Position numbers and translations under genes: made by a program. A stretch of 64,000 nucleotides of DNA, from positions 1 to 64,000 of the forward strand of contig NZ_JAVRIC010000020.1 in assembly GCF_031846245.1 (NCBI RefSeq). Reading direction: 5' to 3'. Below are positions 1 through 64,000 of the stretch, one piece after another. The DNA comes from Banduia mediterranea. Lineage in GTDB: Bacteria; Pseudomonadota; Gammaproteobacteria; Nevskiales; Nevskiaceae. The stretch's first letter is position 1, and the number at the start of each line of letters is the position of its first letter. The notes under the pieces are model-generated. The model was not told where the DNA came from. It was given only the letters and a program-made list of their open reading frames with translations, and did no database searches.

Positions 1-195
1 CAACAACAACCAGCGCCGATCCGCCTTCAAATCCGACCAATCGATCAGGATGATCGGCTCCACGCCGGGCCCCACCAGAAGACCACACAAGACCCGATAA
101 TTTGCTGGCGCGCATGGCACGGGCTCCTCGGGTAGTTTGGTGACTTCCGAAGAGATACAAGCCGTGCCCTGCGCGTACTTCAGGCGCAGTTTTAT
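1..195 (-). pseudogene. IS4-family transposase remnant, partial at window edge
   Basis: A minus-strand frame is open from the window edge to a TAG at 196-198 and has no ATG. Its last part reads I-D-W-S-D-L-K-A-D-R-R-W, which resembles the block around the first catalytic aspartate of IS4/Tn10-type DDE transposases (DWSD). The preceding stretch, A-N-Y-R-V-L-C-G-L-L, also fits the family, but residues further upstream do not. The alignable part therefore seems to begin near position 105, and the roughly 95 residues that should precede the aspartate are missing or frameshifted. The catalytic C-terminal part would lie beyond position 1. It is best read as a decayed or truncated insertion sequence; an intact 3' part outside the window cannot be excluded. 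Confidence 0.6.
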
Positions 196-302
196 CTAAA
201 CAATACCTCGCAATTCGCTGAAAATAAACAGATCATCAGAACAATTTGAGGGGAAACCTCAGACCAGGACCTCAACTCATCCACAGATTCTGCTGACGAA
301 CC

Positions 303-336
303 AAAAAAGACGGCCGCGAATGCGGCCGTCTTTTTT
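303..336 (-). terminator. Rho-independent terminator after the beta-helix lipoprotein gene
   Basis: A perfect inverted repeat (GACGGCCGC, GAAT loop, GCGGCCGTC) is flanked by six A on one side and six T on the other, so it could act in both directions. It lies about 30 nt past the stop of the minus-strand lipoprotein gene and presumably ends the receptor-lipoprotein transcript. Apart from the transposase remnant, positions 196-302 hold nothing recognisable. Confidence 0.9.
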
Positions 337-365
337 CGAACCGAAGTCCGATTGCAGCTGGTCGC

Positions 366-1853
366 TTACAGCGAGCCTTCGATGGTCCAGCCTTCGAACC
401 ACAGCGAGGTGGCGTCCGGATCGACCGCGCCCATGTAGTCGGTCGCGTCGAGATACTCGGGATCAGCGCTCAGATCAGCATAGGTACCCATGAGGGCCAC
501 GAAATCGATCGGCCCGGCAAGCGAGGCCTCGGCGGCACCCGGAACATAGTTGTCGTCCAGCGCAGGGTCGACCGTAGCCACTCCCATGAGCGTGAGGGCG
601 AAACCCGTCTCGCTCACGGTTTCGGTCTCTCCGTTGTAGCCACCGATACCATTGAGCCCGCAATCAAGAATCGAATCCTCGACGACCAAATGCGTGTTCT
701 GCTCGCCCTGCGCGTCTCCGCCGTTGACGAAGATGCACGCCTGATAGATCGTGCTATCGAGGTCTGCGGTCAGAATCGAGTTGAACACGTAGCCGCCCGT
801 ACCCGCTTTGAAGTTGAAAAGCGCGGGTGGTGACGATTCGCCCGATTTGGCGACAAAGGTGGCATTCAGGATCGTCGGCTGAGACAAAAATGCGTCAGAG
901 CCGAAGGTGTCTGCCTCAATCAGCGTCCCGAACGTGTCCGGGGTGTTCTGAACAACCAAGACGTACTGGAGGTTGCCAGAGAACCCTTCGTCCCAGTCGA
1001 CCGAGTCGTCCAGATTGTTGGTCAGTACGACGTGCTTCATGTTGACGGTGCCACCGAAGAATTCGATGCCGTCATCCGAGTTGGAGTTGACTTGCACGTA
1101 GTCGACTTCGGTGCCGGCACCTACACCGACCAGCGAAATGCCGTTGATTTCGTCGCCCGGAGCGAATTCATAACCACCCTCGGTCACGACGACGTACTTC
1201 AGCACACCGCTGCTGTCGTCCGCATCGTAGCCAGCCGCGAAGCCGGATTCGCCTTCGGCGTCGATGTTGCAAGCCGAGTCGGCCGCGGTCGGACATTCAT
1301 TGTGCGGCGCATAGCCGTGAAGAATCAGGCCGCCCCACTCACCCGAACCGGTGTCGTCAGCGTCGTCAGAGCTGAACACGATCGGCGCGTCGGCAGTACC
1401 TTCGGCCATGATCTTGGAGCCACGCGTGATCAGCAGATTGGCAAAGGTGCCCTTCTTGCCCTTGATCGCAGTGCCGGCATCGATCGTCAGCGTGACATCC
1501 GCCACAGCTACGCCACTGGCGAGTTCGCCCTGCGTCGCAGACATCTCACGGTTGCCGTTGCCGACCGTCACGCGGTCTTCGAGGTACCAAACGATATTGC
1601 TGCTCAGCGTGCGGTCTTCCATGATCGTCGACGGAAGGGCACAGACATCGTTGCCGTCGTCGTCCTTGTTCTTCGCCGAGGCCCATTCCGGGCAGTTCTC
1701 GGAGACGGCCACATCGCCGCCGTCGGTGTCACCACCACCACCATTGGTGTCGCCCTCGATCAGAATCGACGTTTCGTCACCGTCGGAGCAACCGTAAAGA
1801 GCACCCAGGGCGCTCGCCATCGCTGTAATCAGCACAAGCTTCTTGAAAGTCAT
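366..1853 (-). CDS. Right-handed beta-helix outer-surface lipoprotein next to a TonB receptor
   Basis: The start is set at the ATG at 1853, six nt inside a GTG-started longer frame, because GGAG lies 5 nt before it. The product has a hydrophobic signal peptide ending in a lipobox-like L-Y-G-C, with the lipid-modified Cys near residue 22. A Gly/Asp-rich flexible linker follows, then about 430 residues of short repeated beta strands. Segments such as DDGIEFFGGTV and SVDWDEGF are typical of parallel beta-helix lipoproteins found beside TonB-dependent receptors. Several Cys pairs (NECP, SAC) may form disulfides. The gene lies 56 nt downstream of the receptor on the same strand and ends at a strong terminator. 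It probably acts as a surface ligand-binding partner of the receptor; the ligand is unknown. Confidence 0.75.
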   Translation of the reverse strand: MTFKKLVLITAMASALGALYGCSDGDETSILIEGDTNGGGGDTDGGDVAVSENCPEWASAKNKDDDGNDVCALPSTIMEDRTLSSNIVWYLEDRVTVGNGNREMSATQGELASGVAVADVTLTIDAGTAIKGKKGTFANLLITRGSKIMAEGTADAPIVFSSDDADDTGSGEWGGLILHGYAPHNECPTAADSACNIDAEGESGFAAGYDADDSSGVLKYVVVTEGGYEFAPGDEINGISLVGVGAGTEVDYVQVNSNSDDGIEFFGGTVNMKHVVLTNNLDDSVDWDEGFSGNLQYVLVVQNTPDTFGTLIEADTFGSDAFLSQPTILNATFVAKSGESSPPALFNFKAGTGGYVFNSILTADLDSTIYQACIFVNGGDAQGEQNTHLVVEDSILDCGLNGIGGYNGETETVSETGFALTLMGVATVDPALDDNYVPGAAEASLAGPIDFVALMGTYADLSADPEYLDATDYMGAVDPDATSLWFEGWTIEGSL

Positions 1854-1909
1854 AACCACTCCGTAAGTCTCAATAGGTTGTTTCTGTCTGAAACGAACTG
1901 CGCCTTGGC

Positions 1910-4900
1910 TCAGAAATTCCAGTCGAATCCGGCTTCCAGCTCCATGCCCTTGTCATAGCTCTGGAAGACCTTTCCTCCCTGCGTGAATTCGACTTCCGAA
2001 TCCAGCAGATTTTTTACCTTCGCCTTCAGCGCGAAGTCCGCGGTCACGTCGAACTTGTAGTTCACGTCGAGCGCCAGCCGGGGTTCCTCGATGACGTCCG
2101 GACGGCCGGACACGCCGACGTCGACGATGTTGTCGCCGCTCTGGTTGAGCAGCAGCGTCAGCTGCTGACGGGTCGGCAGGTCGTCGTAACCGAGAACCAC
2201 GTTGAGGGTGTAGTCCGGCTGGCCCTGCAACTTGCGCTTCTCGCCGGTCGCCAGGGTCACCTCGGAATCGATATAGCTGCCGTTGAAGGCAATGAAGAAC
2301 GTCCGGTCATAACGTTCGTCGAAGCTGAAGTCCTTGCGCAGGTCCAGCTCGATGCCGTACAGCTCCGCGGAATCCGCATTGCTGAAGGTTCGCGAATTTC
2401 CAGCGGTCCCTGAAGCAGGTTGCACGACGCGCTCAATGGGGTCCTTCAGGTCCTTGTAGAACAGGGCCACGCTGAGGCTCTCGGTATCCGAGAAGTAGCG
2501 CTCCCAACGAAGGTCGACGTTGACGACCTCCGACAACTTGAGGTTCGGGTTGCCGCGAACGCGGAAATCGAATTCCTTGTCGTAGAACACCGCGTTCGAG
2601 GTTTCCTTGAAGTCCGGACGCGACACGGTCTTGGACACCGCGAAACGCAGCTGTTGCTCTTCCGACACGAACCAGTTGAATGAGAAGCTCGGCAGGAATA
2701 CGCCTTCGTCGATCTTCGAGCTCACCGGTCCCCGGTCCCCCGCCAGTTCGAAGGTATCGGTGGTCTGCGTGTAGTCCTCGTAGCGCCCGCCCACAACAAT
2801 CTGATAGCTGTCCAGAAACATCAGGTCATACGACAGATAGGCGCTGTCGAGATCCATTTCCGCTTCGTAGCTGTCGCTGGGTTGAGTCTTGTCCTGAAAG
2901 GCGAAACCCGTCCCGGAATCGCCGGTGATGTTGTCCACCGTCAGCACTTCGCTGACCAGGAGGTTGGGCGCGTTGTCGTCCACACCGGACTGCAGGCCGC
3001 CGTCGTAACCGTAGCTTTCCGAATCCGCATCACGTTCACGGCGGATTACCTGGACGCCGAACTGAATCTTCGAGCTGCCAAAGCTGTTGGAGTCGAAGGC
3101 GTATTCAAGGTCTGAGGAAACGTCGACGTTGTCGTCGACCAGATCGTCGTAACGACGCAGCAGGTTGGGAACCTGCAGATTGTAGATACCATCGCCCTCG
3201 CGAAGGTCGAATCGGACTTCGCGGCGGTCCGGCGCGTAACGCCGCGCCTGGGAACCGGTCACCTGCCAGTCCGCGACCAACTTGCCGGAGTCGCCGATCA
3301 CGTGCTCGCCGGAGAACTGCTGCGACAGGAACTGCCGCTCGGTCCAGTCGATCGTGTACCGATACGATTGGAAATTCGAATCGCCGTCCAGGCCCTGCGA
3401 GACGCGCGTCTTGCTCTCTGTAACTCGCGATACCAGGCTGTTGGACTGGTAGGTATTGCTGCCCATGTTCAGGCCGAGGGCCAGCAAGGCACTTGCATCG
3501 ATGTTGTTGCTGGCTTCCTCGAAGGTAAAGTCGTCGAACACTTCGCCGCTGCCTGCGGTGTAGGTGCGCGACACACCCGATTCCTTCTGACTCCAGCCAT
3601 TGCGATAGTTGCCGGCCGCGAAGAACCCGAACTCATTGCCGTCGAAATCGAAGACATCACCGTAGTTCAGACCCAGCGACACCTTGGGCGTTGCGGTCGT
3701 GGTATCGAGGTCGAGATTGTCCTTGAGCAGCAGACCGCCGATCTGACGCAGCTCCGTCTCGGTGCTGTTCGAGTAATAGTCGTCATATTTCAGAACTTCG
3801 GCGATGCCCGGCACAGCCGCCGGAACGTCTCGCGAACCATCATCCCAGCCCAGGAAATCGAGATCGCTGCGGCTCGGATCCGAGGCCACGTCATCGCCTG
3901 TGAGACCAGGCACATAGCCGAGGGACAGCGAAACTTTGCCGGTGCGCTCCAGCGGGAAGGTACGCGTGTTGATCACCAGGTTGCCGCCGGTGGACTCGCC
4001 CGGCATGCTCGCGACGAAGGTTTTCTTGACGTCGAGCTGGCTGACCATGTTGGTCGGGAACAGATCCAGCGGTACGGTGCGCTTCGAAGGATCGGTACTC
4101 GGCAGCGTCGAACCATTGAGTGTCGTCGTGATATAGCGCCCGCCCAGACCGCGGATGAAGACGTACTTGTCGTCCTGAATCGTCACACTCGGCACGCGTA
4201 CCACCGAGGCGGCCACGTCGGTATCACCGAAACGCGCCAGTTCCTCGATGCCGATCGTATCGATCACATTGACGGCGAAGCGCTCGCTTTCCTCGAAGGC
4301 GTTCGGCTGCAGTTTGGCGGTGACGACGATTTCCTCAAGCGAGGCGTCCTGCGAACCCGAAGTGCGGCCACCCAGGCGAATGTTCTCGTTCCTGGACACG
4401 CCGCTGACCACGCGCACGTCTTCCGCCATCGGCGCGGCGAAACCGTCGTGATTGATTTCAAGCTCATAGACGCCGCGCGGCAGCTCAAGACTGTAGCGAC
4501 CATCGGTGTCGGTGGTGGCCGTGGCGCCAGTGCCGCGAACCGTGATCGTGGCGCCGGCCAGGGGCACGCCGTTGTTGGTAATGCGACCGCCCAGCGATCC
4601 CCTGGGGGCCTTGGCCGTCTCGACCGCAGTCTCCGCGCCGAAATAGGGCTCCACGGAAACCTGCGCCTCGGCACCGGGCTTCAGCGCGACGTTGATGTCA
4701 ACGTACTGACCCTTGGCCGAGTTGAAGCGGATGGTCTGGACCGGTGTGCCCTGGTCCGAGAACACGACACTGTGCGAACCGGCCGCCAGATCGAACATGA
4801 CCGAACCGTCGGCGCCAATTTCTGCTCGCGCTTCGCCGTCCAGCACCGCGGTCAGGCCGCTGGCCGGCTTGCCATCCTGGAACGCATAGATAACCAGCTC

Positions 4901-4975
4901 ATCCTGCGCGATCGCAACCACGGCGTGACAGGAAATCGCTGCCGCCGCGATGTGCTTCAACCCGAATCTTCTCAT
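1910..4975 (-). CDS. TonB-dependent outer-membrane receptor with N-terminal carboxypeptidase-regulatory-like domain
   Basis: The predicted protein has 1021 residues. Residues 1-23 form a signal peptide (cleavage near AIA-Q). Residues about 24-100 form a PEGA-like beta domain. Residues about 126-200 form a carboxypeptidase-regulatory-like fold (GATITVRGTG...TDTDGRYSLELP). EEIVVTA at about 214-220 is a TonB box, followed by the plug (D-K-Y-V-F-I-R-G-L-G-G-R-Y) and a 22-strand-type barrel ending in aromatic Phe (FDWNF). AGAGG precedes the ATG. It should import a substrate bound at the surface using TonB/ExbBD energy. The downstream lipoprotein suggests a SusC/D-like division of labour, but the substrate cannot be told from sequence. 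No sigma/anti-sigma pair adjoins it. Confidence 0.9.
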   Translation of the reverse strand: MRRFGLKHIAAAAISCHAVVAIAQDELVIYAFQDGKPASGLTAVLDGEARAEIGADGSVMFDLAAGSHSVVFSDQGTPVQTIRFNSAKGQYVDINVALKPGAEAQVSVEPYFGAETAVETAKAPRGSLGGRITNNGVPLAGATITVRGTGATATTDTDGRYSLELPRGVYELEINHDGFAAPMAEDVRVVSGVSRNENIRLGGRTSGSQDASLEEIVVTAKLQPNAFEESERFAVNVIDTIGIEELARFGDTDVAASVVRVPSVTIQDDKYVFIRGLGGRYITTTLNGSTLPSTDPSKRTVPLDLFPTNMVSQLDVKKTFVASMPGESTGGNLVINTRTFPLERTGKVSLSLGYVPGLTGDDVASDPSRSDLDFLGWDDGSRDVPAAVPGIAEVLKYDDYYSNSTETELRQIGGLLLKDNLDLDTTTATPKVSLGLNYGDVFDFDGNEFGFFAAGNYRNGWSQKESGVSRTYTAGSGEVFDDFTFEEASNNIDASALLALGLNMGSNTYQSNSLVSRVTESKTRVSQGLDGDSNFQSYRYTIDWTERQFLSQQFSGEHVIGDSGKLVADWQVTGSQARRYAPDRREVRFDLREGDGIYNLQVPNLLRRYDDLVDDNVDVSSDLEYAFDSNSFGSSKIQFGVQVIRRERDADSESYGYDGGLQSGVDDNAPNLLVSEVLTVDNITGDSGTGFAFQDKTQPSDSYEAEMDLDSAYLSYDLMFLDSYQIVVGGRYEDYTQTTDTFELAGDRGPVSSKIDEGVFLPSFSFNWFVSEEQQLRFAVSKTVSRPDFKETSNAVFYDKEFDFRVRGNPNLKLSEVVNVDLRWERYFSDTESLSVALFYKDLKDPIERVVQPASGTAGNSRTFSNADSAELYGIELDLRKDFSFDERYDRTFFIAFNGSYIDSEVTLATGEKRKLQGQPDYTLNVVLGYDDLPTRQQLTLLLNQSGDNIVDVGVSGRPDVIEEPRLALDVNYKFDVTADFALKAKVKNLLDSEVEFTQGGKVFQSYDKGMELEAGFDWNF

Positions 4976-5480
4976 TTAGACCTCTGGAAATCCGCAAGCA
5001 ATGGCCGCACAACCCAAAAGTGATGCGATCGAACCAGGCGGGGGATCATTCCGAGCCGCGCCGTCGCGCCGGGTCCTTGGCGCGTCGAAGTCATGCGGTC
5101 TCGACGTCTGGTTGCGCGACGTGGCGCAATACCGAACGGTCTTTCGGTGTGGCGCTGTGGCGCCGATGACCGAAAATTGTTTCGAAACGAGTGACCCCCG
5201 ATGTCGCATTCAGATGAAGTGCGTCGTTCCGTCAACGCGACTTGCGGACAAGGCTTTCGTCCCCAAGCACTCCAAATTCATGGCTGCGCAGGCTAGAGGT
5301 GTTCGATGACAGGATGGTTACGAAACGATGACGAATCGACGTCACGGCGCCGCATGGCTCGGGCGATCCGGTCGTGGTGTCAACGGAAATCAGGCCGCAG
5401 TGAAATCGCCGGGCGTCCTGCGCCGGCTCGCAACTGTCACAACAGTGAAACCTTTGGTGTGCGGCCGGCGGCGATGGCCG
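4976..5480. other. 505-nt non-coding gap upstream of the TonB receptor
   Basis: No convincing gene was found; the short open frames here lack family resemblance and good ribosome sites. The region holds a 10-bp palindrome, GTTTCGAAAC, at 5179-5188, and several GAAACGATGACG-like stretches around 5318-5345. The promoter and operator of the receptor-lipoprotein transcript should lie in this interval. I could not assign a specific regulator site. Confidence 0.5.
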
Positions 5481-6062
5481 CTAGATCGTCCGCGTTCCGG
5501 AGTCCGGAGTACCGAAAGGCAGCGCCCGCAGTCCGCTGCGGAAACGACGCGCGTTCTGCACATAGTGCTGTGCGGACATGGCAATGGCCGCCTTTTCCTC
5601 AGCCGTGAGCGCGCGCACTACCTTGGCCGGCGCTCCCACGACCAGAGAGCCGTCGGGAATTTCCTTGCCTTCGGTGACCAGGGCCCTGGCGCCAATCAGA
5701 CAATGACGTCCGATACGGGCGCCGTTGAGTATCGTGGCCTGCAAACCGATCAGACTGTCGTCGCCGACGGTGCAGCCATGGAGCATCGCCAGATGACCGA
5801 CGGTCACGTTCCGCCCGATTCGAAGCTTCACACCGGCATCGGTATGCAAGACCGCACCATCCTGGATATTGCTGCCCTCGCCGATCTCGATATCGTCACA
5901 GTCACCGCGCAACACCGCGTTGAACCAGACGCTGCTGTTTCGGGCCAAGGCGACGCGACCGATCACGGTCGCGTTGTCGGCTAGCCATACGCTGTCGTCG
6001 GCAAGACTTGGGCTGTGTCCCTCGAATTCGTAGATCAAGTGTTGCTCCGCACAGGCTTCCAT
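5481..6062 (-). CDS. Gamma-class carbonic anhydrase-like hexapeptide-repeat protein
   Basis: The protein is a left-handed beta helix of hexapeptide repeats (I-G-R-V-A-L, I-G-E-G-S-N-I, V-G-D-D-S-L-I). It keeps the family block V-L-R-G-D and the histidine pattern HTDAG, VTVGH and LHGCTVG, matching the zinc ligands of gamma-carbonic anhydrases (Cam/YrdA/PaaY group). From the Met at 6062 it is 193 residues, the usual family length, so this start is preferred. The frame is open to an upstream ATG at 6227 that would add 55 residues with a membrane segment (see findings). It lies downstream of the SulP and Usp genes on the same strand. It probably interconverts CO2 and bicarbonate or binds an acyl-CoA-like ligand; activity is not assured in this family. 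Confidence 0.85.
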
Positions 6063-6394
6063 CAATGAATCCAAGCATACCGCAGCTGAACCGGAATGCC
6101 GCGCGCCCGGCTGCACCAGACGCCACAGCGAATAGGCCGCCAGGCCCAGGACCAGGACCAGCGCAATTGCGATCAGGCCTCCGAATCGATGGGTAAGGTC
6201 CCGCTCCAGCGCCTCTTTGCTGTCCATCGTCTCGTCGGCCCCGAGCGCCGCCAACGCCGCGCCGCAAAGAAACCGATCATCAGCTAGACAAAGCCATATG
6301 CGGCGTAGCCCGCCGTTGCGGCGACCCGGAAGACGCCGCGGGCGGGATGCAGGAACAGGCTGACTTCGCGCCGGCTCGGTGTTTCGGTGCGCCT
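6063..6394 (-). other. Usp to carbonic anhydrase spacer with a possible membrane-anchor extension
   Basis: This 332-nt interval contains no independent gene. From 6227 to 6063 the carbonic-anhydrase frame stays open and would encode an acidic start ([10 protein letters not shown]) followed by an ideal transmembrane helix ([16 protein letters not shown]). Neither this ATG nor the one at 6062 has a strong Shine-Dalgarno site. The part from 6228 to 6394 looks non-coding. Confidence 0.5.
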
Positions 6395-7243
6395 CTAGCG
6401 CAGGACCAACGCGGCCACGGGACTCGATCGCAGCAGGCTGGCCGTGGTGCTGCCGATGATCAGCTGACGGATGCGCGAATGTCCGTAGGCACCCATCACC
6501 AGCAGATCCAGATCCTGCTCTCGCAGATAGTCGATGATCGCGACTTCCGGCTCGCCGCTCAGAATCCGGACAGTCGGATCGAAGCGCTGCAGCGCGGCTT
6601 TCGCCCACTCCAGGGCTTCGCCGGCTTCCGAATTGCCGTGGCTCACGTTCACCAGATGACAGCTCAGACCGCTCAGCAAGGGACTCATCGCAAGCTTGTC
6701 GACCATCTTGCGGCCGGTCTGGCTGCCATCGAAGGCGATCAGGAAGCTGCGCGGCTCGCGGAAGGCCTCGGCGGCGACCAGCACCGGCTGTTGTACGGCG
6801 CGAATCGCGCGTTCCAAGGTGTGGTCGAGATGGACTTTGCCCGGCGTGTCGAGGTGGTAGTGCTGACCCAGTACGAACAGACGCGTCTGCGCCTGCACAT
6901 CGAGCAGAGTATCGACCAGGGCGCCATGCCGCTGGCGCAGGTCCACGGCGGTGACTCCGGCGGCGGCAACCCGTGTGCGCGCGCCTTCCAGTAACTGACG
7001 GCCATGTTCCTGTGCCAGACGGCTGCGCTGTTCGTCCAGTTCGCTCAGTTGGGACAGCAGCGCTTCGCTGGCGCCCAGGCCAATGCTGCCGCTGAAATCC
7101 ATGACCGGCGCGTGCTCGGGATGCCGATCCAGCACGTGCAGGAGTTCCACCGGAATCTCCAGCCGCAGCGCGGCCCAGGCCGCGAGATCACAGACACTCG
7201 GGGTGTAGGCGGCTCCATCCACACAGGCTCTGAGCTTTTGCAT
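6395..7243 (-). CDS. Two-domain universal stress protein (UspA family)
   Basis: Two tandem Usp folds are present, residues about 1-150 and 155-282. The second keeps the ATP-binding signature G-x2-G-x9-G-S ([15 protein letters not shown]). The first is degenerate, reading [18 protein letters not shown] at the same place. Start choice: TGAGGAG abuts the ATG at 7249 but lies 6 nt before the ATG at 7243, so 7243 is preferred. Its start lies 10 nt past the stop of the SulP transporter gene, indicating one transcript. Pairing of SulP transporters with a Usp protein recurs in bacteria and suggests a nucleotide-sensing or stress-linked regulator of the transporter. That role is inference. Confidence 0.88.
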
Positions 7244-7253
7244 TGTCATCTCC

Positions 7254-8735
7254 TCAGTGCTCGATCAGCCGTTCGACGGCGTCGGGCTTGTCATGGGTCG
7301 CAAATCGGTCGACCAGGGTGAGGCTGGCCTCGTCCAGACCCAGTACTTCCACCTGGGTTCCCTCGCGACGGTACTTGAGCACGACCTTGTCGAGCGCGGC
7401 AACCGCCGAGATGTCCCAGAAGTGCGCGCGGCTCACGTCGATACACACGCGTTCAATGACTTCCTTGAAATCGAAACTCGACACGAAGCGCTCCGAGGAG
7501 GCGAAGAACACCTGTCCCACCACGCGATAACTGCGCTGCCGCCCCTCGTCTTCGGTCGCGGAATCCACACGCAGTACCCGACCGACCTTGTGCGCAAAGA
7601 ACAGGCCGCTGAGCAACACTCCCACGAGCACGCCGCGCGCCAGGTCGTGGGTGGCGACCACCACCACCACGGTGGCGAACATCACGATGCTGGAGCTGGC
7701 CGGGTGGCTGCGCAGGTTCTTCAGCGAGTCCCAGTTGAAGGTGCCGATCGAGACCATGATCATCACCGCCACCAGCGCCGCCATCGGAATCTGACTGACC
7801 CAGGGCCCCAGGAACACCACCATGATCAGCAGCACCACACCGGCGACCAGGGTCGACAGGCGGCCGCGGCCACCGGATTTCACGTTGATCACGGACTGCC
7901 CGATCATGGCGCAACCCGCCATGCCGCCCAGCAGTCCCGAAGCGATGTTGGCGACCCCCTGCCCCGCGCATTCGCGATTCTTGTTGCTGTTGGTGTCGGT
8001 GAAGTCGTCGACGATAGACGCCGTCATCATCGATTCCAGCAGGCCGACCACCGCCAGCGTCGCCGAGTACGGCAGGATGATGGAGAGGGTCTCCAGCGTC
8101 AGTGGCACGTCCGGCAGCAGGAACACCGGCAGGCTGTCGGGAAGCTCGCCCATGTCGCCGACGGTATGGATGTCCAGGCCCAGCAGCATCGACACCGCCG
8201 TGAGCACCACGATGCAGATCAGCGGCGACGGGATCGAGCGTGTCAGCAGCGGAAACAGGTAGATGATCGCCAGTCCGGCCGCGACCATCGGATAGACGAT
8301 CCAGCTCACGTGGATCAGCTCGGGCAGCTGCGCCATGAAGATCAGAATGGCCAGCGCGTTGACGAAGCCGGTGATTACCGAGCGCGATACGAAACGCATC
8401 AGGCCGCCGAGCTTCAGAGCACCGGCCACGATCTGCAGCAGACCGGTCAACAGCGTGGCCGCGAGCAGGTATTGCAGCCCGTGCTCCTTGACCAGGCCCA
8501 CCATCAACAACGCCATCGCGCCGGTCGCTGCCGAGATCATGCCGGGACGACCGCCGGCGAAGGCGATGACCACGGCGATCGAGAACGAGGCATAGAGACC
8601 GACCTTGGGGTCGACACCGGCGATGATCGAAAACGCGATCGCTTCGGGAATCAGGGCCAGGGCAACGACAAGCCCGGCAAGCACATCGCCGCGCAGATTG
8701 GACAGCCAGGTTTGACGCAGGGAACGGATCAGCAT
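7254..8735 (-). CDS. SulP-family anion transporter with STAS domain
   Basis: The 493-residue membrane protein starts with the SulP signature around [14 protein letters not shown] and [10 protein letters not shown], then has about 12 hydrophobic helices. A C-terminal STAS domain (residues about 385-493) carries the D-I-S motif in H-F-W-D-I-S-A-V. SulP proteins carry sulfate, bicarbonate (BicA), or other anions with H+ or Na+. The co-directional Usp and gamma-carbonic anhydrase genes downstream make bicarbonate a reasonable guess, but nothing in the sequence decides the substrate. About 130 nt upstream (8736-8866) separate it from tsaB and hold no gene. Confidence 0.9.
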
Positions 8736-8866
8736 GAGTACACGCAGCGGTTCAGCCGGAAGGCCGCTCGCAGCGATGCGGGCTGACGGATTATCCGGCG
8801 GGAATTGGATCGGAAGACCAGCGTTGCAAGGATGACGCCGGGTCGGAGCGGCGCGAGTATACCGGC

Positions 8867-9586
8867 TCAGTCGCGCCCGGCCGAACGCTGCTCACGCAGC
8901 TGCGCCTGCTCGACCATCGTTAGGGCCACCTGGTTGCGAACGTAGAGCGGCTCCAGTGCATCGGCGCTTTGTGCCGTGCCGTTGCGCAAAGCGGCTTCGG
9001 CCACCCGCAAGGCGGCCGCGGCATCGGGCAATGCGTTCACGTCCACTGAACTCAGATACTCGCCAAATCGAGTGGCCAGGGCGCCCTCGGCTGCGGTGTA
9101 TCCGCTCCCGGCGCCCCGAACCGAACCCGCGGGCAACGGCGCTTGTCGTGGGTCACATACGATCGGCGCCTGCGTCTCCAGCGCCAGGTCGTCCTCACCA
9201 CGCTCGAACATGGCGAAATAGACTTCGCCCATGCGCGCATCGATCGACACCGCCAGCGGTCCGTCCGCACCCCGATCGAAAGCCTGTTGCGCGATCAGCA
9301 GCAGCGAACTGACGGCCACCACCGGTCGCTCCAATGCCAGCGCCAATCCCTTGACGATGCCGACGCCGATGCGCACACCGGCGAAACTGCCAGGGCCGAC
9401 ACCGCAGGCGAACAGCTCGATCTCGGCCGGACGAATGCCTGCCTCGGTCAGCACCTCGTCGAGCATCGGCAACAGCACTTGGGTATGTCCTCGCCCGACC
9501 ACTTCGAAGCGCGCATGAACCTGTCCGTTCCGGCTCACGGCCACGGAACAGGCTTCGGTGGCGGTATCGATCGCAAGAATATTCAT
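8867..9586 (-). CDS. tsaB: tRNA t6A biosynthesis protein TsaB
   Basis: The 239-residue protein begins [17 protein letters not shown], the ASKHA-fold start of TsaB (YeaZ), and has the conserved [13 protein letters not shown] block. TsaB forms the TsaBDE complex that transfers threonylcarbamoyl to A37 of ANN-decoding tRNAs. Its ATG overlaps the helicase stop by 4 nt (9583-9586), giving translational coupling. A yoaA-tsaB neighbourhood also occurs in E. coli. Confidence 0.95.
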
Positions 9587-11517
9587 GGCGCCAGTGTCCT
9601 GAGCCAGTCCTGAGCTTCCTGCGAGCTGTTCACCCGGGTCATCGGTGGCAGACTGTCGAGCACCGTCCGACCATAACCGCGCGTACGCAGGCGTGGATCG
9701 CCCAGCACCAGCAGGCCGAGATCGGTCTGATCACGGATCAGGCGCCCGCTGCCCTGTCGCAGCGCCACGATCGCTGCGGGCAGCTGCAATTGCATGAACG
9801 GCTGACCACCGGACTGACGCAGGGCATTGATCCGCGCATCGAACACCGGATCGCCCGGCGCCGCGAACGGCAGGCGGTCGATCGCCACCAGGCGCAGGGC
9901 AGAACCGCGCACATCCACGCCTTCCCAGAAACTGGCGGCGCCCACCAGCACGGCGCGCCCCGATTCCGAGAAGCCCTCCAACAAGGTGGCGCGGTCGTTC
10001 TCGCCCTGCACGAACAAGGGGAAGCAGGTCTCGCGCTGCAGGCGCTGCGCCACCCGCTTGAGCGCGCGATGGCTCGTGCACAGCACGAAGGCTCCGCCCT
10101 GGGAGGCTTCGAGCAGGGGCAGCAAGGTGTCGACGAAGGCGTCGGTGAATGTGGGGTCGTTCGGGTCCGGCAAACCCTGCGGCAGCCACATGCGCGATTG
10201 CCGTGCGTAATCGAACGGGCTTTCCAGCTGCACTTTCTCGGCGTCGTCGAGCCCCAGCGTCCCGGTGAAATGCGAGAAATCGCCGCCGGCAGCGAGTGTC
10301 GCCGAGGTATAGACCCAGGACGTGGCCTGGGCCGAAACGGCCGTGGCATATCGGGATTCCACGCGAATCGGCGTGGTGTGTAGCGCCCCGCCATTATTCA
10401 GCGGCTCCACCCAACGCACGCTGTCGTTCTCGCGCTGGTCCAGAAACTCGGCGAGCCGGCGCTGTGCGTCGGCCGTGCGGTCGCGCGCCGCAGCCACGCC
10501 CTGGGCGCGATCCGCAATCAAATCGAGTGCGACGAACAGTTGCGCCAGCGCCTCCTCGACCTGGACCAGCGCCTCGCCGGCACCGCCTACGCGCCGGTAG
10601 GCCGCCGCCGTGGTGCGCGCCGATACGTTCAGGAATACGCGCTCCAGCGCCACCGCCGCGTCGGTCACCGCGGCGGTGGCGTCGGCCGCGTCCGGCACGT
10701 CGCCCAGCTCCGAGAGTTCGCGCGCGGTATCGCGCGACAGGTCCAGCAGTTGTCGCGTCGACAGACGCGAACCAAAGAAGCGCAGCGCCAATTCGGGAAC
10801 CTGATGCGCTTCGTCGACGATGACCGCGTCGGCGCCCGGCAGGATCTGCCCAAAGCCCTCCTGCTTGAGCACGAAATCGGCGAACAGCAGATGATGGTTG
10901 ACCACGACCACGTCGGCCGACGCGGCGTTGCGGCGCGCGTGCACCACATGACAGCGCTCGAAATCCGGACAACGCGCGCCGAGGCAGTTTTCCACGGTGG
11001 AGGTGATGCGCGGTACCAGCGGATCGGCCTCGTCGCCGAATCCGAGTTCGGCGATTTCGCCGCTGCTGGTCGCGGACAGCCATTGCCGGACACGCATCAG
11101 GCGTTCGATCTCCGCGCCATTGCGGGCATCGTTCAGGGCCCGCTTGCTGCGGTAGATACAGGCGTAGTTGCCGCGCCCCTTGAGCAGCGCGCGCCGCACC
11201 GGTACGCCCAGCGCCTCCGCGACGCGTGGCAGGTCACGATGAAACAGCTGGTCCTGCAGGTTCTTGGTGCCTGTCGAAATCACCACGCGGCGTCCGGCCA
11301 GCAGGGCTGGAACCAGATAGGCGAAAGTCTTGCCGGTACCGGTTCCGGCCTCGACCACCAGCGTGCCGCCGCGATCCAGGGTGCGTGCCACGGCACCGGC
11401 CATGGCGACCTGAGCCGGACGCGCGGAAAAACCTTCGATGGCCGCCGCCAGCGCGCCGGCTTCGGCGAACGCCTGGACCGCCCGCTGCTCCAGAGGCACG
11501 GCATCACGCCCGTTCAC
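9583..11517 (-). CDS. yoaA: YoaA/DinG-type XPD-like ATP-dependent DNA helicase
   Basis: The 644-residue superfamily-2 helicase has Walker A EAGTGTGKT (about residues 57-65) and a DEAH box in V-I-V-D-E-A-H. Its iron-sulfur cluster cysteines lie in NYAC and E-N-C-L-G-A-R-C-P-D-F-E-R-C. Helicase motifs V-VI follow near the end (F-W-E-G-V-D-V-R-G, R-Q-G-S-G-R-L-I-R). Length and the link to tsaB fit YoaA better than the larger E. coli DinG. The start is a GTG at 11517 preceded by GGGG. It probably unwinds 5'-tailed DNA during repair of damaged forks. Confidence 0.9.
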   Translation of the reverse strand: MNGRDAVPLEQRAVQAFAEAGALAAAIEGFSARPAQVAMAGAVARTLDRGGTLVVEAGTGTGKTFAYLVPALLAGRRVVISTGTKNLQDQLFHRDLPRVAEALGVPVRRALLKGRGNYACIYRSKRALNDARNGAEIERLMRVRQWLSATSSGEIAELGFGDEADPLVPRITSTVENCLGARCPDFERCHVVHARRNAASADVVVVNHHLLFADFVLKQEGFGQILPGADAVIVDEAHQVPELALRFFGSRLSTRQLLDLSRDTARELSELGDVPDAADATAAVTDAAVALERVFLNVSARTTAAAYRRVGGAGEALVQVEEALAQLFVALDLIADRAQGVAAARDRTADAQRRLAEFLDQRENDSVRWVEPLNNGGALHTTPIRVESRYATAVSAQATSWVYTSATLAAGGDFSHFTGTLGLDDAEKVQLESPFDYARQSRMWLPQGLPDPNDPTFTDAFVDTLLPLLEASQGGAFVLCTSHRALKRVAQRLQRETCFPLFVQGENDRATLLEGFSESGRAVLVGAASFWEGVDVRGSALRLVAIDRLPFAAPGDPVFDARINALRQSGGQPFMQLQLPAAIVALRQGSGRLIRDQTDLGLLVLGDPRLRTRGYGRTVLDSLPPMTRVNSSQEAQDWLRTLAP

Positions 11518-11567
11518 GACAGCCCCGGCGTCGCCGCTGTGGTCCGCGGTGTCGATGGAGCCGCCTT

Positions 11568-12152
11568 TCAGGACGACGGCAGCATGCGCGCGATTTCACC
11601 GGCCTTGGCCCGTGCGGCGCTGGCGCCACCGGCGTCACCCAGCTGTTCCCGGGCCGCAGCGATCACTTGCCACAGGTCCTGGTCGATGTAGGGATTGCCG
11701 CGTGAGTAGGCACTGGCGCGCTGGGCCGTGGCCTCGGCGTCCTGCGCCTGGTCCTGGGCCAGCTGGGTCTTCGCCAGCTCCAGCCAGACGAACGGATTGC
11801 GCGGTTCGATGCGGCGTGCCCGGTCCAGCGTGGCGGCGGCGACATCGCCATTGCCGGCATCGCGCTGTGCCTGCGCCTGCTGGATCAAGGCCATCACCGC
11901 CGGGCCGCTGACTTCGGTGGCACTGCGCGGGAAATTCTGTACCGGCGGCTGCGCGGGCTGCTGCGGAAGCTCGACGCCGCCCTCGCTGCCCGGCTCGGGC
12001 GGCCAGCTTGGGTAGACCGGCGCGTTGGGATCGTCCGGACGCGGTTGCGGCCAGTCCTGGCGTGGCTGCCGCGTCGTGGTGCAGGCCGCGAGCCCGCACA
12101 GCAGCAGGCTGATCAGCGGCCAATACAGGCCGCGTCGGTAAGTTCGACTCAT
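11568..12152 (-). CDS. TPR-containing outer-membrane lipoprotein downstream of PBP1b
   Basis: The start is the ATG at 12152, which overlaps the PBP1b stop by 4 nt; the longer frame to 12173 lacks this coupling. The 194-residue product has a signal peptide with lipobox L-A-A-C, a Pro-rich linker (residues about 30-75), then two to three TPR-like helices (AAATLDRARRIEPRNPFVWL). Position and architecture recall lipoproteins that assist bifunctional penicillin-binding proteins, such as LpoB in E. coli or TPR lipoprotein LbcA/LpoA types. There is no clear sequence match to those, so partnership with PBP1b is inference from coupling. Confidence 0.75.
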   Translation of the reverse strand: MSRTYRRGLYWPLISLLLCGLAACTTTRQPRQDWPQPRPDDPNAPVYPSWPPEPGSEGGVELPQQPAQPPVQNFPRSATEVSGPAVMALIQQAQAQRDAGNGDVAAATLDRARRIEPRNPFVWLELAKTQLAQDQAQDAEATAQRASAYSRGNPYIDQDLWQVIAAAREQLGDAGGASAARAKAGEIARMLPSS

Positions 12153-14467
12153 CTGAATATGTCTCGAAACCACTGTAGCGCTCCAGGCCGGTAGGCATTG
12201 GCGCAGGGGGCGTAGTCTTCCGGCGAATAATCCGCGACGAAGGGTACCGCAATCGGATTCATGCAGCCCTCGTCGGCACGCAAACCGCTCTGCGGTTCGA
12301 CCAGCACGGTCTCGACCTTGGACGGCGGCAGCGGATCGAAGCTGGACACGCGCAGATCGCTCATCACCTGTGACCAGATCGGCAAGGCGCCGCTGCTGCC
12401 GGACAGGCCGGTGGATTTGTTGTCGTCGCGCCCCACCCAGATCACCGTGGCGCGGTCGCCGCCGTAGCCGGCGAACCAGGCATCACGGTAATCGTCGGTG
12501 GTGCCGCTCTTGCCGGCCAGCCGCGTCGCGGGCGAAATCACGTTGTAGGCACTGGCGCCGGTGCCGAAGATCATCACCTGCTCCATCGCCCAGTTGAGCA
12601 GGAACACCGGCGCATCCGGCAGCGCGGTCTTGCCGCGCAGCGGATAGCGATTGAGCGGCTCGCCGTCGACCGTGGTCACATCTCGAATCGCCGTCAGCGG
12701 GTACTGATAACCACCGTTGCCGATCGTGGCATACATCTGCGCCACGTCGATCGCCGGAATCTCCGCCGCGCCGAGCATGATCGACGGCAGCGGCGTCATC
12801 GTACCGGGATAGCCCGCAGCCTCGAACATCCTGGCCACCTTGTCCACACCGATGTCGAGGCCCACCTTCACCGTGGCGAGGTTGTAGCTCTTGGCGAGTC
12901 CGAGATACAGCGGAAACACGCCGTGCAGCTCATGATCGTAATTCTGCGGCGTCCAGATGGAGCCATTCGGCAGCTTCAGCGACACCGGCTGCTCGTCCAC
13001 CGGCGTCAGCAGGTTGTAGCGCCCGGGTTCGGACAGCGCCGCCAGGTAGACAAAGGGTTTGGCCAGAGAGCCGATCGGACGGCGTGCGTCCAGCGCACGA
13101 TTGAATCCGGCATAGTGCGAATAGCGCCCGCCGACCAGGGCCTGCACCTCTCCGCCTTCCAGGCTCACGACCACACCAGCGCCCTGCAGCGAGTCTTCAA
13201 CCATCTTGCGGCTCGTTTCGATCCGGTCCAGCCCTTCAGTCATGCGTCTTTCCAGGGATTCCTGGGCGCGCGGGTCCAGTGTGGTGAAGATGCGCAGACC
13301 TTCGCTGAGCAGATCCTCGTCCTGATAGTCACGACGCAGTTGTCGCTTCACCAGCTCGATGAACGCAGGGAAACGCTCGACGCCGCCCTTGACGCCGGTA
13401 ACGCCCAAGGGCTTTTCCAGACCAGTCTGGTATTCGGCCTCGTCGATGTAGCCCGCATCGCGGAACAGGTGCAGCACCAGCGCGCGACGCGCCTTGGCCC
13501 GTTCCGGATTGCGCCGCGGGTTGTAGTACGAAGCGCCCTTGGCGAGTCCGATCAGCAGCGCGATCTCGTGCGACTGCAACTCCGACAGTGGCTTGTTGAA
13601 ATAGAAGCGGCTGGCCAGGCCGAAGCCGTGAATCGCACGGTCGCCGTCCTGCCCCAGAAAAATCTCGTTGAGATAGGCCTCCAGAATCTGATCCTTGCTG
13701 TAGTGCGCCTCCAGCAATAGCGACATCAGGGCCTCATTGGCCTTGCGCGCCCAGGTCTGATCCAGCGTCAGAAAGAAATTGCGCACCAACTGCTGAGTGA
13801 TGGTGCTGCCCCCCTGCACCACCCGCCCTGCACGCAGGTTGGCGAGCGCGGCGCGACTGATGCCGCGAATCGAGATGCCGTGATGTTGGTAGAAATGCTG
13901 GTCCTCGACCAGCACCAGACCCTTGGGCAGCAGTTCCGGCACATCCGCGATCCTGACCAGTACACGATCTTCGCCGTGCGCCGGATGGATGCTGCCGATC
14001 AGCAGGGGATCGAGGCGCGCGATCACGCGCGGACTCGGCGCGCCGGGCTCCAGGATTTCGCTGATCGAGTGGCCCGAAAACCGGACGGAAAGACGGGACG
14101 AAGGCTGCGCGCCATCCCAGAAGCGAAAGGCGCGCGTGACCAGATCGATGGTCGAACCGGACACCGAGAATGTTCCGGGGCCGGCGGCGTCCGAGACAGG
14201 ACGGTAACCGAGACGCCCCAACTCTCGCTGCAGCATCGCCGCGTCCACCCGCAGGCCGGGATACAGCTCCAGCGGCGCGGCGTAGACCTGTGCCGGCAAG
14301 GCCCAGCGTGCGCCGGCGAAGCGTGTCCGCACCACATGATCGAGCTGAACCAGATAGTAGGAGAACGCCGCGAGCGCAGCGCACAGGGCGAGAACAAAAG
14401 CGATCAGAAAGCCGCGGCGAACGCGAAACCAGCCGCGAAGCGGGGACCGGGATGAGGATTTGCGCAT
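12149..14467 (-). CDS. mrcB: Bifunctional peptidoglycan synthase PBP1b
   Basis: The 772-residue protein has a short cytoplasmic tail, one transmembrane helix (G-F-L-I-A-F-V-L-A-L-C-A), a UB2H-like domain (about 60-150) and a GT51 transglycosylase. The GT51 domain has catalytic Glu in V-E-D-Q-H-F-Y-Q-H-H-G and the GGSTITQQL block. The transpeptidase carries S-L-A-K (SxxK), S-Y-N and K-S-G-T-T. It polymerises lipid II and crosslinks strands in the periplasm. The start at MRKSSS (14467) was chosen because the frame upstream is not protein-like and would overlap a divergent decayed gene. No strong ribosome site is visible. It is coupled to the lipoprotein downstream. Confidence 0.93.
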   Translation of the reverse strand: MRKSSSRSPLRGWFRVRRGFLIAFVLALCAALAAFSYYLVQLDHVVRTRFAGARWALPAQVYAAPLELYPGLRVDAAMLQRELGRLGYRPVSDAAGPGTFSVSGSTIDLVTRAFRFWDGAQPSSRLSVRFSGHSISEILEPGAPSPRVIARLDPLLIGSIHPAHGEDRVLVRIADVPELLPKGLVLVEDQHFYQHHGISIRGISRAALANLRAGRVVQGGSTITQQLVRNFFLTLDQTWARKANEALMSLLLEAHYSKDQILEAYLNEIFLGQDGDRAIHGFGLASRFYFNKPLSELQSHEIALLIGLAKGASYYNPRRNPERAKARRALVLHLFRDAGYIDEAEYQTGLEKPLGVTGVKGGVERFPAFIELVKRQLRRDYQDEDLLSEGLRIFTTLDPRAQESLERRMTEGLDRIETSRKMVEDSLQGAGVVVSLEGGEVQALVGGRYSHYAGFNRALDARRPIGSLAKPFVYLAALSEPGRYNLLTPVDEQPVSLKLPNGSIWTPQNYDHELHGVFPLYLGLAKSYNLATVKVGLDIGVDKVARMFEAAGYPGTMTPLPSIMLGAAEIPAIDVAQMYATIGNGGYQYPLTAIRDVTTVDGEPLNRYPLRGKTALPDAPVFLLNWAMEQVMIFGTGASAYNVISPATRLAGKSGTTDDYRDAWFAGYGGDRATVIWVGRDDNKSTGLSGSSGALPIWSQVMSDLRVSSFDPLPPSKVETVLVEPQSGLRADEGCMNPIAVPFVADYSPEDYAPCANAYRPGALQWFRDIFR

Positions 14468-14482
14468 GGGTGCGCAATGATA

Positions 14483-15136
14483 ATGAAATTGGCTCGCAGC
14501 CGCGCAGTCAGCGGCGGAGTTGGGCCTGTGTACTTCGGCGTCACCGCTGCCTTCCTGCTCAACAACTGGAACGCGGGACGCCAGCAACAGCATCGCGCCC
14601 TGGAATACCCGTAAGGCTTCGCGCAGGATCTGGCCAGTGATCGCCAGCCACTCGAACAGCTGCTTCCGAGCCTGGATACCAGGCTGAAGGCGTTGGACAG
14701 CTTGATTTTCGCTCCAGACGAGCCAACTCCATGAACGCCGGAGCAAGCCTTCGACGTCTTTCGCTACATCGTCGCGAATGTGGTCACGGTTCCCACACGA
14801 GGCACCCACGAAACGCTGCGCAACAGCGGCAGCCTGTCGCTGATCAGCGACTACGCGCTACGTGCAACGCTGGTGGAGTACTACGAGCAGCTTTCGCGGG
14901 CCGAAAACAAGGTCGACCTGCTGCAGGACTGGACCTTGAACCGGGTGATGCCGTTCGCCGATCCCGAAGCGATGTCCGGCCCAGGCTTGCGCAATCTGGC
15001 GCTGTCCCGGTCCTTGCTGCAACAGCAGCGCGGTGCCTATCGCGAACTGCTCGACGCGAACCGGCACACCGCCGATGCGGTCGCAGCCGCGCTGCCCAAG
15101 TCGCAGCGCTCAGCCGACACCGAACACCAGGAGTAG
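14483..15136 (+). pseudogene. Decayed membrane-protein gene with two in-frame stops (DUF6090-like)
   Basis: A single plus-strand frame starting at ATG 14483 reads as protein throughout: a membrane segment (V-Y-F-G-V-T-A-A-F-L-L-N-N-W-N), then helical sequence ending near 15136. It is interrupted by TAA at 14612-14614 and TGA at 14732-14734, with no frameshift needed. The NNWN-A-G-R-Q-Q-Q start and the block L-R-N-S-G-S-L-S-L-I-S-D-Y-A-L-R resemble small single-helix proteins of the DUF6090 type; the family name is tentative. The last 27 nt overlap the convergent DUF445 gene. A 118-residue remnant could start at GTG 14780 but lacks the membrane anchor. Confidence 0.65.
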
Positions 15137-16363
15137 TTGCGCAAAGCCGGCCATGCAGCCGAGCGCGGCACCGACCAGGATCAGCTTCATCTCGTCTTCC
15201 TTGAAGCACGGCCGCAGCAGGTCCTGAAACTCCTCGGCCGGAAGCTGCTGCATGCGCCCCTGAATCAAGGAGCCGACCACGGCCGCGCGTTCGTGCGCGA
15301 ACGCGTCATTGTTGAACGGCAGCGAGGCCTCGGCCAGCGCCTTGTCGCCAACCGATTCGCGAATCTCGGCGAAACGGCTCGGCCCCAGCGTGGTCTGGAC
15401 CAGCAGTTTCATGGTGCCGCTGAGCGCACCGGCCACGCCGTCCACCAGCGGACGCATGTGGCGTCGCACGATCGCGGCAGTACGTTCCGATTGCGGCCCC
15501 TGCAGCATTGATTCGATCAGGCGGCGCAGCGTGACGATGTCCTCGACCATGATCCGGCAGAACGATTCGGAGACCGCGTCCTGGCGCTTGAGGAACAGTC
15601 CCTGGATGCGCAGGGGCCCGAGCCGGATCGGATTGAGCGGACGGAAGATCAGGTTCAGCGCGATCCAGTTGGTGGCGTAGCCCACCACCACGCCGCCGAT
15701 CGGCAGGGTCCACCACACCGGAAACAGGAACCACTGCAACATCTGCAACAAGCCGAAAAAGCCACCAAAAAACCAACCGGAATGAACCAGAAAGCGGAAC
15801 TCGGTCTGACCGCACTCCCAGAACACGCGGTTGAGCAGTTCCTTGTTCTTTTCAAGGTGATCCTCGACCAGGGTTTTCACATCCACCAGATGGTCGACAT
15901 TGAGCGCAATGTCCTGCATCAGGTCGTCGATCAGGTGTGGCAGTTTGGCGCGCACGCGCACCCGCGTCATGCGACGCAGCGGGTCCGGCAGATTCGACCA
16001 CAGCACCGGATGGTGCGCGATCATCATTTCATCGGTCCAGGCGTCCAGCAGCGGATCGACTTCCTCGATGATGTGCTCGGCGACCAGTCGCGGATCCATG
16101 ACCTCGATGATCTCACGCATCGAGATCAGCTTGCTCAGGATCGACTGTACCGCCAGACCCGCCATGCGCCGCGCCTTGGACGGGATGATGCCCTGCCAGC
16201 CGAGCGGCAGCGGCCCGATATGCACGCCCCAGAAATCCAGCGGGTAAAAGGTCATGCGCACCGCGAGCCAGTTGGTCGACCAGCCCACGAAGGCCGCGAC
16301 GAACGGAATCGAGATGATCTTCAACCCGTCCTGATGCGCCAATACCGCGTCGACGATGCTCAT
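15110..16363 (-). CDS. DUF445 family inner-membrane protein
   Basis: The 417-residue protein matches DUF445 (YjiN/YheB-type). It has an N-terminal membrane helix with W-S-T-N-W-L-A-V-R-M-T-F-Y-P, a second similar block in the middle (Y-A-T-N-W-I-A-L-N-L-I-F-R-P), long amphipathic helices between, and a C-terminal helix (L-I-L-V-G-A-A-L-G-C-M-A-G-F). The internal duplication of the T-N-W motif is a hallmark of the family. Its function is not known. It follows serS after a 124-nt gap on the same strand and converges with the decayed gene. Confidence 0.85.
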   Translation of the reverse strand: MSIVDAVLAHQDGLKIISIPFVAAFVGWSTNWLAVRMTFYPLDFWGVHIGPLPLGWQGIIPSKARRMAGLAVQSILSKLISMREIIEVMDPRLVAEHIIEEVDPLLDAWTDEMMIAHHPVLWSNLPDPLRRMTRVRVRAKLPHLIDDLMQDIALNVDHLVDVKTLVEDHLEKNKELLNRVFWECGQTEFRFLVHSGWFFGGFFGLLQMLQWFLFPVWWTLPIGGVVVGYATNWIALNLIFRPLNPIRLGPLRIQGLFLKRQDAVSESFCRIMVEDIVTLRRLIESMLQGPQSERTAAIVRRHMRPLVDGVAGALSGTMKLLVQTTLGPSRFAEIRESVGDKALAEASLPFNNDAFAHERAAVVGSLIQGRMQQLPAEEFQDLLRPCFKEDEMKLILVGAALGCMAGFAQLLLVFGVG

Positions 16364-16468
16364 GCGCGCGCGACCGCCCGGGCACAGGCGTCGTTAGTGC
16401 CGGCACCTGCGCCAAAGTGTCTACACCGACCCTCCCCCATCTCACGCCTCCCGGATTCGCCCGTCATC

Positions 16469-16486
16469 GTCGGCCCCAGGGCCGAC
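16469..16486 (-). terminator. Perfect hairpin immediately after serS
   Basis: An 8-bp perfect inverted repeat (GTCGGCCC/GGGCCGAC) with almost no loop begins 1 nt past the serS stop. No T tract follows on the minus strand, so it is at best a weak intrinsic terminator or a 3'-end stabilising hairpin. Confidence 0.4.
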
Positions 16487-16487
16487 C

Positions 16488-17819
<1,332 letters not shown>

Positions 17820-17831
17820 TCACGCTTTCGC

Positions 17832-18227
17832 TCAACGCGCGATCCACAACCGCAGGCCATGCACGCTGGCCAGACCCAGCACCGTGGCCGCCAGCGAGCC
17901 CAGCACGTGAACGCCGATCAAAAGCATCGCGGCGCCGAACTGCTGGCGCAGCAACAGGCTGGTGGATTCGGCTGAGAAAGTGGAGAAAGTCGTCAGCCCG
18001 CCGAGGAATCCGGTGGTGATCATCAGCCGCGCCTCGGGTGACAGGCTGTGCAGTATCGGCAGCAGGCCCATTGCCACGCCCATCAAATAACCACCGATCA
18101 GGTTGGCCGCAAGCGTCCCCAGCGGCAGGGTGGCGATGATCGGGTTGAGCCACAGGCTCAGCGACCAGCGCAGACAGGCGCCCAGTGCGGCGCCGATGCC
18201 CACCACGAAAAATCCGAACAGGCTCAC
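17832..18227 (-). CDS. crcB: Fluoride efflux channel CrcB (Fluc)
   Basis: The protein has 131 residues and four membrane helices. Family marks are G-A-A-L-G-A-C-L-R-W near the start, N-L-I-G-G-Y-L-M-G in helix 2, and G-G-L-T-T-F-S-T-F in helix 3 (fluoride-coordinating Phe/Thr face). It forms a dual-topology dimer that exports F-. It starts at GTG 18227, sharing GTGA with the rarA stop. No crcB-type fluoride riboswitch is visible, since the gene is coupled to rarA rather than independently led. Confidence 0.93.
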   Translation of the reverse strand: MSLFGFFVVGIGAALGACLRWSLSLWLNPIIATLPLGTLAANLIGGYLMGVAMGLLPILHSLSPEARLMITTGFLGGLTTFSTFSAESTSLLLRQQFGAAMLLIGVHVLGSLAATVLGLASVHGLRLWIAR

Positions 18228-19573
18228 TTGGATTCCGGTCCTTTGCGCAGTTGCGCGAGTCGTTCGCCAATCTTGATTTCCAGGCCACGTGTCACCGGCT
18301 GGTAATACACCGTGCCCTCGATGCGTTCCGGCAGAAAGCTCTGCCCGGCGGCGACGGCGCCGGCCTCGTCGTGATCGTAACGGTAGCCCTTGCCGTAGCC
18401 GAGCCCCTTCATCAGTTTGGTCGGCGCATTGCGGATGTGCATCGGCACTTCCAGGCTGCCGTGCCGGTTCACATCATCGCGCGCGGCCTTGAACGCCGTA
18501 TAGACCGCATTGGACTTGGGTGCCACCGCGAGATACACCGCGACCTGCGCCAGCGCCAGATCGCCTTCCGGCGAACCCAGGCGCTCGTACGCGTCCCAGG
18601 CCTGAAGACACATTGGCAGCGCGCGCGGATCGGCCAGGCCGATGTCTTCGACCGCCATGCGCGTCAACCGGCGTGCGAGATAGCCGGCGTCCGCGCCGCC
18701 GTCGAGCATGCGCGAGAACCAGTACAGCGCGGCATCGGGATTGGAGCCGCGCACTGACTTATGCAGCGCCGAAATCTGATCGTAGAAATTGTCGCCGCCC
18801 TTGTCGAAGCGACGCATGCCGCGCCCCAGCAGACGGTCGAGCGCGGCCTCGTCCGCACCACCGCCGGCACGCAGCCATTCGCCCACGGTTTCCAGCAGCA
18901 CCAGCGAGCGCCGCGCGTCGCCGTCGGCGAGTTCGACAATGCGGCTCAGCCAGTCCTCGGGCACCTCCAGGCCGCCGAGACCCCGCTCCGCATCGTCGAG
19001 TGCACGCTGCAGGAGTCCGCGCAGATCCTCGGACGACAGGGTGTTGAGCACGAACACACGACCGCGCGACAACAAGGCGCTATTGAGTTCAAACGAAGGG
19101 TTTTCCGTGGTCGCACCGATCAGGATCAGGGTGCCGTCTTCGACATACGGCAGCAACGCATCCTGCTGGCTCTTGTTGAAGCGATGGATTTCGTCGATGA
19201 ACAGCACGGTACGCATCGGCGGCTGCGCCTGGCGCGCCAGCTGCGCCTTGGCCACGGCCTCACGGATGTCCTTGACGCCCGCCATCACAGCAGACAGCGT
19301 CAGGAACTGCGCATCCACGTGGCGCGCGACCACGCGCGCGAGCGTGGTCTTGCCGGTGCCGGGAGGGCCCCACAGGATCATCGACGGCGGCCGCCCGGCT
19401 TCCAGCAGCGCCCGCAGCGGCGCCGCTTTTCCGACCAGATGCGCCTGTCCGACAATCTCGTCCAGGCTGCGCGGGCGCATCCGTTCCGCCAGCGGCGCGG
19501 CGTCGAGCGTCGCGGCACTCACCGCGCTGCCATGCGTGGGCCTGGGGGGCGAGGTTTCCAGTTCGAGGGCCAT
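18224..19573 (-). CDS. rarA: Replication-associated recombination protein A (MgsA-type AAA+ ATPase)
   Basis: The 449-residue protein has Walker A GPPGTGKTTLA (near residue 70), Walker B F-I-D-E-I-H-R-F-N, sensor residues in G-A-T-T-E-N-P-S-F and the C-terminal tetramerisation domain (A-P-T-K-L-M-K-G-L-G-Y-G). It acts at stalled replication forks, as E. coli RarA does. The gene order ftsK-lolA-rarA-serS is widely conserved in gammaproteobacteria. Confidence 0.95.
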   Translation of the reverse strand: MALELETSPPRPTHGSAVSAATLDAAPLAERMRPRSLDEIVGQAHLVGKAAPLRALLEAGRPPSMILWGPPGTGKTTLARVVARHVDAQFLTLSAVMAGVKDIREAVAKAQLARQAQPPMRTVLFIDEIHRFNKSQQDALLPYVEDGTLILIGATTENPSFELNSALLSRGRVFVLNTLSSEDLRGLLQRALDDAERGLGGLEVPEDWLSRIVELADGDARRSLVLLETVGEWLRAGGGADEAALDRLLGRGMRRFDKGGDNFYDQISALHKSVRGSNPDAALYWFSRMLDGGADAGYLARRLTRMAVEDIGLADPRALPMCLQAWDAYERLGSPEGDLALAQVAVYLAVAPKSNAVYTAFKAARDDVNRHGSLEVPMHIRNAPTKLMKGLGYGKGYRYDHDEAGAVAAGQSFLPERIEGTVYYQPVTRGLEIKIGERLAQLRKGPESK

Positions 19574-19636
19574 CGCGAAAGTTTACGCGCTGTTCCCGCG
19601 ACGATCAGCGTTCCTGCGAAGCCTCGCCAAACTCGC

Positions 19637-20305
19637 TCAGCCGGCGTCGACGAGCTCCGCGTCGGCCGGCGGCGTGAACTGGAACTGCGCGGCGTCGATC
19701 GTCTGGTTGACGCTCAGATCGGTGAAGCGCACATCGGTCTGGCCGCCGAGCTGATCATGGAAACGCATGCGCACCGGCGCACCCTTGCGCAGCCACAGCT
19801 CGATCGATTTGAAATCGCTGTCGGTCTGAGTCGGCAGCAGCCGCACGTTTTGCAGGCCGTCACTGCGTCCGCCATCCTCGATCGTGAAGCTGTCCGACAG
19901 GCTGGCGCGCTGCGCCAGCAGTGCCGCCGGGGTTCCGCTCAGGGCCGCCTCGGCGGGACGGCGCGTGACCTGCGCCAAGTCCGGGTCGTAGACCCAGATC
20001 GATTCACCGTCACAGACCATGAGTTGCTCATACGGTGTGTCGTAGGTCCATCGGAATTTTCCGGGGCGCGACAGCGCCATGCTGCCGCTGGAACGTTGCA
20101 GCACTTCGCCCGAATCGTCGGTCTGCACCTGTTCGTAGTTGGCACTGAAGGTGCGCACGTCCTCGACGAAGCTGCGCAAGGCGCTTTCGGCCTCACTCGC
20201 ATGAACCGGCGCGGCACCAAACATCAGGCTCAGCAACACACCCAGCGTGGACAGCAATTTTCTATTCAAGGAGAAGCTCCGGAACATCGAAATGGGCGCG
20301 ATCAT
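19637..20305 (-). CDS. lolA: Outer-membrane lipoprotein carrier protein LolA
   Basis: The 222-residue periplasmic chaperone has a signal peptide ending in V-H-A. It shows the LolA start of the mature domain (L-R-S-F-V-E-D-V-R-T-F-S-A-N-Y-E-Q) and R-P-G-K-F-R-W-T-Y, with the Arg that gates the lipid-binding cavity. It shuttles lipoproteins from LolCDE to LolB. Either ATG 20305 or ATG 20287 may be the start; neither has a good ribosome site, and the shorter gives a more usual signal peptide. Confidence 0.93.
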   Translation of the reverse strand: MIAPISMFRSFSLNRKLLSTLGVLLSLMFGAAPVHASEAESALRSFVEDVRTFSANYEQVQTDDSGEVLQRSSGSMALSRPGKFRWTYDTPYEQLMVCDGESIWVYDPDLAQVTRRPAEAALSGTPAALLAQRASLSDSFTIEDGGRSDGLQNVRLLPTQTDSDFKSIELWLRKGAPVRMRFHDQLGGQTDVRFTDLSVNQTIDAAQFQFTPPADAELVDAG

Positions 20306-20341
20306 CGGATGCGGTACTGAACCGCCTATGAACCCGGTCCC

Positions 20342-20863
20342 TCAGCGGGGCGACCGCTCCAGCAGTCGATCAAGGTCCTCGGCCAGGGCGCGCTGGATTT
20401 TTTCGCCATAGCCACTGTAGACGTAACGAATCACGCCCTGTTGATCTATGACGAAGCTGAACGGTATTCGGTTGACACCGTACTGCGTGCCGAGCGCACC
20501 GTGCGGGTCCGAAGTGAGCATCAGATCGACATCGCTGAGCCGGGTCTTGAGTTCCGCGAACACTTCGGAGGACTGCGCGAAATTGATCGAGGCGATGACC
20601 AGACGGTCACGCCCTACGCTGCGCTGAACGCGCTCCAGAAGTTTCATTTCATCGAAACAGGGCGCACACCAGCTGGCCCAGAAACTGACGATGACGACGC
20701 GGCCGCGAAACTCCGCCAACTCGCGCATCTGCCCGTTCACGTCCACACCGAGCATCGGCGGCGGCGTATCGCCGGGCAGCAGCATTGCACGCGCCGGCGT
20801 CGCCGACAGGATCAGAACAAGAAAGACAATTGGGCCCGCCAGGCCGAGCAGTAGCCGCCTCAA
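20342..20863 (-). CDS. TlpA/ResA-like periplasmic thioredoxin-fold protein
   Basis: The 173-residue protein has a signal peptide or anchor (residues 1-26) and a thioredoxin fold with redox motif W-C-A-P-C near residue 66, followed by the family cis-Pro (N-R-I-P-F-S-F-V). It starts with TTG at 20863, sharing TTGA with the ftsK stop, and lolA follows. It is likely a membrane-facing thiol-disulfide reductase, as in cytochrome c maturation or peroxide defence; the partner is unknown. In Pseudomonas a thioredoxin reductase sits in the same neighbourhood, so this may be a lineage-specific substitute, which is inference. Confidence 0.85.
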
Positions 20864-23217
20864 CGCTCGCCTGCTCCCGGCACCAGAATTTCCCGATTGC
20901 CGCCGGGCCCGCTGGGACCGACCACGCCGGAGGCTTCCATCTGCTCGATCATGCGGGCCGCGCGGTTGTAGCCGATCTTGAGGCGGCGCTGTACCCAGGA
21001 TGTGGAGGCCTTGCCGGTTTCGATGACCAGGGCCACGGCCTGGTCGTAGAGCGGATCCTGCTCGGCATCCTCGGTCTCGGCACCGGTACCGGCATCGGGC
21101 TCGCCGGACACCACCGCCTCGATGTAGTCCGGTTCGCCGACCTGACGCAGGTAGGCGGCCACCTTGTGGACCTCATGGTCGTCGACGAAAGCGCCGTGCA
21201 CGCGATTGATGCGGCTGGAACCCACCGGGCGATACAACATGTCGCCGTGACCCAGCAAGGTTTCGGCGCCCATTTCATCGAGAATCGTGCGTGAATCCAC
21301 GCGCGAGGCCACCTGGAACGCCACGCGCGACGGGATATTGGCCTTGATCAGGCCGGTGATGACGTCGACGCTGGGGCGCTGGGTCGCAACGATCAAATGA
21401 ATACCGGCGGCACGCGCCTTCTGCGCGATACGGGCGATCAGCTCTTCGACCTTCTTGCCGACGACCATCATCATGTCCGCAAGCTCGTCGATGATGACCA
21501 CGATCGCCGGCACCGCGTCCAGATACACCGGTTCCGGCGTTTCGCCGTCCTCGAACAGATCCATGTCCGGCTTGGGCGCCAAGGGGTCGATCAGCGGCTT
21601 GCCGGCGGCCACCGCGTCCGCGATCTTGCGATTCAGGCCGGCCAGATTGCGCACCCCGATTTGCGTCATCAGACGGTAGCGGCGTTCCATTTCGCCGACA
21701 CACCAGCGCAGCGCATTGGCGGCATCCTTCATGTCAGTCACGACCGGCGTCAGCAGATGCGGAATGCCTTCGTAGACCGACAGCTCCAACATCTTCGGGT
21801 CGATCAGGATCAGGCGCACCTGATCGGCCGTGGCCCGATACAGGATCGACAGAATCATCACGTTGATCGCCACCGACTTGCCGGCACCGGTGGTGCCGGC
21901 CACCATCAAATGCGGCATCTTCGCCAGATCGATCACGACCGGATGGCCCGCGATGTCCTTGCCCAGCGCCAACGTGACCGGTGAAGCCGAATTCTGATAC
22001 GCCGGCCCGGATAGGATTTCAGAAAGCTGCACCATATCCCGGTGGTGGTTCGGGATTTCCAGGCCGATGACGGACTTGCCTTCGACCACCTCGATCACAC
22101 GCACGCTGGCCACGGACAGCGCACGCGCAAGATCCTTGGACAGATTCGTGACCTGGGAGCCCTTGACGCCCGGTGCCGGCTGCAATTCGAAACGCGTCAC
22201 TACCGGCCCCGGCTGTGCTGCGACCACGGTGGCGGTGACACCGAAGTCGGCCAGATGCTGCTCCACGTCACGCGAAATGCGCTCCAGATCAACCCCGCTG
22301 AAACCCTGCACCGACGGTCGCGGCGCATCGAGCATCGAAAGCGGCGGCAGCGGATCACCGGTAAACGGCGGCACCTCCACCTCGGCTTCCTCGGTGATCG
22401 GCAGACTCAGCTGCATTTCGGCCGCGGCGTTGGGAGCCTTGCGCCGCTTCTTCAGTTCGCGTTGCAAGGACGGCGAACTTTCGACCGGCGCCTCCGGACG
22501 TGCGCCGTTGGCGAGTGGCGGCGGCGACAGACTGAGCTCGCGTCGGTCCACGGCGAGCTTCGCGGAGTCCCGCGCCTTGTCACGTGCGGCGGCCGCCTCG
22601 GACCGGCGCCGGCGCCAGGACTGCCAGCCATTGAGCAGCACTTCACCCACACGGTCGAACAACATCAGCCAGGAGAACGTCAGCGCGATCGGCAGCGACG
22701 CGGCCAGCAAGGTCAGCAACAGCAGGCTCGCGCCGACCGTGCTCAATACGCCGACCAGCGTGTCCGCCAGCATCTGGCCGCTGATGCCGCCGCTGCCCTG
22801 CGGCACCCAATTGGGTGAGGCCCCCACGTGCTGCGCGAACAAGGCCGCGGTGCAGGCCACGGTCACGATGGCGGCGACGCCCCGCAGCGCCGCCGGTAGC
22901 CGGGCGATGAGTGGGTTGCGCAGGCTGCGGTAGGCATTGAGCCCCAGCGCAAAGACCAGCGCCGGCACCAGATAGGCCACATAGCCCAGCAGCGACAGCA
23001 GTACGTCGGCGATCCAGGCTCCGGTCACGCCAATCAGGTTATGGATGCGGCCGCCGTCACCACTCGACGACCAGCCGGGATCGCCCGGGCTGTAGCTGAA
23101 CAGCGCGACCAGCAAAAATACGGACAGACCCAGCGCCGTGGCGAACAAGGCCTCGTGCAGCAGGCGTTCGATCCAGCCGGGCCCGGTATCTACGGCCTGA
23201 GATTTGGGCTTTGGCAC
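20860..23217 (-). CDS. ftsK: DNA translocase FtsK
   Basis: The 785-residue protein has four to five N-terminal membrane helices (residues about 20-190), a short basic linker (about 200-290), then the RecA-like motor. Walker A is G-T-T-G-A-G-K-S, Walker B is V-I-I-D-E-L-A-D, and a C-terminal winged-helix gamma domain ([12 protein letters not shown]) reads KOPS sites. It couples chromosome dimer resolution to septation. The linker is much shorter than in E. coli. It starts at GTG 23217. A minus-strand TATACT and a 20-bp palindrome lie just upstream. Confidence 0.96.
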
Positions 23218-23259
23218 AGAAACTGCGGAATTACGATACGTGGATGAATCAGTCGTGCA

Positions 23260-23295
23260 AGTATATCAGTGCGTCCGCCTGAGCCGGCTCAGGCG
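23260..23295 (-). promoter_or_regulatory. Putative ftsK promoter with a 20-bp palindromic operator candidate
   Basis: TATACT on the minus strand (23265-23260) is a good -10 box about 43 nt before the ftsK start. No matching -35 is visible. Instead a perfect 20-bp palindrome occupies 23276-23295 (half site CGCCTGAGCC), right where the -35 would be. This arrangement suits an activator or repressor site, and the palindrome also lies upstream of the divergent gene at 23386. Confidence 0.4.
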
Positions 23296-23385
23296 CGGGC
23301 CGACCTCGTACTTGAATAATTGCACCGGAACCCTCATCAATGAGGCAGGTCTACAGGAGCATACGAGGCTCCGGGGGTCCGCAGC

Positions 23386-23721
23386 ATGCCAAACGAAATC
23401 CGCCATTTCATTCTCACGCCTGCCGGTACGGTGCGCGAGTTCTCGCCCGACGAGGCCGCCCAGGTCGCGACCGGCAGTGATACGCTGCCCGAATTCGCCA
23501 AGCACCGCCTGCGCTACCTGCAGGTCACCGTCGAAAGCGACAACGGCGCGGAAATTCGCGTGCAAACCGCCGGCGCCTGCATCGAATTCGACGAAACCGG
23601 GCGTATCGCCTCGGCCGATGCCCCGGAGAGCGCGGACGAACGCCTCAGCAAGTTCGAATATGACACCTGCATTCAATGGGCCTTGCGCGAAATTCCGGCG
23701 ACTGCCATCACATTTCACTAG
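23386..23721 (+). CDS. Conserved-looking small soluble protein of unknown function
   Basis: The 111-residue protein shows no signal peptide or membrane helix. It is mildly acidic and reads as folded alpha/beta (R-H-F-I-L-T-P-A-G-T-V-R-E-F). I do not recognise a family. It is the first gene of the plus-strand run that continues into the COG3146 acyltransferase 33 nt later (measured to the ATG at 23755), aat, bpt and infA, so it may share their transcript. A G-rich stretch (CCGGGGG) upstream serves as a plausible ribosome site. Protein-like codon use and clean spacing argue for a real gene. Confidence 0.65.
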   Translation: MPNEIRHFILTPAGTVREFSPDEAAQVATGSDTLPEFAKHRLRYLQVTVESDNGAEIRVQTAGACIEFDETGRIASADAPESADERLSKFEYDTCIQWALREIPATAITFH

Positions 23722-23754
23722 ACGGAAATCACCGTTTTGCCGCAGCCTGAATCC

Positions 23755-24909
23755 ATGAAGCTGCGGCATGTCTCCTCGATCAGTTCGGTTTCCGCCGAAG
23801 CCTGGGATCGCCAGTTCGATCCGGACTATCCGTTTACCCGGCACGCCTTTCTGGCGGCGTTGGAGCGTCACGGCTGCGTGGGCGCTGGAACGGGCTGGGA
23901 ACCCTGCCATCTGCTGGCGGAAACCGAGGCCGGCCAACTGCTTGGTGCGGTCCCGCTGTACCTGAAAACCCATTCCTACGGTGAGTTCGTATTCGATTTC
24001 AGCTGGGCCAATGCCAGTCATCAGCTCGGCAAGCCGTACTACCCGAAACTGGTCAGCACGATCCCGTTTACGCCGGTCTGCGGCCCGCGGTTGGGCACGA
24101 GCGCAGCGGGTGTGCAATCGGCACTGGGCGAAGCCCTGCTGAACACCACGCGGGACAACAGGCTGTCGTCCACGCATCTGCTGTTTCTGGATGAAGCCGC
24201 GGCTTCATCCCTGGAAGATCAGGATTTCCTGACGCGCCTCGACGTGCAGTTCCAGTGGTGCAATCGAGACTATGCCGACTTCGCCGGGTTTCTCGGCGGT
24301 CTGTCCAGCGACAAGCGCAAGAAGCTCCAACGCGAGCGTCGCCGCATTCGCGAAGCCGGCCTGCACTTCCGGCATTGCCGGGGCGAAGACCTCAGCGAAT
24401 CGGACTGGCATGACATCTACGCGCTTTATGCCAATACCTATGCCGAGCGTGGACAAAGCCCCTATCTGAGCCTGGATTTCTTTCTCGACTACGGCCGGAC
24501 CGCCCATTCCCCGATGCGGGTATTGAGTGCACATGACGGCGAGCGACGCGTGGCCGCGGCCATCTGCCTGCACGGTGGCGACACGCTCTACGGCCGCAAT
24601 TGGGGCGCACGAGGCTACTACCACAGCCTGCATTTCGAGACTTGCTACTATCAAGGCATCGAGTTCTGCATCCGCGAAGGCCTGTCGCGTTTCGACGCCG
24701 GTGTTCAGGGGGCGCACAAGCTGGCACGCGGCTTCGACCCGGTGACCACCCGCTCCGCGCACCATCTACAGGATCCGCGGCTGCACTCCGCAGTGGCGGC
24801 ATTCTTGCAGCGGGAACGCGAAGCGGTGGAAGCCGAGCGCTGGGATCTGCTCGAACACAGCGCGTTTCGCGCCGCCGAGCAGGAGCGACAGCGAAGCACC
24901 GACGCATGA
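23755..24909 (+). CDS. FemAB-like predicted N-acyltransferase (COG3146, PF04339 type)
   Basis: The protein is 384 residues from ATG 23755; a TTG at 23737 would add six residues unlike family starts. Matching marks are N-P/Y-P-F-T-R-H-A-F-L-A-A-L-E, A-V-P-L-Y-L-K-T-H-S-Y-G-E-F-V-F-D, P-F-T-P-V-C-G-P-R-L and a second GNAT half with F-F-L-D-Y-G-R and R-N-W-G-A-R-G-Y-Y-H-S-L-H-F-E-T-C-Y-Y-Q. Fem-type enzymes use aminoacyl-tRNA to modify peptides, but this branch has no proven reaction. Its TGA overlaps the aat ATG by 4 nt, so it is co-translated with two aminoacyl-tRNA-protein transferases. Confidence 0.85.
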   Translation: MKLRHVSSISSVSAEAWDRQFDPDYPFTRHAFLAALERHGCVGAGTGWEPCHLLAETEAGQLLGAVPLYLKTHSYGEFVFDFSWANASHQLGKPYYPKLVSTIPFTPVCGPRLGTSAAGVQSALGEALLNTTRDNRLSSTHLLFLDEAAASSLEDQDFLTRLDVQFQWCNRDYADFAGFLGGLSSDKRKKLQRERRRIREAGLHFRHCRGEDLSESDWHDIYALYANTYAERGQSPYLSLDFFLDYGRTAHSPMRVLSAHDGERRVAAAICLHGGDTLYGRNWGARGYYHSLHFETCYYQGIEFCIREGLSRFDAGVQGAHKLARGFDPVTTRSAHHLQDPRLHSAVAAFLQREREAVEAERWDLLEHSAFRAAEQERQRSTDA

Positions 24910-25661
24910 CCACCGACAACCCCATCCGTCTGCACTGGCTGGACCCGCGCAACCCGCGGCAGGCGTTCCCGCCGCCGGGAAGCGCCATGCGCGACCCCAA
25001 CGGCCTGCTTGCGATCGGCGGTGATCTCTCGGTCACGCGCATGGTCCGGGCGTATTCCCAGGGCATCTTTCCCTGGTACAACCCGGATGAGCCGATACTC
25101 TGGTGGTGCCCCGACCCACGCGCGGTGCTCGAACCCTCCGCCTTCCGGATATCCCGCAGCTTCGCCAAGACACTGCGTCGCGGCGATTTCGCCGTTACGC
25201 TGAATCATTGCCCGGCGCAGGTTCTGGACGCCTGCGCCGGCCCGCGCCGTGGCAGTCGCGGCACCTGGCTGGGGCCGGACATGCGCAGCGCCTATCTGGA
25301 GTTGCACGAGACCGGCTTCTGCCAGAGCATCGAAGTGTGGCGCCACGGCCGGCTCATCGGCGGGCTTTACGGAGTTTCGATCGGTCGCGCGTTCTTCGGC
25401 GAATCGATGTTTTCACGCGAGCCGGACGCCTCGAAGATCGCCCTCGCCTTTCTGTGTCGCCAGCTCCAGGACTGGCGCTATGAATTGATCGATTGCCAGA
25501 TCAGTTCGGAACACCTGCAAAGTCTCGGCGCCGTCGATATCTCGCGCGAACGGTTTCTCGCGATGTTGCGTCAAGCGGTCGGCGTTCCCGGCAGGACCGG
25601 CAAGTGGCGCTTCGAGATTCCAGTGCCCGCGAGCCGCGAGCACCGCCCGGAGGGACCGTGA
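24906..25661 (+). CDS. aat: Leucyl/phenylalanyl-tRNA-protein transferase
   Basis: The 251-residue GNAT-fold enzyme has G-L-L-A-I-G-G-D-L-S, Q-G-I-F-P-W-Y, W-W-C-P-D-P-R and the core G-L-Y-G-V-S-I-G-R-A-F-F-G-E-S-M-F-S. It moves Leu or Phe from tRNA onto proteins with N-terminal Arg or Lys, creating primary N-degrons for ClpS-ClpAP. The start is the ATG at 24906 within the upstream stop (ATGA); the longer frame to 24600 is a shadow of the acyltransferase gene. Confidence 0.96.
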   Translation: MTTDNPIRLHWLDPRNPRQAFPPPGSAMRDPNGLLAIGGDLSVTRMVRAYSQGIFPWYNPDEPILWWCPDPRAVLEPSAFRISRSFAKTLRRGDFAVTLNHCPAQVLDACAGPRRGSRGTWLGPDMRSAYLELHETGFCQSIEVWRHGRLIGGLYGVSIGRAFFGESMFSREPDASKIALAFLCRQLQDWRYELIDCQISSEHLQSLGAVDISRERFLAMLRQAVGVPGRTGKWRFEIPVPASREHRPEGP

Positions 25662-26365
25662 CCGACGCCCGCATCCGGCTCTACCTGGGCACCGACCATG
25701 CCTGCGGCTATCTCGACACCCGCACCGCGCGCAGCCTGTTCATCGACCCGAAGCTGCCGCTGGATGCCCGGCGCTACGCGATGTTCCTGGATCTGGGATT
25801 CCGACGCAGCGGCGATTACGTCTACCGGCCGCATTGCCAGGGTTGCAGCGCCTGCATGCCAGCGCGGGTTCCGGTTCGGGAATTTGCCCCCGATCGCGCG
25901 CAACGGCGCTGCCTGCGGTCCAATCGCGCCGTCGACGTCACGACCGGCGACGACCTGGATGACGAACACTTCGCGCTGTACCGCCGCTATCTCGCCGCAC
26001 GTCATCCCGGCGGCGGCATGGACGCCGATGACCGTGAAGCGTTTCGCAGCTTCCTGGGTTGCCGCTGGCAGCAGCCGCAGATCTGGGCGTTTCGTGAGCA
26101 TGGCCGCCTGCTTGCCGGCGCCGTGGTCGACGTGCTGCCGCATGGCCTGTCGGCGGTTTACACCTATTTCGACCCTGAGCTGCGGCCACGCGGCCTCGGC
26201 ACTTTCGCCGTGCTGACCGAGATTGCCAAGGCGCGTGAATCCGGTCTGGACTACGTTTATCTGGGCTATTGGGTGCCCGGCAGCGAGACCATGGACTACA
26301 AGCGACGCTTCAGGCCATTGGAGGTTCTCGAAAACGGCCATTGGTCACGAATTGCCGAATGCTGA
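25658..26365 (+). CDS. bpt: Aspartate/glutamate leucyltransferase Bpt (Ate1-like)
   Basis: The protein is 235 residues from GTG 25658, preceded by GGAGG and overlapping the aat stop (GTGA). The N-terminal cluster with C-x2-C in [12 protein letters not shown], and the later [11 protein letters not shown] and [13 protein letters not shown], place it in the Ate/Bpt family. Bpt attaches Leu to N-terminal Asp or Glu, extending the N-degron pathway to secondary acidic residues absent from E. coli's set. Confidence 0.95.
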
Positions 26366-26411
26366 GCGAATGCCGATAATGGCGCGCTTTTTTTCGAAAC
26401 CCGAAGGCTCC

Positions 26412-26630
26412 ATGCCCAAAGAAGATCATATTGAAATGGAAGGTACGGTCCTTGAGACCCTGCCCAACACCACGTTCCGTGTAAAGCTCGAGAATGGTCA
26501 CGTCGTGACCGCTCACATCTCCGGCCGCATGCGCAAGCATTACATCCGCATACTCAGAGGCGACAAGGTCAAGCTGGAAATGACCCCCTACGACCTCAGC
26601 AAGGCCCGCATTACCTACCGGGACAAATAA
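26412..26630 (+). CDS. infA: Translation initiation factor IF-1
   Basis: The 72-residue OB-fold protein reads [13 protein letters not shown], then [17 protein letters not shown] and R-I-L-R-G-D-K-V. It binds the ribosomal A site and aids IF-2 and IF-3. The start at 26412 has GAAGG 4 nt upstream; the longer frame is spurious. infA closes the aat-bpt run and faces clpA tail to tail. Confidence 0.98.
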
Positions 26631-26872
26631 GCGTCCCGGTGTTGTCGCCGCCTTCATCGTCAGAATGCGGCTGCTTCGATTCCCAAACTGCATGACTGCG
26701 ACCGTCCCGAACGACGTTCGCGGTTTTGTCGTGTCCGTTGTCCGGATTCATGTCGGACACATTGGGGAGGCGGCCCGGAACCAAAGCGTCAATCGGTGGG
26801 CGGGTATGGATTCCACGTCCCCGCTGCGCGCGCGCCGGAAGGGCGACTTTGCCAGTCGCCTCGGCGAACGCG

Positions 26873-26896
26873 AAAAAAAGCGGCCCGAAGGCCGCT
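26873..26896 (-). terminator. Rho-independent terminator of clpS-clpA
   Basis: The stem AGCGGCC / GGCCGCT with a tetraloop is followed on the minus strand by seven T. It lies about 30 nt past the clpA stop. The rest of the infA-clpA spacer (26631-26872) holds no recognisable gene or RNA. Confidence 0.9.
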
Positions 26897-26924
26897 GTGA
26901 TGATCAAGCTTGCTGAACACCCGA

Positions 26925-29198
26925 TCAGGCGATCTCAAGCTGCGCAATCTGCTCGCGACTTTCGATCTCGAAGCTCAAGGCATCGTCAGTCACGCTGACC
27001 ACAACCCGGCCGCCACCGGAGAGCTTGCCGAACAACAGCTCTTCGGCCAGCGGTCGCTTGATGTTTTCCTGTATGACCCGCGCCATCGGCCGCGCACCCA
27101 TCTTGATGTCGAAGCCGTTGTCGGCCAGCCAGATGCGGGCATCCTCGTCCACCGTCAGGCGAACAGCCTTGGACCCCAGCTGTTCCTCGAGTTGCAGCAG
27201 GAACTTGTCGACCACCCGGAACACCGCTTCCTTGGGCAGCGCGGCGAACGGCACGATCGCATCCAGTCGGTTGCGGAATTCCGGCGTAAAGGCCTTGCGG
27301 ATGATTTCCATGGCGTCGCTGGTGTTGTCCTGCTCCGAGAAACCGATCGAACGCCGCGCCACCTGTTCCGCGCCGGCATTGGTCGTCATGATCAGGATGA
27401 CGTTGCGGAAATCCACGTGGCGTCCGTTGTTGTCCGTCAGCGTGCCGTGATCCATGACCTGCAACAACAGATTGAACACATCCGGATGCGCCTTCTCGAC
27501 CTCGTCGAGCAATACCACGGCGTGCGGATGCTTGAGCACCTGGTCGGTCAGCAAACCGCCTTGGTCGAATCCGACGTAACCCGGAGGCGCACCGATCAGG
27601 CGCGAGATGGTGTGCCGCTCCATGTACTCGGACATGTCGAAGCGGATCATCTCGATACCGAGCAGTGAAGCCAGCTGGCGCGTGACTTCGGTCTTGCCGA
27701 CACCGGTAGGGCCGGCCAACAGGAACGAACCGATCGGCTTGTCCGGATTGCCGAGGCCGGAGCGCGACATCTTGATGCTCGAAGTCAGCGCGTTGACGGC
27801 GTCGTCCTGCCCGTAGATCACGAGCTTGAGGTCGCGTTCCAGCGAGGCCAGACGATCACGATCGGAGCTGGTCACCGCCTTCGGCGGGATTCGCGCGATG
27901 CGCGCCACGGTGTCCTCGATGTCCTTGACCTGCACGGTCTTGCGCTTGCGGCCTTCCGGCAGCAGGCGCAGGCGTGCCGCAGCCTCGTCGATGATGTCGA
28001 TGGCCTTGTCCGGCAGGTGCCGGTCGGTGATGTGCCGAGCCGACAGCTGAACCGCCGCTTCCAGCGCCGGGCGCGTGAAATGCACCTGGTGATGTTCTTC
28101 GAACCGTTCCTTGAGCCCTTCGAGAATCTTGATGGTGTCGGTGACGGACGGCTCGACCACGTCGATCTTCTGGAAGCGCCGCGCCAGGGCGCGGTCCTTC
28201 TCGAACACGCCGCGGTATTCCTGGTAGGTGGTCGAACCGATGCAGCGCAGTTCGCCGGAGGACAGCAGCGGCTTGAGCAGGTTGGAGGCATCCATGACGC
28301 CGCCACTGGCGGCGCCGGCACCGATGATGGTGTGGATTTCGTCGATGAACAGGATCGCGCCCTTGCGCTCGCCCAGCTCGGCGAGCACGCCCTTCAGGCG
28401 CTTCTCGAAATCACCGCGGTATTTGGTGCCGGCGATCAGCGAGCCGAGGTCGAGGCTGTAGACCACACCGCCCTTGAGCAGATCCGGCACGCGGTTCTGT
28501 GTGATCAGCCAGGCCAGACCCTCGGCGATGGCGGTCTTGCCGACACCGGCCTCGCCGACCAGCAGCGGATTGTTCTTGCGCCGCCGGCACAGCGTCTGCA
28601 TGACGCGCTCGATTTCCAGCTCGCGCCCGATCAGCGGGTCGATCTTGCCCTTCTTGGCGCGCTCGTTGAGGTTGGTGGCGAACTGCTCCAAGGCGGGCTG
28701 CTCGCCGCCGGCGGCCGCTTCCTTGTCGGCGGACTCCCCGGACTGCGGGGCTTCGTTCTCGCCCGAGACCTTGGAAATACCGTGCGAGATGTAATTGACC
28801 ACGTCGAGGCGCGATACCCCCTGCTCACCGAGCAGATAGACCGCCTGCGTGTCCTTCTCGCTGAAGATCGCGACCAGGACGTTGAGCGTGGAGACCTGCT
28901 TCTTGCCGGCCGACTGCACGTGGTAGATCGCGCGCTGCAGAACGCGCTGGAACGACAGCGTGGGCTGAACGTCGCGTTCCTCGCCGTCAGCCACCTTTTG
29001 CACGTTCTGGCGAATGTAGTCACGCAGACCCTGCTCCAGCGCTTCGAGATCGGCGCCCGAGGCGCCCAGCACCTCGTTGACATTGGCATCGGAGAGCAGC
29101 GCCAGCAGCAGGTGCTCGACCGTCAACAGATCGTGACCGTCTCCACGCGCCGACAGGAAGGCGGCGTCCAAGGCTTTCTGCAATTCATCGCTCAACAT
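26925..29198 (-). CDS. clpA: ATP-dependent Clp protease ATP-binding subunit ClpA
   Basis: The 757-residue protein has an N-domain (1-145) that binds ClpS, an acidic linker (about 146-170), D1 with Walker A G-E-A-G-V-G-K-T, and D2 with G-P-T-G-V-G-K-T and D-E-V-E-K-A-H. The D2 sensor region carries a ClpP-docking loop near I-G-F-S. ClpA hexamers unfold substrates for ClpP. ATG 29198 shares TGATG with the clpS stop. Confidence 0.97.
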   Translation of the reverse strand: MLSDELQKALDAAFLSARGDGHDLLTVEHLLLALLSDANVNEVLGASGADLEALEQGLRDYIRQNVQKVADGEERDVQPTLSFQRVLQRAIYHVQSAGKKQVSTLNVLVAIFSEKDTQAVYLLGEQGVSRLDVVNYISHGISKVSGENEAPQSGESADKEAAAGGEQPALEQFATNLNERAKKGKIDPLIGRELEIERVMQTLCRRRKNNPLLVGEAGVGKTAIAEGLAWLITQNRVPDLLKGGVVYSLDLGSLIAGTKYRGDFEKRLKGVLAELGERKGAILFIDEIHTIIGAGAASGGVMDASNLLKPLLSSGELRCIGSTTYQEYRGVFEKDRALARRFQKIDVVEPSVTDTIKILEGLKERFEEHHQVHFTRPALEAAVQLSARHITDRHLPDKAIDIIDEAAARLRLLPEGRKRKTVQVKDIEDTVARIARIPPKAVTSSDRDRLASLERDLKLVIYGQDDAVNALTSSIKMSRSGLGNPDKPIGSFLLAGPTGVGKTEVTRQLASLLGIEMIRFDMSEYMERHTISRLIGAPPGYVGFDQGGLLTDQVLKHPHAVVLLDEVEKAHPDVFNLLLQVMDHGTLTDNNGRHVDFRNVILIMTTNAGAEQVARRSIGFSEQDNTSDAMEIIRKAFTPEFRNRLDAIVPFAALPKEAVFRVVDKFLLQLEEQLGSKAVRLTVDEDARIWLADNGFDIKMGARPMARVIQENIKRPLAEELLFGKLSGGGRVVVSVTDDALSFEIESREQIAQLEIA

Positions 29199-29515
29199 CA
29201 GGCTTTCTCCATCACGGTCAGCAACGGGTGCTGGTTCTGGCGGGCGAAGCTGTTGACCTGGGCCACTTTGGTCTCCGCTATTTCCGACGGGAAGATGCCC
29301 GCCACTCCACGGCCCTGCGTGTGTACCTGCAGCATGATTTGTACCGCTTTTTCATGTGCATGGTGAAAGAACTTCTGCAGAACCAGTACAACGAACTCCA
29401 TGGGGGTGAAGTCATCGTTGACCACGATGACCTTGTACATCGGAGGCTGCTGCAGGCGAGGCTTGGCCTCGTCAGTGACGACATCGAGCAGACCTTCGCG
29501 TTGGTTCTCGGACAT
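29198..29515 (-). CDS. clpS: ClpA adaptor protein ClpS
   Basis: The 105-residue N-recognin has a flexible N-tail (residues 1-25) followed by [16 protein letters not shown], the hydrophobic pocket that binds N-terminal Leu, Phe, Trp and Tyr. A conserved H-H-A-H-E-K-A helix follows. It delivers N-degron substrates made by Aat and Bpt, encoded just across infA, to ClpAP. Confidence 0.97.
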
Positions 29516-29521
29516 GGCTCC

Positions 29522-29549
29522 ATCATAGCCGGCCCTCGGACAGTCTCAA
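29522..29549 (-). promoter_or_regulatory. Candidate sigma-70 promoter abutting clpS
   Basis: On the minus strand TTGAGA (29549-29544), a 16-nt spacer and TATGAT (29527-29522) lie directly before the clpS ATG at 29515. The expected transcript start falls on or next to the ATG, so this promoter would make a nearly leaderless clpS mRNA. A GGAG element sits only 2 nt before the ATG, which is too close to act normally. Confidence 0.5.
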
Positions 29550-29700
29550 GCCCCGTCCGCGGGATATTCAAGAAATGCGGCCAGGACGACACCATGGCCC
29601 GCCGGAATCGCACCGTCGATCGGGGGGAGAACGGCGCTGTCCACCATATTGGGTCGCCGCGCGCGGAATGCAATCCCAAGGCGCGCGGCCGCCGCGGCCG

Positions 29701-31911
29701 CTATTTGGTCTTGAACACGAACACGCCGTCCCAGTCGACGGGCGGCGGCGTCACGCGTAGCTGCCGCACCCGATCCAGGTACAGACCATACAATCTGCGC
29801 TCCGGTTCCCGCCTTGCAAGTTCGAGCCAGGCGGCCTCGGCCTGATTCCAGCGGGCGCCACGATAGGCCTGCAAGGCACCACGATGTCGCGCCAGCGACT
29901 CCCGCACGGAACTGCTCAGTTCCTCCTTGGGGCCCAAGGGTTCGAAGATCGTCACCGGGCGTTCCTTGCCCTTGACGCGCACGCAATCGAGCTCGCGCAT
30001 CGCCCAATCGGACGGCAGCGCCTCACGCGTGATCTCGCTGATGATGATCGGCACGCCGTAGACCTTGGTCAGGCCCTCCAGACGCGAGGCGAGGTTCACC
30101 GGATCGCCCATCACGGTATAAGCCACCCGGAATTCGGAACCCATGTTGCCGACGCGCATGTCGCCACTGCCGATGCCGATGCCGATCCGGATCGCGGGCC
30201 AGCCGCGCGCCTCGAACTGCGGATTGAGCGCTTGCACCGCCGCCACCATGTCCAGGGCTGCACGGACTGCGTTCAGGGCGTGCGACTCGTCCGGCAACGG
30301 CGCGCCCCAGAACGCCATGATCGCGTCACCCATGTACTTGTCGATCGTGCCGCGATACTGCTGGATGCAGCGGGTCTGCGGCGTCAGGAACTGGTTCATC
30401 ATGTCCGACAGCGATCTTGCGTCCAGTCGTTCCGAGATCGAGGTGAAATCCCGCACATCGGAAAACAGCACGGTCATATCGCGGATGTCGCCCTCCATCG
30501 ACACCACCTGCGGCCGCGCCGCCATTTCCTCGACCAGTTGCGGCGGCACGTATTGCCCGAACAGCCGGGAAATCTCGCGCTTGCCGCGCGATTCCACGAA
30601 ATAGCCGAACAGCTGCTGGGCCAGGAACAGAAACAGCGTGAACACCACCGGCACGCCCATCGGCAGGATCGCGCCGAGCTGCCAGGCCAGCAGGGCACCA
30701 CCGACGACCGCCAGCGCCACCCCGGCGGCGAGTCCGGCACCCGCCAGCGGTGACAGGCGTGGAAACAGCAGGCCGATCAGCAACGCGATCAGCGCCAGCT
30801 CCACCACTTCCAGCCCCAGGTAATAGGACGGTTTCTTGCGGATCTGGCCCTCCAGCATGCCGGCAATCAGATTGGCGTGGATTTCCACGCCCGGAAATGC
30901 ACGCGCCACCGGCGTGACCCGCAGGTCGAGCAGGCCCGGCGCCGTCGTGCCGAGCAATACGATGGCGTCCCGAAGCACGCCCGGCTCGACACTTCGGCGC
31001 AGGACATCGGTCGCCGAGACATAGGGAAACGAGCGATATCCACCGCGATACGGAACCCAGGCGGCGACCTGCTCGTCCACCGGAATCTCCAGCGGGCCGA
31101 GTTCAACGGCTTCCAGATTCAGCGAGCGGCGCTTTGCCGGGGGGTCGAACAGCAGCGAAACCGGAGCGCCGCCCAAGGCGGCACGGGTCACGCTGAGCGC
31201 CAGCGACGGATAGACCCGACCCTGATAGGCCTGCACCAAGGGCACGCGGCGGTACACGCCGTCGTCGTCCACCAGCGGGTTTTCGAAGAATCCGCCGAGG
31301 CCCGAAGGCGCTTGCAAGCCCTGGAGGTTGCCCGTAAACCCGTGCGGCGCGACGTAGTCCACGGCGTCCTCGACGGCAAACAGCGGTGGCCCCAGAACGC
31401 CCTGTTCCGGCGCTTCGTCCGATTTCACGGATTGCTTGAAGACGAAACCCATGACCACTGCGCGATCGCTCAGCGCCTCGGCGAACCGGCGATCATGATC
31501 GATCTGCGCCGAGACCGCCGCGCTCGCGGCCGCGAAACCCGGCAGACGGCCGACAGCACTGTCGCTGAGCCGAGACAGTAGCCGCGACGGTGACTGCCCG
31601 TCCGGCTCCGGAAACGTCATGTCCAGCCCGAGTACGCGAATGTTGTAGTCGTCAAACAGGCGGTCGACCAGGTCGGCCAGCAGATCGCGGGGCCACGGCC
31701 ATTGGCCTTCGGCGGCCAGGCTCTTTTCATCGAGATCGACGATCACGATCGGGGCCTGGGATTGCGCCTGGGCCGGCAGGCGCATGCGGGCGTCGTAGGT
31801 GAAGGTCTCGATCCGGTCGAGCAGGCGCCAGCGCAGCTGGCCTGCGCTGTGCAGTGCGAACAATGTGAACACGGCCGCGCCAATCGCGAGCCGCACTATC
31901 GAACGCTGCAT
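29701..31911 (-). CDS. CHASE2-domain adenylate/guanylate cyclase
   Basis: The 736-residue protein (from ATG 31911, preceded by GGAGG) has one N-terminal membrane helix. A periplasmic CHASE2 sensor follows (about 30-360: P-I-V-I-V-D-L-D-E-K-S, F-P-E-P-D-G, G-T-T-A-P-G-L-L-D-L-R), then three helices (about 365-460). The C-terminal class III cyclase keeps both metal-binding Asp residues (L-F-S-D-V-R-D-F and I-D-K-Y-M-G-D-A), substrate-site Lys in D-K-Y, and N-L-A-S-R-L with the transition-state Asn and Arg. It should make cAMP or cGMP in response to a periplasmic cue. It lies divergent from gspC and downstream of clpS. Confidence 0.88.
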   Translation of the reverse strand: MQRSIVRLAIGAAVFTLFALHSAGQLRWRLLDRIETFTYDARMRLPAQAQSQAPIVIVDLDEKSLAAEGQWPWPRDLLADLVDRLFDDYNIRVLGLDMTFPEPDGQSPSRLLSRLSDSAVGRLPGFAAASAAVSAQIDHDRRFAEALSDRAVVMGFVFKQSVKSDEAPEQGVLGPPLFAVEDAVDYVAPHGFTGNLQGLQAPSGLGGFFENPLVDDDGVYRRVPLVQAYQGRVYPSLALSVTRAALGGAPVSLLFDPPAKRRSLNLEAVELGPLEIPVDEQVAAWVPYRGGYRSFPYVSATDVLRRSVEPGVLRDAIVLLGTTAPGLLDLRVTPVARAFPGVEIHANLIAGMLEGQIRKKPSYYLGLEVVELALIALLIGLLFPRLSPLAGAGLAAGVALAVVGGALLAWQLGAILPMGVPVVFTLFLFLAQQLFGYFVESRGKREISRLFGQYVPPQLVEEMAARPQVVSMEGDIRDMTVLFSDVRDFTSISERLDARSLSDMMNQFLTPQTRCIQQYRGTIDKYMGDAIMAFWGAPLPDESHALNAVRAALDMVAAVQALNPQFEARGWPAIRIGIGIGSGDMRVGNMGSEFRVAYTVMGDPVNLASRLEGLTKVYGVPIIISEITREALPSDWAMRELDCVRVKGKERPVTIFEPLGPKEELSSSVRESLARHRGALQAYRGARWNQAEAAWLELARREPERRLYGLYLDRVRQLRVTPPPVDWDGVFVFKTK

Positions 31912-32087
31912 GATGCCCCGCCTCCCCCGTGATCCCCAACAGTCATTGTAGTGGTGCTGCGTACGGCCACCATGTTCGAGACTGGCGGCGAGCCGATCAC
32001 AGACGAACACCAAGTCTTTCAACCGGATACAATTTCTGTCGTCACCGGGCTACGCGGCGTCACGGTCGCAAGGTATCATCGCGCGAC

Positions 32088-32942
32088 ATGAGCAGGGGAC
32101 TCCCACCGATTATCGATCGCGGCCTGGCCGTGCTGCCGGCTGCGGTCAGCGCCGTACTCGCACTGGTGCTCGGCGTACAGCTGGCACATCTGGTGTGGGC
32201 GTTTGTTCCGGTGCCGACATGGACGCCGCCGCCAGTCACCGTTGACCGCAAGGATTCCGCGTCCAAGACCGTCGACCTCGACCTGATCGTCAGTGCCGCT
32301 CTGTTTGGCCGCTACGAAGTGCCCAAGACCCGTGCCGCAATCGAGGATGCGCCGGACACGCGCCTCAACCTAAAGCTCATCGGCATACTGGCGAACACCG
32401 ATACCCATGGATCGCGCGCGCTGATCGAGAGCAGCGACGGCCAGGAAAAACCGTATGCGATCAACGATGACATTGATCGCGGCGTGTCCTTGCAGGCGAT
32501 TTTCCCGGACCGGGTGATCCTGTCGCGGGCCGGTCAGCTGGAAACCCTGCGCCTCGACAAGGACAAGCCCAGCGCCGCCACCGACAGCCGCTACCTGCCC
32601 GGCCAGAGCGGCGGTGACAATGCCGTGGACGTCGCCGAACTGACCCAGATTCGCGAAACCCTGCTGGCCGATCCCAGTCGCGCCCAGGAATTCATCCGCG
32701 TGGTGCCGGCCAACGTGGGCGGCAACCAGCGTGGCTACCGCATCTATCCGGGGCGTAACCGCTCGCTGTTTTCGGCCGCCGGACTGCGCCCCGGCGACCT
32801 GGTCACGGCCGTCAACGGCGTAGAATTGAACGATCCGGCGCGAGCCTTGCAACTGCTGGGTGAACTGAGCCAGGCCACGAGCGTGAACCTTTCGGTGGAA
32901 CGTGGCGGTCAACTCCAGAACTACACTCTAAGTATTAACTGA
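32088..32942 (+). CDS. gspC: Type II secretion inner-membrane protein GspC
   Basis: The 284-residue protein has a cytoplasmic stub, a transmembrane helix (A-V-L-A-L-V-L-G-V-Q-L-A-H-L-V-W) and a periplasmic HR domain (residues about 75-165: L-N-L-K-L-I-G-I-L-A-N). A C-terminal PDZ-like domain follows (R-S-L-F-S-A-A-G-L-R-P-G-D-L-V). The HR domain contacts the GspD N0 domain. ATG 32088 was chosen because upstream sequence is not protein-like; no close ribosome site is seen. gspD starts 2 nt after its stop. Confidence 0.92.
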   Translation: MSRGLPPIIDRGLAVLPAAVSAVLALVLGVQLAHLVWAFVPVPTWTPPPVTVDRKDSASKTVDLDLIVSAALFGRYEVPKTRAAIEDAPDTRLNLKLIGILANTDTHGSRALIESSDGQEKPYAINDDIDRGVSLQAIFPDRVILSRAGQLETLRLDKDKPSAATDSRYLPGQSGGDNAVDVAELTQIRETLLADPSRAQEFIRVVPANVGGNQRGYRIYPGRNRSLFSAAGLRPGDLVTAVNGVELNDPARALQLLGELSQATSVNLSVERGGQLQNYTLSIN

Positions 32943-32943
32943 C

Positions 32944-34989
32944 ATGCTCGTCCGATCCCCTCGCCTGCGCCTGATCGCGCTGTTCGCCCTGACGCTCTCG
33001 TTCTCGGCCCACGCACAGAACGAAGTCACGCTCAACCTCAAGGACGCCGACATCAACACGCTGATCGCGACGGTCAGCGATGTCACCGACCGCAACTTCA
33101 TCATCGATCCGCGCGTCAAGGCCAAGGTGACCGTGATCTCGTCGACGCCGATGTCGCCGGAATCGGTCTATGAGACCTTCCTCGCGGTGCTGCAGGTTCA
33201 TGGTTTTGCAGCGATTCCGGCTGGCGACACGATCAAGATCGTGCCCGAAACCAGTGCGCGCCAGGACGGCGGCACCGGCACGCGGTCGATCCCCGGCGAT
33301 GAGATCGTGACGCGCGTGATGTCGGTGGAGAACGTGCCGGCCGCACAGCTCGTGCCGATCCTGCGGCCGCTGGTGCCGCAATGGGGGCACCTCGCCGCGT
33401 ACACGCCGTCGAACATGCTGATCATCGCCGACCGTGCCGCCAACGTGACGCGCATGGAGCGCATCATCGCAGAGATCGATCGCAGCGGCGATCAGGAAAT
33501 CGAGATGATCAAGCTGCGCCATGCCGCGGCTGCCGAGGTGGTACGCATACTCAGCACGCTGGCGCAGCAGAACAAGCAGCAGGATCCGACCACCAACCCG
33601 GCCACAATCATCGCGGACGAACGCTCCAACGCGGTGCTGGTTGGCGGCGACAAGTCCGAGCGCCAGAAATACATCGAGATCATCCGCAGCCTGGATGTGG
33701 AGCTGGCCGACGACGGCGCGACCCAGGTCATCTACCTGAGCTATGCCTCGGCCGAGAATCTCGCGCCGATTCTGGAAGGCTATGCGGAACAGGCTGACCA
33801 GGCGCAGAGCGCGGCGCAAGGCGGTGCGGCGCAGGGCGGCGGCCGCGGCGTGGGCTCGCGCATCATCGCCGACCCGGATACCAATGCCCTGGTCGTCACC
33901 GCCAATCCCAAGACCATGCGCCAGATCCGCAGCGTGGTGGCACAGCTCGACATCAGACGTTCGCAGGTCATGGTCGAGTCGATCATCGCCGAGGTCAGCG
34001 CCAACAAGACTGGACAGCTTGGCCTCGACTGGGTGGTCTACAACCCCGATAACATCGCCGCCGCCGGCATATTCTCCTCAAGCACGCAAAGCGCCCTGAA
34101 CTCGGCCTCGCAGGCTGCAACCGCCGGCGCCGATACCGAGGATCTCGCCGGCGCCGCGCTGAGCCTGCTCGGTGAAGGCGCCACCGCCTTTCTCGGCAAG
34201 ATCAACAGCAGCGGAACCAGCTTCGGCGCCGTCCTGCACGCGCTGCAGGGGGACGGCGACACCAACATCCTGTCGGCACCGACGCTGTTGACGATGGACA
34301 ACGAGGAAGCCGAGATCTCGGTGGGCCAGGAAGTCCCGTTCCTCACTGGCCAGTATTCAAGCACCGGCACCAGCAGCGGCATCAACGGCGCGGTCAATCC
34401 GTTTCAGACGGTCGAACGCAAGGATGTGGGTCTGACACTGGGCGTGACACCGCAGATCAACGTGGGCGATTCGGTCAAACTCAAGCTCAACCTCGAAATT
34501 TCCAGCCTGTCGGCCAGCGGCAGCTCGCTGACGCAGATCACCAACAAGCGCACCGTGACCAACACCGTTTCGGTGCAAAGTGGGCAGATGCTGGTTCTGG
34601 GTGGCTTGATCGACGACAACGTCACCGATTCGCAGTCTGCGGTGCCGTTCCTCAGCAAGATTCCGCTGCTGGGCAATCTGTTCAAGTACCGCTCGGTGGA
34701 AACCACCAAGCGCAATCTGATGGTGTTCCTGCGCCCGGTGATCCTGCGCAAGCGCGGTGAGGCGGATTACTACACCGCGCGCAAGTACAACGGTGTACGC
34801 GACGCACAGTTGCAGCAGGCCGGCCAGGGCGACGTGCCGCTGGTCGGTGGTCCCAAGCCGGTTCTGTTGCCGATCGAGCAGTATCTGCGCGACAACACCG
34901 CGCCGGACTTCCCGGACGAAGCGGCGGACGATCCGCGCGCGGGGAAGCCGGCCGAAACCGTGGCGCCCGGCAGCGTTGAAGGCGAATAA
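32944..34989 (+). CDS. gspD: Type II secretion secretin GspD
   Basis: The 681-residue secretin has a signal peptide ending A-H-A-Q, N0-N3 domains (about 25-370) and the secretin core with V-P-F-L-T-G near residue 465. The conserved end block M-V-F-L-R-P-V-I-L is followed by an S-domain-like tail. Pore multimers sit in the outer membrane and let folded exoproteins pass. An Ala/Gly/Ser-rich insertion around residues 375-410 is poorly conserved. No pilotin gene adjoins it. Confidence 0.96.
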   Translation: MLVRSPRLRLIALFALTLSFSAHAQNEVTLNLKDADINTLIATVSDVTDRNFIIDPRVKAKVTVISSTPMSPESVYETFLAVLQVHGFAAIPAGDTIKIVPETSARQDGGTGTRSIPGDEIVTRVMSVENVPAAQLVPILRPLVPQWGHLAAYTPSNMLIIADRAANVTRMERIIAEIDRSGDQEIEMIKLRHAAAAEVVRILSTLAQQNKQQDPTTNPATIIADERSNAVLVGGDKSERQKYIEIIRSLDVELADDGATQVIYLSYASAENLAPILEGYAEQADQAQSAAQGGAAQGGGRGVGSRIIADPDTNALVVTANPKTMRQIRSVVAQLDIRRSQVMVESIIAEVSANKTGQLGLDWVVYNPDNIAAAGIFSSSTQSALNSASQAATAGADTEDLAGAALSLLGEGATAFLGKINSSGTSFGAVLHALQGDGDTNILSAPTLLTMDNEEAEISVGQEVPFLTGQYSSTGTSSGINGAVNPFQTVERKDVGLTLGVTPQINVGDSVKLKLNLEISSLSASGSSLTQITNKRTVTNTVSVQSGQMLVLGGLIDDNVTDSQSAVPFLSKIPLLGNLFKYRSVETTKRNLMVFLRPVILRKRGEADYYTARKYNGVRDAQLQQAGQGDVPLVGGPKPVLLPIEQYLRDNTAPDFPDEAADDPRAGKPAETVAPGSVEGE

Positions 34990-34997
34990 GCGGCTTT

Positions 34998-36494
34998 ATG
35001 ATGCTTGAACAGGAAGCACTGCGCCGGCCGAGTTATGCGTTCGCCAAGCGCCACGGCATCGTCGTGGCCGGCGTCGTCGACGAGCATGTCGAAATCGTGT
35101 GCCGGCGTGGTGTCGGGCTTGAATCCGTGCTGGAAGTGCAGCGCTTTCTGTCCCGTCCGGTCAAACCCAAGACCGTGGATGACGAGGAGTTCGACCGCTT
35201 CCTGCAGCGTACCTACGAGGAAAGTCGCGGCGCCGCCTCGGAACTGATGGAAGGCCTGGGCGACGAGGAAGACCCGGATCTGAATTCGCTGGCACAGGTG
35301 CTGACCGAATCGCAGGATCTGCTGGAGTCGCAGGACGATGCGCCGATCATCAAGTTCATCAACGGACTGCTGATCGAGGGAATCAAGGAGAACGCCTCCG
35401 ACATTCACATCGAAAGCTTCGAATCGCAGTTGATGGTGCGTTTCCGCGTGGACGGCGTGCTGCGCGAAGTGATGACGCCGCCCAAGAGCCTGGCGCCGCG
35501 CATCGTCTCGCGCATCAAGATCATGGCCAAGCTCGACATCGCCGAAAAGCGCCTGCCACAGGATGGCCGCATCTCGCGCTCGGTGGCGGGACGCAAGGTC
35601 GACGTGCGCGTCTCGACGATCCCCACGGGTCAGCACAACGAACGCGTGGTGATGCGTATTCTCGACAAGCAGGCCGGCCGCATCGACCTGGAGCACCTCG
35701 GCCTGGAACCGCAACAGACCGCCGCGCTACGCCGCATCATCCAGCGCCCCTACGGGATCATGCTGGTCACCGGGCCGACCGGCTCCGGCAAGAGCACCAC
35801 ACTCTACGCCGCGCTGCAGGTGCTCAACGATCGCAGCCGCAACATCATGACGGTCGAGGATCCGATCGAATACAACATCGACGGTATCGGTCAGACTCAG
35901 GTCAACACCAAGGTCGACATGACCTTCGCGCGCGGTCTGCGCGCGATCCTGCGTCAGGATCCTGATGTGGTGATGATCGGCGAAATCCGCGACCTGGAGA
36001 CCGCGCAGATCGCGGTGCAGGCTTCGCTGACCGGCCATCTGGTAATGTCCACACTGCATACCAATACCGCGATCGGCGCGATTTCGCGGCTGCGCGACAT
36101 GGGCGTGGAACCGTTCCTGCTGTCCACCTCGCTGATCGGTCTGATGGCGCAGCGCCTGGTGCGCTCGCTGTGCCCGCACTGCAAGCAGTCCTACGAAGCC
36201 GATGCGGTCGAACGCGAGCAGCTCGCGATCCAGCATGCCGAGCCGGTGGTTCTTTATCGCGATGTCGGCTGTCCACAATGCCGCCATACCGGTTTCCAGG
36301 GACGTTCCGGCATCCACGAAATCATCGAGATCGACAGCACGCTGGAGTCGATGGTGCACGACAACAGTTCCGAGCAGATCATGGAAACGCACGCGCGCAA
36401 GTCCAGCCCCGGCATCATGCAGTCCGGGCGCAACAAGGTACTGGCCGGCGTAACCACCCTGCGCGAAGTGCTGCGCGTCACCTCGGAAGACTGA
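34998..36494 (+). CDS. gspE: Type II secretion ATPase GspE
   Basis: The 498-residue protein has an N1E/N2E domain (1-150) that docks on GspL, Walker A G-P-T-G-S-G-K-S-T, an Asp box and Walker B (M-I-G-E-I-R-D-L-E-T-A), His-box residues in S-T-L-H-T-N-T-A, and the tetracysteine zinc motif (C-P-H-C ... C-P-Q-C). It powers pseudopilus assembly. The C-terminal zinc loop and length match EpsE/XcpR. Confidence 0.96.
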   Translation: MMLEQEALRRPSYAFAKRHGIVVAGVVDEHVEIVCRRGVGLESVLEVQRFLSRPVKPKTVDDEEFDRFLQRTYEESRGAASELMEGLGDEEDPDLNSLAQVLTESQDLLESQDDAPIIKFINGLLIEGIKENASDIHIESFESQLMVRFRVDGVLREVMTPPKSLAPRIVSRIKIMAKLDIAEKRLPQDGRISRSVAGRKVDVRVSTIPTGQHNERVVMRILDKQAGRIDLEHLGLEPQQTAALRRIIQRPYGIMLVTGPTGSGKSTTLYAALQVLNDRSRNIMTVEDPIEYNIDGIGQTQVNTKVDMTFARGLRAILRQDPDVVMIGEIRDLETAQIAVQASLTGHLVMSTLHTNTAIGAISRLRDMGVEPFLLSTSLIGLMAQRLVRSLCPHCKQSYEADAVEREQLAIQHAEPVVLYRDVGCPQCRHTGFQGRSGIHEIIEIDSTLESMVHDNSSEQIMETHARKSSPGIMQSGRNKVLAGVTTLREVLRVTSED

Positions 36495-36514
36495 TGGCTT
36501 CGCTGGTGAGTCGA

Positions 36515-36535
36515 CAGGCGTCAGGCGTCAGGCGC
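36515..36535 (+). repeat. Triplicated 7-bp tandem repeat between gspE and gspF
   Basis: Three consecutive CAGGCG(T/C) units lie in the 63-nt gap before gspF. It is probably a slippage product; no function can be inferred. Confidence 0.8.
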
Positions 36536-36557
36536 GAAACGAACGTGCGACGATAAA

Positions 36558-37778
36558 ATGGCCGCCTTCGAATACAGCGCGCTCAATGCCAAGGGCCGCC
36601 AGGAAAAGGGGCTGATCGAAGGCGATACCGCGCGTCAGGTTCGCGAGATGCTGCGCACGCGCGGCTTGATGCCGACCGAGATCAAGCAGGTCGCGGAGAT
36701 CCGCAATGAGGATCGCAAGCTGTTTTCGCGCAAGGGCGCCAGCCTGTCGGCCAGCGAACTGTCGTTGTTCACACGTCAGCTGGCCACCCTGACACGCTCC
36801 GGGCTGCCGCTGGACGAGGCGCTCACCGCCGTTGGCGAACAATCCGAAGGCAAGAGCATCAAGCGCGTCACCCTCGGCGTACGCGCCAGCGTGGTCGAAG
36901 GTTCCAGCCTGGCGCGTGCGCTGGCCGAATTTCCTGGCGCGTTTCCGCCACTGTTTCGCGCGACCGTGGAAGCGGGCGAGCAATCCGGCAAACTCGACAA
37001 TGTGCTCGAACGCCTCTCGGACTATGTCGAAGGCCGGCAGGAGTTGCAGCAGAAACTGGTCGTTGCCGCGATCTATCCGGCGGTGCTGGTGTCGGCATCC
37101 TTGCTGATCGTCTCCGCCTTGCTCGCCTACGTGGTTCCGCAGGTGGTCAGCGTGTTCGAAAGCAACGGCAGCCAGCTCCCGTTCCTGACGCGCATGCTGA
37201 TCGCGATCTCCGACTTCATCCGCGATTACTGGCCGCTGCTGATCGCGCTCGCGGTCGGCATTCCCTGGGGCATTCGCGCGGCGCTCAAGCGCGAGCCGAT
37301 CCGCCGGCGCTGGGACCGCCAGCTGCTGCGACTACCCTTGATCGGCCGCGTGGTTCGCACCAATCAGACAGCCCGCTTTACACGCACGCTCGGCATCCTC
37401 ACCAATTCCGGCGTGCCGATACTTGACGGCCTGCAGATCGGCGCCCAGGTGGTGACCCACCTGCCGATGCGTGACGCCATCGATAGCGCTGCGCGACGTG
37501 TACGCGAAGGCAGCAGCCTGTCGAAATCCCTGTCGGAGAGTCGCTTGTTTCCGCCGATCTCCTTGCACCTGATCGCCAGCGGCGAGCAATCCGGCAAGCT
37601 CGACGACATGTTGGAACGCGCGGCGGAGAACCAGGAACGCGAACTCAATGCACTGATCAACGGCTTGATGGGGGCCCTGCCCCCATTGCTGGTGCTGCTG
37701 CTGGGCGCCATGGTGCTGATGATCGTGCTCGGCATTCTGCAGCCGATATTCGAGTCCTACGACCTGCTGGGTGCCTGA
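36558..37778 (+). CDS. gspF: Type II secretion inner-membrane platform protein GspF
   Basis: The 406-residue protein has two homologous cytoplasmic T2SSF domains (about 70-195 and 270-395; L-F-T-R-Q-L-A-T-L and F-T-R-T-L-G-I-L) and three membrane helices, the last near the C terminus. It contacts GspE and the pseudopilus base. The next gene starts inside its stop (TGATG) and is not a pseudopilin, so the gsp operon ends here. Confidence 0.95.
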   Translation: MAAFEYSALNAKGRQEKGLIEGDTARQVREMLRTRGLMPTEIKQVAEIRNEDRKLFSRKGASLSASELSLFTRQLATLTRSGLPLDEALTAVGEQSEGKSIKRVTLGVRASVVEGSSLARALAEFPGAFPPLFRATVEAGEQSGKLDNVLERLSDYVEGRQELQQKLVVAAIYPAVLVSASLLIVSALLAYVVPQVVSVFESNGSQLPFLTRMLIAISDFIRDYWPLLIALAVGIPWGIRAALKREPIRRRWDRQLLRLPLIGRVVRTNQTARFTRTLGILTNSGVPILDGLQIGAQVVTHLPMRDAIDSAARRVREGSSLSKSLSESRLFPPISLHLIASGEQSGKLDDMLERAAENQERELNALINGLMGALPPLLVLLLGAMVLMIVLGILQPIFESYDLLGA

Positions 37779-38638
37779 TGTTCTTGCGCAGCACACGCAT
37801 ACGGCTGGCAGGATTCGAAACCCGTGCCTTGTGCCTCGACGCTCCGCCAGAGCGCCCTCGCCTGCTGTGCCTGCACGGCTGGGGGGATTCGGCAGACGCC
37901 TACAAGCCGCTGTTTTCGGCCATCGAGGGCGAGTTTTCGGCCGTCGCTCTCGACGCACCGGGTCATGGCGAAGCCTCGTCGGAGCGCGGCGGCGCACGGC
38001 TGCCCCAATGGATCGACCTGTGCCGCGCGGCCATCGGACACTACGAACAAGCCGCAGCACTGATACTGATCGGCCAGAGTTTCGGGGCGCGCGCCGTCCT
38101 GACCGCGCTCGCCGGCGACGCGGCGGCTCGTCGCCGCGTCGCGCGCGTCATCGCCATTGCCCCGGCACCGCTGCGACTTCCGCCCTGGCAACGGGTGTTC
38201 GTACGCAATCGGGCGCTGGCCGACGGCCTTGCCTCCCTGTCCGCCGACAGCAGCCCCGAACAGGCGATTGCTGCCGTGGTGGAACGCCATCGGCGCACCA
38301 GCTTTCACGCACCGGAGTCCCTGTCCGCCAGCGTTTTCGAGGACTACGCACGCCATGTCAGCATCGAACGCGCAGCCCGCTCGGTCGACGAACTCCGACA
38401 AATCGGGGAGGAGCTGCAGCAGCCGCTGTCGCTCGCGGAACTGAGCGTTCCGGTCGATATCGTCTGGGGACGCCAGGACCGGCTGGCGCCGCTGTCCGGC
38501 GCCCAGGACTATCTGGCCATGCTTCCGCATGCCCAACTTGAAGTGATCGACGACTGCGGACATCACGCGCACATCGAGGCGCCGCAGCGAATCGCGGCAC
38601 TGCTGCGTCGCGCCGGATCAAGCGGCGATCAGGGATAG
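37778..38638 (+). CDS. Alpha/beta-hydrolase fold protein
   Basis: The 286-residue protein has oxyanion motif L-H-G-W, nucleophile elbow G-Q-S-F-G (Ser), acidic residue in W-G-R-Q-D-R and the catalytic His in C-G-H-H-A-H-I-E, a complete triad. No signal peptide is seen, so it is probably cytoplasmic. It is coupled to gspF by a 1-nt overlap, though no role in secretion is implied by sequence. Its 3' end overlaps the convergent alr by 10 nt. Esterase, lipase-like or C-C hydrolase activity is possible; the substrate is unknown. Confidence 0.88.
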   Translation: MFLRSTRIRLAGFETRALCLDAPPERPRLLCLHGWGDSADAYKPLFSAIEGEFSAVALDAPGHGEASSERGGARLPQWIDLCRAAIGHYEQAAALILIGQSFGARAVLTALAGDAAARRRVARVIAIAPAPLRLPPWQRVFVRNRALADGLASLSADSSPEQAIAAVVERHRRTSFHAPESLSASVFEDYARHVSIERAARSVDELRQIGEELQQPLSLAELSVPVDIVWGRQDRLAPLSGAQDYLAMLPHAQLEVIDDCGHHAHIEAPQRIAALLRRAGSSGDQG

Positions 38639-39744
38639 ACGCGACGCACGCGCTGCGTCAGACCACAAAACAGCTCGTAGGACAGCGTCCCCGCGCGGTC
38701 GGCGAGTGCTTCGACCGGCAGGCCCTCGCCCCATAACAGCACCGAATCGCCGACGCGGGTCTGCGGGATCGCGGACACGTCGATCGTCACCATGTCCATC
38801 GAGACCCGCCCCACCATCGGCGCGCTCTGTCCGTGCACCTGAAATGGCGTGCCGTTCGGCAGACAGCGGAGCACGCCATCGGCATAGCCGACCGTGACCA
38901 CGGCGATGCGCATGTCGCGCTCACAGTGGTAGATCGCGCCGTACCCGATCGGTTCACCAGCGCGGCAGTCCCGCAATGCGAGCACGCGCGACTCCAGGCG
39001 CATCGCCGGTCGCAGCCCCAGCTCGGCCCCGGTCCGGCCGGACAGCGGGCTCGCGCCATAGAGCAGCAGGCCGGGCCGGACCCAGTCGGCACGCGCCTGC
39101 GGCCAGGCGACAAGCCCCGCCGAATTGGCGATCGTGCGGGCACCTGGACGGTCCGCCAAGACGGCGTCGAAACAATCGATCTGCGCCTGGGTGGCCGCGC
39201 TGTCGGTTTCGTCGGCACGGGCGAGATGCGTCATCCAGCCACACAGCTGCCAGTCGCGCCGCGCCAGTATCCGTTCGTGAACGGCGGCTACTTTCTCGGG
39301 TTCGAAACCGAGCCGATGCATCCCGGTATCGATCTTGATCCACAAGCGCGCTCTCGCGCCACGCGGCAGCTGCTCCAACAGTGCGAGCTGCCAGTCATCG
39401 TGGACCACGATCTGCAGTTCGTGATGCAGGCACAGGCGCAGCTCTTCCAGCGACAACACGCCTTCGAGTACGACGATCGGCGCGTAGACACGCGCCTCGC
39501 GCAAACGCAGGGCCTCTTCGAGACAGGCCACAGCGAAGGCATCCGCCTCCCAGGGGTGGCGCCCGGCAAAATCGCTCTCGGAGCGCAGATCACGCAAGGC
39601 ACGCGCCACCTGCACGGCGCCGTGTCCATAGGCGTCGGCCTTGATCACGGCCATCACACGGGAATCAGGCGTCCATTGACGTATCCGCGTCAGATTGTGG
39701 CGGATCGCGTCGAGGTCAATGCTGGCGGTGACGCGTGGAATCAT
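38629..39744 (-). CDS. alr: Alanine racemase
   Basis: The 371-residue PLP enzyme has the Schiff-base Lys in V-I-K-A-D-A-Y-G-H-G, the second catalytic Tyr in I-G-Y-G-A-I-Y region and a C-terminal beta domain (S-M-D-M-V-T-I-D). It provides D-Ala for peptidoglycan. It lies 11 nt after dnaB, an arrangement also common in other gammaproteobacteria. Confidence 0.96.
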   Translation of the reverse strand: MIPRVTASIDLDAIRHNLTRIRQWTPDSRVMAVIKADAYGHGAVQVARALRDLRSESDFAGRHPWEADAFAVACLEEALRLREARVYAPIVVLEGVLSLEELRLCLHHELQIVVHDDWQLALLEQLPRGARARLWIKIDTGMHRLGFEPEKVAAVHERILARRDWQLCGWMTHLARADETDSAATQAQIDCFDAVLADRPGARTIANSAGLVAWPQARADWVRPGLLLYGASPLSGRTGAELGLRPAMRLESRVLALRDCRAGEPIGYGAIYHCERDMRIAVVTVGYADGVLRCLPNGTPFQVHGQSAPMVGRVSMDMVTIDVSAIPQTRVGDSVLLWGEGLPVEALADRAGTLSYELFCGLTQRVRRVYP

Positions 39745-39755
39745 CGGATCAGTGA

Positions 39756-41123
39756 TCAGACACTGAAACTGTCGTAGCCTTGCGCCAGATTTTCAAAGCG
39801 CGTGTACTTGCCGATGAACGCGCACTTCACCGTACCGGTTGGGCCGTTGCGCTGCTTGGCGATGATGATCTCGGCGATATTGTCGTCCGCGCCCAGATCC
39901 TCGCCGGTCTTGCGCTTGTAGTAACCGTCGCGATAGATGAACAGAATCATGTCGGCGTCCTGCTCGATCGAACCCGACTCGCGAAGGTCGGACATGATCG
40001 GCCGCTTGTTCTCGCGCTTTTCGACTTCACGCGAGAGCTGCGACAAGGCCAGGATCGGGACATTAAGTTCCTTGGCCAAAGCTTTGAGATTACGTGATAT
40101 TTCTGAAATCTCGTTGGTCCGGTTATCGCGTGAGCTGGGCACCTGCATCAGCTGAATGTAATCAATGACGATCAGGCCGATGTCATGCCGGTTCTTGAGG
40201 CGGCGTGCGCGTGCGCGCAGTTCCAGCGGAGACAGCGCGCCGGTTTCGTCGATGTACAGCGGTGCCTCGCGAATGTCGACGCCACCCTGCACCAGCCAGT
40301 CCCATTCGTGATCCTCGAGCTGGCCGGAACGCAGGCGTGTCTGGTCGAGGCGGCAGTGCGAGGCGAGCACACGCATCGCAAGCTGCTCGGCGCTCATTTC
40401 CATGCTGAACACGGCCGCGGGCTTCTTCAGCTTGATCGCGGCGTGCTCAGCGATATTCATCGCGAAACTGGTCTTGCCCATGCCGGGACGGCCGGCAATG
40501 ATGATCAGGTCGCTGTTGCCGAAACCGTTGGTGCGCCGGTCCAGGTCGGTCAGTCCGGCCGACAGGCCGGCCAAGCTGCCAGGGCTGTTGCGCGAAGCCT
40601 CGACCTTGGCTTCGATGCGCGGCACCAGATCACCGATCGCGGTGTATTCGACACGGCCGCGCGCACCACGCTCGCGAATCGCGAAAACCTTCTGTTCCGC
40701 TACGTCGATCAATTCGCTCGGCGTACGGCCGTTGGGTCTGAAGCCGATGTCGGCAATATCGGTACCGGTTGCGATCAGGCTGCGCAGCACCGAACGTTCA
40801 CGCACGATGTCTGCGTAGGCCACCACATTGGCCGCGCTCGGCGTGTCATTCGCCAAGGCGCCGAGGTAGGCCAGGCCGCCAGCCGCCTCCAACTGCTCCA
40901 GCGCACGCAGGTGCTCCGACAGCGTGACGAAGTCGCAGGGCTTGGCGTTGTTGAGCAGACTGATCATCGCGCGGAAGATCAGGCGGTGATCCTCGCGATA
41001 GAAATCGTCCTCGGAGACACGATCGGCCAGCTCGAACCACGAGCGGTTGTCGAGCATCAGGCCGCCGAGCACCGACTGCTCGGCCTCGATCGAATGGGGA
41101 GGTTGTTTCGGGGCTTGCGCCAT
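39756..41123 (-). CDS. dnaB: Replicative DNA helicase DnaB
   Basis: The protein is 455 residues from ATG 41123 (MAQAPKQPPHSIEAEQ), the usual DnaB length; the open frame up to 41246 runs through the terminator and is rejected. The N-terminal helical domain is followed by a RecA motor with G-R-P-G-M-G-K-T-S, L-I-V-I-D-Y-I-Q-L-M and a C-terminal Arg finger region. It unwinds the fork as a hexamer. Confidence 0.96.
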   Translation of the reverse strand: MAQAPKQPPHSIEAEQSVLGGLMLDNRSWFELADRVSEDDFYREDHRLIFRAMISLLNNAKPCDFVTLSEHLRALEQLEAAGGLAYLGALANDTPSAANVVAYADIVRERSVLRSLIATGTDIADIGFRPNGRTPSELIDVAEQKVFAIRERGARGRVEYTAIGDLVPRIEAKVEASRNSPGSLAGLSAGLTDLDRRTNGFGNSDLIIIAGRPGMGKTSFAMNIAEHAAIKLKKPAAVFSMEMSAEQLAMRVLASHCRLDQTRLRSGQLEDHEWDWLVQGGVDIREAPLYIDETGALSPLELRARARRLKNRHDIGLIVIDYIQLMQVPSSRDNRTNEISEISRNLKALAKELNVPILALSQLSREVEKRENKRPIMSDLRESGSIEQDADMILFIYRDGYYKRKTGEDLGADDNIAEIIIAKQRNGPTGTVKCAFIGKYTRFENLAQGYDSFSV

Positions 41124-41171
41124 GCTCGAAGTGTACTCGCTGGGGCCGGATTCGGGCGTCACCCCGGAATG

Positions 41172-41201
41172 CAAAACGCCGCGGATCTCCGCGGCGTTTT
41201 G
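41172..41201 (-). terminator. Rho-independent terminator of the rpsF-rpsR-rplI operon
   Basis: A perfect inverted repeat with a 13-bp stem (CAAAACGCCGCGG and its complement) and a 4-nt loop lies about 42 nt past the rplI stop. The TTTT run lies inside the outer stem. dnaB begins 49 nt further downstream. Confidence 0.85.
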
Positions 41202-41242
41202 GGTATGGAGCCCTGATGTTGCCGGGCTCGTACGCGTGGATC

Positions 41243-41695
41243 TCAAGCCTTGGCTTCGACCACGATCACCTTGACGCTGGTCTCGACTTCACTGTGCAGG
41301 TGCACCGCGACGTCGTATTCACCGATATTGCGAATCGGGCCTTCGCCCATGTCGATCTCGACACGCTCGATCTCGGCTCCGGCCGCCTTGGCGGCATCTG
41401 AGATTTCGTTCGGACCGACCGAGCCGTACAGCTTGCCCTCATCGCCGGCACGCATCGCGATCGTCAGCTCGAGGCCGGCGATCTTCTCGGCACGCAGTTT
41501 GGCGGCATTCACCGACTCCTGCGCGTTCTTCATCAACTCCGCCTTGCGTGCTTCGTAGACCTCAAGATTGGCATTGGTCGCCGGCAGCGCCTTGCCCTTC
41601 GGCAGCAGGAAGTTGCGGCCATAGCCCGGGCGCACCTTGACGGTGTCGCCCAGATCGCCGAGGTGCTTGATCTTCTCCAGAAGGATGACTTCCAT
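41243..41695 (-). CDS. rplI: 50S ribosomal protein L9
   Basis: The 150-residue protein has the N-terminal RNA-binding domain M-E-V-I-L-L-E-K-I-K-H-L-G-D-L-G-D, a long connecting helix (about 41-75) and a C-terminal domain with an acidic-rich end. It is the last gene of the S6-S18-L9 operon; 12 nt separate it from rpsR. Confidence 0.97.
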   Translation of the reverse strand: MEVILLEKIKHLGDLGDTVKVRPGYGRNFLLPKGKALPATNANLEVYEARKAELMKNAQESVNAAKLRAEKIAGLELTIAMRAGDEGKLYGSVGPNEISDAAKAAGAEIERVEIDMGEGPIRNIGEYDVAVHLHSEVETSVKVIVVEAKA

Positions 41696-41707
41696 TATCA
41701 GTCTCCC

Positions 41708-41935
41708 TTACTGGTGCTTGTCGGTGTACGGCAGCAACGACAGGAAACGCGCGCGCTTGATCGCGGTTGCGAGCTGACGCTGATAACGTGCCTTGGTGCC
41801 GGTGATGCGGGCCGGAACGATCTTGCCGTTCTCACCCACGAACTGCTTGAGCGTGGCGAGATCCTTGTAGTCGATCTCCTCGATGCCTTCGGCAGTGAAC
41901 TTGCAGCTTTTCTTGCGGCGAAAGAAGCGTGCCAT
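41708..41935 (-). CDS. rpsR: 30S ribosomal protein S18
   Basis: The 75-residue protein reads [20 protein letters not shown] and [20 protein letters not shown]. It forms a heterodimer with S6 on the platform of the 30S subunit. Two nt separate it from rpsF. Confidence 0.98.
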
Positions 41936-41937
41936 GC

Positions 41938-42378
41938 TCAGGCCTCCGTCTCGGTTTCAGTGGTGGTTTCGGTATCCGAATCGGAATCCGAAGACGAATC
42001 GTCATTCGAATTGTCGGACTCGTCCGAACGCGAGGCGCGCTCCGGCTTCTTGTCTTCTTCCGGGTTCTTGAACAGCGGGGACTGCACCGAGACCGCTTGA
42101 TCCTTGCGCGTCACCAGACGGCGGATCACCGCGTCATTGAACTTGAAGGCGCCTTCCAGCTCTTCCAGAACGGCGCCGGAGCACTCCACGTTCATCAGGA
42201 AGTAGTGGGCCTTGTGCAGATTCGCGATCGGGTAGGCCAACTGGCGACGGCCCCAGTCTTCGAGACGGTGGACCTTGCCACCGTCGGCTTCGACCATCCC
42301 CTTGTAACGCTCGATCATGGCGGACACCTGCTCGGACTGATCCGGGTGCACCATGACCACGATTTCGTAATGCCTCAT
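41938..42378 (-). CDS. rpsF: 30S ribosomal protein S6 with encoded acidic Ser/Thr/Asp/Glu tail
   Basis: The protein is 146 residues from ATG 42378, with GGAGA upstream. The first about 105 residues are a normal S6 ferredoxin fold ([14 protein letters not shown]). The last about 40 are a low-complexity tail of Asp, Ser, Glu and Thr, ending T-E-T-E-T-E-A. E. coli S6 ends in Glu residues extended by RimK; here a longer acidic tail is encoded. It is the first gene of the operon. Confidence 0.96.
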
Positions 42379-42397
42379 CGGGTCTCCAATTTGTGGA

Positions 42398-42441
42398 TAC
42401 GCAGCCGTTGAACTGCGTAGTCCCCCGCAGCGCGGTGGGAC
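42398..42441 (-). promoter_or_regulatory. Tandem hairpins in the rpsF leader, candidate S6:S18 autoregulatory element
   Basis: Two adjacent hairpins occupy the leader. The upstream one (42441-42420) pairs GTCCC...GGGAC with one bulged base. The downstream one (42419-42398) has a perfect 7-bp stem TACGCAG/CTGCGTA. Many bacterial rpsF leaders bind the S6:S18 dimer to repress translation. I see the hairpins, but matching the published motif needs a covariance search. Confidence 0.4.
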
Positions 42442-42477
42442 AAAAGCCAATCGGCCGGACGACCGATCGGGCGCGCG

Positions 42478-42506
42478 ATTCTAGGGCCTGAAGCCTTGCA
42501 GCACAA
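42478..42506 (-). promoter_or_regulatory. Sigma-70 promoter of rpsF-rpsR-rplI
   Basis: TTGTGC (42506-42501), a 17-nt spacer and TAGAAT (42483-42478) are followed by a GC-rich discriminator (CGCGCGCCC), the type seen at stringently controlled ribosomal promoters. The predicted start gives a leader of about 93 nt holding two hairpins. Confidence 0.55.
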
Positions 42507-42542
42507 GTATTTGCGCGAGTATTTTCGGACCACAGCGACCCA

Positions 42543-43505
42543 TCAGCGGAAGTAGACGCAACATTGTCGCGTCGAAATCAGCTCCAGCGCCTCGGTTTCA
42601 GCTTCGGCGACTTCGACCGGGCGCATCGATTCGGCCAGATCGGCCACCAGACCAGCCACCCGATCCTCGATGTCGAACGACTGGCTGACGAGCTGGAACG
42701 CACGCAGGTGCGCATAGGCCTGGATCGTGTCCCGCGGCAGCATCTCGCCGTTGAGATAAGCCGCACCGACCTGCCACAGTGCATTGGCACTACCGCCGCG
42801 CCGGGCCTGCAGCAGCCACGCCGCCTGCTGTTCGCGCAATGCGAAGGTGTTGGCGCGCTGCGTGGCATCGCACATTTCAAGCTCGCGCTCGCGGCAGATA
42901 TTGCCCGGCGGCAGCTGAAACACCATCGATTCCTGGGCCTCCAGGGAACCGGAATCGGCGGCCAGGCTCATCCATTCGTAGTACCGGTTGCGTGCCTCGG
43001 CCGGTACACCGCGACAGCGTTCATAGCGTCGTCGCAGCTCGGCCGCCATGCGGTCCGGATTCTCGACTGAAATACCGTCCAGACGACGCGTCTGATACAT
43101 GGTCTGAATCACCGCATCGAGCGCCTCGGGCGCCGTCTGTATACGGCGACATTCCTTCAGCGCCAGACCGAGCTGGTAGGCCGCATCGGCGTCTCCGCCC
43201 TCGGCGGCTTCGGTCCGCTCGCGAATGAATGCTTGCAGTGGCCCAGTCGGCAACTGTGATCGCCGATCCACGATCAGGCGACGCAGGCGTGGTCCCCAAC
43301 GCGCTGCGGGCGCGGGTTCGACGGGCACATCGGTCGTAGGCTCAGGCACGGCGTCCGGTGCCTCGGGCCCGATACGCCCCGCCTCCACAGATCGCTCCTG
43401 CTGCGATGCGGTACGGCTCGCATCGAGCCGGGTCTGGCTCCACCACCAGAGCAGGCAGCTCAGCAGTGCCAGGCCGGCTCCGGCGGCGACCCAGCGGATG
43501 TTCAT
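42543..43505 (-). CDS. Membrane-anchored Sel1-repeat-like protein
   Basis: The 320-residue protein has one N-terminal transmembrane helix (W-V-A-A-G-A-G-L-A-L-L), then a Pro/Glu/Asp-rich linker (about 35-80) and an all-helical domain. The helical domain holds motifs typical of Sel1/TPR repeats (G-D-A-D-A-A-Y-Q-L-G-L-A-L, A-A-D-S-G-S-L-E-A-Q, G-S-A-N-A-L-W-Q-V-G-A-A-Y-L-N-G). Several Cys residues lie between repeats. It is translated after rlmB with a 4-nt overlap. A scaffolding role at the periplasmic face is plausible; there is no specific family. Confidence 0.75.
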   Translation of the reverse strand: MNIRWVAAGAGLALLSCLLWWWSQTRLDASRTASQQERSVEAGRIGPEAPDAVPEPTTDVPVEPAPAARWGPRLRRLIVDRRSQLPTGPLQAFIRERTEAAEGGDADAAYQLGLALKECRRIQTAPEALDAVIQTMYQTRRLDGISVENPDRMAAELRRRYERCRGVPAEARNRYYEWMSLAADSGSLEAQESMVFQLPPGNICRERELEMCDATQRANTFALREQQAAWLLQARRGGSANALWQVGAAYLNGEMLPRDTIQAYAHLRAFQLVSQSFDIEDRVAGLVADLAESMRPVEVAEAETEALELISTRQCCVYFR

Positions 43506-44236
43506 CGCGTCTGGCGCTGCCTCACGGATTCGAACAGACAGATACCGGCGGCGACCGATACGTTCAGGCTTTCGATCTGGCCCTGCATCGGGATTTTTGC
43601 GAGCCGATCACAGTTTTCGCGTGTGAGTCGGCGCAGGCCCTCGCCTTCCGAACCCATCACCAGCACAGTCGGTCCGGTCAGATCGACGTCATAGAGCGAT
43701 TCGGTGGCCTCACCGGCCAAGCCGGTGATCCAATACCCCAATTCCTGTAGTCGTTTCATCGAGCGCACGATGTTTGTGACCGCGACCACCGGCACACGTT
43801 CCGCCGCGCCCGCCGCCACTTTGCGTGCGGCTGGCGTCAGGCTGGCCGCCCGGTCCTTCGGAATGACCACGGCCGTGACGCCGGCCGCTTCGCTGGTCCG
43901 CAGACAGGCGCCGAGGTTGTGGGGGTCCTGAATGCCATCGAGTATGAGCACCAGCCGGTCCGGCGTCGCCGGCACCTCCAATGCCTCCTCGCCGCTGATG
44001 GAAGCGGCCGGCACCATCGCCAACACGCCCTGATGCCTCAGCCCCGGCGCCAACACATCAAGGTCCGAGCGTGAACGCGCGCGGACTGGAACCGACCTGG
44101 CGGCCGCGACCTTGCTGATCTGCGCCGCGCGCTCGCCACTACGGCTGTCGCTGATGTAAACCTCCAACGGCAGAACCTCGCTTTCCAGCGCTGCGAGAAC
44201 GGCGTGCCAGCCGCCGATGTAGGTCGTATTGCTCAA
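43502..44236 (-). CDS. rlmB: 23S rRNA 2'-O-methyltransferase RlmB (SpoU family)
   Basis: The protein is 244 residues from TTG 44236, with GGAG 4 nt upstream; this start gives the exact RlmB N terminus (S-N-T-T-Y-I-G-G-W-H-A-V) whereas the longer frame is spurious. SpoU motifs are present: L-D-G-I-Q-D-P-H-N-L-G-A-C-L-R-T, V-M-G-S-E-G-E-G-L and S-L-N-V-S-V-A-A-G-I. It methylates G2251 of 23S rRNA through an AdoMet trefoil-knot fold. It is often adjacent to rnr in proteobacteria, as here across one small gene. Confidence 0.93.
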   Translation of the reverse strand: MSNTTYIGGWHAVLAALESEVLPLEVYISDSRSGERAAQISKVAAARSVPVRARSRSDLDVLAPGLRHQGVLAMVPAASISGEEALEVPATPDRLVLILDGIQDPHNLGACLRTSEAAGVTAVVIPKDRAASLTPAARKVAAGAAERVPVVAVTNIVRSMKRLQELGYWITGLAGEATESLYDVDLTGPTVLVMGSEGEGLRRLTRENCDRLAKIPMQGQIESLNVSVAAGICLFESVRQRQTR

Positions 44237-44320
44237 AGGTACTCCATGGATGGATGCATCGATCGGGACGAAGTTCGGACAGCACCGCGATTGTCCGACG
44301 CGCCGCCGCACTCGCCAAGC

Positions 44321-44353
44321 AAAAAGGCGCCGGAACGGATTCCGGCGCCTTTC
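44321..44353 (-). terminator. Rho-independent terminator after the OmpA-like lipoprotein gene
   Basis: A 13-bp stem (AAAGGCGCCGGAA and complement, 4-nt loop) is followed on the minus strand by T residues (TTTTT). It lies about 26 nt past the stop of the lipoprotein gene and before the rlmB start, so rnr-lipoprotein and rlmB are separate transcripts. Confidence 0.9.
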
Positions 44354-44378
44354 TGGCGGACTGGAGACTCGCCCGCGA

Positions 44379-45092
44379 TCAACCGCCCAGGTACGGCGGC
44401 GGCGTCCAGGCCTCGGATTCGCGTCCCTCGATGACAGGCTTGATCACGATGTCCACGCGACGGTTGCGTGCTTCCTTGACGTTGTCGCCGGTGCGAACCA
44501 GCGGTTCACGCTCGCCGCGCCCTTCTTCGCGAATGCGTGCAGCGCTGACGCCCATCTGCGCGAAGTAGTTGCCCACGGCAGCGGCACGCTGCACCGACAG
44601 ACTCTGGTTGTATTCGGCCGAACCGCTGGTATCGGTGTGTCCGACCACGTGAATCACGGTCGAATCGTAGCTTTGCAGCACGCTCGCGATCTTGCCGTAG
44701 GTCTGCAGCGCGGCCGGAGTCAGCTCGGCCTTGTTGAACTCGAATGAAATGTCGCTGGCGACTCCGACACGCAAGGAGCCGTCCGACATTTCACTGATAT
44801 GCAGTTCATCGCGCGCGGCTTCCTTGGCGAGTTGCTGCTCCATCTCGGCGCGCTGCTTGTCCATGTAGTTGCCCACCGCACCGCCGGCGATGGCGCCGAC
44901 CGCCGCCCCCACCCAGGGCGCCCCGCGCGCACCACTGACCGAATTGCCGAGCACCGCGCCGGCCACGGCGCCAACACCGGTACCGATGTTGCGGCTACGG
45001 TTGGGGTTGTCGGTGGCGCAGGCTGCCAGAGAAATGATGGCGACACCCGCTACGGCTGCCTTGAGGCTCGCGGTCTTCGTTTTCATCTTCAT
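44379..45092 (-). CDS. OmpA-family lipoprotein with glycine-zipper segment (YiaD type)
   Basis: The 237-residue protein has lipobox L-A-A-C, then a glycine-zipper stretch (G-T-G-V-G-A-V-A-G-A-V-L-G and A-A-V-G-A-I-A-G-G-A-V-G-N-Y) and a short coil. A C-terminal OmpA domain has V-V-G-H-T-D-T-S-G-S-A-E-Y-N-Q-S-L-S and R-R-V-D-I-V-I that bind peptidoglycan. It starts in the rnr stop (ATGA) with AGGAG 6 nt upstream, so it is co-translated with RNase R. Confidence 0.9.
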   Translation of the reverse strand: MKMKTKTASLKAAVAGVAIISLAACATDNPNRSRNIGTGVGAVAGAVLGNSVSGARGAPWVGAAVGAIAGGAVGNYMDKQRAEMEQQLAKEAARDELHISEMSDGSLRVGVASDISFEFNKAELTPAALQTYGKIASVLQSYDSTVIHVVGHTDTSGSAEYNQSLSVQRAAAVGNYFAQMGVSAARIREEGRGEREPLVRTGDNVKEARNRRVDIVIKPVIEGRESEAWTPPPYLGG

Positions 45093-47413
45093 TTACCACT
45101 CCTTTTGGACGACCGCCGACGCTTCTTGCCGGCGTGTTCGCGCGAATTGTTGGGTGCTTTCGTGAATGGCTTCTGAACGCTTCGGGGCTGGCTGTGTTCG
45201 GGTTCCAGATCGATCTTGCGCTCGTCCAGGCTGACACGAACGACTTTGACCCGAATCGCGTCGCCCAGTGCGTACACCCGACCATTGCGTTCGCCAACCA
45301 TGCGCATGCGCTTGGGGTCGAACTGGTAATAGTCGTTGTACAGCGTGGACACGTGCACCAGACCCTCGACGTAGAGATCCTTCAATTCCACAAACGCGCC
45401 AAAGCTGGTTACGCCGACAATCACGCCGTCAAAAACCTCGCCGACGCGATCGCGCATGTATTCGCACTTGAGCCACAGCGTCACATCGCGCGTCGCCTCA
45501 TCGGCACGACGCTCGGTCATCGCGCAATGTGCACCCAGGGCTTCGAGCTGTTCCTGGTCGTAGGCGAAGGTCTTTTTCGCCTCGCGCCGGATCGCATGCT
45601 TGAGTGCGCGGTGCAGCACCAGATCCGGATAACGGCGGATCGGCGAGGTGAAATGCGCATATTCCTCCAGCGCGAGGCCAAAATGGCCATCGTTGCTCGG
45701 CGAATACCGAGCCTGCATCATCGAGCGCAGCAACATGCTCTGCGCCATGGACTGGTCATCGCGCCCCGGCAGCTGTGCCGCGACGGCCGCGTAGTCCTTG
45801 GGCGTCGGCGTTTCGCCACCACCGAGCTTGAGGCCGCGCGCCGCGAGGAACTCGCGCAACACCTTGACCTTCTCGACATCCGGCGTGGCGTGGACGCGAA
45901 ACAGGCTGGGCCGCTTGTGCTTGACGACATAGCGTGCGGCCTGCACGTTCGCCGCGATCATGCACTCCTCGATGATGCGATGGGCGCGGTTGCGCTGCAC
46001 CGGCACGATCTTCTCGATCTTGCGATTTTCGCCGAAACGGATCTTGGTCTCGGTGGTTTCGAAATCCATCGCGCCGCGCTTTTCGCGTGCGCTGAAAAAC
46101 GCGCCGAACAAGGCGTCCAGATCCTGAAGCTGTGGCACCACGGCCTTGCGCGCCTGCGCCTCGGGCCCGTCCGGATTTTCCAGTATCGAATAGACCTCGT
46201 CGTAGGTGAGTCGCGCATGGGATCGCATCACACCCTCGTAGAAACGCGCCCGCGTCACCTCCCCGGCCTTGTTGATGCGCATCTCGCAGACCATGCACAA
46301 CCGCTCGACATCAGGATTGAGCGAGCACACGCCGTTGGACAACGCCTCGGGCAGCATCGGGATCACGCGTTCCGGGAAGTACACCGAATTGCCGCGCTCG
46401 CGCGCCTCCACGTCCAGGGCCGAGCCCATCGGGACATAGGCATCGACATCGGCGATCGCGACCCACAGCGTCCAACCATTGCGCAGCGGTCCGCGCATCG
46501 GCTTGCAGTACACGGCATCATCGAAGTCGCGGGCATCGGCGCCGTCGATCGTGACCAGCGGCAGATCCCTCAAGTCGACGCGCCCCTGAGCCTGCTGCGC
46601 GCTGAGCTTCTGCGGCACTTTTGCCGCCTCCCGCTCGACCGCCTCCGGCCAGACATGCGGCAGACCATGCGCACGAATCGCGGCTTCGATTTCCATACCC
46701 GGCGCCAGATGATCGCCCAATACCTCGACGACCCGGCCAACCGGCAGACTGCGCGCGCCGGGATGAACCTCGATCGCCGCGACCACCATCTGCCCCTCGC
46801 GTGCGCCGTTGCGGCCTTTCTCGGGAATCAGGATGTCGTGATGGATGCGTGGATTGTCCGGGCTGACATGCGCCACGCCATGCTCGACGATGTAGCGTCC
46901 GACCACGGTCTGATTGGCGCGTTCGAGCACATCGACCAGAACGCCTTCGCGTCGCCCGCGGGCGTCCTCGCCATTGACACGCACCAGAACGCGGTCGCCC
47001 GACATCAGGCTGCGCATTTCGCGCGGCGACATGAAGACATCCTCGCCTCCTTCGTCCGGCGTGAGAAAGCCATAGCCGTCACGGTGCGCGATGACGCGTC
47101 CCGGTACCAGGCTCATGTGGCTGACTACACCGAAGGCGCCGCGGCGGTTCTGCGCCAGGCTGCCGTCGCGGACCATCGCACCGAGGCGGTGACGAAAGGC
47201 CTCGAAGTCGTCTCGGCTGCCCAGGCCGATGCAACTCGCCAATTCGTCGGCCTTGAGCGGCCCGTCCTGCGATTCGAGGACTTCGAGGATGTATCGTCGG
47301 CTTGGCGTCGGATTTTCGTAGCGTTGACGTTCCCGCTCGTATTCCGGGTCCAGCTTGCGCCAGTCTTGGCGTCGTTTGTTGCTGTTCGTGGGATGTTCCT
47401 TTTTCTGAAGCAT
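45089..47413 (-). CDS. rnr: Ribonuclease R
   Basis: The 774-residue RNase II-family exonuclease has an N-terminal winged helix (about 20-85), two cold-shock domains (about 95-260) and the RNB catalytic domain with the aspartates in I-D-G-A-D-A-R-D-F-D-D-A. A C-terminal S1 domain (R-V-G-E-V-F-D-G-V-I-V-G-V-T-S-F-G) is followed by a basic tail. It degrades structured RNA 3' to 5' and helps clear defective mRNA with SmpB-tmRNA. Confidence 0.95.
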   Translation of the reverse strand: MLQKKEHPTNSNKRRQDWRKLDPEYERERQRYENPTPSRRYILEVLESQDGPLKADELASCIGLGSRDDFEAFRHRLGAMVRDGSLAQNRRGAFGVVSHMSLVPGRVIAHRDGYGFLTPDEGGEDVFMSPREMRSLMSGDRVLVRVNGEDARGRREGVLVDVLERANQTVVGRYIVEHGVAHVSPDNPRIHHDILIPEKGRNGAREGQMVVAAIEVHPGARSLPVGRVVEVLGDHLAPGMEIEAAIRAHGLPHVWPEAVEREAAKVPQKLSAQQAQGRVDLRDLPLVTIDGADARDFDDAVYCKPMRGPLRNGWTLWVAIADVDAYVPMGSALDVEARERGNSVYFPERVIPMLPEALSNGVCSLNPDVERLCMVCEMRINKAGEVTRARFYEGVMRSHARLTYDEVYSILENPDGPEAQARKAVVPQLQDLDALFGAFFSAREKRGAMDFETTETKIRFGENRKIEKIVPVQRNRAHRIIEECMIAANVQAARYVVKHKRPSLFRVHATPDVEKVKVLREFLAARGLKLGGGETPTPKDYAAVAAQLPGRDDQSMAQSMLLRSMMQARYSPSNDGHFGLALEEYAHFTSPIRRYPDLVLHRALKHAIRREAKKTFAYDQEQLEALGAHCAMTERRADEATRDVTLWLKCEYMRDRVGEVFDGVIVGVTSFGAFVELKDLYVEGLVHVSTLYNDYYQFDPKRMRMVGERNGRVYALGDAIRVKVVRVSLDERKIDLEPEHSQPRSVQKPFTKAPNNSREHAGKKRRRSSKRSGK

Positions 47414-47420
47414 TAAATGA

Positions 47421-47449
47421 TTGACAAAGCCTGGCGCCGCCGATAGATT
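47421..47449 (+). promoter_or_regulatory. Strong sigma-70 promoter of tRNA-Leu
   Basis: A consensus TTGACA (47421-47426), a 17-nt spacer and TAGATT (47444-47449) precede the tRNA by about 12 nt, with a GC-rich discriminator (GCGCGCC), as at stringent stable-RNA promoters. It overlaps the divergent rnr start region. Confidence 0.8.
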
Positions 47450-47460
47450 TGCGCGCCTCT

Positions 47461-47546
<86 letters not shown>

Positions 47547-47575
47547 AATTAAGAATTTTGATGCATTGCGTTGCG

Positions 47576-47613
47576 ACACCAAAAGCCCCGACTCGTTCGG
47601 GGTTTTTTGGTGT
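47576..47613 (+). terminator. Rho-independent terminator of tRNA-Leu
   Basis: A GCCCCGA/TCGGGG stem with an extended A-T outer stem ends in TTTTTT. It lies 30 nt past the CCA end of tRNA-Leu. The outer bases (ACACC/GGTGT) also pair. Confidence 0.9.
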
Positions 47614-47984
47614 CCCCAAGGTTCTTGATGGCTAGCGCCGACGCAAAGCCGTTGCTCACTCCGGGTAAAACCTCACCGCCCATGCCGGCCTGATGCGCCG
47701 AACGCAGCCAGTCTGGCGCGCGTCGAATGCCAGGCGATCACTTGCCGCACCCGAAGCCGCACATGGGCGCTTCATTGTAACTTACCCGGCGCGGTTTCCC
47801 GCGCCTTGATCGCTTTGACTTGCAAACCTCAGGCGACCTCCAGACCGCTCGGTCTCGCCCCTGAGATCGGGTCATGGCCTTGTGAGGACGCTGGGGAGTC
47901 AACGAGGCCGCAACACCACAGCGAACAAGCCACCGCTATGACCGGCTTGCTGACCGGACGTCGGACGATGCGCGGAGGCGTGTA
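47614..47984. other. Gap between tRNA-Leu and tRNA-Lys without genes
   Basis: This 371-nt stretch has no credible ORF; the 82-residue frame over it is produced partly by reading tRNA-Lys antisense. A 7-bp stem hairpin (GGCGCGG/CCGCGCC, TTTC loop) lies at 47788-47805. No integrase, att-like direct repeat or RNA family is recognised. Confidence 0.6.
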
Positions 47985-48060
47985 TGGTGGGTCGTGTTGG
48001 ATTCGAACCAACGACCTACTGGTTAAAAGCCAGCTGCTCTACCGACTGAGCTAACGACCC
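47985..48060 (-). tRNA. tRNA-Lys(TTT)
   Basis: The 76-nt gene has acceptor stem GGGTCGT/ACGACCC, D-loop GTCGGTAGAGC, anticodon loop CTTTTAA giving TTT (decodes AAA and AAG), T-loop GGTTCGAATCC and encoded CCA (47987-47985). Confidence 0.97.
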
Positions 48061-48101
48061 TGAAAACTGATTGATACGGCCGGACGGCGGCGCGGGGCGG
48101 G

Positions 48102-48107
48102 ATCATA
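48102..48107 (-). promoter_or_regulatory. Candidate -10 box for tRNA-Lys
   Basis: TATGAT (minus strand, 48107-48102) lies 42 nt before the tRNA and is followed by a GC-rich discriminator. No good -35 at 16-18 nt is visible, so it may be weak or read through from queC. Confidence 0.35.
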
Positions 48108-48134
48108 CCCGATGAGTCCCTGCATCGGAACCCG

Positions 48135-48815
48135 TCAAGCCCGAGCGACGTAGCGGGTCGGGTCGGCAATGCCGGCGGCTTCGAACCCCTCGCGTCGCAG
48201 CCGGCAGGAATCGCAGCGTCCACAGGCGGCGCCGCTGCCGTCAGCTTGATAGCAGGAGACCGTCATCGCATAGTCAAGCCCCAGCTGCGTGCCGAGCTTG
48301 ATGATCTCGTCCTTGCCCAGGTCGATCAGGGGTGCGTGGACACGCATCCCCTGCCCTTCGACGCCCGCCTTGGTCGCGACCGTGGCCAGACGCTCGAAGG
48401 CATCGATAAACTCCGGTCGGCAGTCCGGGTAACCGGAATAGTCCACCGCATTGACGCCGACGAATATGTCGTGCGCTTCCAGCACCTCGGCCCAACCCAG
48501 CGCCAGTGACAGAAACAGGGTATTGCGAGCCGGAACGTAGGTCGATGGAATTCCAGTCGACGGTGCCTCCGGAACGACCTGACTCAGATCGGTCAGCGAG
48601 GAACCTCCGATGCCGGCCAGATTCACATCCATCACCCGATGCTGGACAGCACCGAGGGCGGCGGCGACCCGGGCCGCAGCCTCAATCTCTGCGAGGTGCC
48701 GCTGCCCATACGACACCGACAATGCGTGACACTCGAATCCGGCATCGCGCGCCGCCGCCAGAACCGTGGCGGAATCAAGTCCGCCGGACAGCAGAATGAC
48801 CGCAGGCTTCCTCAT
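48135..48815 (-). CDS. queC: 7-cyano-7-deazaguanine synthase QueC
   Basis: The protein is 226 residues from ATG 48815, which shares ATGA with the queE stop; the longer frame is spurious. It has P-loop S-G-G-L-D-S for ATP pyrophosphatase chemistry and a zinc site with C-x..C-G-R-C-D-S-C. It converts carboxydeazaguanine to preQ0 in queuosine synthesis. Confidence 0.96.
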
Positions 48816-49501
48816 TTTCCGGCGACGTCTCCCCACAATTGCTTGTGCATTTGTACCTGCATGCGCACCGGCAAGCGGTCCGCAACGATCCAGTCCGCAA
48901 GCTCGCGCGGGCTGACTTGCTGATGACTGGGTGAAAACAGAATTTCGCAGCGCCCGACGAGACCGAGGCTGTCGACGCGGCAGCGCGCCCAATCGTAGTC
49001 ATTACGGCTGCAGATCACGAACTTCACCTGATCGTGTGCCGTGAGGTCTTCGAAGTGATCCCAAAGCATTCGCTGGGACTCGCCGGAATCGGGTGTCTTG
49101 ATGTCGACGATGCGCGCGACGCGGCGGTCGATGCCGGTGACGTCAAGCGCGCCGCTGGTTTCCAGTGAGACCGTCAGGCCGGCGTCGCAAAGCCTTTGCA
49201 GCAGCTCACGGCAATTGCGCTGTGCCAGCGGCTCACCGCCGGTGACGCAGACATGCCGCACACCATAGTCGCGGGTTTGATCGACGATTTCGTCAAGACT
49301 CTTCCAGTGTCCGCCGTGAAACGCGTAGGCGGTGTCGCAATACTGGCAACGTAGAGGGCAACCGGTAAGCCGCACGAAAACGCTTGGCAGACCCACATAG
49401 GTGGATTCACCTTGCAATGAGACGAAAATCTCGGTGATCTTGAGCCGCGCGGCCTGAGCTGCGGGCGCGGCGAGGAGGGTCGCGGTCGATGTTGCCGTCA
49501 C
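48812..49501 (-). CDS. queE: 7-carboxy-7-deazaguanine synthase QueE
   Basis: The 229-residue radical-SAM protein has C-P-L-R-C-Q-Y-C (cluster), then G-G-E-P-L-A. The N-terminal about 20 residues ([12 protein letters not shown]) are an extra low-complexity head. It makes CDG from CPH4. It follows cpoB with a 1-nt gap and is coupled to queC. Confidence 0.95.
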
Positions 49502-49502
49502 T

Positions 49503-50291
49503 TCATCCCTGCTGCAGTCGCTGACGCGCGAGTCCGGCGGCCGTGGAATCGGGATATTCGCGCGTCACGCGTTCGAGCGTCGCTCGACCGGCGGCGGTCT
49601 GCTTCAACTCAAGCTGCGAGAACCCGAGCTTGAGCAAAGCGTCCGGCGCGCGCTCCGAGCGCGGAAAGCGGCTCAGCAAATCCCGGTAGCTGCCAAGTGC
49701 GGCATTGTAGTCGCGCTTGAAATAATTGGCCTCACCCATCCAGTACAGCGCATCGTCTGCCATCGGGCCTTGCGGCCAGTTGGCAAGCTGGTTCTGGAAG
49801 CCGAGCAGAGCGTCATCGAACTTGCCGCCACGCAGCAGTTCGAATGCCTTCAGATAGGCTTGTTGCTCACCCGGTGACGGTGTTCCGCCAGACGCGCCGG
49901 ATGAGGAGGAGGACGCACCCGGCGATCCGCCGGGTGCGAAGCCCCCACCCCCGCTCTCGATTTTTTGCAGACGACCATCGAGATCGGTGTACAGCTTTTG
50001 CTGCTGCTGCTTCATGCGGTCAAGCTGATACTGCAACTGCTCGACCTGGCCGCGCAGATCGCGCAGTTCGTCGGACACGTTGACGCCATTGCCGCTCTGG
50101 GCAAGACGTGTCATTGCATCGACGCGCCGCGAGACGTCGGTGAGCTTGGTCTCGACCGATTGAAGCCGTCGTTCCTCGGGAGACAGATTGTCAGGGCTGC
50201 CGTTTATCGGTCCGCCAAAATCCGCGCAGCCTGCCAGTGACAGCGCGACGACCAGCAGGCTCGGTGTAATAAAGGATCGAATCAGCAGCAT
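49503..50291 (-). CDS. cpoB: Cell-division coordinator CpoB (YbgF) with predicted lipobox
   Basis: The 262-residue protein has a signal peptide ending in L-A-G-C, which fits a lipobox, an N-terminal trimerising coiled coil (about 45-110; V-E-Q-L-Q-Y-Q-L-D-R-M), a Gly/Ser/Pro linker (about 115-140) and a C-terminal TPR domain (Y-L-K-A-F-E-L-L-R-G-G-K-F-D-D-A). CpoB links PBP1b activation to the Tol machine. The E. coli protein is a soluble periplasmic one; here lipid anchoring is predicted. Confidence 0.92.
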   Translation of the reverse strand: MLLIRSFITPSLLVVALSLAGCADFGGPINGSPDNLSPEERRLQSVETKLTDVSRRVDAMTRLAQSGNGVNVSDELRDLRGQVEQLQYQLDRMKQQQQKLYTDLDGRLQKIESGGGGFAPGGSPGASSSSSGASGGTPSPGEQQAYLKAFELLRGGKFDDALLGFQNQLANWPQGPMADDALYWMGEANYFKRDYNAALGSYRDLLSRFPRSERAPDALLKLGFSQLELKQTAAGRATLERVTREYPDSTAAGLARQRLQQG

Positions 50292-50314
50292 ATTAACCTG
50301 TCTCCCTCAGGACG

Positions 50315-50331
50315 GGCGCTTGGAAAGCGCC
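50315..50331 (-). other. Small intercistronic hairpin between pal and cpoB
   Basis: A perfect 7-bp stem with 3-nt loop (GGCGCTT/AAGCGCC) lies between pal and cpoB; no T tract follows. It may tune cpoB expression or mRNA stability. Confidence 0.5.
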
Positions 50332-50339
50332 GGATTGCC

Positions 50340-50367
50340 TTACGGATAAACGATTACGGATAAACGA
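50340..50367 (-). repeat. 14-bp tandem duplication spanning the pal stop codon
   Basis: Two identical adjacent 14-bp copies (TCGTTTATCCGTAA on the minus strand) occupy 50354-50367 and 50340-50353. The first carries the last Pal codons and TAA; the second repeats them just after the stop. Confidence 0.9.
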
Positions 50368-50872
50368 TTTCGACGCGACGGTTCTGAGTCCAGGCGGACT
50401 CGTCATGTCCCAGCGCAACCGGACGCTCCTCACCATAGCTGACGACGCTGATCTGCTGCGGCGACACGCCACGCAGTTCCAGCGCCTGCGCTACGGCAGA
50501 AGAACGACGCTCACCAAGTCCGACATTGTACTCGCGCGTGCCGCGCTCGTCGGTATGCCCTTCAAGCCGGACGCGGGTGTTCGGATTGGCGGTCAGGTAC
50601 TTGGCGTGATTGGCGATGATCGTCTGGGATTCGGCGCCGAGATCAGCACTGTCGAACTCGAAGTAGATGAGGGTCTGGGAGATATCGGGACCGTTCATCG
50701 AGCTGTCGACCGGCCGACCGATCGGGCTGTCATAACCCGAGTTTCCGGAGGTACTCATTCCGGTGTCGGCGGGCGCGGTGGCGTCCGAAGACAGCTTCTT
50801 GCCGGAACTGGCGCAACCGGTGAGCACGGCCCCTGACAGCAGCACGGACACAACCAGCAGTTTCGTATTCAT
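50354..50872 (-). CDS. pal: Peptidoglycan-associated lipoprotein Pal
   Basis: The protein is 172 residues from ATG 50872, with AAGGAG 9 nt upstream; the longer frame is not protein-like. Lipobox L-T-G-C is followed by a Gly/Ser-rich linker and an OmpA domain (L-E-G-H-T-D-E-R-G-T-R-E-Y-N, R-R-V-E-I-V-Y-P). It links outer membrane to peptidoglycan and binds TolB. Confidence 0.97.
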   Translation of the reverse strand: MNTKLLVVSVLLSGAVLTGCASSGKKLSSDATAPADTGMSTSGNSGYDSPIGRPVDSSMNGPDISQTLIYFEFDSADLGAESQTIIANHAKYLTANPNTRVRLEGHTDERGTREYNVGLGERRSSAVAQALELRGVSPQQISVVSYGEERPVALGHDESAWTQNRRVEIVYP

Positions 50873-50915
50873 GGGACACAACTCCTTGCAGGACACAAAA
50901 ACAAAGTGGCGCGTT

Positions 50916-52208
50916 TTATGGTGTGAAGGGAGACCATGCCGGTTCGCGCACATCACCGGCCTGTCTCAAACGCTGTCGGATACGCCCGTCGGCTGAAACT
51001 GTCGCCAGTTCCGCCCCCGAACGTCCCTGTGTTGCATAGATGATGACCTGACCGTTCGGCGCAAAGCTCGGACTCTCGTCCAGCGGCCCATTGCTGAGCA
51101 CGCGCATGTCACGGGTCGCCAGATCCAGCAAGGCGATACGGTAACCACCACTGTTATTGACCAGGGCGAGACTCTTGCCGTCCGGCGAGAATTTCGCGTC
51201 CAGATTCTGCTTGCCTTCGAAGCTCAGGCGCACCGGCGTACCGCCGGTCGCCGGCACCTTGTAGATCTGTGCGGAGCCGCCGCGGTCGGACGTGAACACC
51301 AGGGTGCTGCCGTCCGGCGACCAGTCCGGCTCCGTGTCGATGCCCCAGTGGTCGGTGATCTGGGTCTTCTGCCCGGTCGCGAGATCGACCACGAAAATGT
51401 CGGGATTGCGCTCATACGACAGCGCGACCGCCAGCTTGCGCCCGTCCGGCGACCATGCTGGCGCGCCGTTGATCCCCTTTTCAGACAGCACCTTGCGGGC
51501 CTTGCCGCTCAGACGGTCCTGCACATAGATGCCGGAACGACCGTTTTCGAACGACACGTAGGCGAGTTGCTTCTTGTCCGGCGACCAAGCCGGCGACATG
51601 ATCGTTTCGCGCGAAGTCAGCACCGGCTGCGGGTTGTAGCCGTCGGCATCCGCCACCAGCAGCTGATAGGTGCGGTTCTTGCCCGATCCGGCAGCCGTGA
51701 TGTAGGCCACCTGCGTATTGAAATAGCCGCGAAATCCGGTGAGCTGCTCGTAGATCTTGTCGGCAATCGTATGCGCGGTGTAGCGCAGCGCACGCGGATC
51801 GCGCACCGGCGCCATCTGCTCGTTGAGCGTGGTCTTGGCACCAAACACGTCCAGCAGCGCGAAGCGCGCACCGTAGCCGCCGAGCGCGTTCGTCAGCGTA
51901 CCGACCACGAGTTGCTCGGTGCCCAGGCTGCGCCAGTTGCGGAAATCGACCAGCGCCGGATCATTGGGTCGCTCCAGCATGTCGCGCCGCGCCAATGGCT
52001 CGAACAGGCCGGTGCGCGACAGGTCCGATTCGATGATCTGCGCCACATCCACCGGCACGTCCGGTCCGGACTGGAACGGCACCACGGCAATCGGCGTGGC
52101 GCGGATGTCACCACCGCTGATCGTGAATTCAAGCTGTGCCCCGACCTGCGGAATGAAACTCAGGGCGAGCAGAAGGACGGCGATTCGTTGTGCGTTTCGA
52201 ATTTTCAT
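50916..52208 (-). CDS. tolB: Tol-Pal system periplasmic protein TolB
   Basis: The 430-residue protein has a signal peptide ending G-A-Q, an N-terminal alpha/beta domain (about 23-160) and a six-bladed beta-propeller of WD-like W-S-P-D-G repeats (A-W-S-P-D-K-K, D-W-S-P-D-G-S). It binds Pal and the TolA C domain. Its ATG overlaps the tolA TAA by 1 nt. Confidence 0.97.
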   Translation of the reverse strand: MKIRNAQRIAVLLLALSFIPQVGAQLEFTISGGDIRATPIAVVPFQSGPDVPVDVAQIIESDLSRTGLFEPLARRDMLERPNDPALVDFRNWRSLGTEQLVVGTLTNALGGYGARFALLDVFGAKTTLNEQMAPVRDPRALRYTAHTIADKIYEQLTGFRGYFNTQVAYITAAGSGKNRTYQLLVADADGYNPQPVLTSRETIMSPAWSPDKKQLAYVSFENGRSGIYVQDRLSGKARKVLSEKGINGAPAWSPDGRKLAVALSYERNPDIFVVDLATGQKTQITDHWGIDTEPDWSPDGSTLVFTSDRGGSAQIYKVPATGGTPVRLSFEGKQNLDAKFSPDGKSLALVNNSGGYRIALLDLATRDMRVLSNGPLDESPSFAPNGQVIIYATQGRSGAELATVSADGRIRQRLRQAGDVREPAWSPFTP

Positions 52209-53173
52209 TACGGCTCGAAGGTCGTGATCAACTCTCGTTCAAAGGCGCTGGGCTCACTCGGAAGTGGCAGCGGGCTCGATTTAAGATAGGCGTTTACGAC
52301 CGACTGATCGATCAGGGCACTGCCGCAACTTTCCAGGACTCTCGCGCTGGTGACGGTCCCGTCTGGTAACAGATTGACCTGAACCCTGCATGAGAAATCC
52401 TGCCCGCCGGTGGCGGAGCGCTGCCAGTTGGGCCGCACCTTGGCGATGATTCTTGCGGCCCAGTCTCTCTGCGCGGAGGTGCGTGCACGGTCGGCTTCCT
52501 CGGCCAGCATCTGCTGGCGGAAGCGTTCCTCCTCAGCCTTGCGACGCGCCTCCTCGGCCGCCTTGCGGCGAGCTTCGGCTTCAGCCTTGCGCCTGGCTTC
52601 TGCTTCCGCCTTGCGCTTGGCTTCGGCCTGACGTTTGGCTTCCGCTTCGGCCTCCGCCTTACGCTTGGTCTCTTCTTCCGCCTTGCGCTTGGCCTCTTCC
52701 TCGGCCTTGCGCTGCGCTTCGGCCTCCGCCTGGCGCTTCGCCTCGGCCGCTGCTTCGGCCTTGCGCTGAGCTTCAGCCTCGGCCTTGCGCTGCTGCTCAG
52801 CGCGCCGCTTGGCTTCTTCCTGCGCGCGCGCCTTGTCGCGGGCCTCATCCTGCTTGCGGCGCTCGGCCTCGGCACGTTCGCGAGCTTCGTCGGCGGCCTG
52901 CTGGCGACGTTGCTGTTCGGCAATCGCCTTGCGCGCCTGTTCCGCCTCGGCACGTTTCTGAATCTCAGGATCCGGCTTTTCAGGTTCGGGTTCGACCTCC
53001 GGTTCTTCAAGCTGCGTCGGCTGCGGCGCTCCGGTGCGGTCGTCAATCAGAACGGCCTCGATCACGGGGAGAGCCTCGACCTTCTTCGACATGAACGGCA
53101 GGCCGAAAAACATCAGCAGCAACAGCGCAACATGCAATGCGCCGGCGATCAGCAAGTGTCGCGTGGAGATCAT
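52208..53173 (-). CDS. tolA: TolA cell-envelope protein
   Basis: The protein is 321 residues from ATG 53173. The N-terminal membrane helix (L-L-I-A-G-A-L-H-V-A-L-L-L-L-M-F) contains a conserved His. A Pro/Glu linker and a long Lys/Ala/Glu helix (domain II, about 80-225) follow, then the C-terminal domain III (W-A-A-R-I-I-A-K-V-R-P-N-W) with a Cys pair (F-S-C ... E-S-C). TolQR energise it to pull on Pal. The longer frame to 53287 is rejected. Confidence 0.96.
   Translation of the reverse strand: MISTRHLLIAGALHVALLLLMFFGLPFMSKKVEALPVIEAVLIDDRTGAPQPTQLEEPEVEPEPEKPDPEIQKRAEAEQARKAIAEQQRRQQAADEARERAEAERRKQDEARDKARAQEEAKRRAEQQRKAEAEAQRKAEAAAEAKRQAEAEAQRKAEEEAKRKAEEETKRKAEAEAEAKRQAEAKRKAEAEARRKAEAEARRKAAEEARRKAEEERFRQQMLAEEADRARTSAQRDWAARIIAKVRPNWQRSATGGQDFSCRVQVNLLPDGTVTSARVLESCGSALIDQSVVNAYLKSSPLPLPSEPSAFERELITTFEP
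52490..52960 (-). repeat. Degenerate coding repeat, Lys/Ala/Glu helix of TolA
   Basis: Tandem (A)(E)(A)KRKAE-like units make a long imperfect repeat of about 15-18 bp. It is the tolA domain II coding sequence and could vary in length among relatives by slippage. Confidence 0.85.
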
Positions 53174-53195
53174 GACGAAAGCGTGATTACCGGGC

Positions 53196-53642
53196 TCAGT
53201 TGCGCGGCTTCGGATCAGGCGCGTCGGTGACGAATCCGATTTTTGACGCACCAGCGGCCTGCAGCAGACCCATGCCGCGCGCCACACTCTCGTAGTCCGC
53301 TCGCGCGTCGGCGCGCACCAGAATCATCGTTTCGGGCTTGTTGCGAAGCACCGCGCCTACACGATTCATCACCTCGTCCTCGGCCAGCGCCTGATCCCGG
53401 CCTTCACCGACGTCCAGAAAGAATTCACCCTTGCCATTGACGTACAGACTCACCGGCTCGTCGTTCTGCTGGATCGATTCGGCCGTGACCTTGGGCAGCT
53501 CCACTTCGATCCCCGGCGTGAGCAAGGGCGCGGTGACCATGAAAATGATCAGCAGCACCAGCATGACGTCGATATAGGGGACCACATTGATCTCATGCGA
53601 CAGCTTGCGCTTGCGCAGCAGGCTCGGAACGGCGGCGCTCAT
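53196..53642 (-). CDS. tolR: Tol-Pal proton-channel subunit TolR
   Basis: The 148-residue protein has one helix with the proton-relay Asp (N-V-V-P-Y-I-D-V-M-L-V-L-L-I-I-F-M-V) and a periplasmic domain. ATGA overlap with tolQ; tolA starts 22 nt downstream of its stop. Confidence 0.96.
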   Translation of the reverse strand: MSAAVPSLLRKRKLSHEINVVPYIDVMLVLLIIFMVTAPLLTPGIEVELPKVTAESIQQNDEPVSLYVNGKGEFFLDVGEGRDQALAEDEVMNRVGAVLRNKPETMILVRADARADYESVARGMGLLQAAGASKIGFVTDAPDPKPRN

Positions 53643-54325
53643 TTCGCCGAGCCCCCGCCGCGCAGACCGCGCTCGAGGATACCGGTGAGCTCCTCGGCAA
53701 AAGTGGCGAAGCGCAAGGTGATGCGTTCAACCTGGGTGCTGAAGGCATTGTAGGCGACCACGGCCGGAATCGCCGCGAACAGGCCGGCGGCGGTGGCGAT
53801 CAGCGCTTCGGCAATACCCGGCGCGACCATGGCGATCGAAGCCTGCTTGACGTTACCGATGGCGATGAATGCACTCATGATGCCCCAGACGGTGCCGAAC
53901 AGACCGACGTAGGGGCTGACCGAGCCGATCGTGGCGAGCATTGGCAGACCGGATTCGAGCCGCTCGATTTCGCGGATCTGAGCCACCCGCAGCGAACGCT
54001 CGATCGAACTGACCGCGTCGGACGGGTCCACGCCGGGATTCTGGCGCTGGCGCAGGAATTCCTCGTAGCCCGCCTGAAACACCGCGGACATTCCACTTTC
54101 CGCCTTGTCGCGCCGCACCGCCTCGTGCAGGTCGTTGAGATTGCCGCCGGACCAGAAGCGTTCTTCGAAACGATCGGCGTTCTTGCGCGTGCGGCTCAGC
54201 AGAGCCCGCTTGCCGATGATCATCGCCCACGATAGCACCGATGCGATCAGCAGGACCAGCAACACAAACTTAGCCAGGACCGTGGCCTGCCCAATGAGAT
54301 AGGGAATGGACAGCTGCGCGTTCAA
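53639..54325 (-). CDS. tolQ: Tol-Pal proton-channel subunit TolQ
   Basis: The 228-residue ExbB-like protein has three membrane helices. The last two line the channel (G-T-V-W-G-I-M-S-A-F and A-E-A-L-I-A-T-A-A-G-L-F-A-A-I-P-A-V). It forms the pentameric proton motor with TolR. ATGA overlaps the ybgC stop. Confidence 0.97.
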   Translation of the reverse strand: MNAQLSIPYLIGQATVLAKFVLLVLLIASVLSWAMIIGKRALLSRTRKNADRFEERFWSGGNLNDLHEAVRRDKAESGMSAVFQAGYEEFLRQRQNPGVDPSDAVSSIERSLRVAQIREIERLESGLPMLATIGSVSPYVGLFGTVWGIMSAFIAIGNVKQASIAMVAPGIAEALIATAAGLFAAIPAVVAYNAFSTQVERITLRFATFAEELTGILERGLRGGGSAK

Positions 54326-54732
54326 GACTTCTCTCCTTGTAACAACTCAGGCGGTATCGCCCGTGGCCGGAACGTGTGGGTGTCGACGCACGCGATCTTG
54401 ACGAGCGCGTCGCAGAGAACCTGCTCAGCGCCAGCACGTTGGATTCTCTGGTTGAAGGCAAGCGTCACACGCCCCATTCCGCCGATCTCGGTGTGGATGT
54501 CGAGTTCGTCATCGAGGCGTGCGGGCTTCTGGAAGCGCAACTCCATTCGCGCCACCGTAAAAGCGAAGCCTGCTTTCTCAAGTAGATACTGCTGTGAAAA
54601 GCCGAGCGCGCGCAACCACTCAGTGCGTCCGCGTTCGAACCAGCGCAGATAATTGGCGTGATAGACCACGCCGCTCAGATCGGTGTCTTCGTAGTACACG
54701 CGGACACGCCACGTCGACGGAATCACGTCCAC
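54322..54732 (-). CDS. ybgC: Acyl-CoA thioesterase YbgC (Tol-Pal-associated)
   Basis: The 136-residue hot-dog thioesterase has catalytic Asp in Y-Y-E-D-T-D-L-S-G-V-V-Y-H-A-N-Y-L-R-W. It starts at GTG 54732, or at GTG 54726, which is better spaced from AGGGG. It is the first gene of the tol cluster; a TATACT -10 (54809-54804) lies about 75 nt upstream without a clear -35. Confidence 0.93.
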   Translation of the reverse strand: MDVIPSTWRVRVYYEDTDLSGVVYHANYLRWFERGRTEWLRALGFSQQYLLEKAGFAFTVARMELRFQKPARLDDELDIHTEIGGMGRVTLAFNQRIQRAGAEQVLCDALVKIACVDTHTFRPRAIPPELLQGEKS

Positions 54733-54873
54733 TTCCCCTTTTTCTGATCGCGTGAGCGTGGTGAAGCAAAGGCTGTTCCGTGACGAACCGGCAATGGCGG
54801 CGCAGTATAGATTCGCTCTCTGACTGATGGCTGAATGCCAACGCGAAACTGTCGTGATTTCTGAAACAAGATG

Positions 54874-55908
54874 TCAGACTTCCGGTGGAAACAGTTCCGA
54901 CGGCACCGGAGTCCTCGGCTTGAGCCCGAAATGGGTATAGGCGATGGAGCCGGCAATGCGTCCGCGTGGTGTTCGCATGAGGTAACCCTGCTGGATCAGG
55001 AAGGGTTCGATCACGTCCTCGACCGTGTCCCGCGACTCGCCGATCGCGGCGGCCAATGAATCGACGCCGGCCGGACCGCCCTCGAAGCGCTCGATCAGCG
55101 TCATCAGCAGCTTGCGGTCCATGACGTCGAAGCCGTGGGAATCGACGTCGAGCATGTCCATCGCATCATGCGCCACCGGTGCCGTGATGTCGCCATCCGC
55201 GCGCACCTGCGCGAAATCCCGGACGCGGCGCAGCAGGCGATTGGCGATCCGCGGCGTGCCCCGTGCACGACGCGCGATTTCCAATGCGCCCGCTGCGTCG
55301 ATCGGAACATCCAGGATGCCGCCGGAACGGCGGACGATGGAGGTGAGATCTTCGATCGAATAGAACTGCAGGCGCTGGACGATGCCGAAACGGTCGCGCA
55401 GCGGGCTGGTGAGGCTGCCGGCACGCGTAGTGGCTCCCACCAGCGTGAAGGACGGCAGATCGAGCCGGATCGAACGCGCCGCCGGTCCCTCCCCGATCAT
55501 GATGTCGAGCTGGCAGTCCTCCATCGCCGGATACAGCACTTCCTCGATGACCGGGCTCAATCGGTGGATTTCGTCGACGAACAAGACGTCGCGCGGTTCG
55601 AGATTGGTCAACAGCGCGGCGAGATCACCGGGACGCTCCAGAACCGGGCCGGAGGTCTGGCGCAGATTGACGCCGAGTTCCTCCGCCAGGATGTGTGCGA
55701 GCGTGGTCTTGCCGAGGCCTGGTGGGCCGTAGATCAGCACATGATCCAGCGCCTCGTTACGACGACGCGCAGCCTCCACGAAAATCTGCATCTGTTCGCG
55801 GACCACCGGCTGACCGACATAGTCCGCCAGCCGTTTGGGGCGGATCTGATGCTCGATGCCGGCCTCGTCTCCGGCGGCGTTCGGCGAGATGAAGCGGTCT
55901 TCGCTCAT
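54874..55908 (-). CDS. ruvB: Holliday-junction branch-migration motor RuvB
   Basis: The 344-residue AAA+ protein has Walker [10 protein letters not shown], Walker B F-V-D-E-I-H-R, sensor 1 G-A-T-T-R-A-G and a C-terminal winged helix (R-T-P-R-G-R-I). ATG 55908 overlaps the ruvA stop by 4 nt. Confidence 0.97.
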
Positions 55909-56492
55909 CGGACCGCGCGCTTGAGCGCTTCGCGAATGATCTGTTCAGCCGTCATGTCGTCCTTGTACACCGAATCGGTGAGTTTCTGCGCCTCCGGCAC
56001 GCGGTAACCCAAGGCCAACAATGCACCGCGAGCCTCCTGCAGCGGCGAAGCGTAGGAGCCGGCCGCCGCCGAATCCGCGGCGGTGCCGCCCGCCGCGTCG
56101 CGATCACGCATTTCCACCAGCAGACGTTCACCGGTCTTCTTGCCGATACCGGGGACTTTCACGAGCTTGGCGGCATCGCCGGCATGCACACAGTTCCAGA
56201 ATTCGTCGACGCTGATGCCTGACAGAATCGCCAGGCCGATTTTCGGGCCCACGCCCGAAATCCGGATCAACTGCCGAAACAGACTCTTCTCGTTCTCGCT
56301 GCCGAAACCGTAGAGCAGTTGGGCATCCTCGCGCACCACGAAATGCGTGTGCAGGCTGACACGTTCGCCGACCGGCGGCAATTTGAAGAACGTGGACATC
56401 GGCGCTTCCAACTCGTAGCCGATGCCGCCCACATCGATCAGCAATGACGGCGGCTGCTTGGCGGCCAGTACGCCGGTAATTCGCCCGATCAT
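55905..56492 (-). CDS. ruvA: Holliday-junction DNA-binding protein RuvA
   Basis: The protein is 195 residues from ATG 56492 (M-I-G-R-I-T-G-V-L), shorter than the longest frame. The OB fold is followed by helix-hairpin-helix motifs (I-S-G-V-G-P-K-I-G and [11 protein letters not shown]) and a C-terminal RuvB-binding domain. ATGA overlap with the ruvC stop. Confidence 0.97.
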
Positions 56493-57007
56493 CGACGCCT
56501 CCATCGCAAGGCCGGCGAATCCACCGGCATGTGTTTCTGTGTGGCACTGACGTGGGCATGACACAGAGCCACCGCAAGCGCGTCCGACGCATCCTCCGCC
56601 GGCGACTCGTCGAGGTTCAGCAACACACGAACCATATGCTGAACCTGAACCTTCTCCGCGCGACCACGGCCCACGATCGCACGCTTGATCTCGGCCGGCG
56701 CGTACTCGGACACTTCCAGCCCCTGCATGCCGAGCGCGCAGACCGCGGCGCCGCGCGCCTGTCCCAGCGTCAGCGCGGACTGCACGTTGCGGTTGACGAA
56801 GACCTGCTCGACGGCGGCCTGATCCGGTTGGTGTTCGAGCAGCAATGCGGAGAGTTCACGAAAGATCAGAGTCAGACGTCGCGGCAGCGGGCCATCGCCG
56901 CAGCGAATCACCCCATGCGCCAAATGCCGTGTCCGCGGACCGTCGGTCAGGATCAGACCGTAGCCGGTCAGGCGCGATCCGGGATCGATTCCGAGTATCC
57001 GCGCCAT
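56489..57007 (-). CDS. ruvC: Holliday-junction endonuclease RuvC
   Basis: The 172-residue RNase H-fold resolvase has catalytic Asp in G-I-D-P-G-S, Glu in A-V-E-Q-V-F and the C-terminal D-A-S-D-A pair (E-D-A-S-D-A-L-A-V-A). It starts at ATG 57007 12 nt past the yebC stop. Confidence 0.97.
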   Translation of the reverse strand: MARILGIDPGSRLTGYGLILTDGPRTRHLAHGVIRCGDGPLPRRLTLIFRELSALLLEHQPDQAAVEQVFVNRNVQSALTLGQARGAAVCALGMQGLEVSEYAPAEIKRAIVGRGRAEKVQVQHMVRVLLNLDESPAEDASDALAVALCHAHVSATQKHMPVDSPALRWRRR

Positions 57008-57019
57008 CGAGCGCGGGGC

Positions 57020-57772
57020 TCAGGCCGCGTCGAGCAAGCTGTCCGGCAGCTGCGCGTTGCTGTAGACCTCCTGCACGTCGTCAAGCTCTTCGAGGCGGTC
57101 GAGCAATTTCATCAAAGTTTCAGCGTTCTCGCCTTCGCCGACTTCGATCATCGTCGCCGGCCGCATCGTCACGTCCGCTTGCTGGGGCTCCATTCCGGCC
57201 GCCTGCAAGGCGTTCTTGACCGCTTCGAACTGTTCGGGCTGGCTCAGCACCTCGGTCCAGCCACCTTCGCTGAGCACGTCCTCGGCACCGGCTTCGATGG
57301 CCAGCTCCAGAATCTGCTCCTCGACTTCGGGACGCGCTGCGGTCTCGAAACCGATCACCCCGAGCTTGCTGAATAGGTAGGCCACGGAGCCGTCCGATCC
57401 CAGATTCCCGCCGAACTTGTTGAAGGCGTGGCGGACTTCGGCCACGGTGCGGGTCCGGTTGTCGGTCATGCAGTCGACCATGATGGCGACACCGCCCGGA
57501 CCGTAGCCCTCGTAGCGAATTTCCTCGAGCTGGTCGGCGCCCGCTTCGCCACTGCCGCGCTTGATGGCGCGTTCGATGGTGTCCTTGGTCATGTTGGCGG
57601 CCAGCGCCTTGTCCAGTGCCAGACGCAGGCGTGGATTGGTGCCCGCATCGCCACCGCCGGCACGCGCGGCGACCGTGATTTCACGAATCAACTTGGTGAA
57701 AATCTTACCGCGCTTCTTGTCCTGGGCGTTCTTGCGGTGCTGAATGTTCGCCCATTTGCTGTGGCCGGCCAT
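57020..57772 (-). CDS. yebC: YebC/PmpR-family transcriptional regulator
   Basis: The protein is 250 residues from ATG 57772 ([14 protein letters not shown]), the typical family start; upstream frame is not protein-like. Three domains are expected (residues 1-80 basic head, then two alpha/beta domains). It is the leading gene of yebC-ruvCAB-tol, a frequent arrangement. Members act as regulators or translation-related factors. Confidence 0.95.
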
Positions 57773-57913
57773 GCAATCTACGATCCGATTGAGTACGTAA
57801 TTTGAGAAGGTTCTGGGCCGGTCCGGAACCGCCCGATTGTTGGCGCATTCTAACAAGAAGCGGCCCGCCGACGTGGTGGACGCTGCGCCTCCGGGACGGA
57901 TCGGCGACGCCCG

Positions 57914-57954
57914 AAAACGAGACGGGCGGGTGCGCAAGCACGCACCCACCCGTC
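57914..57954 (-). terminator. Terminator-like hairpin after the YfaZ gene
   Basis: A GACGGGC.GGTGCG stem (57921-57934 with 57941-57954, one mismatch) lies about 30 nt past the YfaZ stop. On the minus strand it is followed by TCGTTTTCGG, a weak T tract. Its GC-rich repeat could also stabilise the upstream mRNA. Confidence 0.55.
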
Positions 57955-57983
57955 CACTTCGGGACCGCGTCGTAGCCTGCGCC

Positions 57984-58604
57984 TTAAAACTCCAGCCGCA
58001 AACCGGCGATGATGCTGTCGTCCACCTTGTCTTCGCCGGCGTCGTCGAGTTCGAAGCGAATCTCGCGATAGCCGACGAACAGGGCGGCGTCACGAATCAC
58101 TTCATAGTCGATCATCACGCCGAACTCGGTGTTCTGGTCGAAGTCGCCAAAGCTGATGATTTTTGGGGCATACCAACCATAGGCGGTGAGGCCGAGGCGG
58201 TTGAAGTTCGGAACACGAATCTCGACCTTGCCGCCGAGATCGATCGCACCGCCGGAACCGCCGTCGAAATCGGCGGCGACCGCGCGCACCCCGAGGCCGG
58301 CGTTGACATCCGCGTTCCGGGCGCCGGCGTCGCCGGTCACGAGCAGGCCGGCGTGCGCCTGCTTGAGTCCGACATCACGATCGTCGCTGTAGAGAAAGCC
58401 GAGGTCATAGGCGGCGTTGGCACGCCCACTGCGCAGCGGACCGCCGAGGGCTGCGCTGACACTGTCGCTGCCCAAGGAAAGGTCCAGGGTTTCGGCTGCA
58501 GCCATGCCGGGAACGAACATCAAGCACGCCGCGCTCAGGGCAAGCGAGACAATCCGGGCTTGGGCTGCGAATGTCACTGTCGAAGCTTTGGAGTACATAG
58601 GCAT
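57984..58604 (-). CDS. YfaZ-like outer-membrane beta-barrel protein
   Basis: The protein is 206 residues from ATG 58604 (in the lpdA stop, TGATG). A signal peptide ends near M-A-A-A-E, followed by a small barrel with alternating strands ([19 protein letters not shown]) and a terminal Phe (G-L-R-L-E-F). Pattern and length match YfaZ-type porins. Coupling to lpdA is notable but its physiological meaning is unclear. Confidence 0.78.
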
Positions 58605-60040
58605 CACTTTTTCTTGTTGATGCCGTGGATCGCGCGTCCGTCGACGGTGAGCACGGCTTCGTGAAAGGTTTCGGCCAAGGTCGGATGCGCGTGCATCGTC
58701 AGCGCCACGTCTTCGGTGGTCGCCGCGTATTCGAGCGCCAGCACCGACTCGGCGATCATCTCCGACACATACGGTCCGACCATGTGCACGCCGAGTATGC
58801 GATCGGTCTTCACATCCGAAATCACCTTGACGAAACCCACGGCCTGTTCGAGCGCCTTGGCGCGGCCACTGGCCGCAAAGCTGCTGACGCCGGTCTTGAT
58901 CTCAAAACCTTCTTCCTTGGCCTGCTTCTCGCTCTTGCCAACCCAGGCGACTTCAGGGGTGGTGTAGATGACCGACGGCACCGCATTGTAGTTCACCGTC
59001 GCCGCGTGACCGGCCAGACGCTCGGCCAGCACCACGCCTTCCTCGATACCCTTGTGCGCGAGCATCGCGCCACCGATGACGTCGCCGACCGCGTAAACAC
59101 CATCGACGCTGGTCTTGTAGTTGGAATCGACCTCGACGAAACCGCGATCGGTAAGCTTCACGCCCAGTTCCTGAGCGCCGAGCTTGTCGGTGAACGGGCG
59201 ACGTCCCACCGCAACGATCAGCTTGTCGAACTGCATGGTTTCGGTCTTGCCGTCGAGCTCGTATTCCACCGCCACGCCTTTCTTGTCGGCCTTGGCCGAG
59301 GCGACCTTGGCACCGAGCTTGATGTCCAGGCCCTGCTTCTTGTAGTGCTTGAGCGCTTCCTTGGCGACCTGCTCATCAACCATCGGCAGGAAGTTCGGCA
59401 GCGCTTCGAGGATCGTGACCTCGGCGCCCAGACGCGACCACACGCTGCCGAGTTCCACACCGATCACACCGGCGCCGATCACGCCCAGCTTGCCGGGAAC
59501 CGCATCGAACTCGAGCGCGCCCCAGGAATCGACGATCTTGTCGTTGTCGAAGGCCGCGATCTTCTTGAGTTCCACGGGCGCCGAACCGGTGGCGATGACC
59601 ACGTTCTTCGCCGTCAGCGTTTCGGTCTTGCCGTCATGCGCGGTGAATTCGACCTTGCCGTCACCGAGCATCTTGCCCCAGCCTTCGTAGCCGACCACGC
59701 CGGCGCCCTTGAACAACATCTTGATGCCGCTGGTCAGCGAGCGCGAGACGGTGGTCTTGCGCTTCTGCATCTGTGCCAGGTCGAGCTTCGCGCCTTCCAC
59801 CGTGATGCCGTGCGCCGCGAATTCATGCTGGGCGCGGTGGTACAGCTCCGAGGATTCGAGCAGCGCCTTGGACGGAATACAGCCGGCGTTGAGGCAGGTG
59901 CCCCCGAACGCCGGCGATCCGTCATGGTTCAGCCAGGCGTCGACACAGGCGACTTTCATGCCGAGCTGTCCGGCACGAATGGCGCAGGGGTATCCGGCGG
60001 GGCCACCGCCGATGACGATCAGATCGTAGGTCTCGCTCAT
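58604..60040 (-). CDS. lpdA: Dihydrolipoyl dehydrogenase (E3)
   Basis: The 478-residue flavoprotein has N-terminal FAD motif G-G-G-P-A-G-Y, redox disulfide in G-G-T-C-L-N-A-G-C-I-P-S-K, a NAD motif G-A-G-V-I-G-V-E-L-G and the active-site His-Glu in H-A-H-P-T-L-A-E. It serves the 2-oxoglutarate dehydrogenase complex whose E1 and E2 are upstream. Confidence 0.97.
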   Translation of the reverse strand: MSETYDLIVIGGGPAGYPCAIRAGQLGMKVACVDAWLNHDGSPAFGGTCLNAGCIPSKALLESSELYHRAQHEFAAHGITVEGAKLDLAQMQKRKTTVSRSLTSGIKMLFKGAGVVGYEGWGKMLGDGKVEFTAHDGKTETLTAKNVVIATGSAPVELKKIAAFDNDKIVDSWGALEFDAVPGKLGVIGAGVIGVELGSVWSRLGAEVTILEALPNFLPMVDEQVAKEALKHYKKQGLDIKLGAKVASAKADKKGVAVEYELDGKTETMQFDKLIVAVGRRPFTDKLGAQELGVKLTDRGFVEVDSNYKTSVDGVYAVGDVIGGAMLAHKGIEEGVVLAERLAGHAATVNYNAVPSVIYTTPEVAWVGKSEKQAKEEGFEIKTGVSSFAASGRAKALEQAVGFVKVISDVKTDRILGVHMVGPYVSEMIAESVLALEYAATTEDVALTMHAHPTLAETFHEAVLTVDGRAIHGINKKK

Positions 60041-60061
60041 GGTCGAGTCATTTTCCTGAGG

Positions 60062-60079
60062 GGCGGCGCAGACGCCGCC
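60062..60079 (-). other. Intercistronic hairpin between sucB and lpdA
   Basis: A perfect 7-bp stem GGCGGCG/CGCCGCC with 4-nt loop sits just before the lpdA ribosome site (TCAGGA). The 145-nt gap (60041-60185) otherwise holds nothing. It may modulate lpdA relative to sucB. Confidence 0.6.
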
Positions 60080-60185
60080 GGTGAATGGGGGACGGCTCGA
60101 ATACGACCCGTTTCGCCGACAGTCACCGGTGCGAGGCGCGCTGCCCGCACTTCACTGCACCGATGTTTCTGTCGACTTGCGGCGT

Positions 60186-61424
60186 TCATACCTGAAGCAG
60201 CAAACGGCCCGGATCTTCCAGAAGTTCCTTGATCGTACGCAGGAACAGCACTGCTTCGCGGCCATCGATGATGCGATGGTCGTAGCTCAGTGCCAGATAC
60301 ATCATCGGGCGCACCACGATCTCGCCGTCGACGACCATCGGTCGCTGTTGGATGCCATGCATGCCCAGAATCGCGCTCTGCGGCGGATTCAGAATCGGCG
60401 TCGACAGCAGGGAACCGAACACGCCGCCATTGGTGATCGAGAACGTGCCGCCGGTCAGATCCTCCATCGTCAGCTTGTTGTCCTTGGCGCGCTGGCCGTA
60501 TTCGCCGATCGCGGTTTCAACCTCAGCGAAGGACAAGGCGTCCGCGTCACGAAGAATCGGAACCACCAGACCCCGCGGCGAGGACACGGCGATGCCGATG
60601 TCATAGTAGCCGTGGTAGACCACGTCGGTGCCGTCGATCGAGGCGTTGACCAGCGGAAAGCGCTTGAGCGCCTCGATCGTCGCCTTGACGAAGAAGGACA
60701 TGAATCCGAGCTTCACGCCATGCGATTTCTCGAACTCACCCTTGAACTTGGCACGCAGTTCGGAGACGCCCTGAAGATCGACCTCGTTGAAGGTCGTCAG
60801 CATCGCCGCAGTCTGCTGGGCCTGGACCAGGCGTTCGGCAATACGCTGACGGATGCGCGTCATCGGCACGCGCTGCTCTTCACGCCCGCCGCTGGCGGCC
60901 GGTTTGCTCACGCTGGGCGTCGACGGCTTGGGGGCTTCGGCCTTGGCAGGCCTGGCGCCCGATTCGAGATAGCTTTCGACATCGCCCTTGGTCAGACGGC
61001 CGCCCTTGCCACTGCCTTCGATCTGATCGGCGGACAGGCCATGTTCTGCCAGCATCTTGCGGACCGCCGGGCTCTGAGACTCATCCGCTTCGGTTTCAGG
61101 GGCCGCGGTCTTCGGGGCCGGCTCGGGGGCGGGCTCTGATTTCGGCTCGGCGCTGGCGGCCGGCTTCTCCTCGGCACCGCCACCCTCGCCTTCGGCCAGA
61201 ATCGCGATGATGTCGCCTGCCTTGACCGTGGCGCCGGCCTCGATCCGGATTTCCTTGAGCACGCCGTCCGCGACAGCGGGAACTTCCAGCATGACCTTGT
61301 CGGTCTCGAGATCGACAAGGTTGTCATCGCGACGAACCTTGTCTCCAGCCTTCTTGTGCCAGGTGGCGACAGTCGCCTCGCTGACGGATTCAGGGAGGTT
61401 AGGGACTTTAACCTCTGTGCTCAT
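60186..61424 (-). CDS. sucB: Dihydrolipoyllysine succinyltransferase (E2) of 2-oxoglutarate dehydrogenase
   Basis: The 412-residue protein has a lipoyl domain ([11 protein letters not shown] with the lipoylated Lys), an acidic Pro/Ala/Glu linker (about 78-112), a peripheral-subunit-binding domain ([11 protein letters not shown]), a second flexible linker, and a catalytic core with H and D in S-Y-D-H-R-I-I-D-G. 49 nt separate it from sucA. Confidence 0.97.
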
Positions 61425-61473
61425 TTCTATTCCTTGTCAATTGGTTGTGTAACGCGCTCAAAGCTACTGTGAC

Positions 61474-64000
61474 TTATCCGCCCTTCAACACTTCGCCACC
61501 ATAGAGTCCGGCCTCGACCACGGCCGCCTGCTCGGCGTTGTGCACGCGCAGATACCCGGAGGCGGTGCTCGCCGAGCCCTTGCGGGTGGCGTACTTCATT
61601 CGGTGCCGATCACCCAGCGGCACCTGCATGCGGTGCTTGATCTGATACCAGGCTCCCTGATTCTCGGGTTCTTCCTGACACCACACGATCTCCTCGGCAT
61701 TCGGATATTTGGCGATCTGCTCGGCATAGGCCTGGCGCGGGAACGGGTAGATCTGTTCGATGCGGACGATCGCCACGTCGTCGGACTTGTTCTCAGCACG
61801 CTTCTGGTACAGGTCGTAGTAGACCTTGCCGCTGCAGAACACGACGCGCTTGACCTTGTCGGCATCCAGATCGCCGACTTCCGGGATCACCGTCTTGAAG
61901 CTGCCGCTGGTGATGTCCTCCAGCGCGGACACCGAAAGCTTGTGGCGCAGCAGCGACTTCGGCGTCATCACGATCAGCGGCATGCGCAGACTGCGCTTCA
62001 TCTGACGTCGGATCATGTGAAAGAACTGCGCGGGCGTGGACGGCACGCAGACCTGCATGTTGTCCCCGGCGCAGAGTTGCAGATAGCGTTCCAGTCGACC
62101 GGATGAATGTTCCGGGCCCTGGCCTTCGTAGCCGTGCGGGAGAAACATGACCAGGCCGCAGAGGCGACCCCACTTCGCGTAGCCGGACGCGATGAACTGG
62201 TCGACCACGACTTGAGCGCCGTTGCCGAAATCACCGAACTGCGCTTCCCAGATCACCAGGCTGTCCGGATCCGTGGTGCTGAAGCCGTACTCGAAGCCGA
62301 GCACACCTTCTTCCGACAGCAGCGTGTCATTGACGACGAAGGCGCTCTTCTCGGGTACCAGATGGCGCAGCGGCGTGATGCTCTGACCGGTCTTGCTGTC
62401 ATGCACCGTGGTATGACGATGAAAGAAGGTGCCGCGCCGCGAGTCCTGGCCACACAGACGCACCGAGAAACCCTCATTGACCAGCAGCGCGTAGGCGGTG
62501 TTCTCCGCAAAGCCCCAGTCCATCGGCTGCTCACCGGCGGCCATCTTGGCGCGATCGCTCCAGATCTTGGCCACGCGCGGGTGCAGTTCGAAACCTTCGG
62601 GCAGGGTCAGCAGCTTGTCCCAGAGCGAACGGATGGTTTCGAGGCTGCCGGCGGTCTCGGCCGGCGTCTCCCAGGTGCCCTGGAGGTAGTTGCTCCAGTT
62701 CACGGTGTACTTGTTGCCAACCAGGCCCAGTGTGGTCCGCGCGATGTTCTCGCCCTTGTCGAGGCCGTCGCGGTAGGCCTGAACCATGGCGTCGCCGTCG
62801 TCGGCCGTGATCGTGCCTTCCTCGACGAGCTTCTTCGCATACAGCGTCATCGTGGTGGGCTGCTTGCGGATCGCGTTGTACATCAGCGGCTGCGTCACCG
62901 CCGGCTCGTCGGCCTCGTTGTGGCCATGGCGCCGGTAGCAGCACAGATCGATGAGCACGTCCTTGTTGAATTCGTTGCGGAATTCCATCGCCAGCCGCGT
63001 GACGAACACCACGGCTTCGGGATCGTCTCCGTTGACATGGAACACCGGCGCCTCAAGCATCTTGGCGAGATCGGTGCAATAACGTGAGGTTCTCGATTCG
63101 TGGCCGTCACGGGCCTCGATCGGATTCGGCGTGGTGAAGCCGATCTGATTGTTGACGATGATGTGCACCGTGCCGCCGGTGGAGTAGCCCTTGGCGTGCG
63201 ACAGCTGCATCGTCTCCATGACCACACCCTGTCCGGCAAATGCCGCGTCACCGTGAATCAGCAGCGGCACCACGCGCTCGCCGCGCTCGTCGTTGCGCCG
63301 GATCTGACGCGCTTTGACCGAACCTTCGACGACCGGATTCACGATCTCGAGATGCGAGGGATTGAACGCGAGAACCAGATGCAGGCGCTTGCCGAGAATT
63401 TCCACGTCGGTCGAGAAGCCCATGTGGTACTTCACGTCGCCGGCCTTCTTCAGATCCTCGGCCTTGTACTTGCCTTCGAACTCCGCGAACAGGTCCTTCG
63501 GCGACTTGCCGAGGATGTTGACCAGCACATTGAGACGGCCGCGATGAGCCATGCCGATGACGATGTCCTCGACGTCGCGCTCGGCGCAGACGCGCATGAT
63601 CTCGTCCATCGCCGGAATCAGCGAATCGCCACCTTCCAGCGAGAATCGCTTCTGCCCGACATACTTGGTATGCAGGTAGCGTTCGATGCCTTCTGCGGCG
63701 ACCAGTTGCTTGAGCAGGTCCCGCTTGCGCTCGACGCTCGGCCGCTGCTGAAATGCGTTGCCTTCCAGGTGCTTCTGAATCCACCGCTTCTCGGTGGTTT
63801 CCGTGATGTACATGTATTCCGCGCCGATCGTGTCGGTATACACCGACTTGACGATGCGGATGATCTCCCGCAGCGGCAACTGATCGGCTGCGGCCAGGGT
63901 TCCGGTATTGAACACCGTGTCCATGTCGGCTTCGGTGAGGCCGTGGAACGCCGGATCGAGATCGGGAATGCTCGGCAACGCAGCAATGCCCAGCGGATCC
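61474..64000 (-). CDS. sucA: 2-oxoglutarate dehydrogenase E1 component (partial)
   Basis: Open to the window edge; about 842 codons are visible, lacking roughly the first 90-100 residues relative to typical E1o. Key blocks are E-A-R-D-G-H-E-S-R-T-S-R and G-M-A-H-R-G-R-L-N-V-L, which carries His in the active site. The TPP-binding G-D/N-N motif appears near N-N-Q-I-G-F-T, with later E-H-S-S-G-R-L-E. The product decarboxylates 2-oxoglutarate. A TTG near 63978 is not the real start, since the frame remains coding beyond it. Confidence 0.95.
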   Translation of the reverse strand, partial: DPLGIAALPSIPDLDPAFHGLTEADMDTVFNTGTLAAADQLPLREIIRIVKSVYTDTIGAEYMYITETTEKRWIQKHLEGNAFQQRPSVERKRDLLKQLVAAEGIERYLHTKYVGQKRFSLEGGDSLIPAMDEIMRVCAERDVEDIVIGMAHRGRLNVLVNILGKSPKDLFAEFEGKYKAEDLKKAGDVKYHMGFSTDVEILGKRLHLVLAFNPSHLEIVNPVVEGSVKARQIRRNDERGERVVPLLIHGDAAFAGQGVVMETMQLSHAKGYSTGGTVHIIVNNQIGFTTPNPIEARDGHESRTSRYCTDLAKMLEAPVFHVNGDDPEAVVFVTRLAMEFRNEFNKDVLIDLCCYRRHGHNEADEPAVTQPLMYNAIRKQPTTMTLYAKKLVEEGTITADDGDAMVQAYRDGLDKGENIARTTLGLVGNKYTVNWSNYLQGTWETPAETAGSLETIRSLWDKLLTLPEGFELHPRVAKIWSDRAKMAAGEQPMDWGFAENTAYALLVNEGFSVRLCGQDSRRGTFFHRHTTVHDSKTGQSITPLRHLVPEKSAFVVNDTLLSEEGVLGFEYGFSTTDPDSLVIWEAQFGDFGNGAQVVVDQFIASGYAKWGRLCGLVMFLPHGYEGQGPEHSSGRLERYLQLCAGDNMQVCVPSTPAQFFHMIRRQMKRSLRMPLIVMTPKSLLRHKLSVSALEDITSGSFKTVIPEVGDLDADKVKRVVFCSGKVYYDLYQKRAENKSDDVAIVRIEQIYPFPRQAYAEQIAKYPNAEEIVWCQEEPENQGAWYQIKHRMQVPLGDRHRMKYATRKGSASTASGYLRVHNAEQAAVVEAGLYGGEVLKGG

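Follow-up and report, generated by a model that had tools for sequence, protein, structure and literature searches.

The gene preceding aat and bpt in the window, as we call the whole 64,000-nucleotide stretch of Banduia mediterranea DNA analysed here, encodes a COG3146 protein that has the fold of the aminoacyl-tRNA-dependent transferases and carries conserved elements. The gene is coupled to aat in Gammaproteobacteria and to clpS/clpA also in some Alphaproteobacteria. We tentatively read the protein as a soluble candidate aminoacyl-tRNA transferase that would act within bacterial N-degron proteolysis, in the branch of Aat and ClpS, a reading to which we give a nearly even chance.

In bacteria, the known enzymes for tRNA-dependent tagging of N termini are Aat and Bpt. 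Few natural substrates of such tagging are known, according to PMC2988409. With the right fold, an overlap with aat in several families and a presence in plants, COG3146 is a concrete candidate enzyme for one more specificity of tagging. It may supply a step so far missing from the pathway in which the first residue of a protein marks it for destruction. If so, it could account for turnover governed by the N terminus in organisms and plastids without Aat.

Gene organization in the window

COG3146 (384 aa) is encoded on the forward strand at 23755..24909, with an ATG start at 23755 (a TTG at 23737 is a possible alternative) and a stop ending at 24909. Its family match, AlphaFold2 model and fold matches point to a candidate aminoacyl-tRNA-dependent transferase. 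Two genes follow on the same strand: aat, for leucyl/phenylalanyl-tRNA--protein transferase (ATG at 24906, stop ending at 25661; PF03588 E 5.2e-71, TIGR00667 E 1.6e-59), and bpt/ate, for a bacterial ATE-type aminoacyl-tRNA--protein transferase (GTG at 25658, stop ending at 26365; PF04377 E 2.5e-39, PF04376 E 7.1e-24, NF002342). COG3146 and aat share ATGA (24906-24909), and aat and bpt share GTGA (25658-25661). The coordinates and family matches thus bear out the three consecutive overlapping genes described in an earlier note on this DNA. The arrangement is real and not a product of chance, since all three proteins score above their curated cut-offs and other families show the same order.

The earlier note also placed clpA and clpS just past infA, and this is where they lie. 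The gene for translation initiation factor IF-1, infA (26412..26630, forward strand), and the convergent clpA (26925..29198, reverse strand) were named from reading the sequence, while clpS, encoding the N-recognin adaptor (29198..29515, reverse strand), was identified by PF02617 (E 2.7e-34). At other loci too infA comes after aat or bpt, and clpA lies beside COG3146. The statement that all three overlapping genes encode GNAT-fold proteins stood in part: the general GNAT model PF13480 recognized COG3146 (E 6.1e-12) and Bpt (E 2.8e-6), and Aat had no match to it at E 0.01. Published structures of Aat contain a GNAT-like domain.

A 111-aa ORF of unassigned family (23386..23721, forward strand) is conserved just upstream of COG3146 and may be the opening gene of the operon. 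At E 0.01 it matched no model of Pfam or NCBIfam. Counterparts with 46-54 % identity are found at the same place in loci L072-L075 (Hydrocarboniphaga, Panacagrimonas, Polycyclovorans), and the ORF is present in 2 of the 94 Gammaproteobacteria genomes described below, the window's own among them. A promoter and terminator scan of 23200-26930 gave matches no more numerous than in shuffled sequences, and the PHROGs search gave no match.

Fold and conserved elements of COG3146

The protein matches PF04339 over its full length (448.7 bits, E 2.1e-134, 368 of 369 model positions; gathering cut-off 27), does not differ from COG3146/PF04339 (FemAB_like) at the family level, and is the sole PF04339 match in its own genome at E 0.001. 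PF04339 and PF13480 are its only Pfam matches at E 0.01. At the same threshold it matched neither the Aat models PF03588 and TIGR00667 nor the ATE_N/ATE_C models PF04376/PF04377, and PF02388 (FemABX) matched neither this protein nor any other in its genome. The literature and family descriptions searched yielded no assigned reaction for COG3146/PF04339.

Searched as a single sequence, the protein had no relative in the PDB (a DARPin came first, E 0.44), and with the COG3146 profile FemX appeared only at E 0.037. An RtcB homologue found with the profile of the C-terminal half (E 0.008) was taken as spurious; FemX had an E of 0.98 in that search. Profile-profile comparisons were not significant for Aat (E 0.064 over 30 columns) or for Bpt (E 0.29; C-terminal half E 0.43). 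The Bpt comparison aligned H321-K322 of COG3146 with the KMxYK element of Bpt, which we record only as a lead.

The AlphaFold2 model is confident (pLDDT 95.5) and consists of two GNAT domains in tandem. Among the best 50 rows of VIA-align, the top 22 belong to the aminoacyl-tRNA-dependent class (FemX, FemA, MprF type and Sba18/Sbb17; Z 17.4-19.9), one of them, 5vrv, being classed only as a putative enzyme. They are followed by a function-unknown protein (Z 15.8) and by CoA-type tandem GNATs from Z 14.3 down. The first 14 rows of Foldseek are likewise of the aminoacyl-tRNA-dependent class. Aat and ATE1 structures are absent from the best 50 rows of both searches, which excludes nothing, and the tandem-GNAT fold by itself leaves the donor unfixed.

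FemX and FemA (PF02388), the Ala- or Gly-tRNA-dependent peptidoglycan transferases, share the tandem GNAT along the greater part of residues 1-353 (Z 18.8-19.9) but only 10-12 % identity with COG3146, which lacks the PF02388 match and has conserved motifs of its own (HSxGEYVFDxxWAxA, GRxWG, LHFE and GxQGxHKxxRG). The catalytic domain of MprF/aminoacyl-phosphatidylglycerol synthase (Z 17.4-18.9) and the aminoacyl-tRNA-dependent peptide synthases Sba18/Sbb17 (Z 19.5-19.8) are alike in fold, both with an rmsd of 3.4-3.8 A. Unlike these, COG3146 has no membrane domain, and its recurrent context in part of the lineages is N-degron genes and not lipid or antibiotic genes. Aat and Bpt are encoded next to COG3146, yet it belongs to neither family.

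A basic helix covers residues about 184-200 (codons 24304..24354, forward strand; helix 185-200 in the AlphaFold2 model). In 66 sequences of the family R188 and R195 are invariant and K189 is conserved at 98 %, and the helix is the family's most positive 16-residue stretch, its net charge averaging +6.0 to +6.6. The GxQGxHKxxRGxxP element, residues 316-329 (codons 24700..24741, forward strand), has G316, Q318, G319, H321, K322, R325, G326 and P329 invariant in 66/66 sequences. A positively charged tRNA helix on the second GNAT domain and a catalytic lysine characterize the aminoacyl-tRNA-dependent class. The basic helix of COG3146 may correspond to the former and K322 to the latter, its proposed counterpart being Lys305, the catalytic lysine of FemX in PMC12945691, which stands at about the same register. 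This equivalence was judged only from that source and from the registers at the ends of the structural alignment. The earlier note would have taken loss of an aminoacyl-tRNA binding surface as evidence against its third aminoacyl-tRNA-dependent modifier; as far as can be judged from the fold class, the basic helix and the invariant HK, such a surface has not been lost.

Association of COG3146 with aat and clpS

We analysed 94 Gammaproteobacteria genomes, one per family and including the window's family. The COG3146 counts exclude weak PF04339 matches, of roughly 60 bits or below, as well as three hits that are partial or degraded (G271, G286, G252), and they include a split gene (G265) and a gene cut by a contig end (G281). 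COG3146 was found in 54 of the 94 genomes. The aat gene is present in 51 of these 54 compared to 16 of the 40 genomes without COG3146 (p 2e-4, stratified for genome size). In 33 of the 51 families with both genes, the window's own included, aat is the next gene downstream and has the same orientation; in 3 further families it lies 1.35-1.62 kb downstream. A 4-base overlap of COG3146 and aat was seen in 5 of 17 other loci examined.

Next to the 33 adjacent COG3146-aat pairs, bpt follows in 20 cases, is elsewhere in 8 and is absent in 5. The tie is therefore to aat and not to bpt, which is elsewhere or absent in 13 of 33 pairs. For 16 of the 33, clpS was not found within 10 kb. Three genomes (G207, G227 and G242) have COG3146 without aat, and all three keep clpS, an observation that is suggestive only: among aat-less genomes, COG3146 occurs in 3 of 11 with clpS and in 0 of 16 without (p 0.056).

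A second sample comprised 200 Pseudomonadota genomes, weighted by species, 81 of which have COG3146 (counting the split gene of G082). Distances were counted in 62 of the 81 for aat and in 76 for clpS; G094 has no clpS match. COG3146 lies within 25 kb of aat in 10/62 genomes and farther away or on another contig in 52/62. It is within 25 kb of clpS in 24/76 genomes versus 0.86 expected, and these 24 span 10 family labels, one family supplying 9. The unrelated control SelO is near aat in 0/104 and near clpS in 1/103 genomes, a somewhat lenient control drawn from all 125 SelO genomes, many of the later-added ones being fragmented. Taken together, the distance counts, the adjacent pairs of the one-per-family sample and this control indicate that the linkage of COG3146 to aat, clpS or clpA exceeds chance. 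For bpt the count within 25 kb is 4/75, and 1 within 10 kb, and bpt was rejected as the main linkage partner on this count and on the 13/33 pairs above. Phylum-level co-occurrence was dropped as evidence in favour of the one-per-family sample because SelO does as well: aat is present in 122/125 SelO genomes compared to 81/81 COG3146 genomes (p 0.28).

The expectation that COG3146 keeps company with aat-bpt thus needs revision. Counted by family in Gammaproteobacteria, COG3146 lies mostly beside aat and co-occurs with it, whereas across the species of the phylum it lies mostly away from aat and co-occurs with it no better than SelO does. The tie to bpt failed; COG3146 is linked with aat and, for part of the lineages, with clpS/clpA.

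Several loci keep the complete string ftsK-COG3146-aat-bpt-infA-clpA-clpS. At 56 of 80 named loci (Pseudomonas, Halomonas and Burkholderia among them) none of nine other window genes was found in the flanks searched, many of which are truncated. Same-strand neighbours in Alphaproteobacteria are RidA, GDPD and HIT; clpA is convergent there and so not co-transcribed with COG3146. Clusters of RidA, GDPD and HIT recur within 6 kb at 16, 12 and 10 of 120 loci, chiefly in Alphaproteobacteria, and a gene of the EipB-like family (PF08904), whose product we take to be an envelope protein, in 12 of 120. E. coli has aat and clpS family matches and no PF04339 match. For cyanobacteria, covered by named control genomes only, Synechococcus elongatus matched PF04339, PF03588 and PF02617 and not PF04377. 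Homologues also occur in flowering plants (At2g23390; cotton GhACNAT).

Proposed function and alternative readings

We propose that the tandem-GNAT protein would move an amino acid from aminoacyl-tRNA onto an acceptor amine. The conserved basic helix would grip the acceptor end of the tRNA, and the aminoacyl ester would enter the cleft between the two GNAT domains, beside the invariant H321-K322 and the GRxWG/HFE elements. The acceptor amine would then attack the ester with K322 in place of the FemX lysine. This acceptor would most likely be a protein or peptide N terminus not handled by Aat or Bpt themselves, and the product would be a ClpS ligand or carry a residue then extended by Aat or Bpt. 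Use of aminoacyl-tRNA seems likely to us and a role in the Aat/ClpS pathway fairly likely. A protein N terminus as acceptor is more tentative, somewhat short of an even chance, and feeding rather than shielding of N-degrons is a guess.

The same chemistry could serve a lipid, an amino sugar or another small molecule, unrelated to N-degrons; the gene would then lie near aat because enzymes that consume tRNA are regulated together. In fold, lipid enzymes of the MprF type and Sba18/Sbb17, the streptothricin peptide synthases, come about as close as FemX (Z 17.4-19.8), the RidA, GDPD and HIT clusters recur near COG3146, and N-degron genes are unlinked to it in many lineages. We nevertheless hold a non-protein acceptor to be unlikely: no membrane part is seen, the 384 aa falling in the folded tandem-GNAT model, and 33 families show the tie to aat, with a tie to clpS in a further group. 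The acetyl-CoA and peptidoglycan readings are weaker. A CoA-dependent acyltransferase, for example an N-terminal acetylase shielding N-degrons, would agree with the PF13480 superfamily match, but CoA-type tandem GNATs score Z 14.3 or less against 17.4-19.9 for the aminoacyl-tRNA class. Moreover, [QR]xxGx[GA], the pyrophosphate loop motif of CoA-dependent GNAT acyltransferases, is not conserved, being present at no position in more than 5 of 66 sequences. The plant homologues At2g23390 and GhACNAT are named acyl-CoA N-acyltransferase, but the cotton paper, in the part available, shows expression and silencing rather than purified activity; we consider such an enzyme quite improbable.

Pfam describes the family as 'Peptidogalycan biosysnthesis/recognition' (sic), and FemX and FemA are among the best fold matches and the EipB-like gene recurs nearby. 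A peptidoglycan branching enzyme is nonetheless highly improbable: PF02388 is unmatched, known peptidoglycan genes make up 0/10 of the recurrent neighbours annotated (other recurrent clusters lie outside this count), and COG3146 occurs in flowering plants and Proteobacteria. To our knowledge, the former make no peptidoglycan and that of the latter has no interpeptide branches. It is also conceivable, though very unlikely, that COG3146 is an unrelated housekeeping gene which has simply stayed within an old string of gammaproteobacterial genes, as the conservation from ftsK to clpS in several loci and the large genera without the linkage would allow. Against such pure synteny, the COG3146-aat pair persists without adjacent bpt and without nearby clpS, the overlapping joints recur, and the presence of COG3146 correlates with that of aat across families.

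Gene pairing at the locus

In the window, the COG3146/PF04339 gene (23755-24909) is followed on the same plus strand by aat (24906-25661), bpt (25658-26365) and infA (26412-26630), and then on the minus strand by clpA (26925-29198) and clpS (29198-29515). The earlier note described an ATGA common to COG3146 and aat and a GTGA common to aat and bpt, and both are present. It also proposed COG3146 as a third aminoacyl-tRNA-dependent modifier beside Aat and Bpt, feeding or counteracting the N-degron pathway. We find this idea better supported than its author knew, but the partner is aat and not the aat-bpt pair. COG3146 is the single PF04339 match of the genome at E 0.001, and its protein shares 57-59 % identity with those of the nearest named relatives, Hydrocarboniphaga and Panacagrimonas. 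Beside clpS lies a large ORF (29701-32022, minus strand) for a putative adenylate cyclase of the CHASE2 type, judging by its sequence.

We used 94 Gammaproteobacteria genomes with 94 distinct family labels; 54 carry COG3146, 67 aat, 53 bpt and 74 clpS. Of the 51 genomes with both COG3146 and aat, 33, the window genome among them, have aat less than 1 kb downstream on the same strand, the gap being measured between profile matches. Three more (G211, G241, G280) have it 1.35-1.62 kb downstream, while 12 have the genes on separate contigs and 3 farther apart on the same contig. Of these 33 pairs, 20 are followed by bpt, which sits elsewhere in 8 genomes and is missing from 5; a clpS gene lies no more than 10 kb away in 17. 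Because bpt follows only 20 and clpS is near only 17, the conserved unit is COG3146-aat, with bpt and clpAS as optional neighbours.

Across the same families, aat is found in 51/54 genomes with COG3146 versus 16/40 without it (Mantel-Haenszel odds ratio of 13.7 with genome size as strata, p 2e-4), and bpt in 42/54 versus 11/40. COG3146 occurs without aat in three genomes (G207, G227, G242), and all three also have clpS. Of the families lacking aat, COG3146 occurs in 3/11 with clpS versus 0/16 without (p 0.056), a count that omits a partial PF04339 match in G271. G227 is a 0.9 Mb genome, 97 % complete, that keeps COG3146 (C1:171365-172390) and clpS; a search of this genome for aat and bpt found neither. 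In G252 (contig C7), a short PF04339 match (67966-68094, profile positions 2-44, 70-aa frame) lies immediately upstream of aat (68272-68784), as though COG3146 had disappeared from this very site.

Named loci number at least 592; in the 80 with the best scores, many of them with truncated flanks, aat turns up 13 times, bpt 11, clpA 19 and clpS 18 times, and 56 show no other searched window gene. In L077 and L144, aat is followed by infA with no bpt between. At the 17 COG3146-aat joints examined, where the aat start is poorly placed in 4, a 4-base overlap is seen in five (L050, L065, L076, L079, L144) and a 1-base overlap in one. SelO, an unrelated control family, lies about 2 kb or less from COG3146 in L064 (G150) and L071 (G109), from two different families.

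A 111-aa plus-strand ORF (23386-23721) upstream of COG3146 gave no match when a family was looked for. It is present in 2 of the 94 genomes, and four named relatives carry a counterpart (46-54 % identity, TFH at the end).

Linkage to clpS across Pseudomonadota

In 200 evenly drawn Pseudomonadota genomes, COG3146 (counted above 300 bits) is found in 81, once as two split matches, aat in 174, bpt in 127 and clpS in 185. For genomes with both genes among the positions listed, clpS lies within 25 kb of COG3146 in 24/76, aat in 10/62 and bpt in 4/75, compared to 0.86, 0.70 and 0.85 expected for a 4.4-Mb genome. For SelO (125/200 genomes) the same distance holds clpS in 1/103 and aat in 0/104. The 24 clpS-linked genomes span 10 family labels, one family supplying 9; since the genomes of this sample are not independent, p values are at most a rough guide. 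COG3146 is linked to aat and, in some lineages, to clpS/clpA, but is unlinked in many genera. Co-occurrence in this sample was rejected as evidence: aat accompanies COG3146 in 81/81 genomes versus SelO in 122/125 (p 0.28).

In Alphaproteobacteria, clpA-clpS is often convergent with COG3146 (e.g. L033, L040-L044, L046, L133, L138), with aat outside the flank except in L033, where aat sits roughly 6 kb upstream, in the same orientation as COG3146. These loci support a position of COG3146 near ClpS genes; co-transcription with clpA-clpS is not supported. Rough ORF clustering, with ten clusters annotated, gave RidA (16/120 loci), GDPD (12), EipB-like (12) and HIT (10) proteins as recurrent within 6 kb, and this context leaves room for another COG3146 role. 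The order RidA - GDPD - COG3146 - HIT protein recurs (L041, L042, L048, L138 and others). HIT proteins of the HinT kind split aminoacyl-adenylates.

Predicted fold and active site

The AlphaFold2 model of COG3146, from the window protein and 65 relatives, has a pLDDT of 95.5 and a pTM of 0.92. MprF and FemA use aminoacyl-tRNA. Searched with Foldseek, the model returns FemX, Sba18/Sbb17, FemA and MprF/A-PGS/L-PGS in the first 14 rows, and VipF, an acetyl-CoA enzyme, in row 15. The same families fill the first 22 rows of VIA-align (Z 19.9-17.4), including 5vrv, a putative lysylphosphatidylglycerol synthetase. A protein of unknown function takes row 23 (Z 15.8), and CoA-type tandem GNATs follow from 14.3 down. 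For this predicted model the Z gap between aminoacyl-tRNA-class rows and CoA-type tandem GNATs is clear, though fold likeness alone proves no function. Aminoacyl-tRNA use by FemX and Sba18/Sbb17 is taken from structure entry titles or passages of a review (PMC12945691).

In 66 sequences that share 39 % identity or more with the window protein, the residues R188, R195, G280, R281, W283, G284, H293, F294, E295, G316, Q318, G319, H321, K322, R325, G326, P329, S334 and H336 are invariant. R188, G280, R281, W283, G284, H293, F294, G316, Q318, G319, H321, K322, R325 and P329 are invariant also in a 40-sequence alignment of other families. Passages of the same review name Lys305 as the sole reactive residue near the FemX substrate, cite a proposal that FemX grips the tRNA acceptor stem with a positively charged helix of its second GNAT domain, and give Phe328 and catalytic Lys329 for DhpH-C. 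K322 precedes residue 350, where the aligned part of the model ends, by 28 residues, and FemX Lys305 precedes the partner of that residue (335) by 30; given this similar spacing, the two probably coincide, as judged from end registers. The most positive stretch of the protein is residues 184-200. An acetyl-CoA loop motif, sought in the COG3146 sequences, is absent as a conserved feature. The candidate transferase likely uses aminoacyl-tRNA, and its putative N-degron role is plausible.

No link of COG3146 to aat or N-degrons was found among the literature matches listed, subscription papers being mostly outside the search. In excerpts of the plant literature, no L/F transferase candidate is reported for Arabidopsis (PMC2988409), and the working prediction of a "pterin-dependent enzyme" for COG3146/At2g23390 is among invalidated cases (PMC3223725). 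Likewise in excerpts, At2g23390 is listed in a soluble chloroplast proteome (PMC3531887), and silencing of a cotton homologue affects anther development (PMC4488762).
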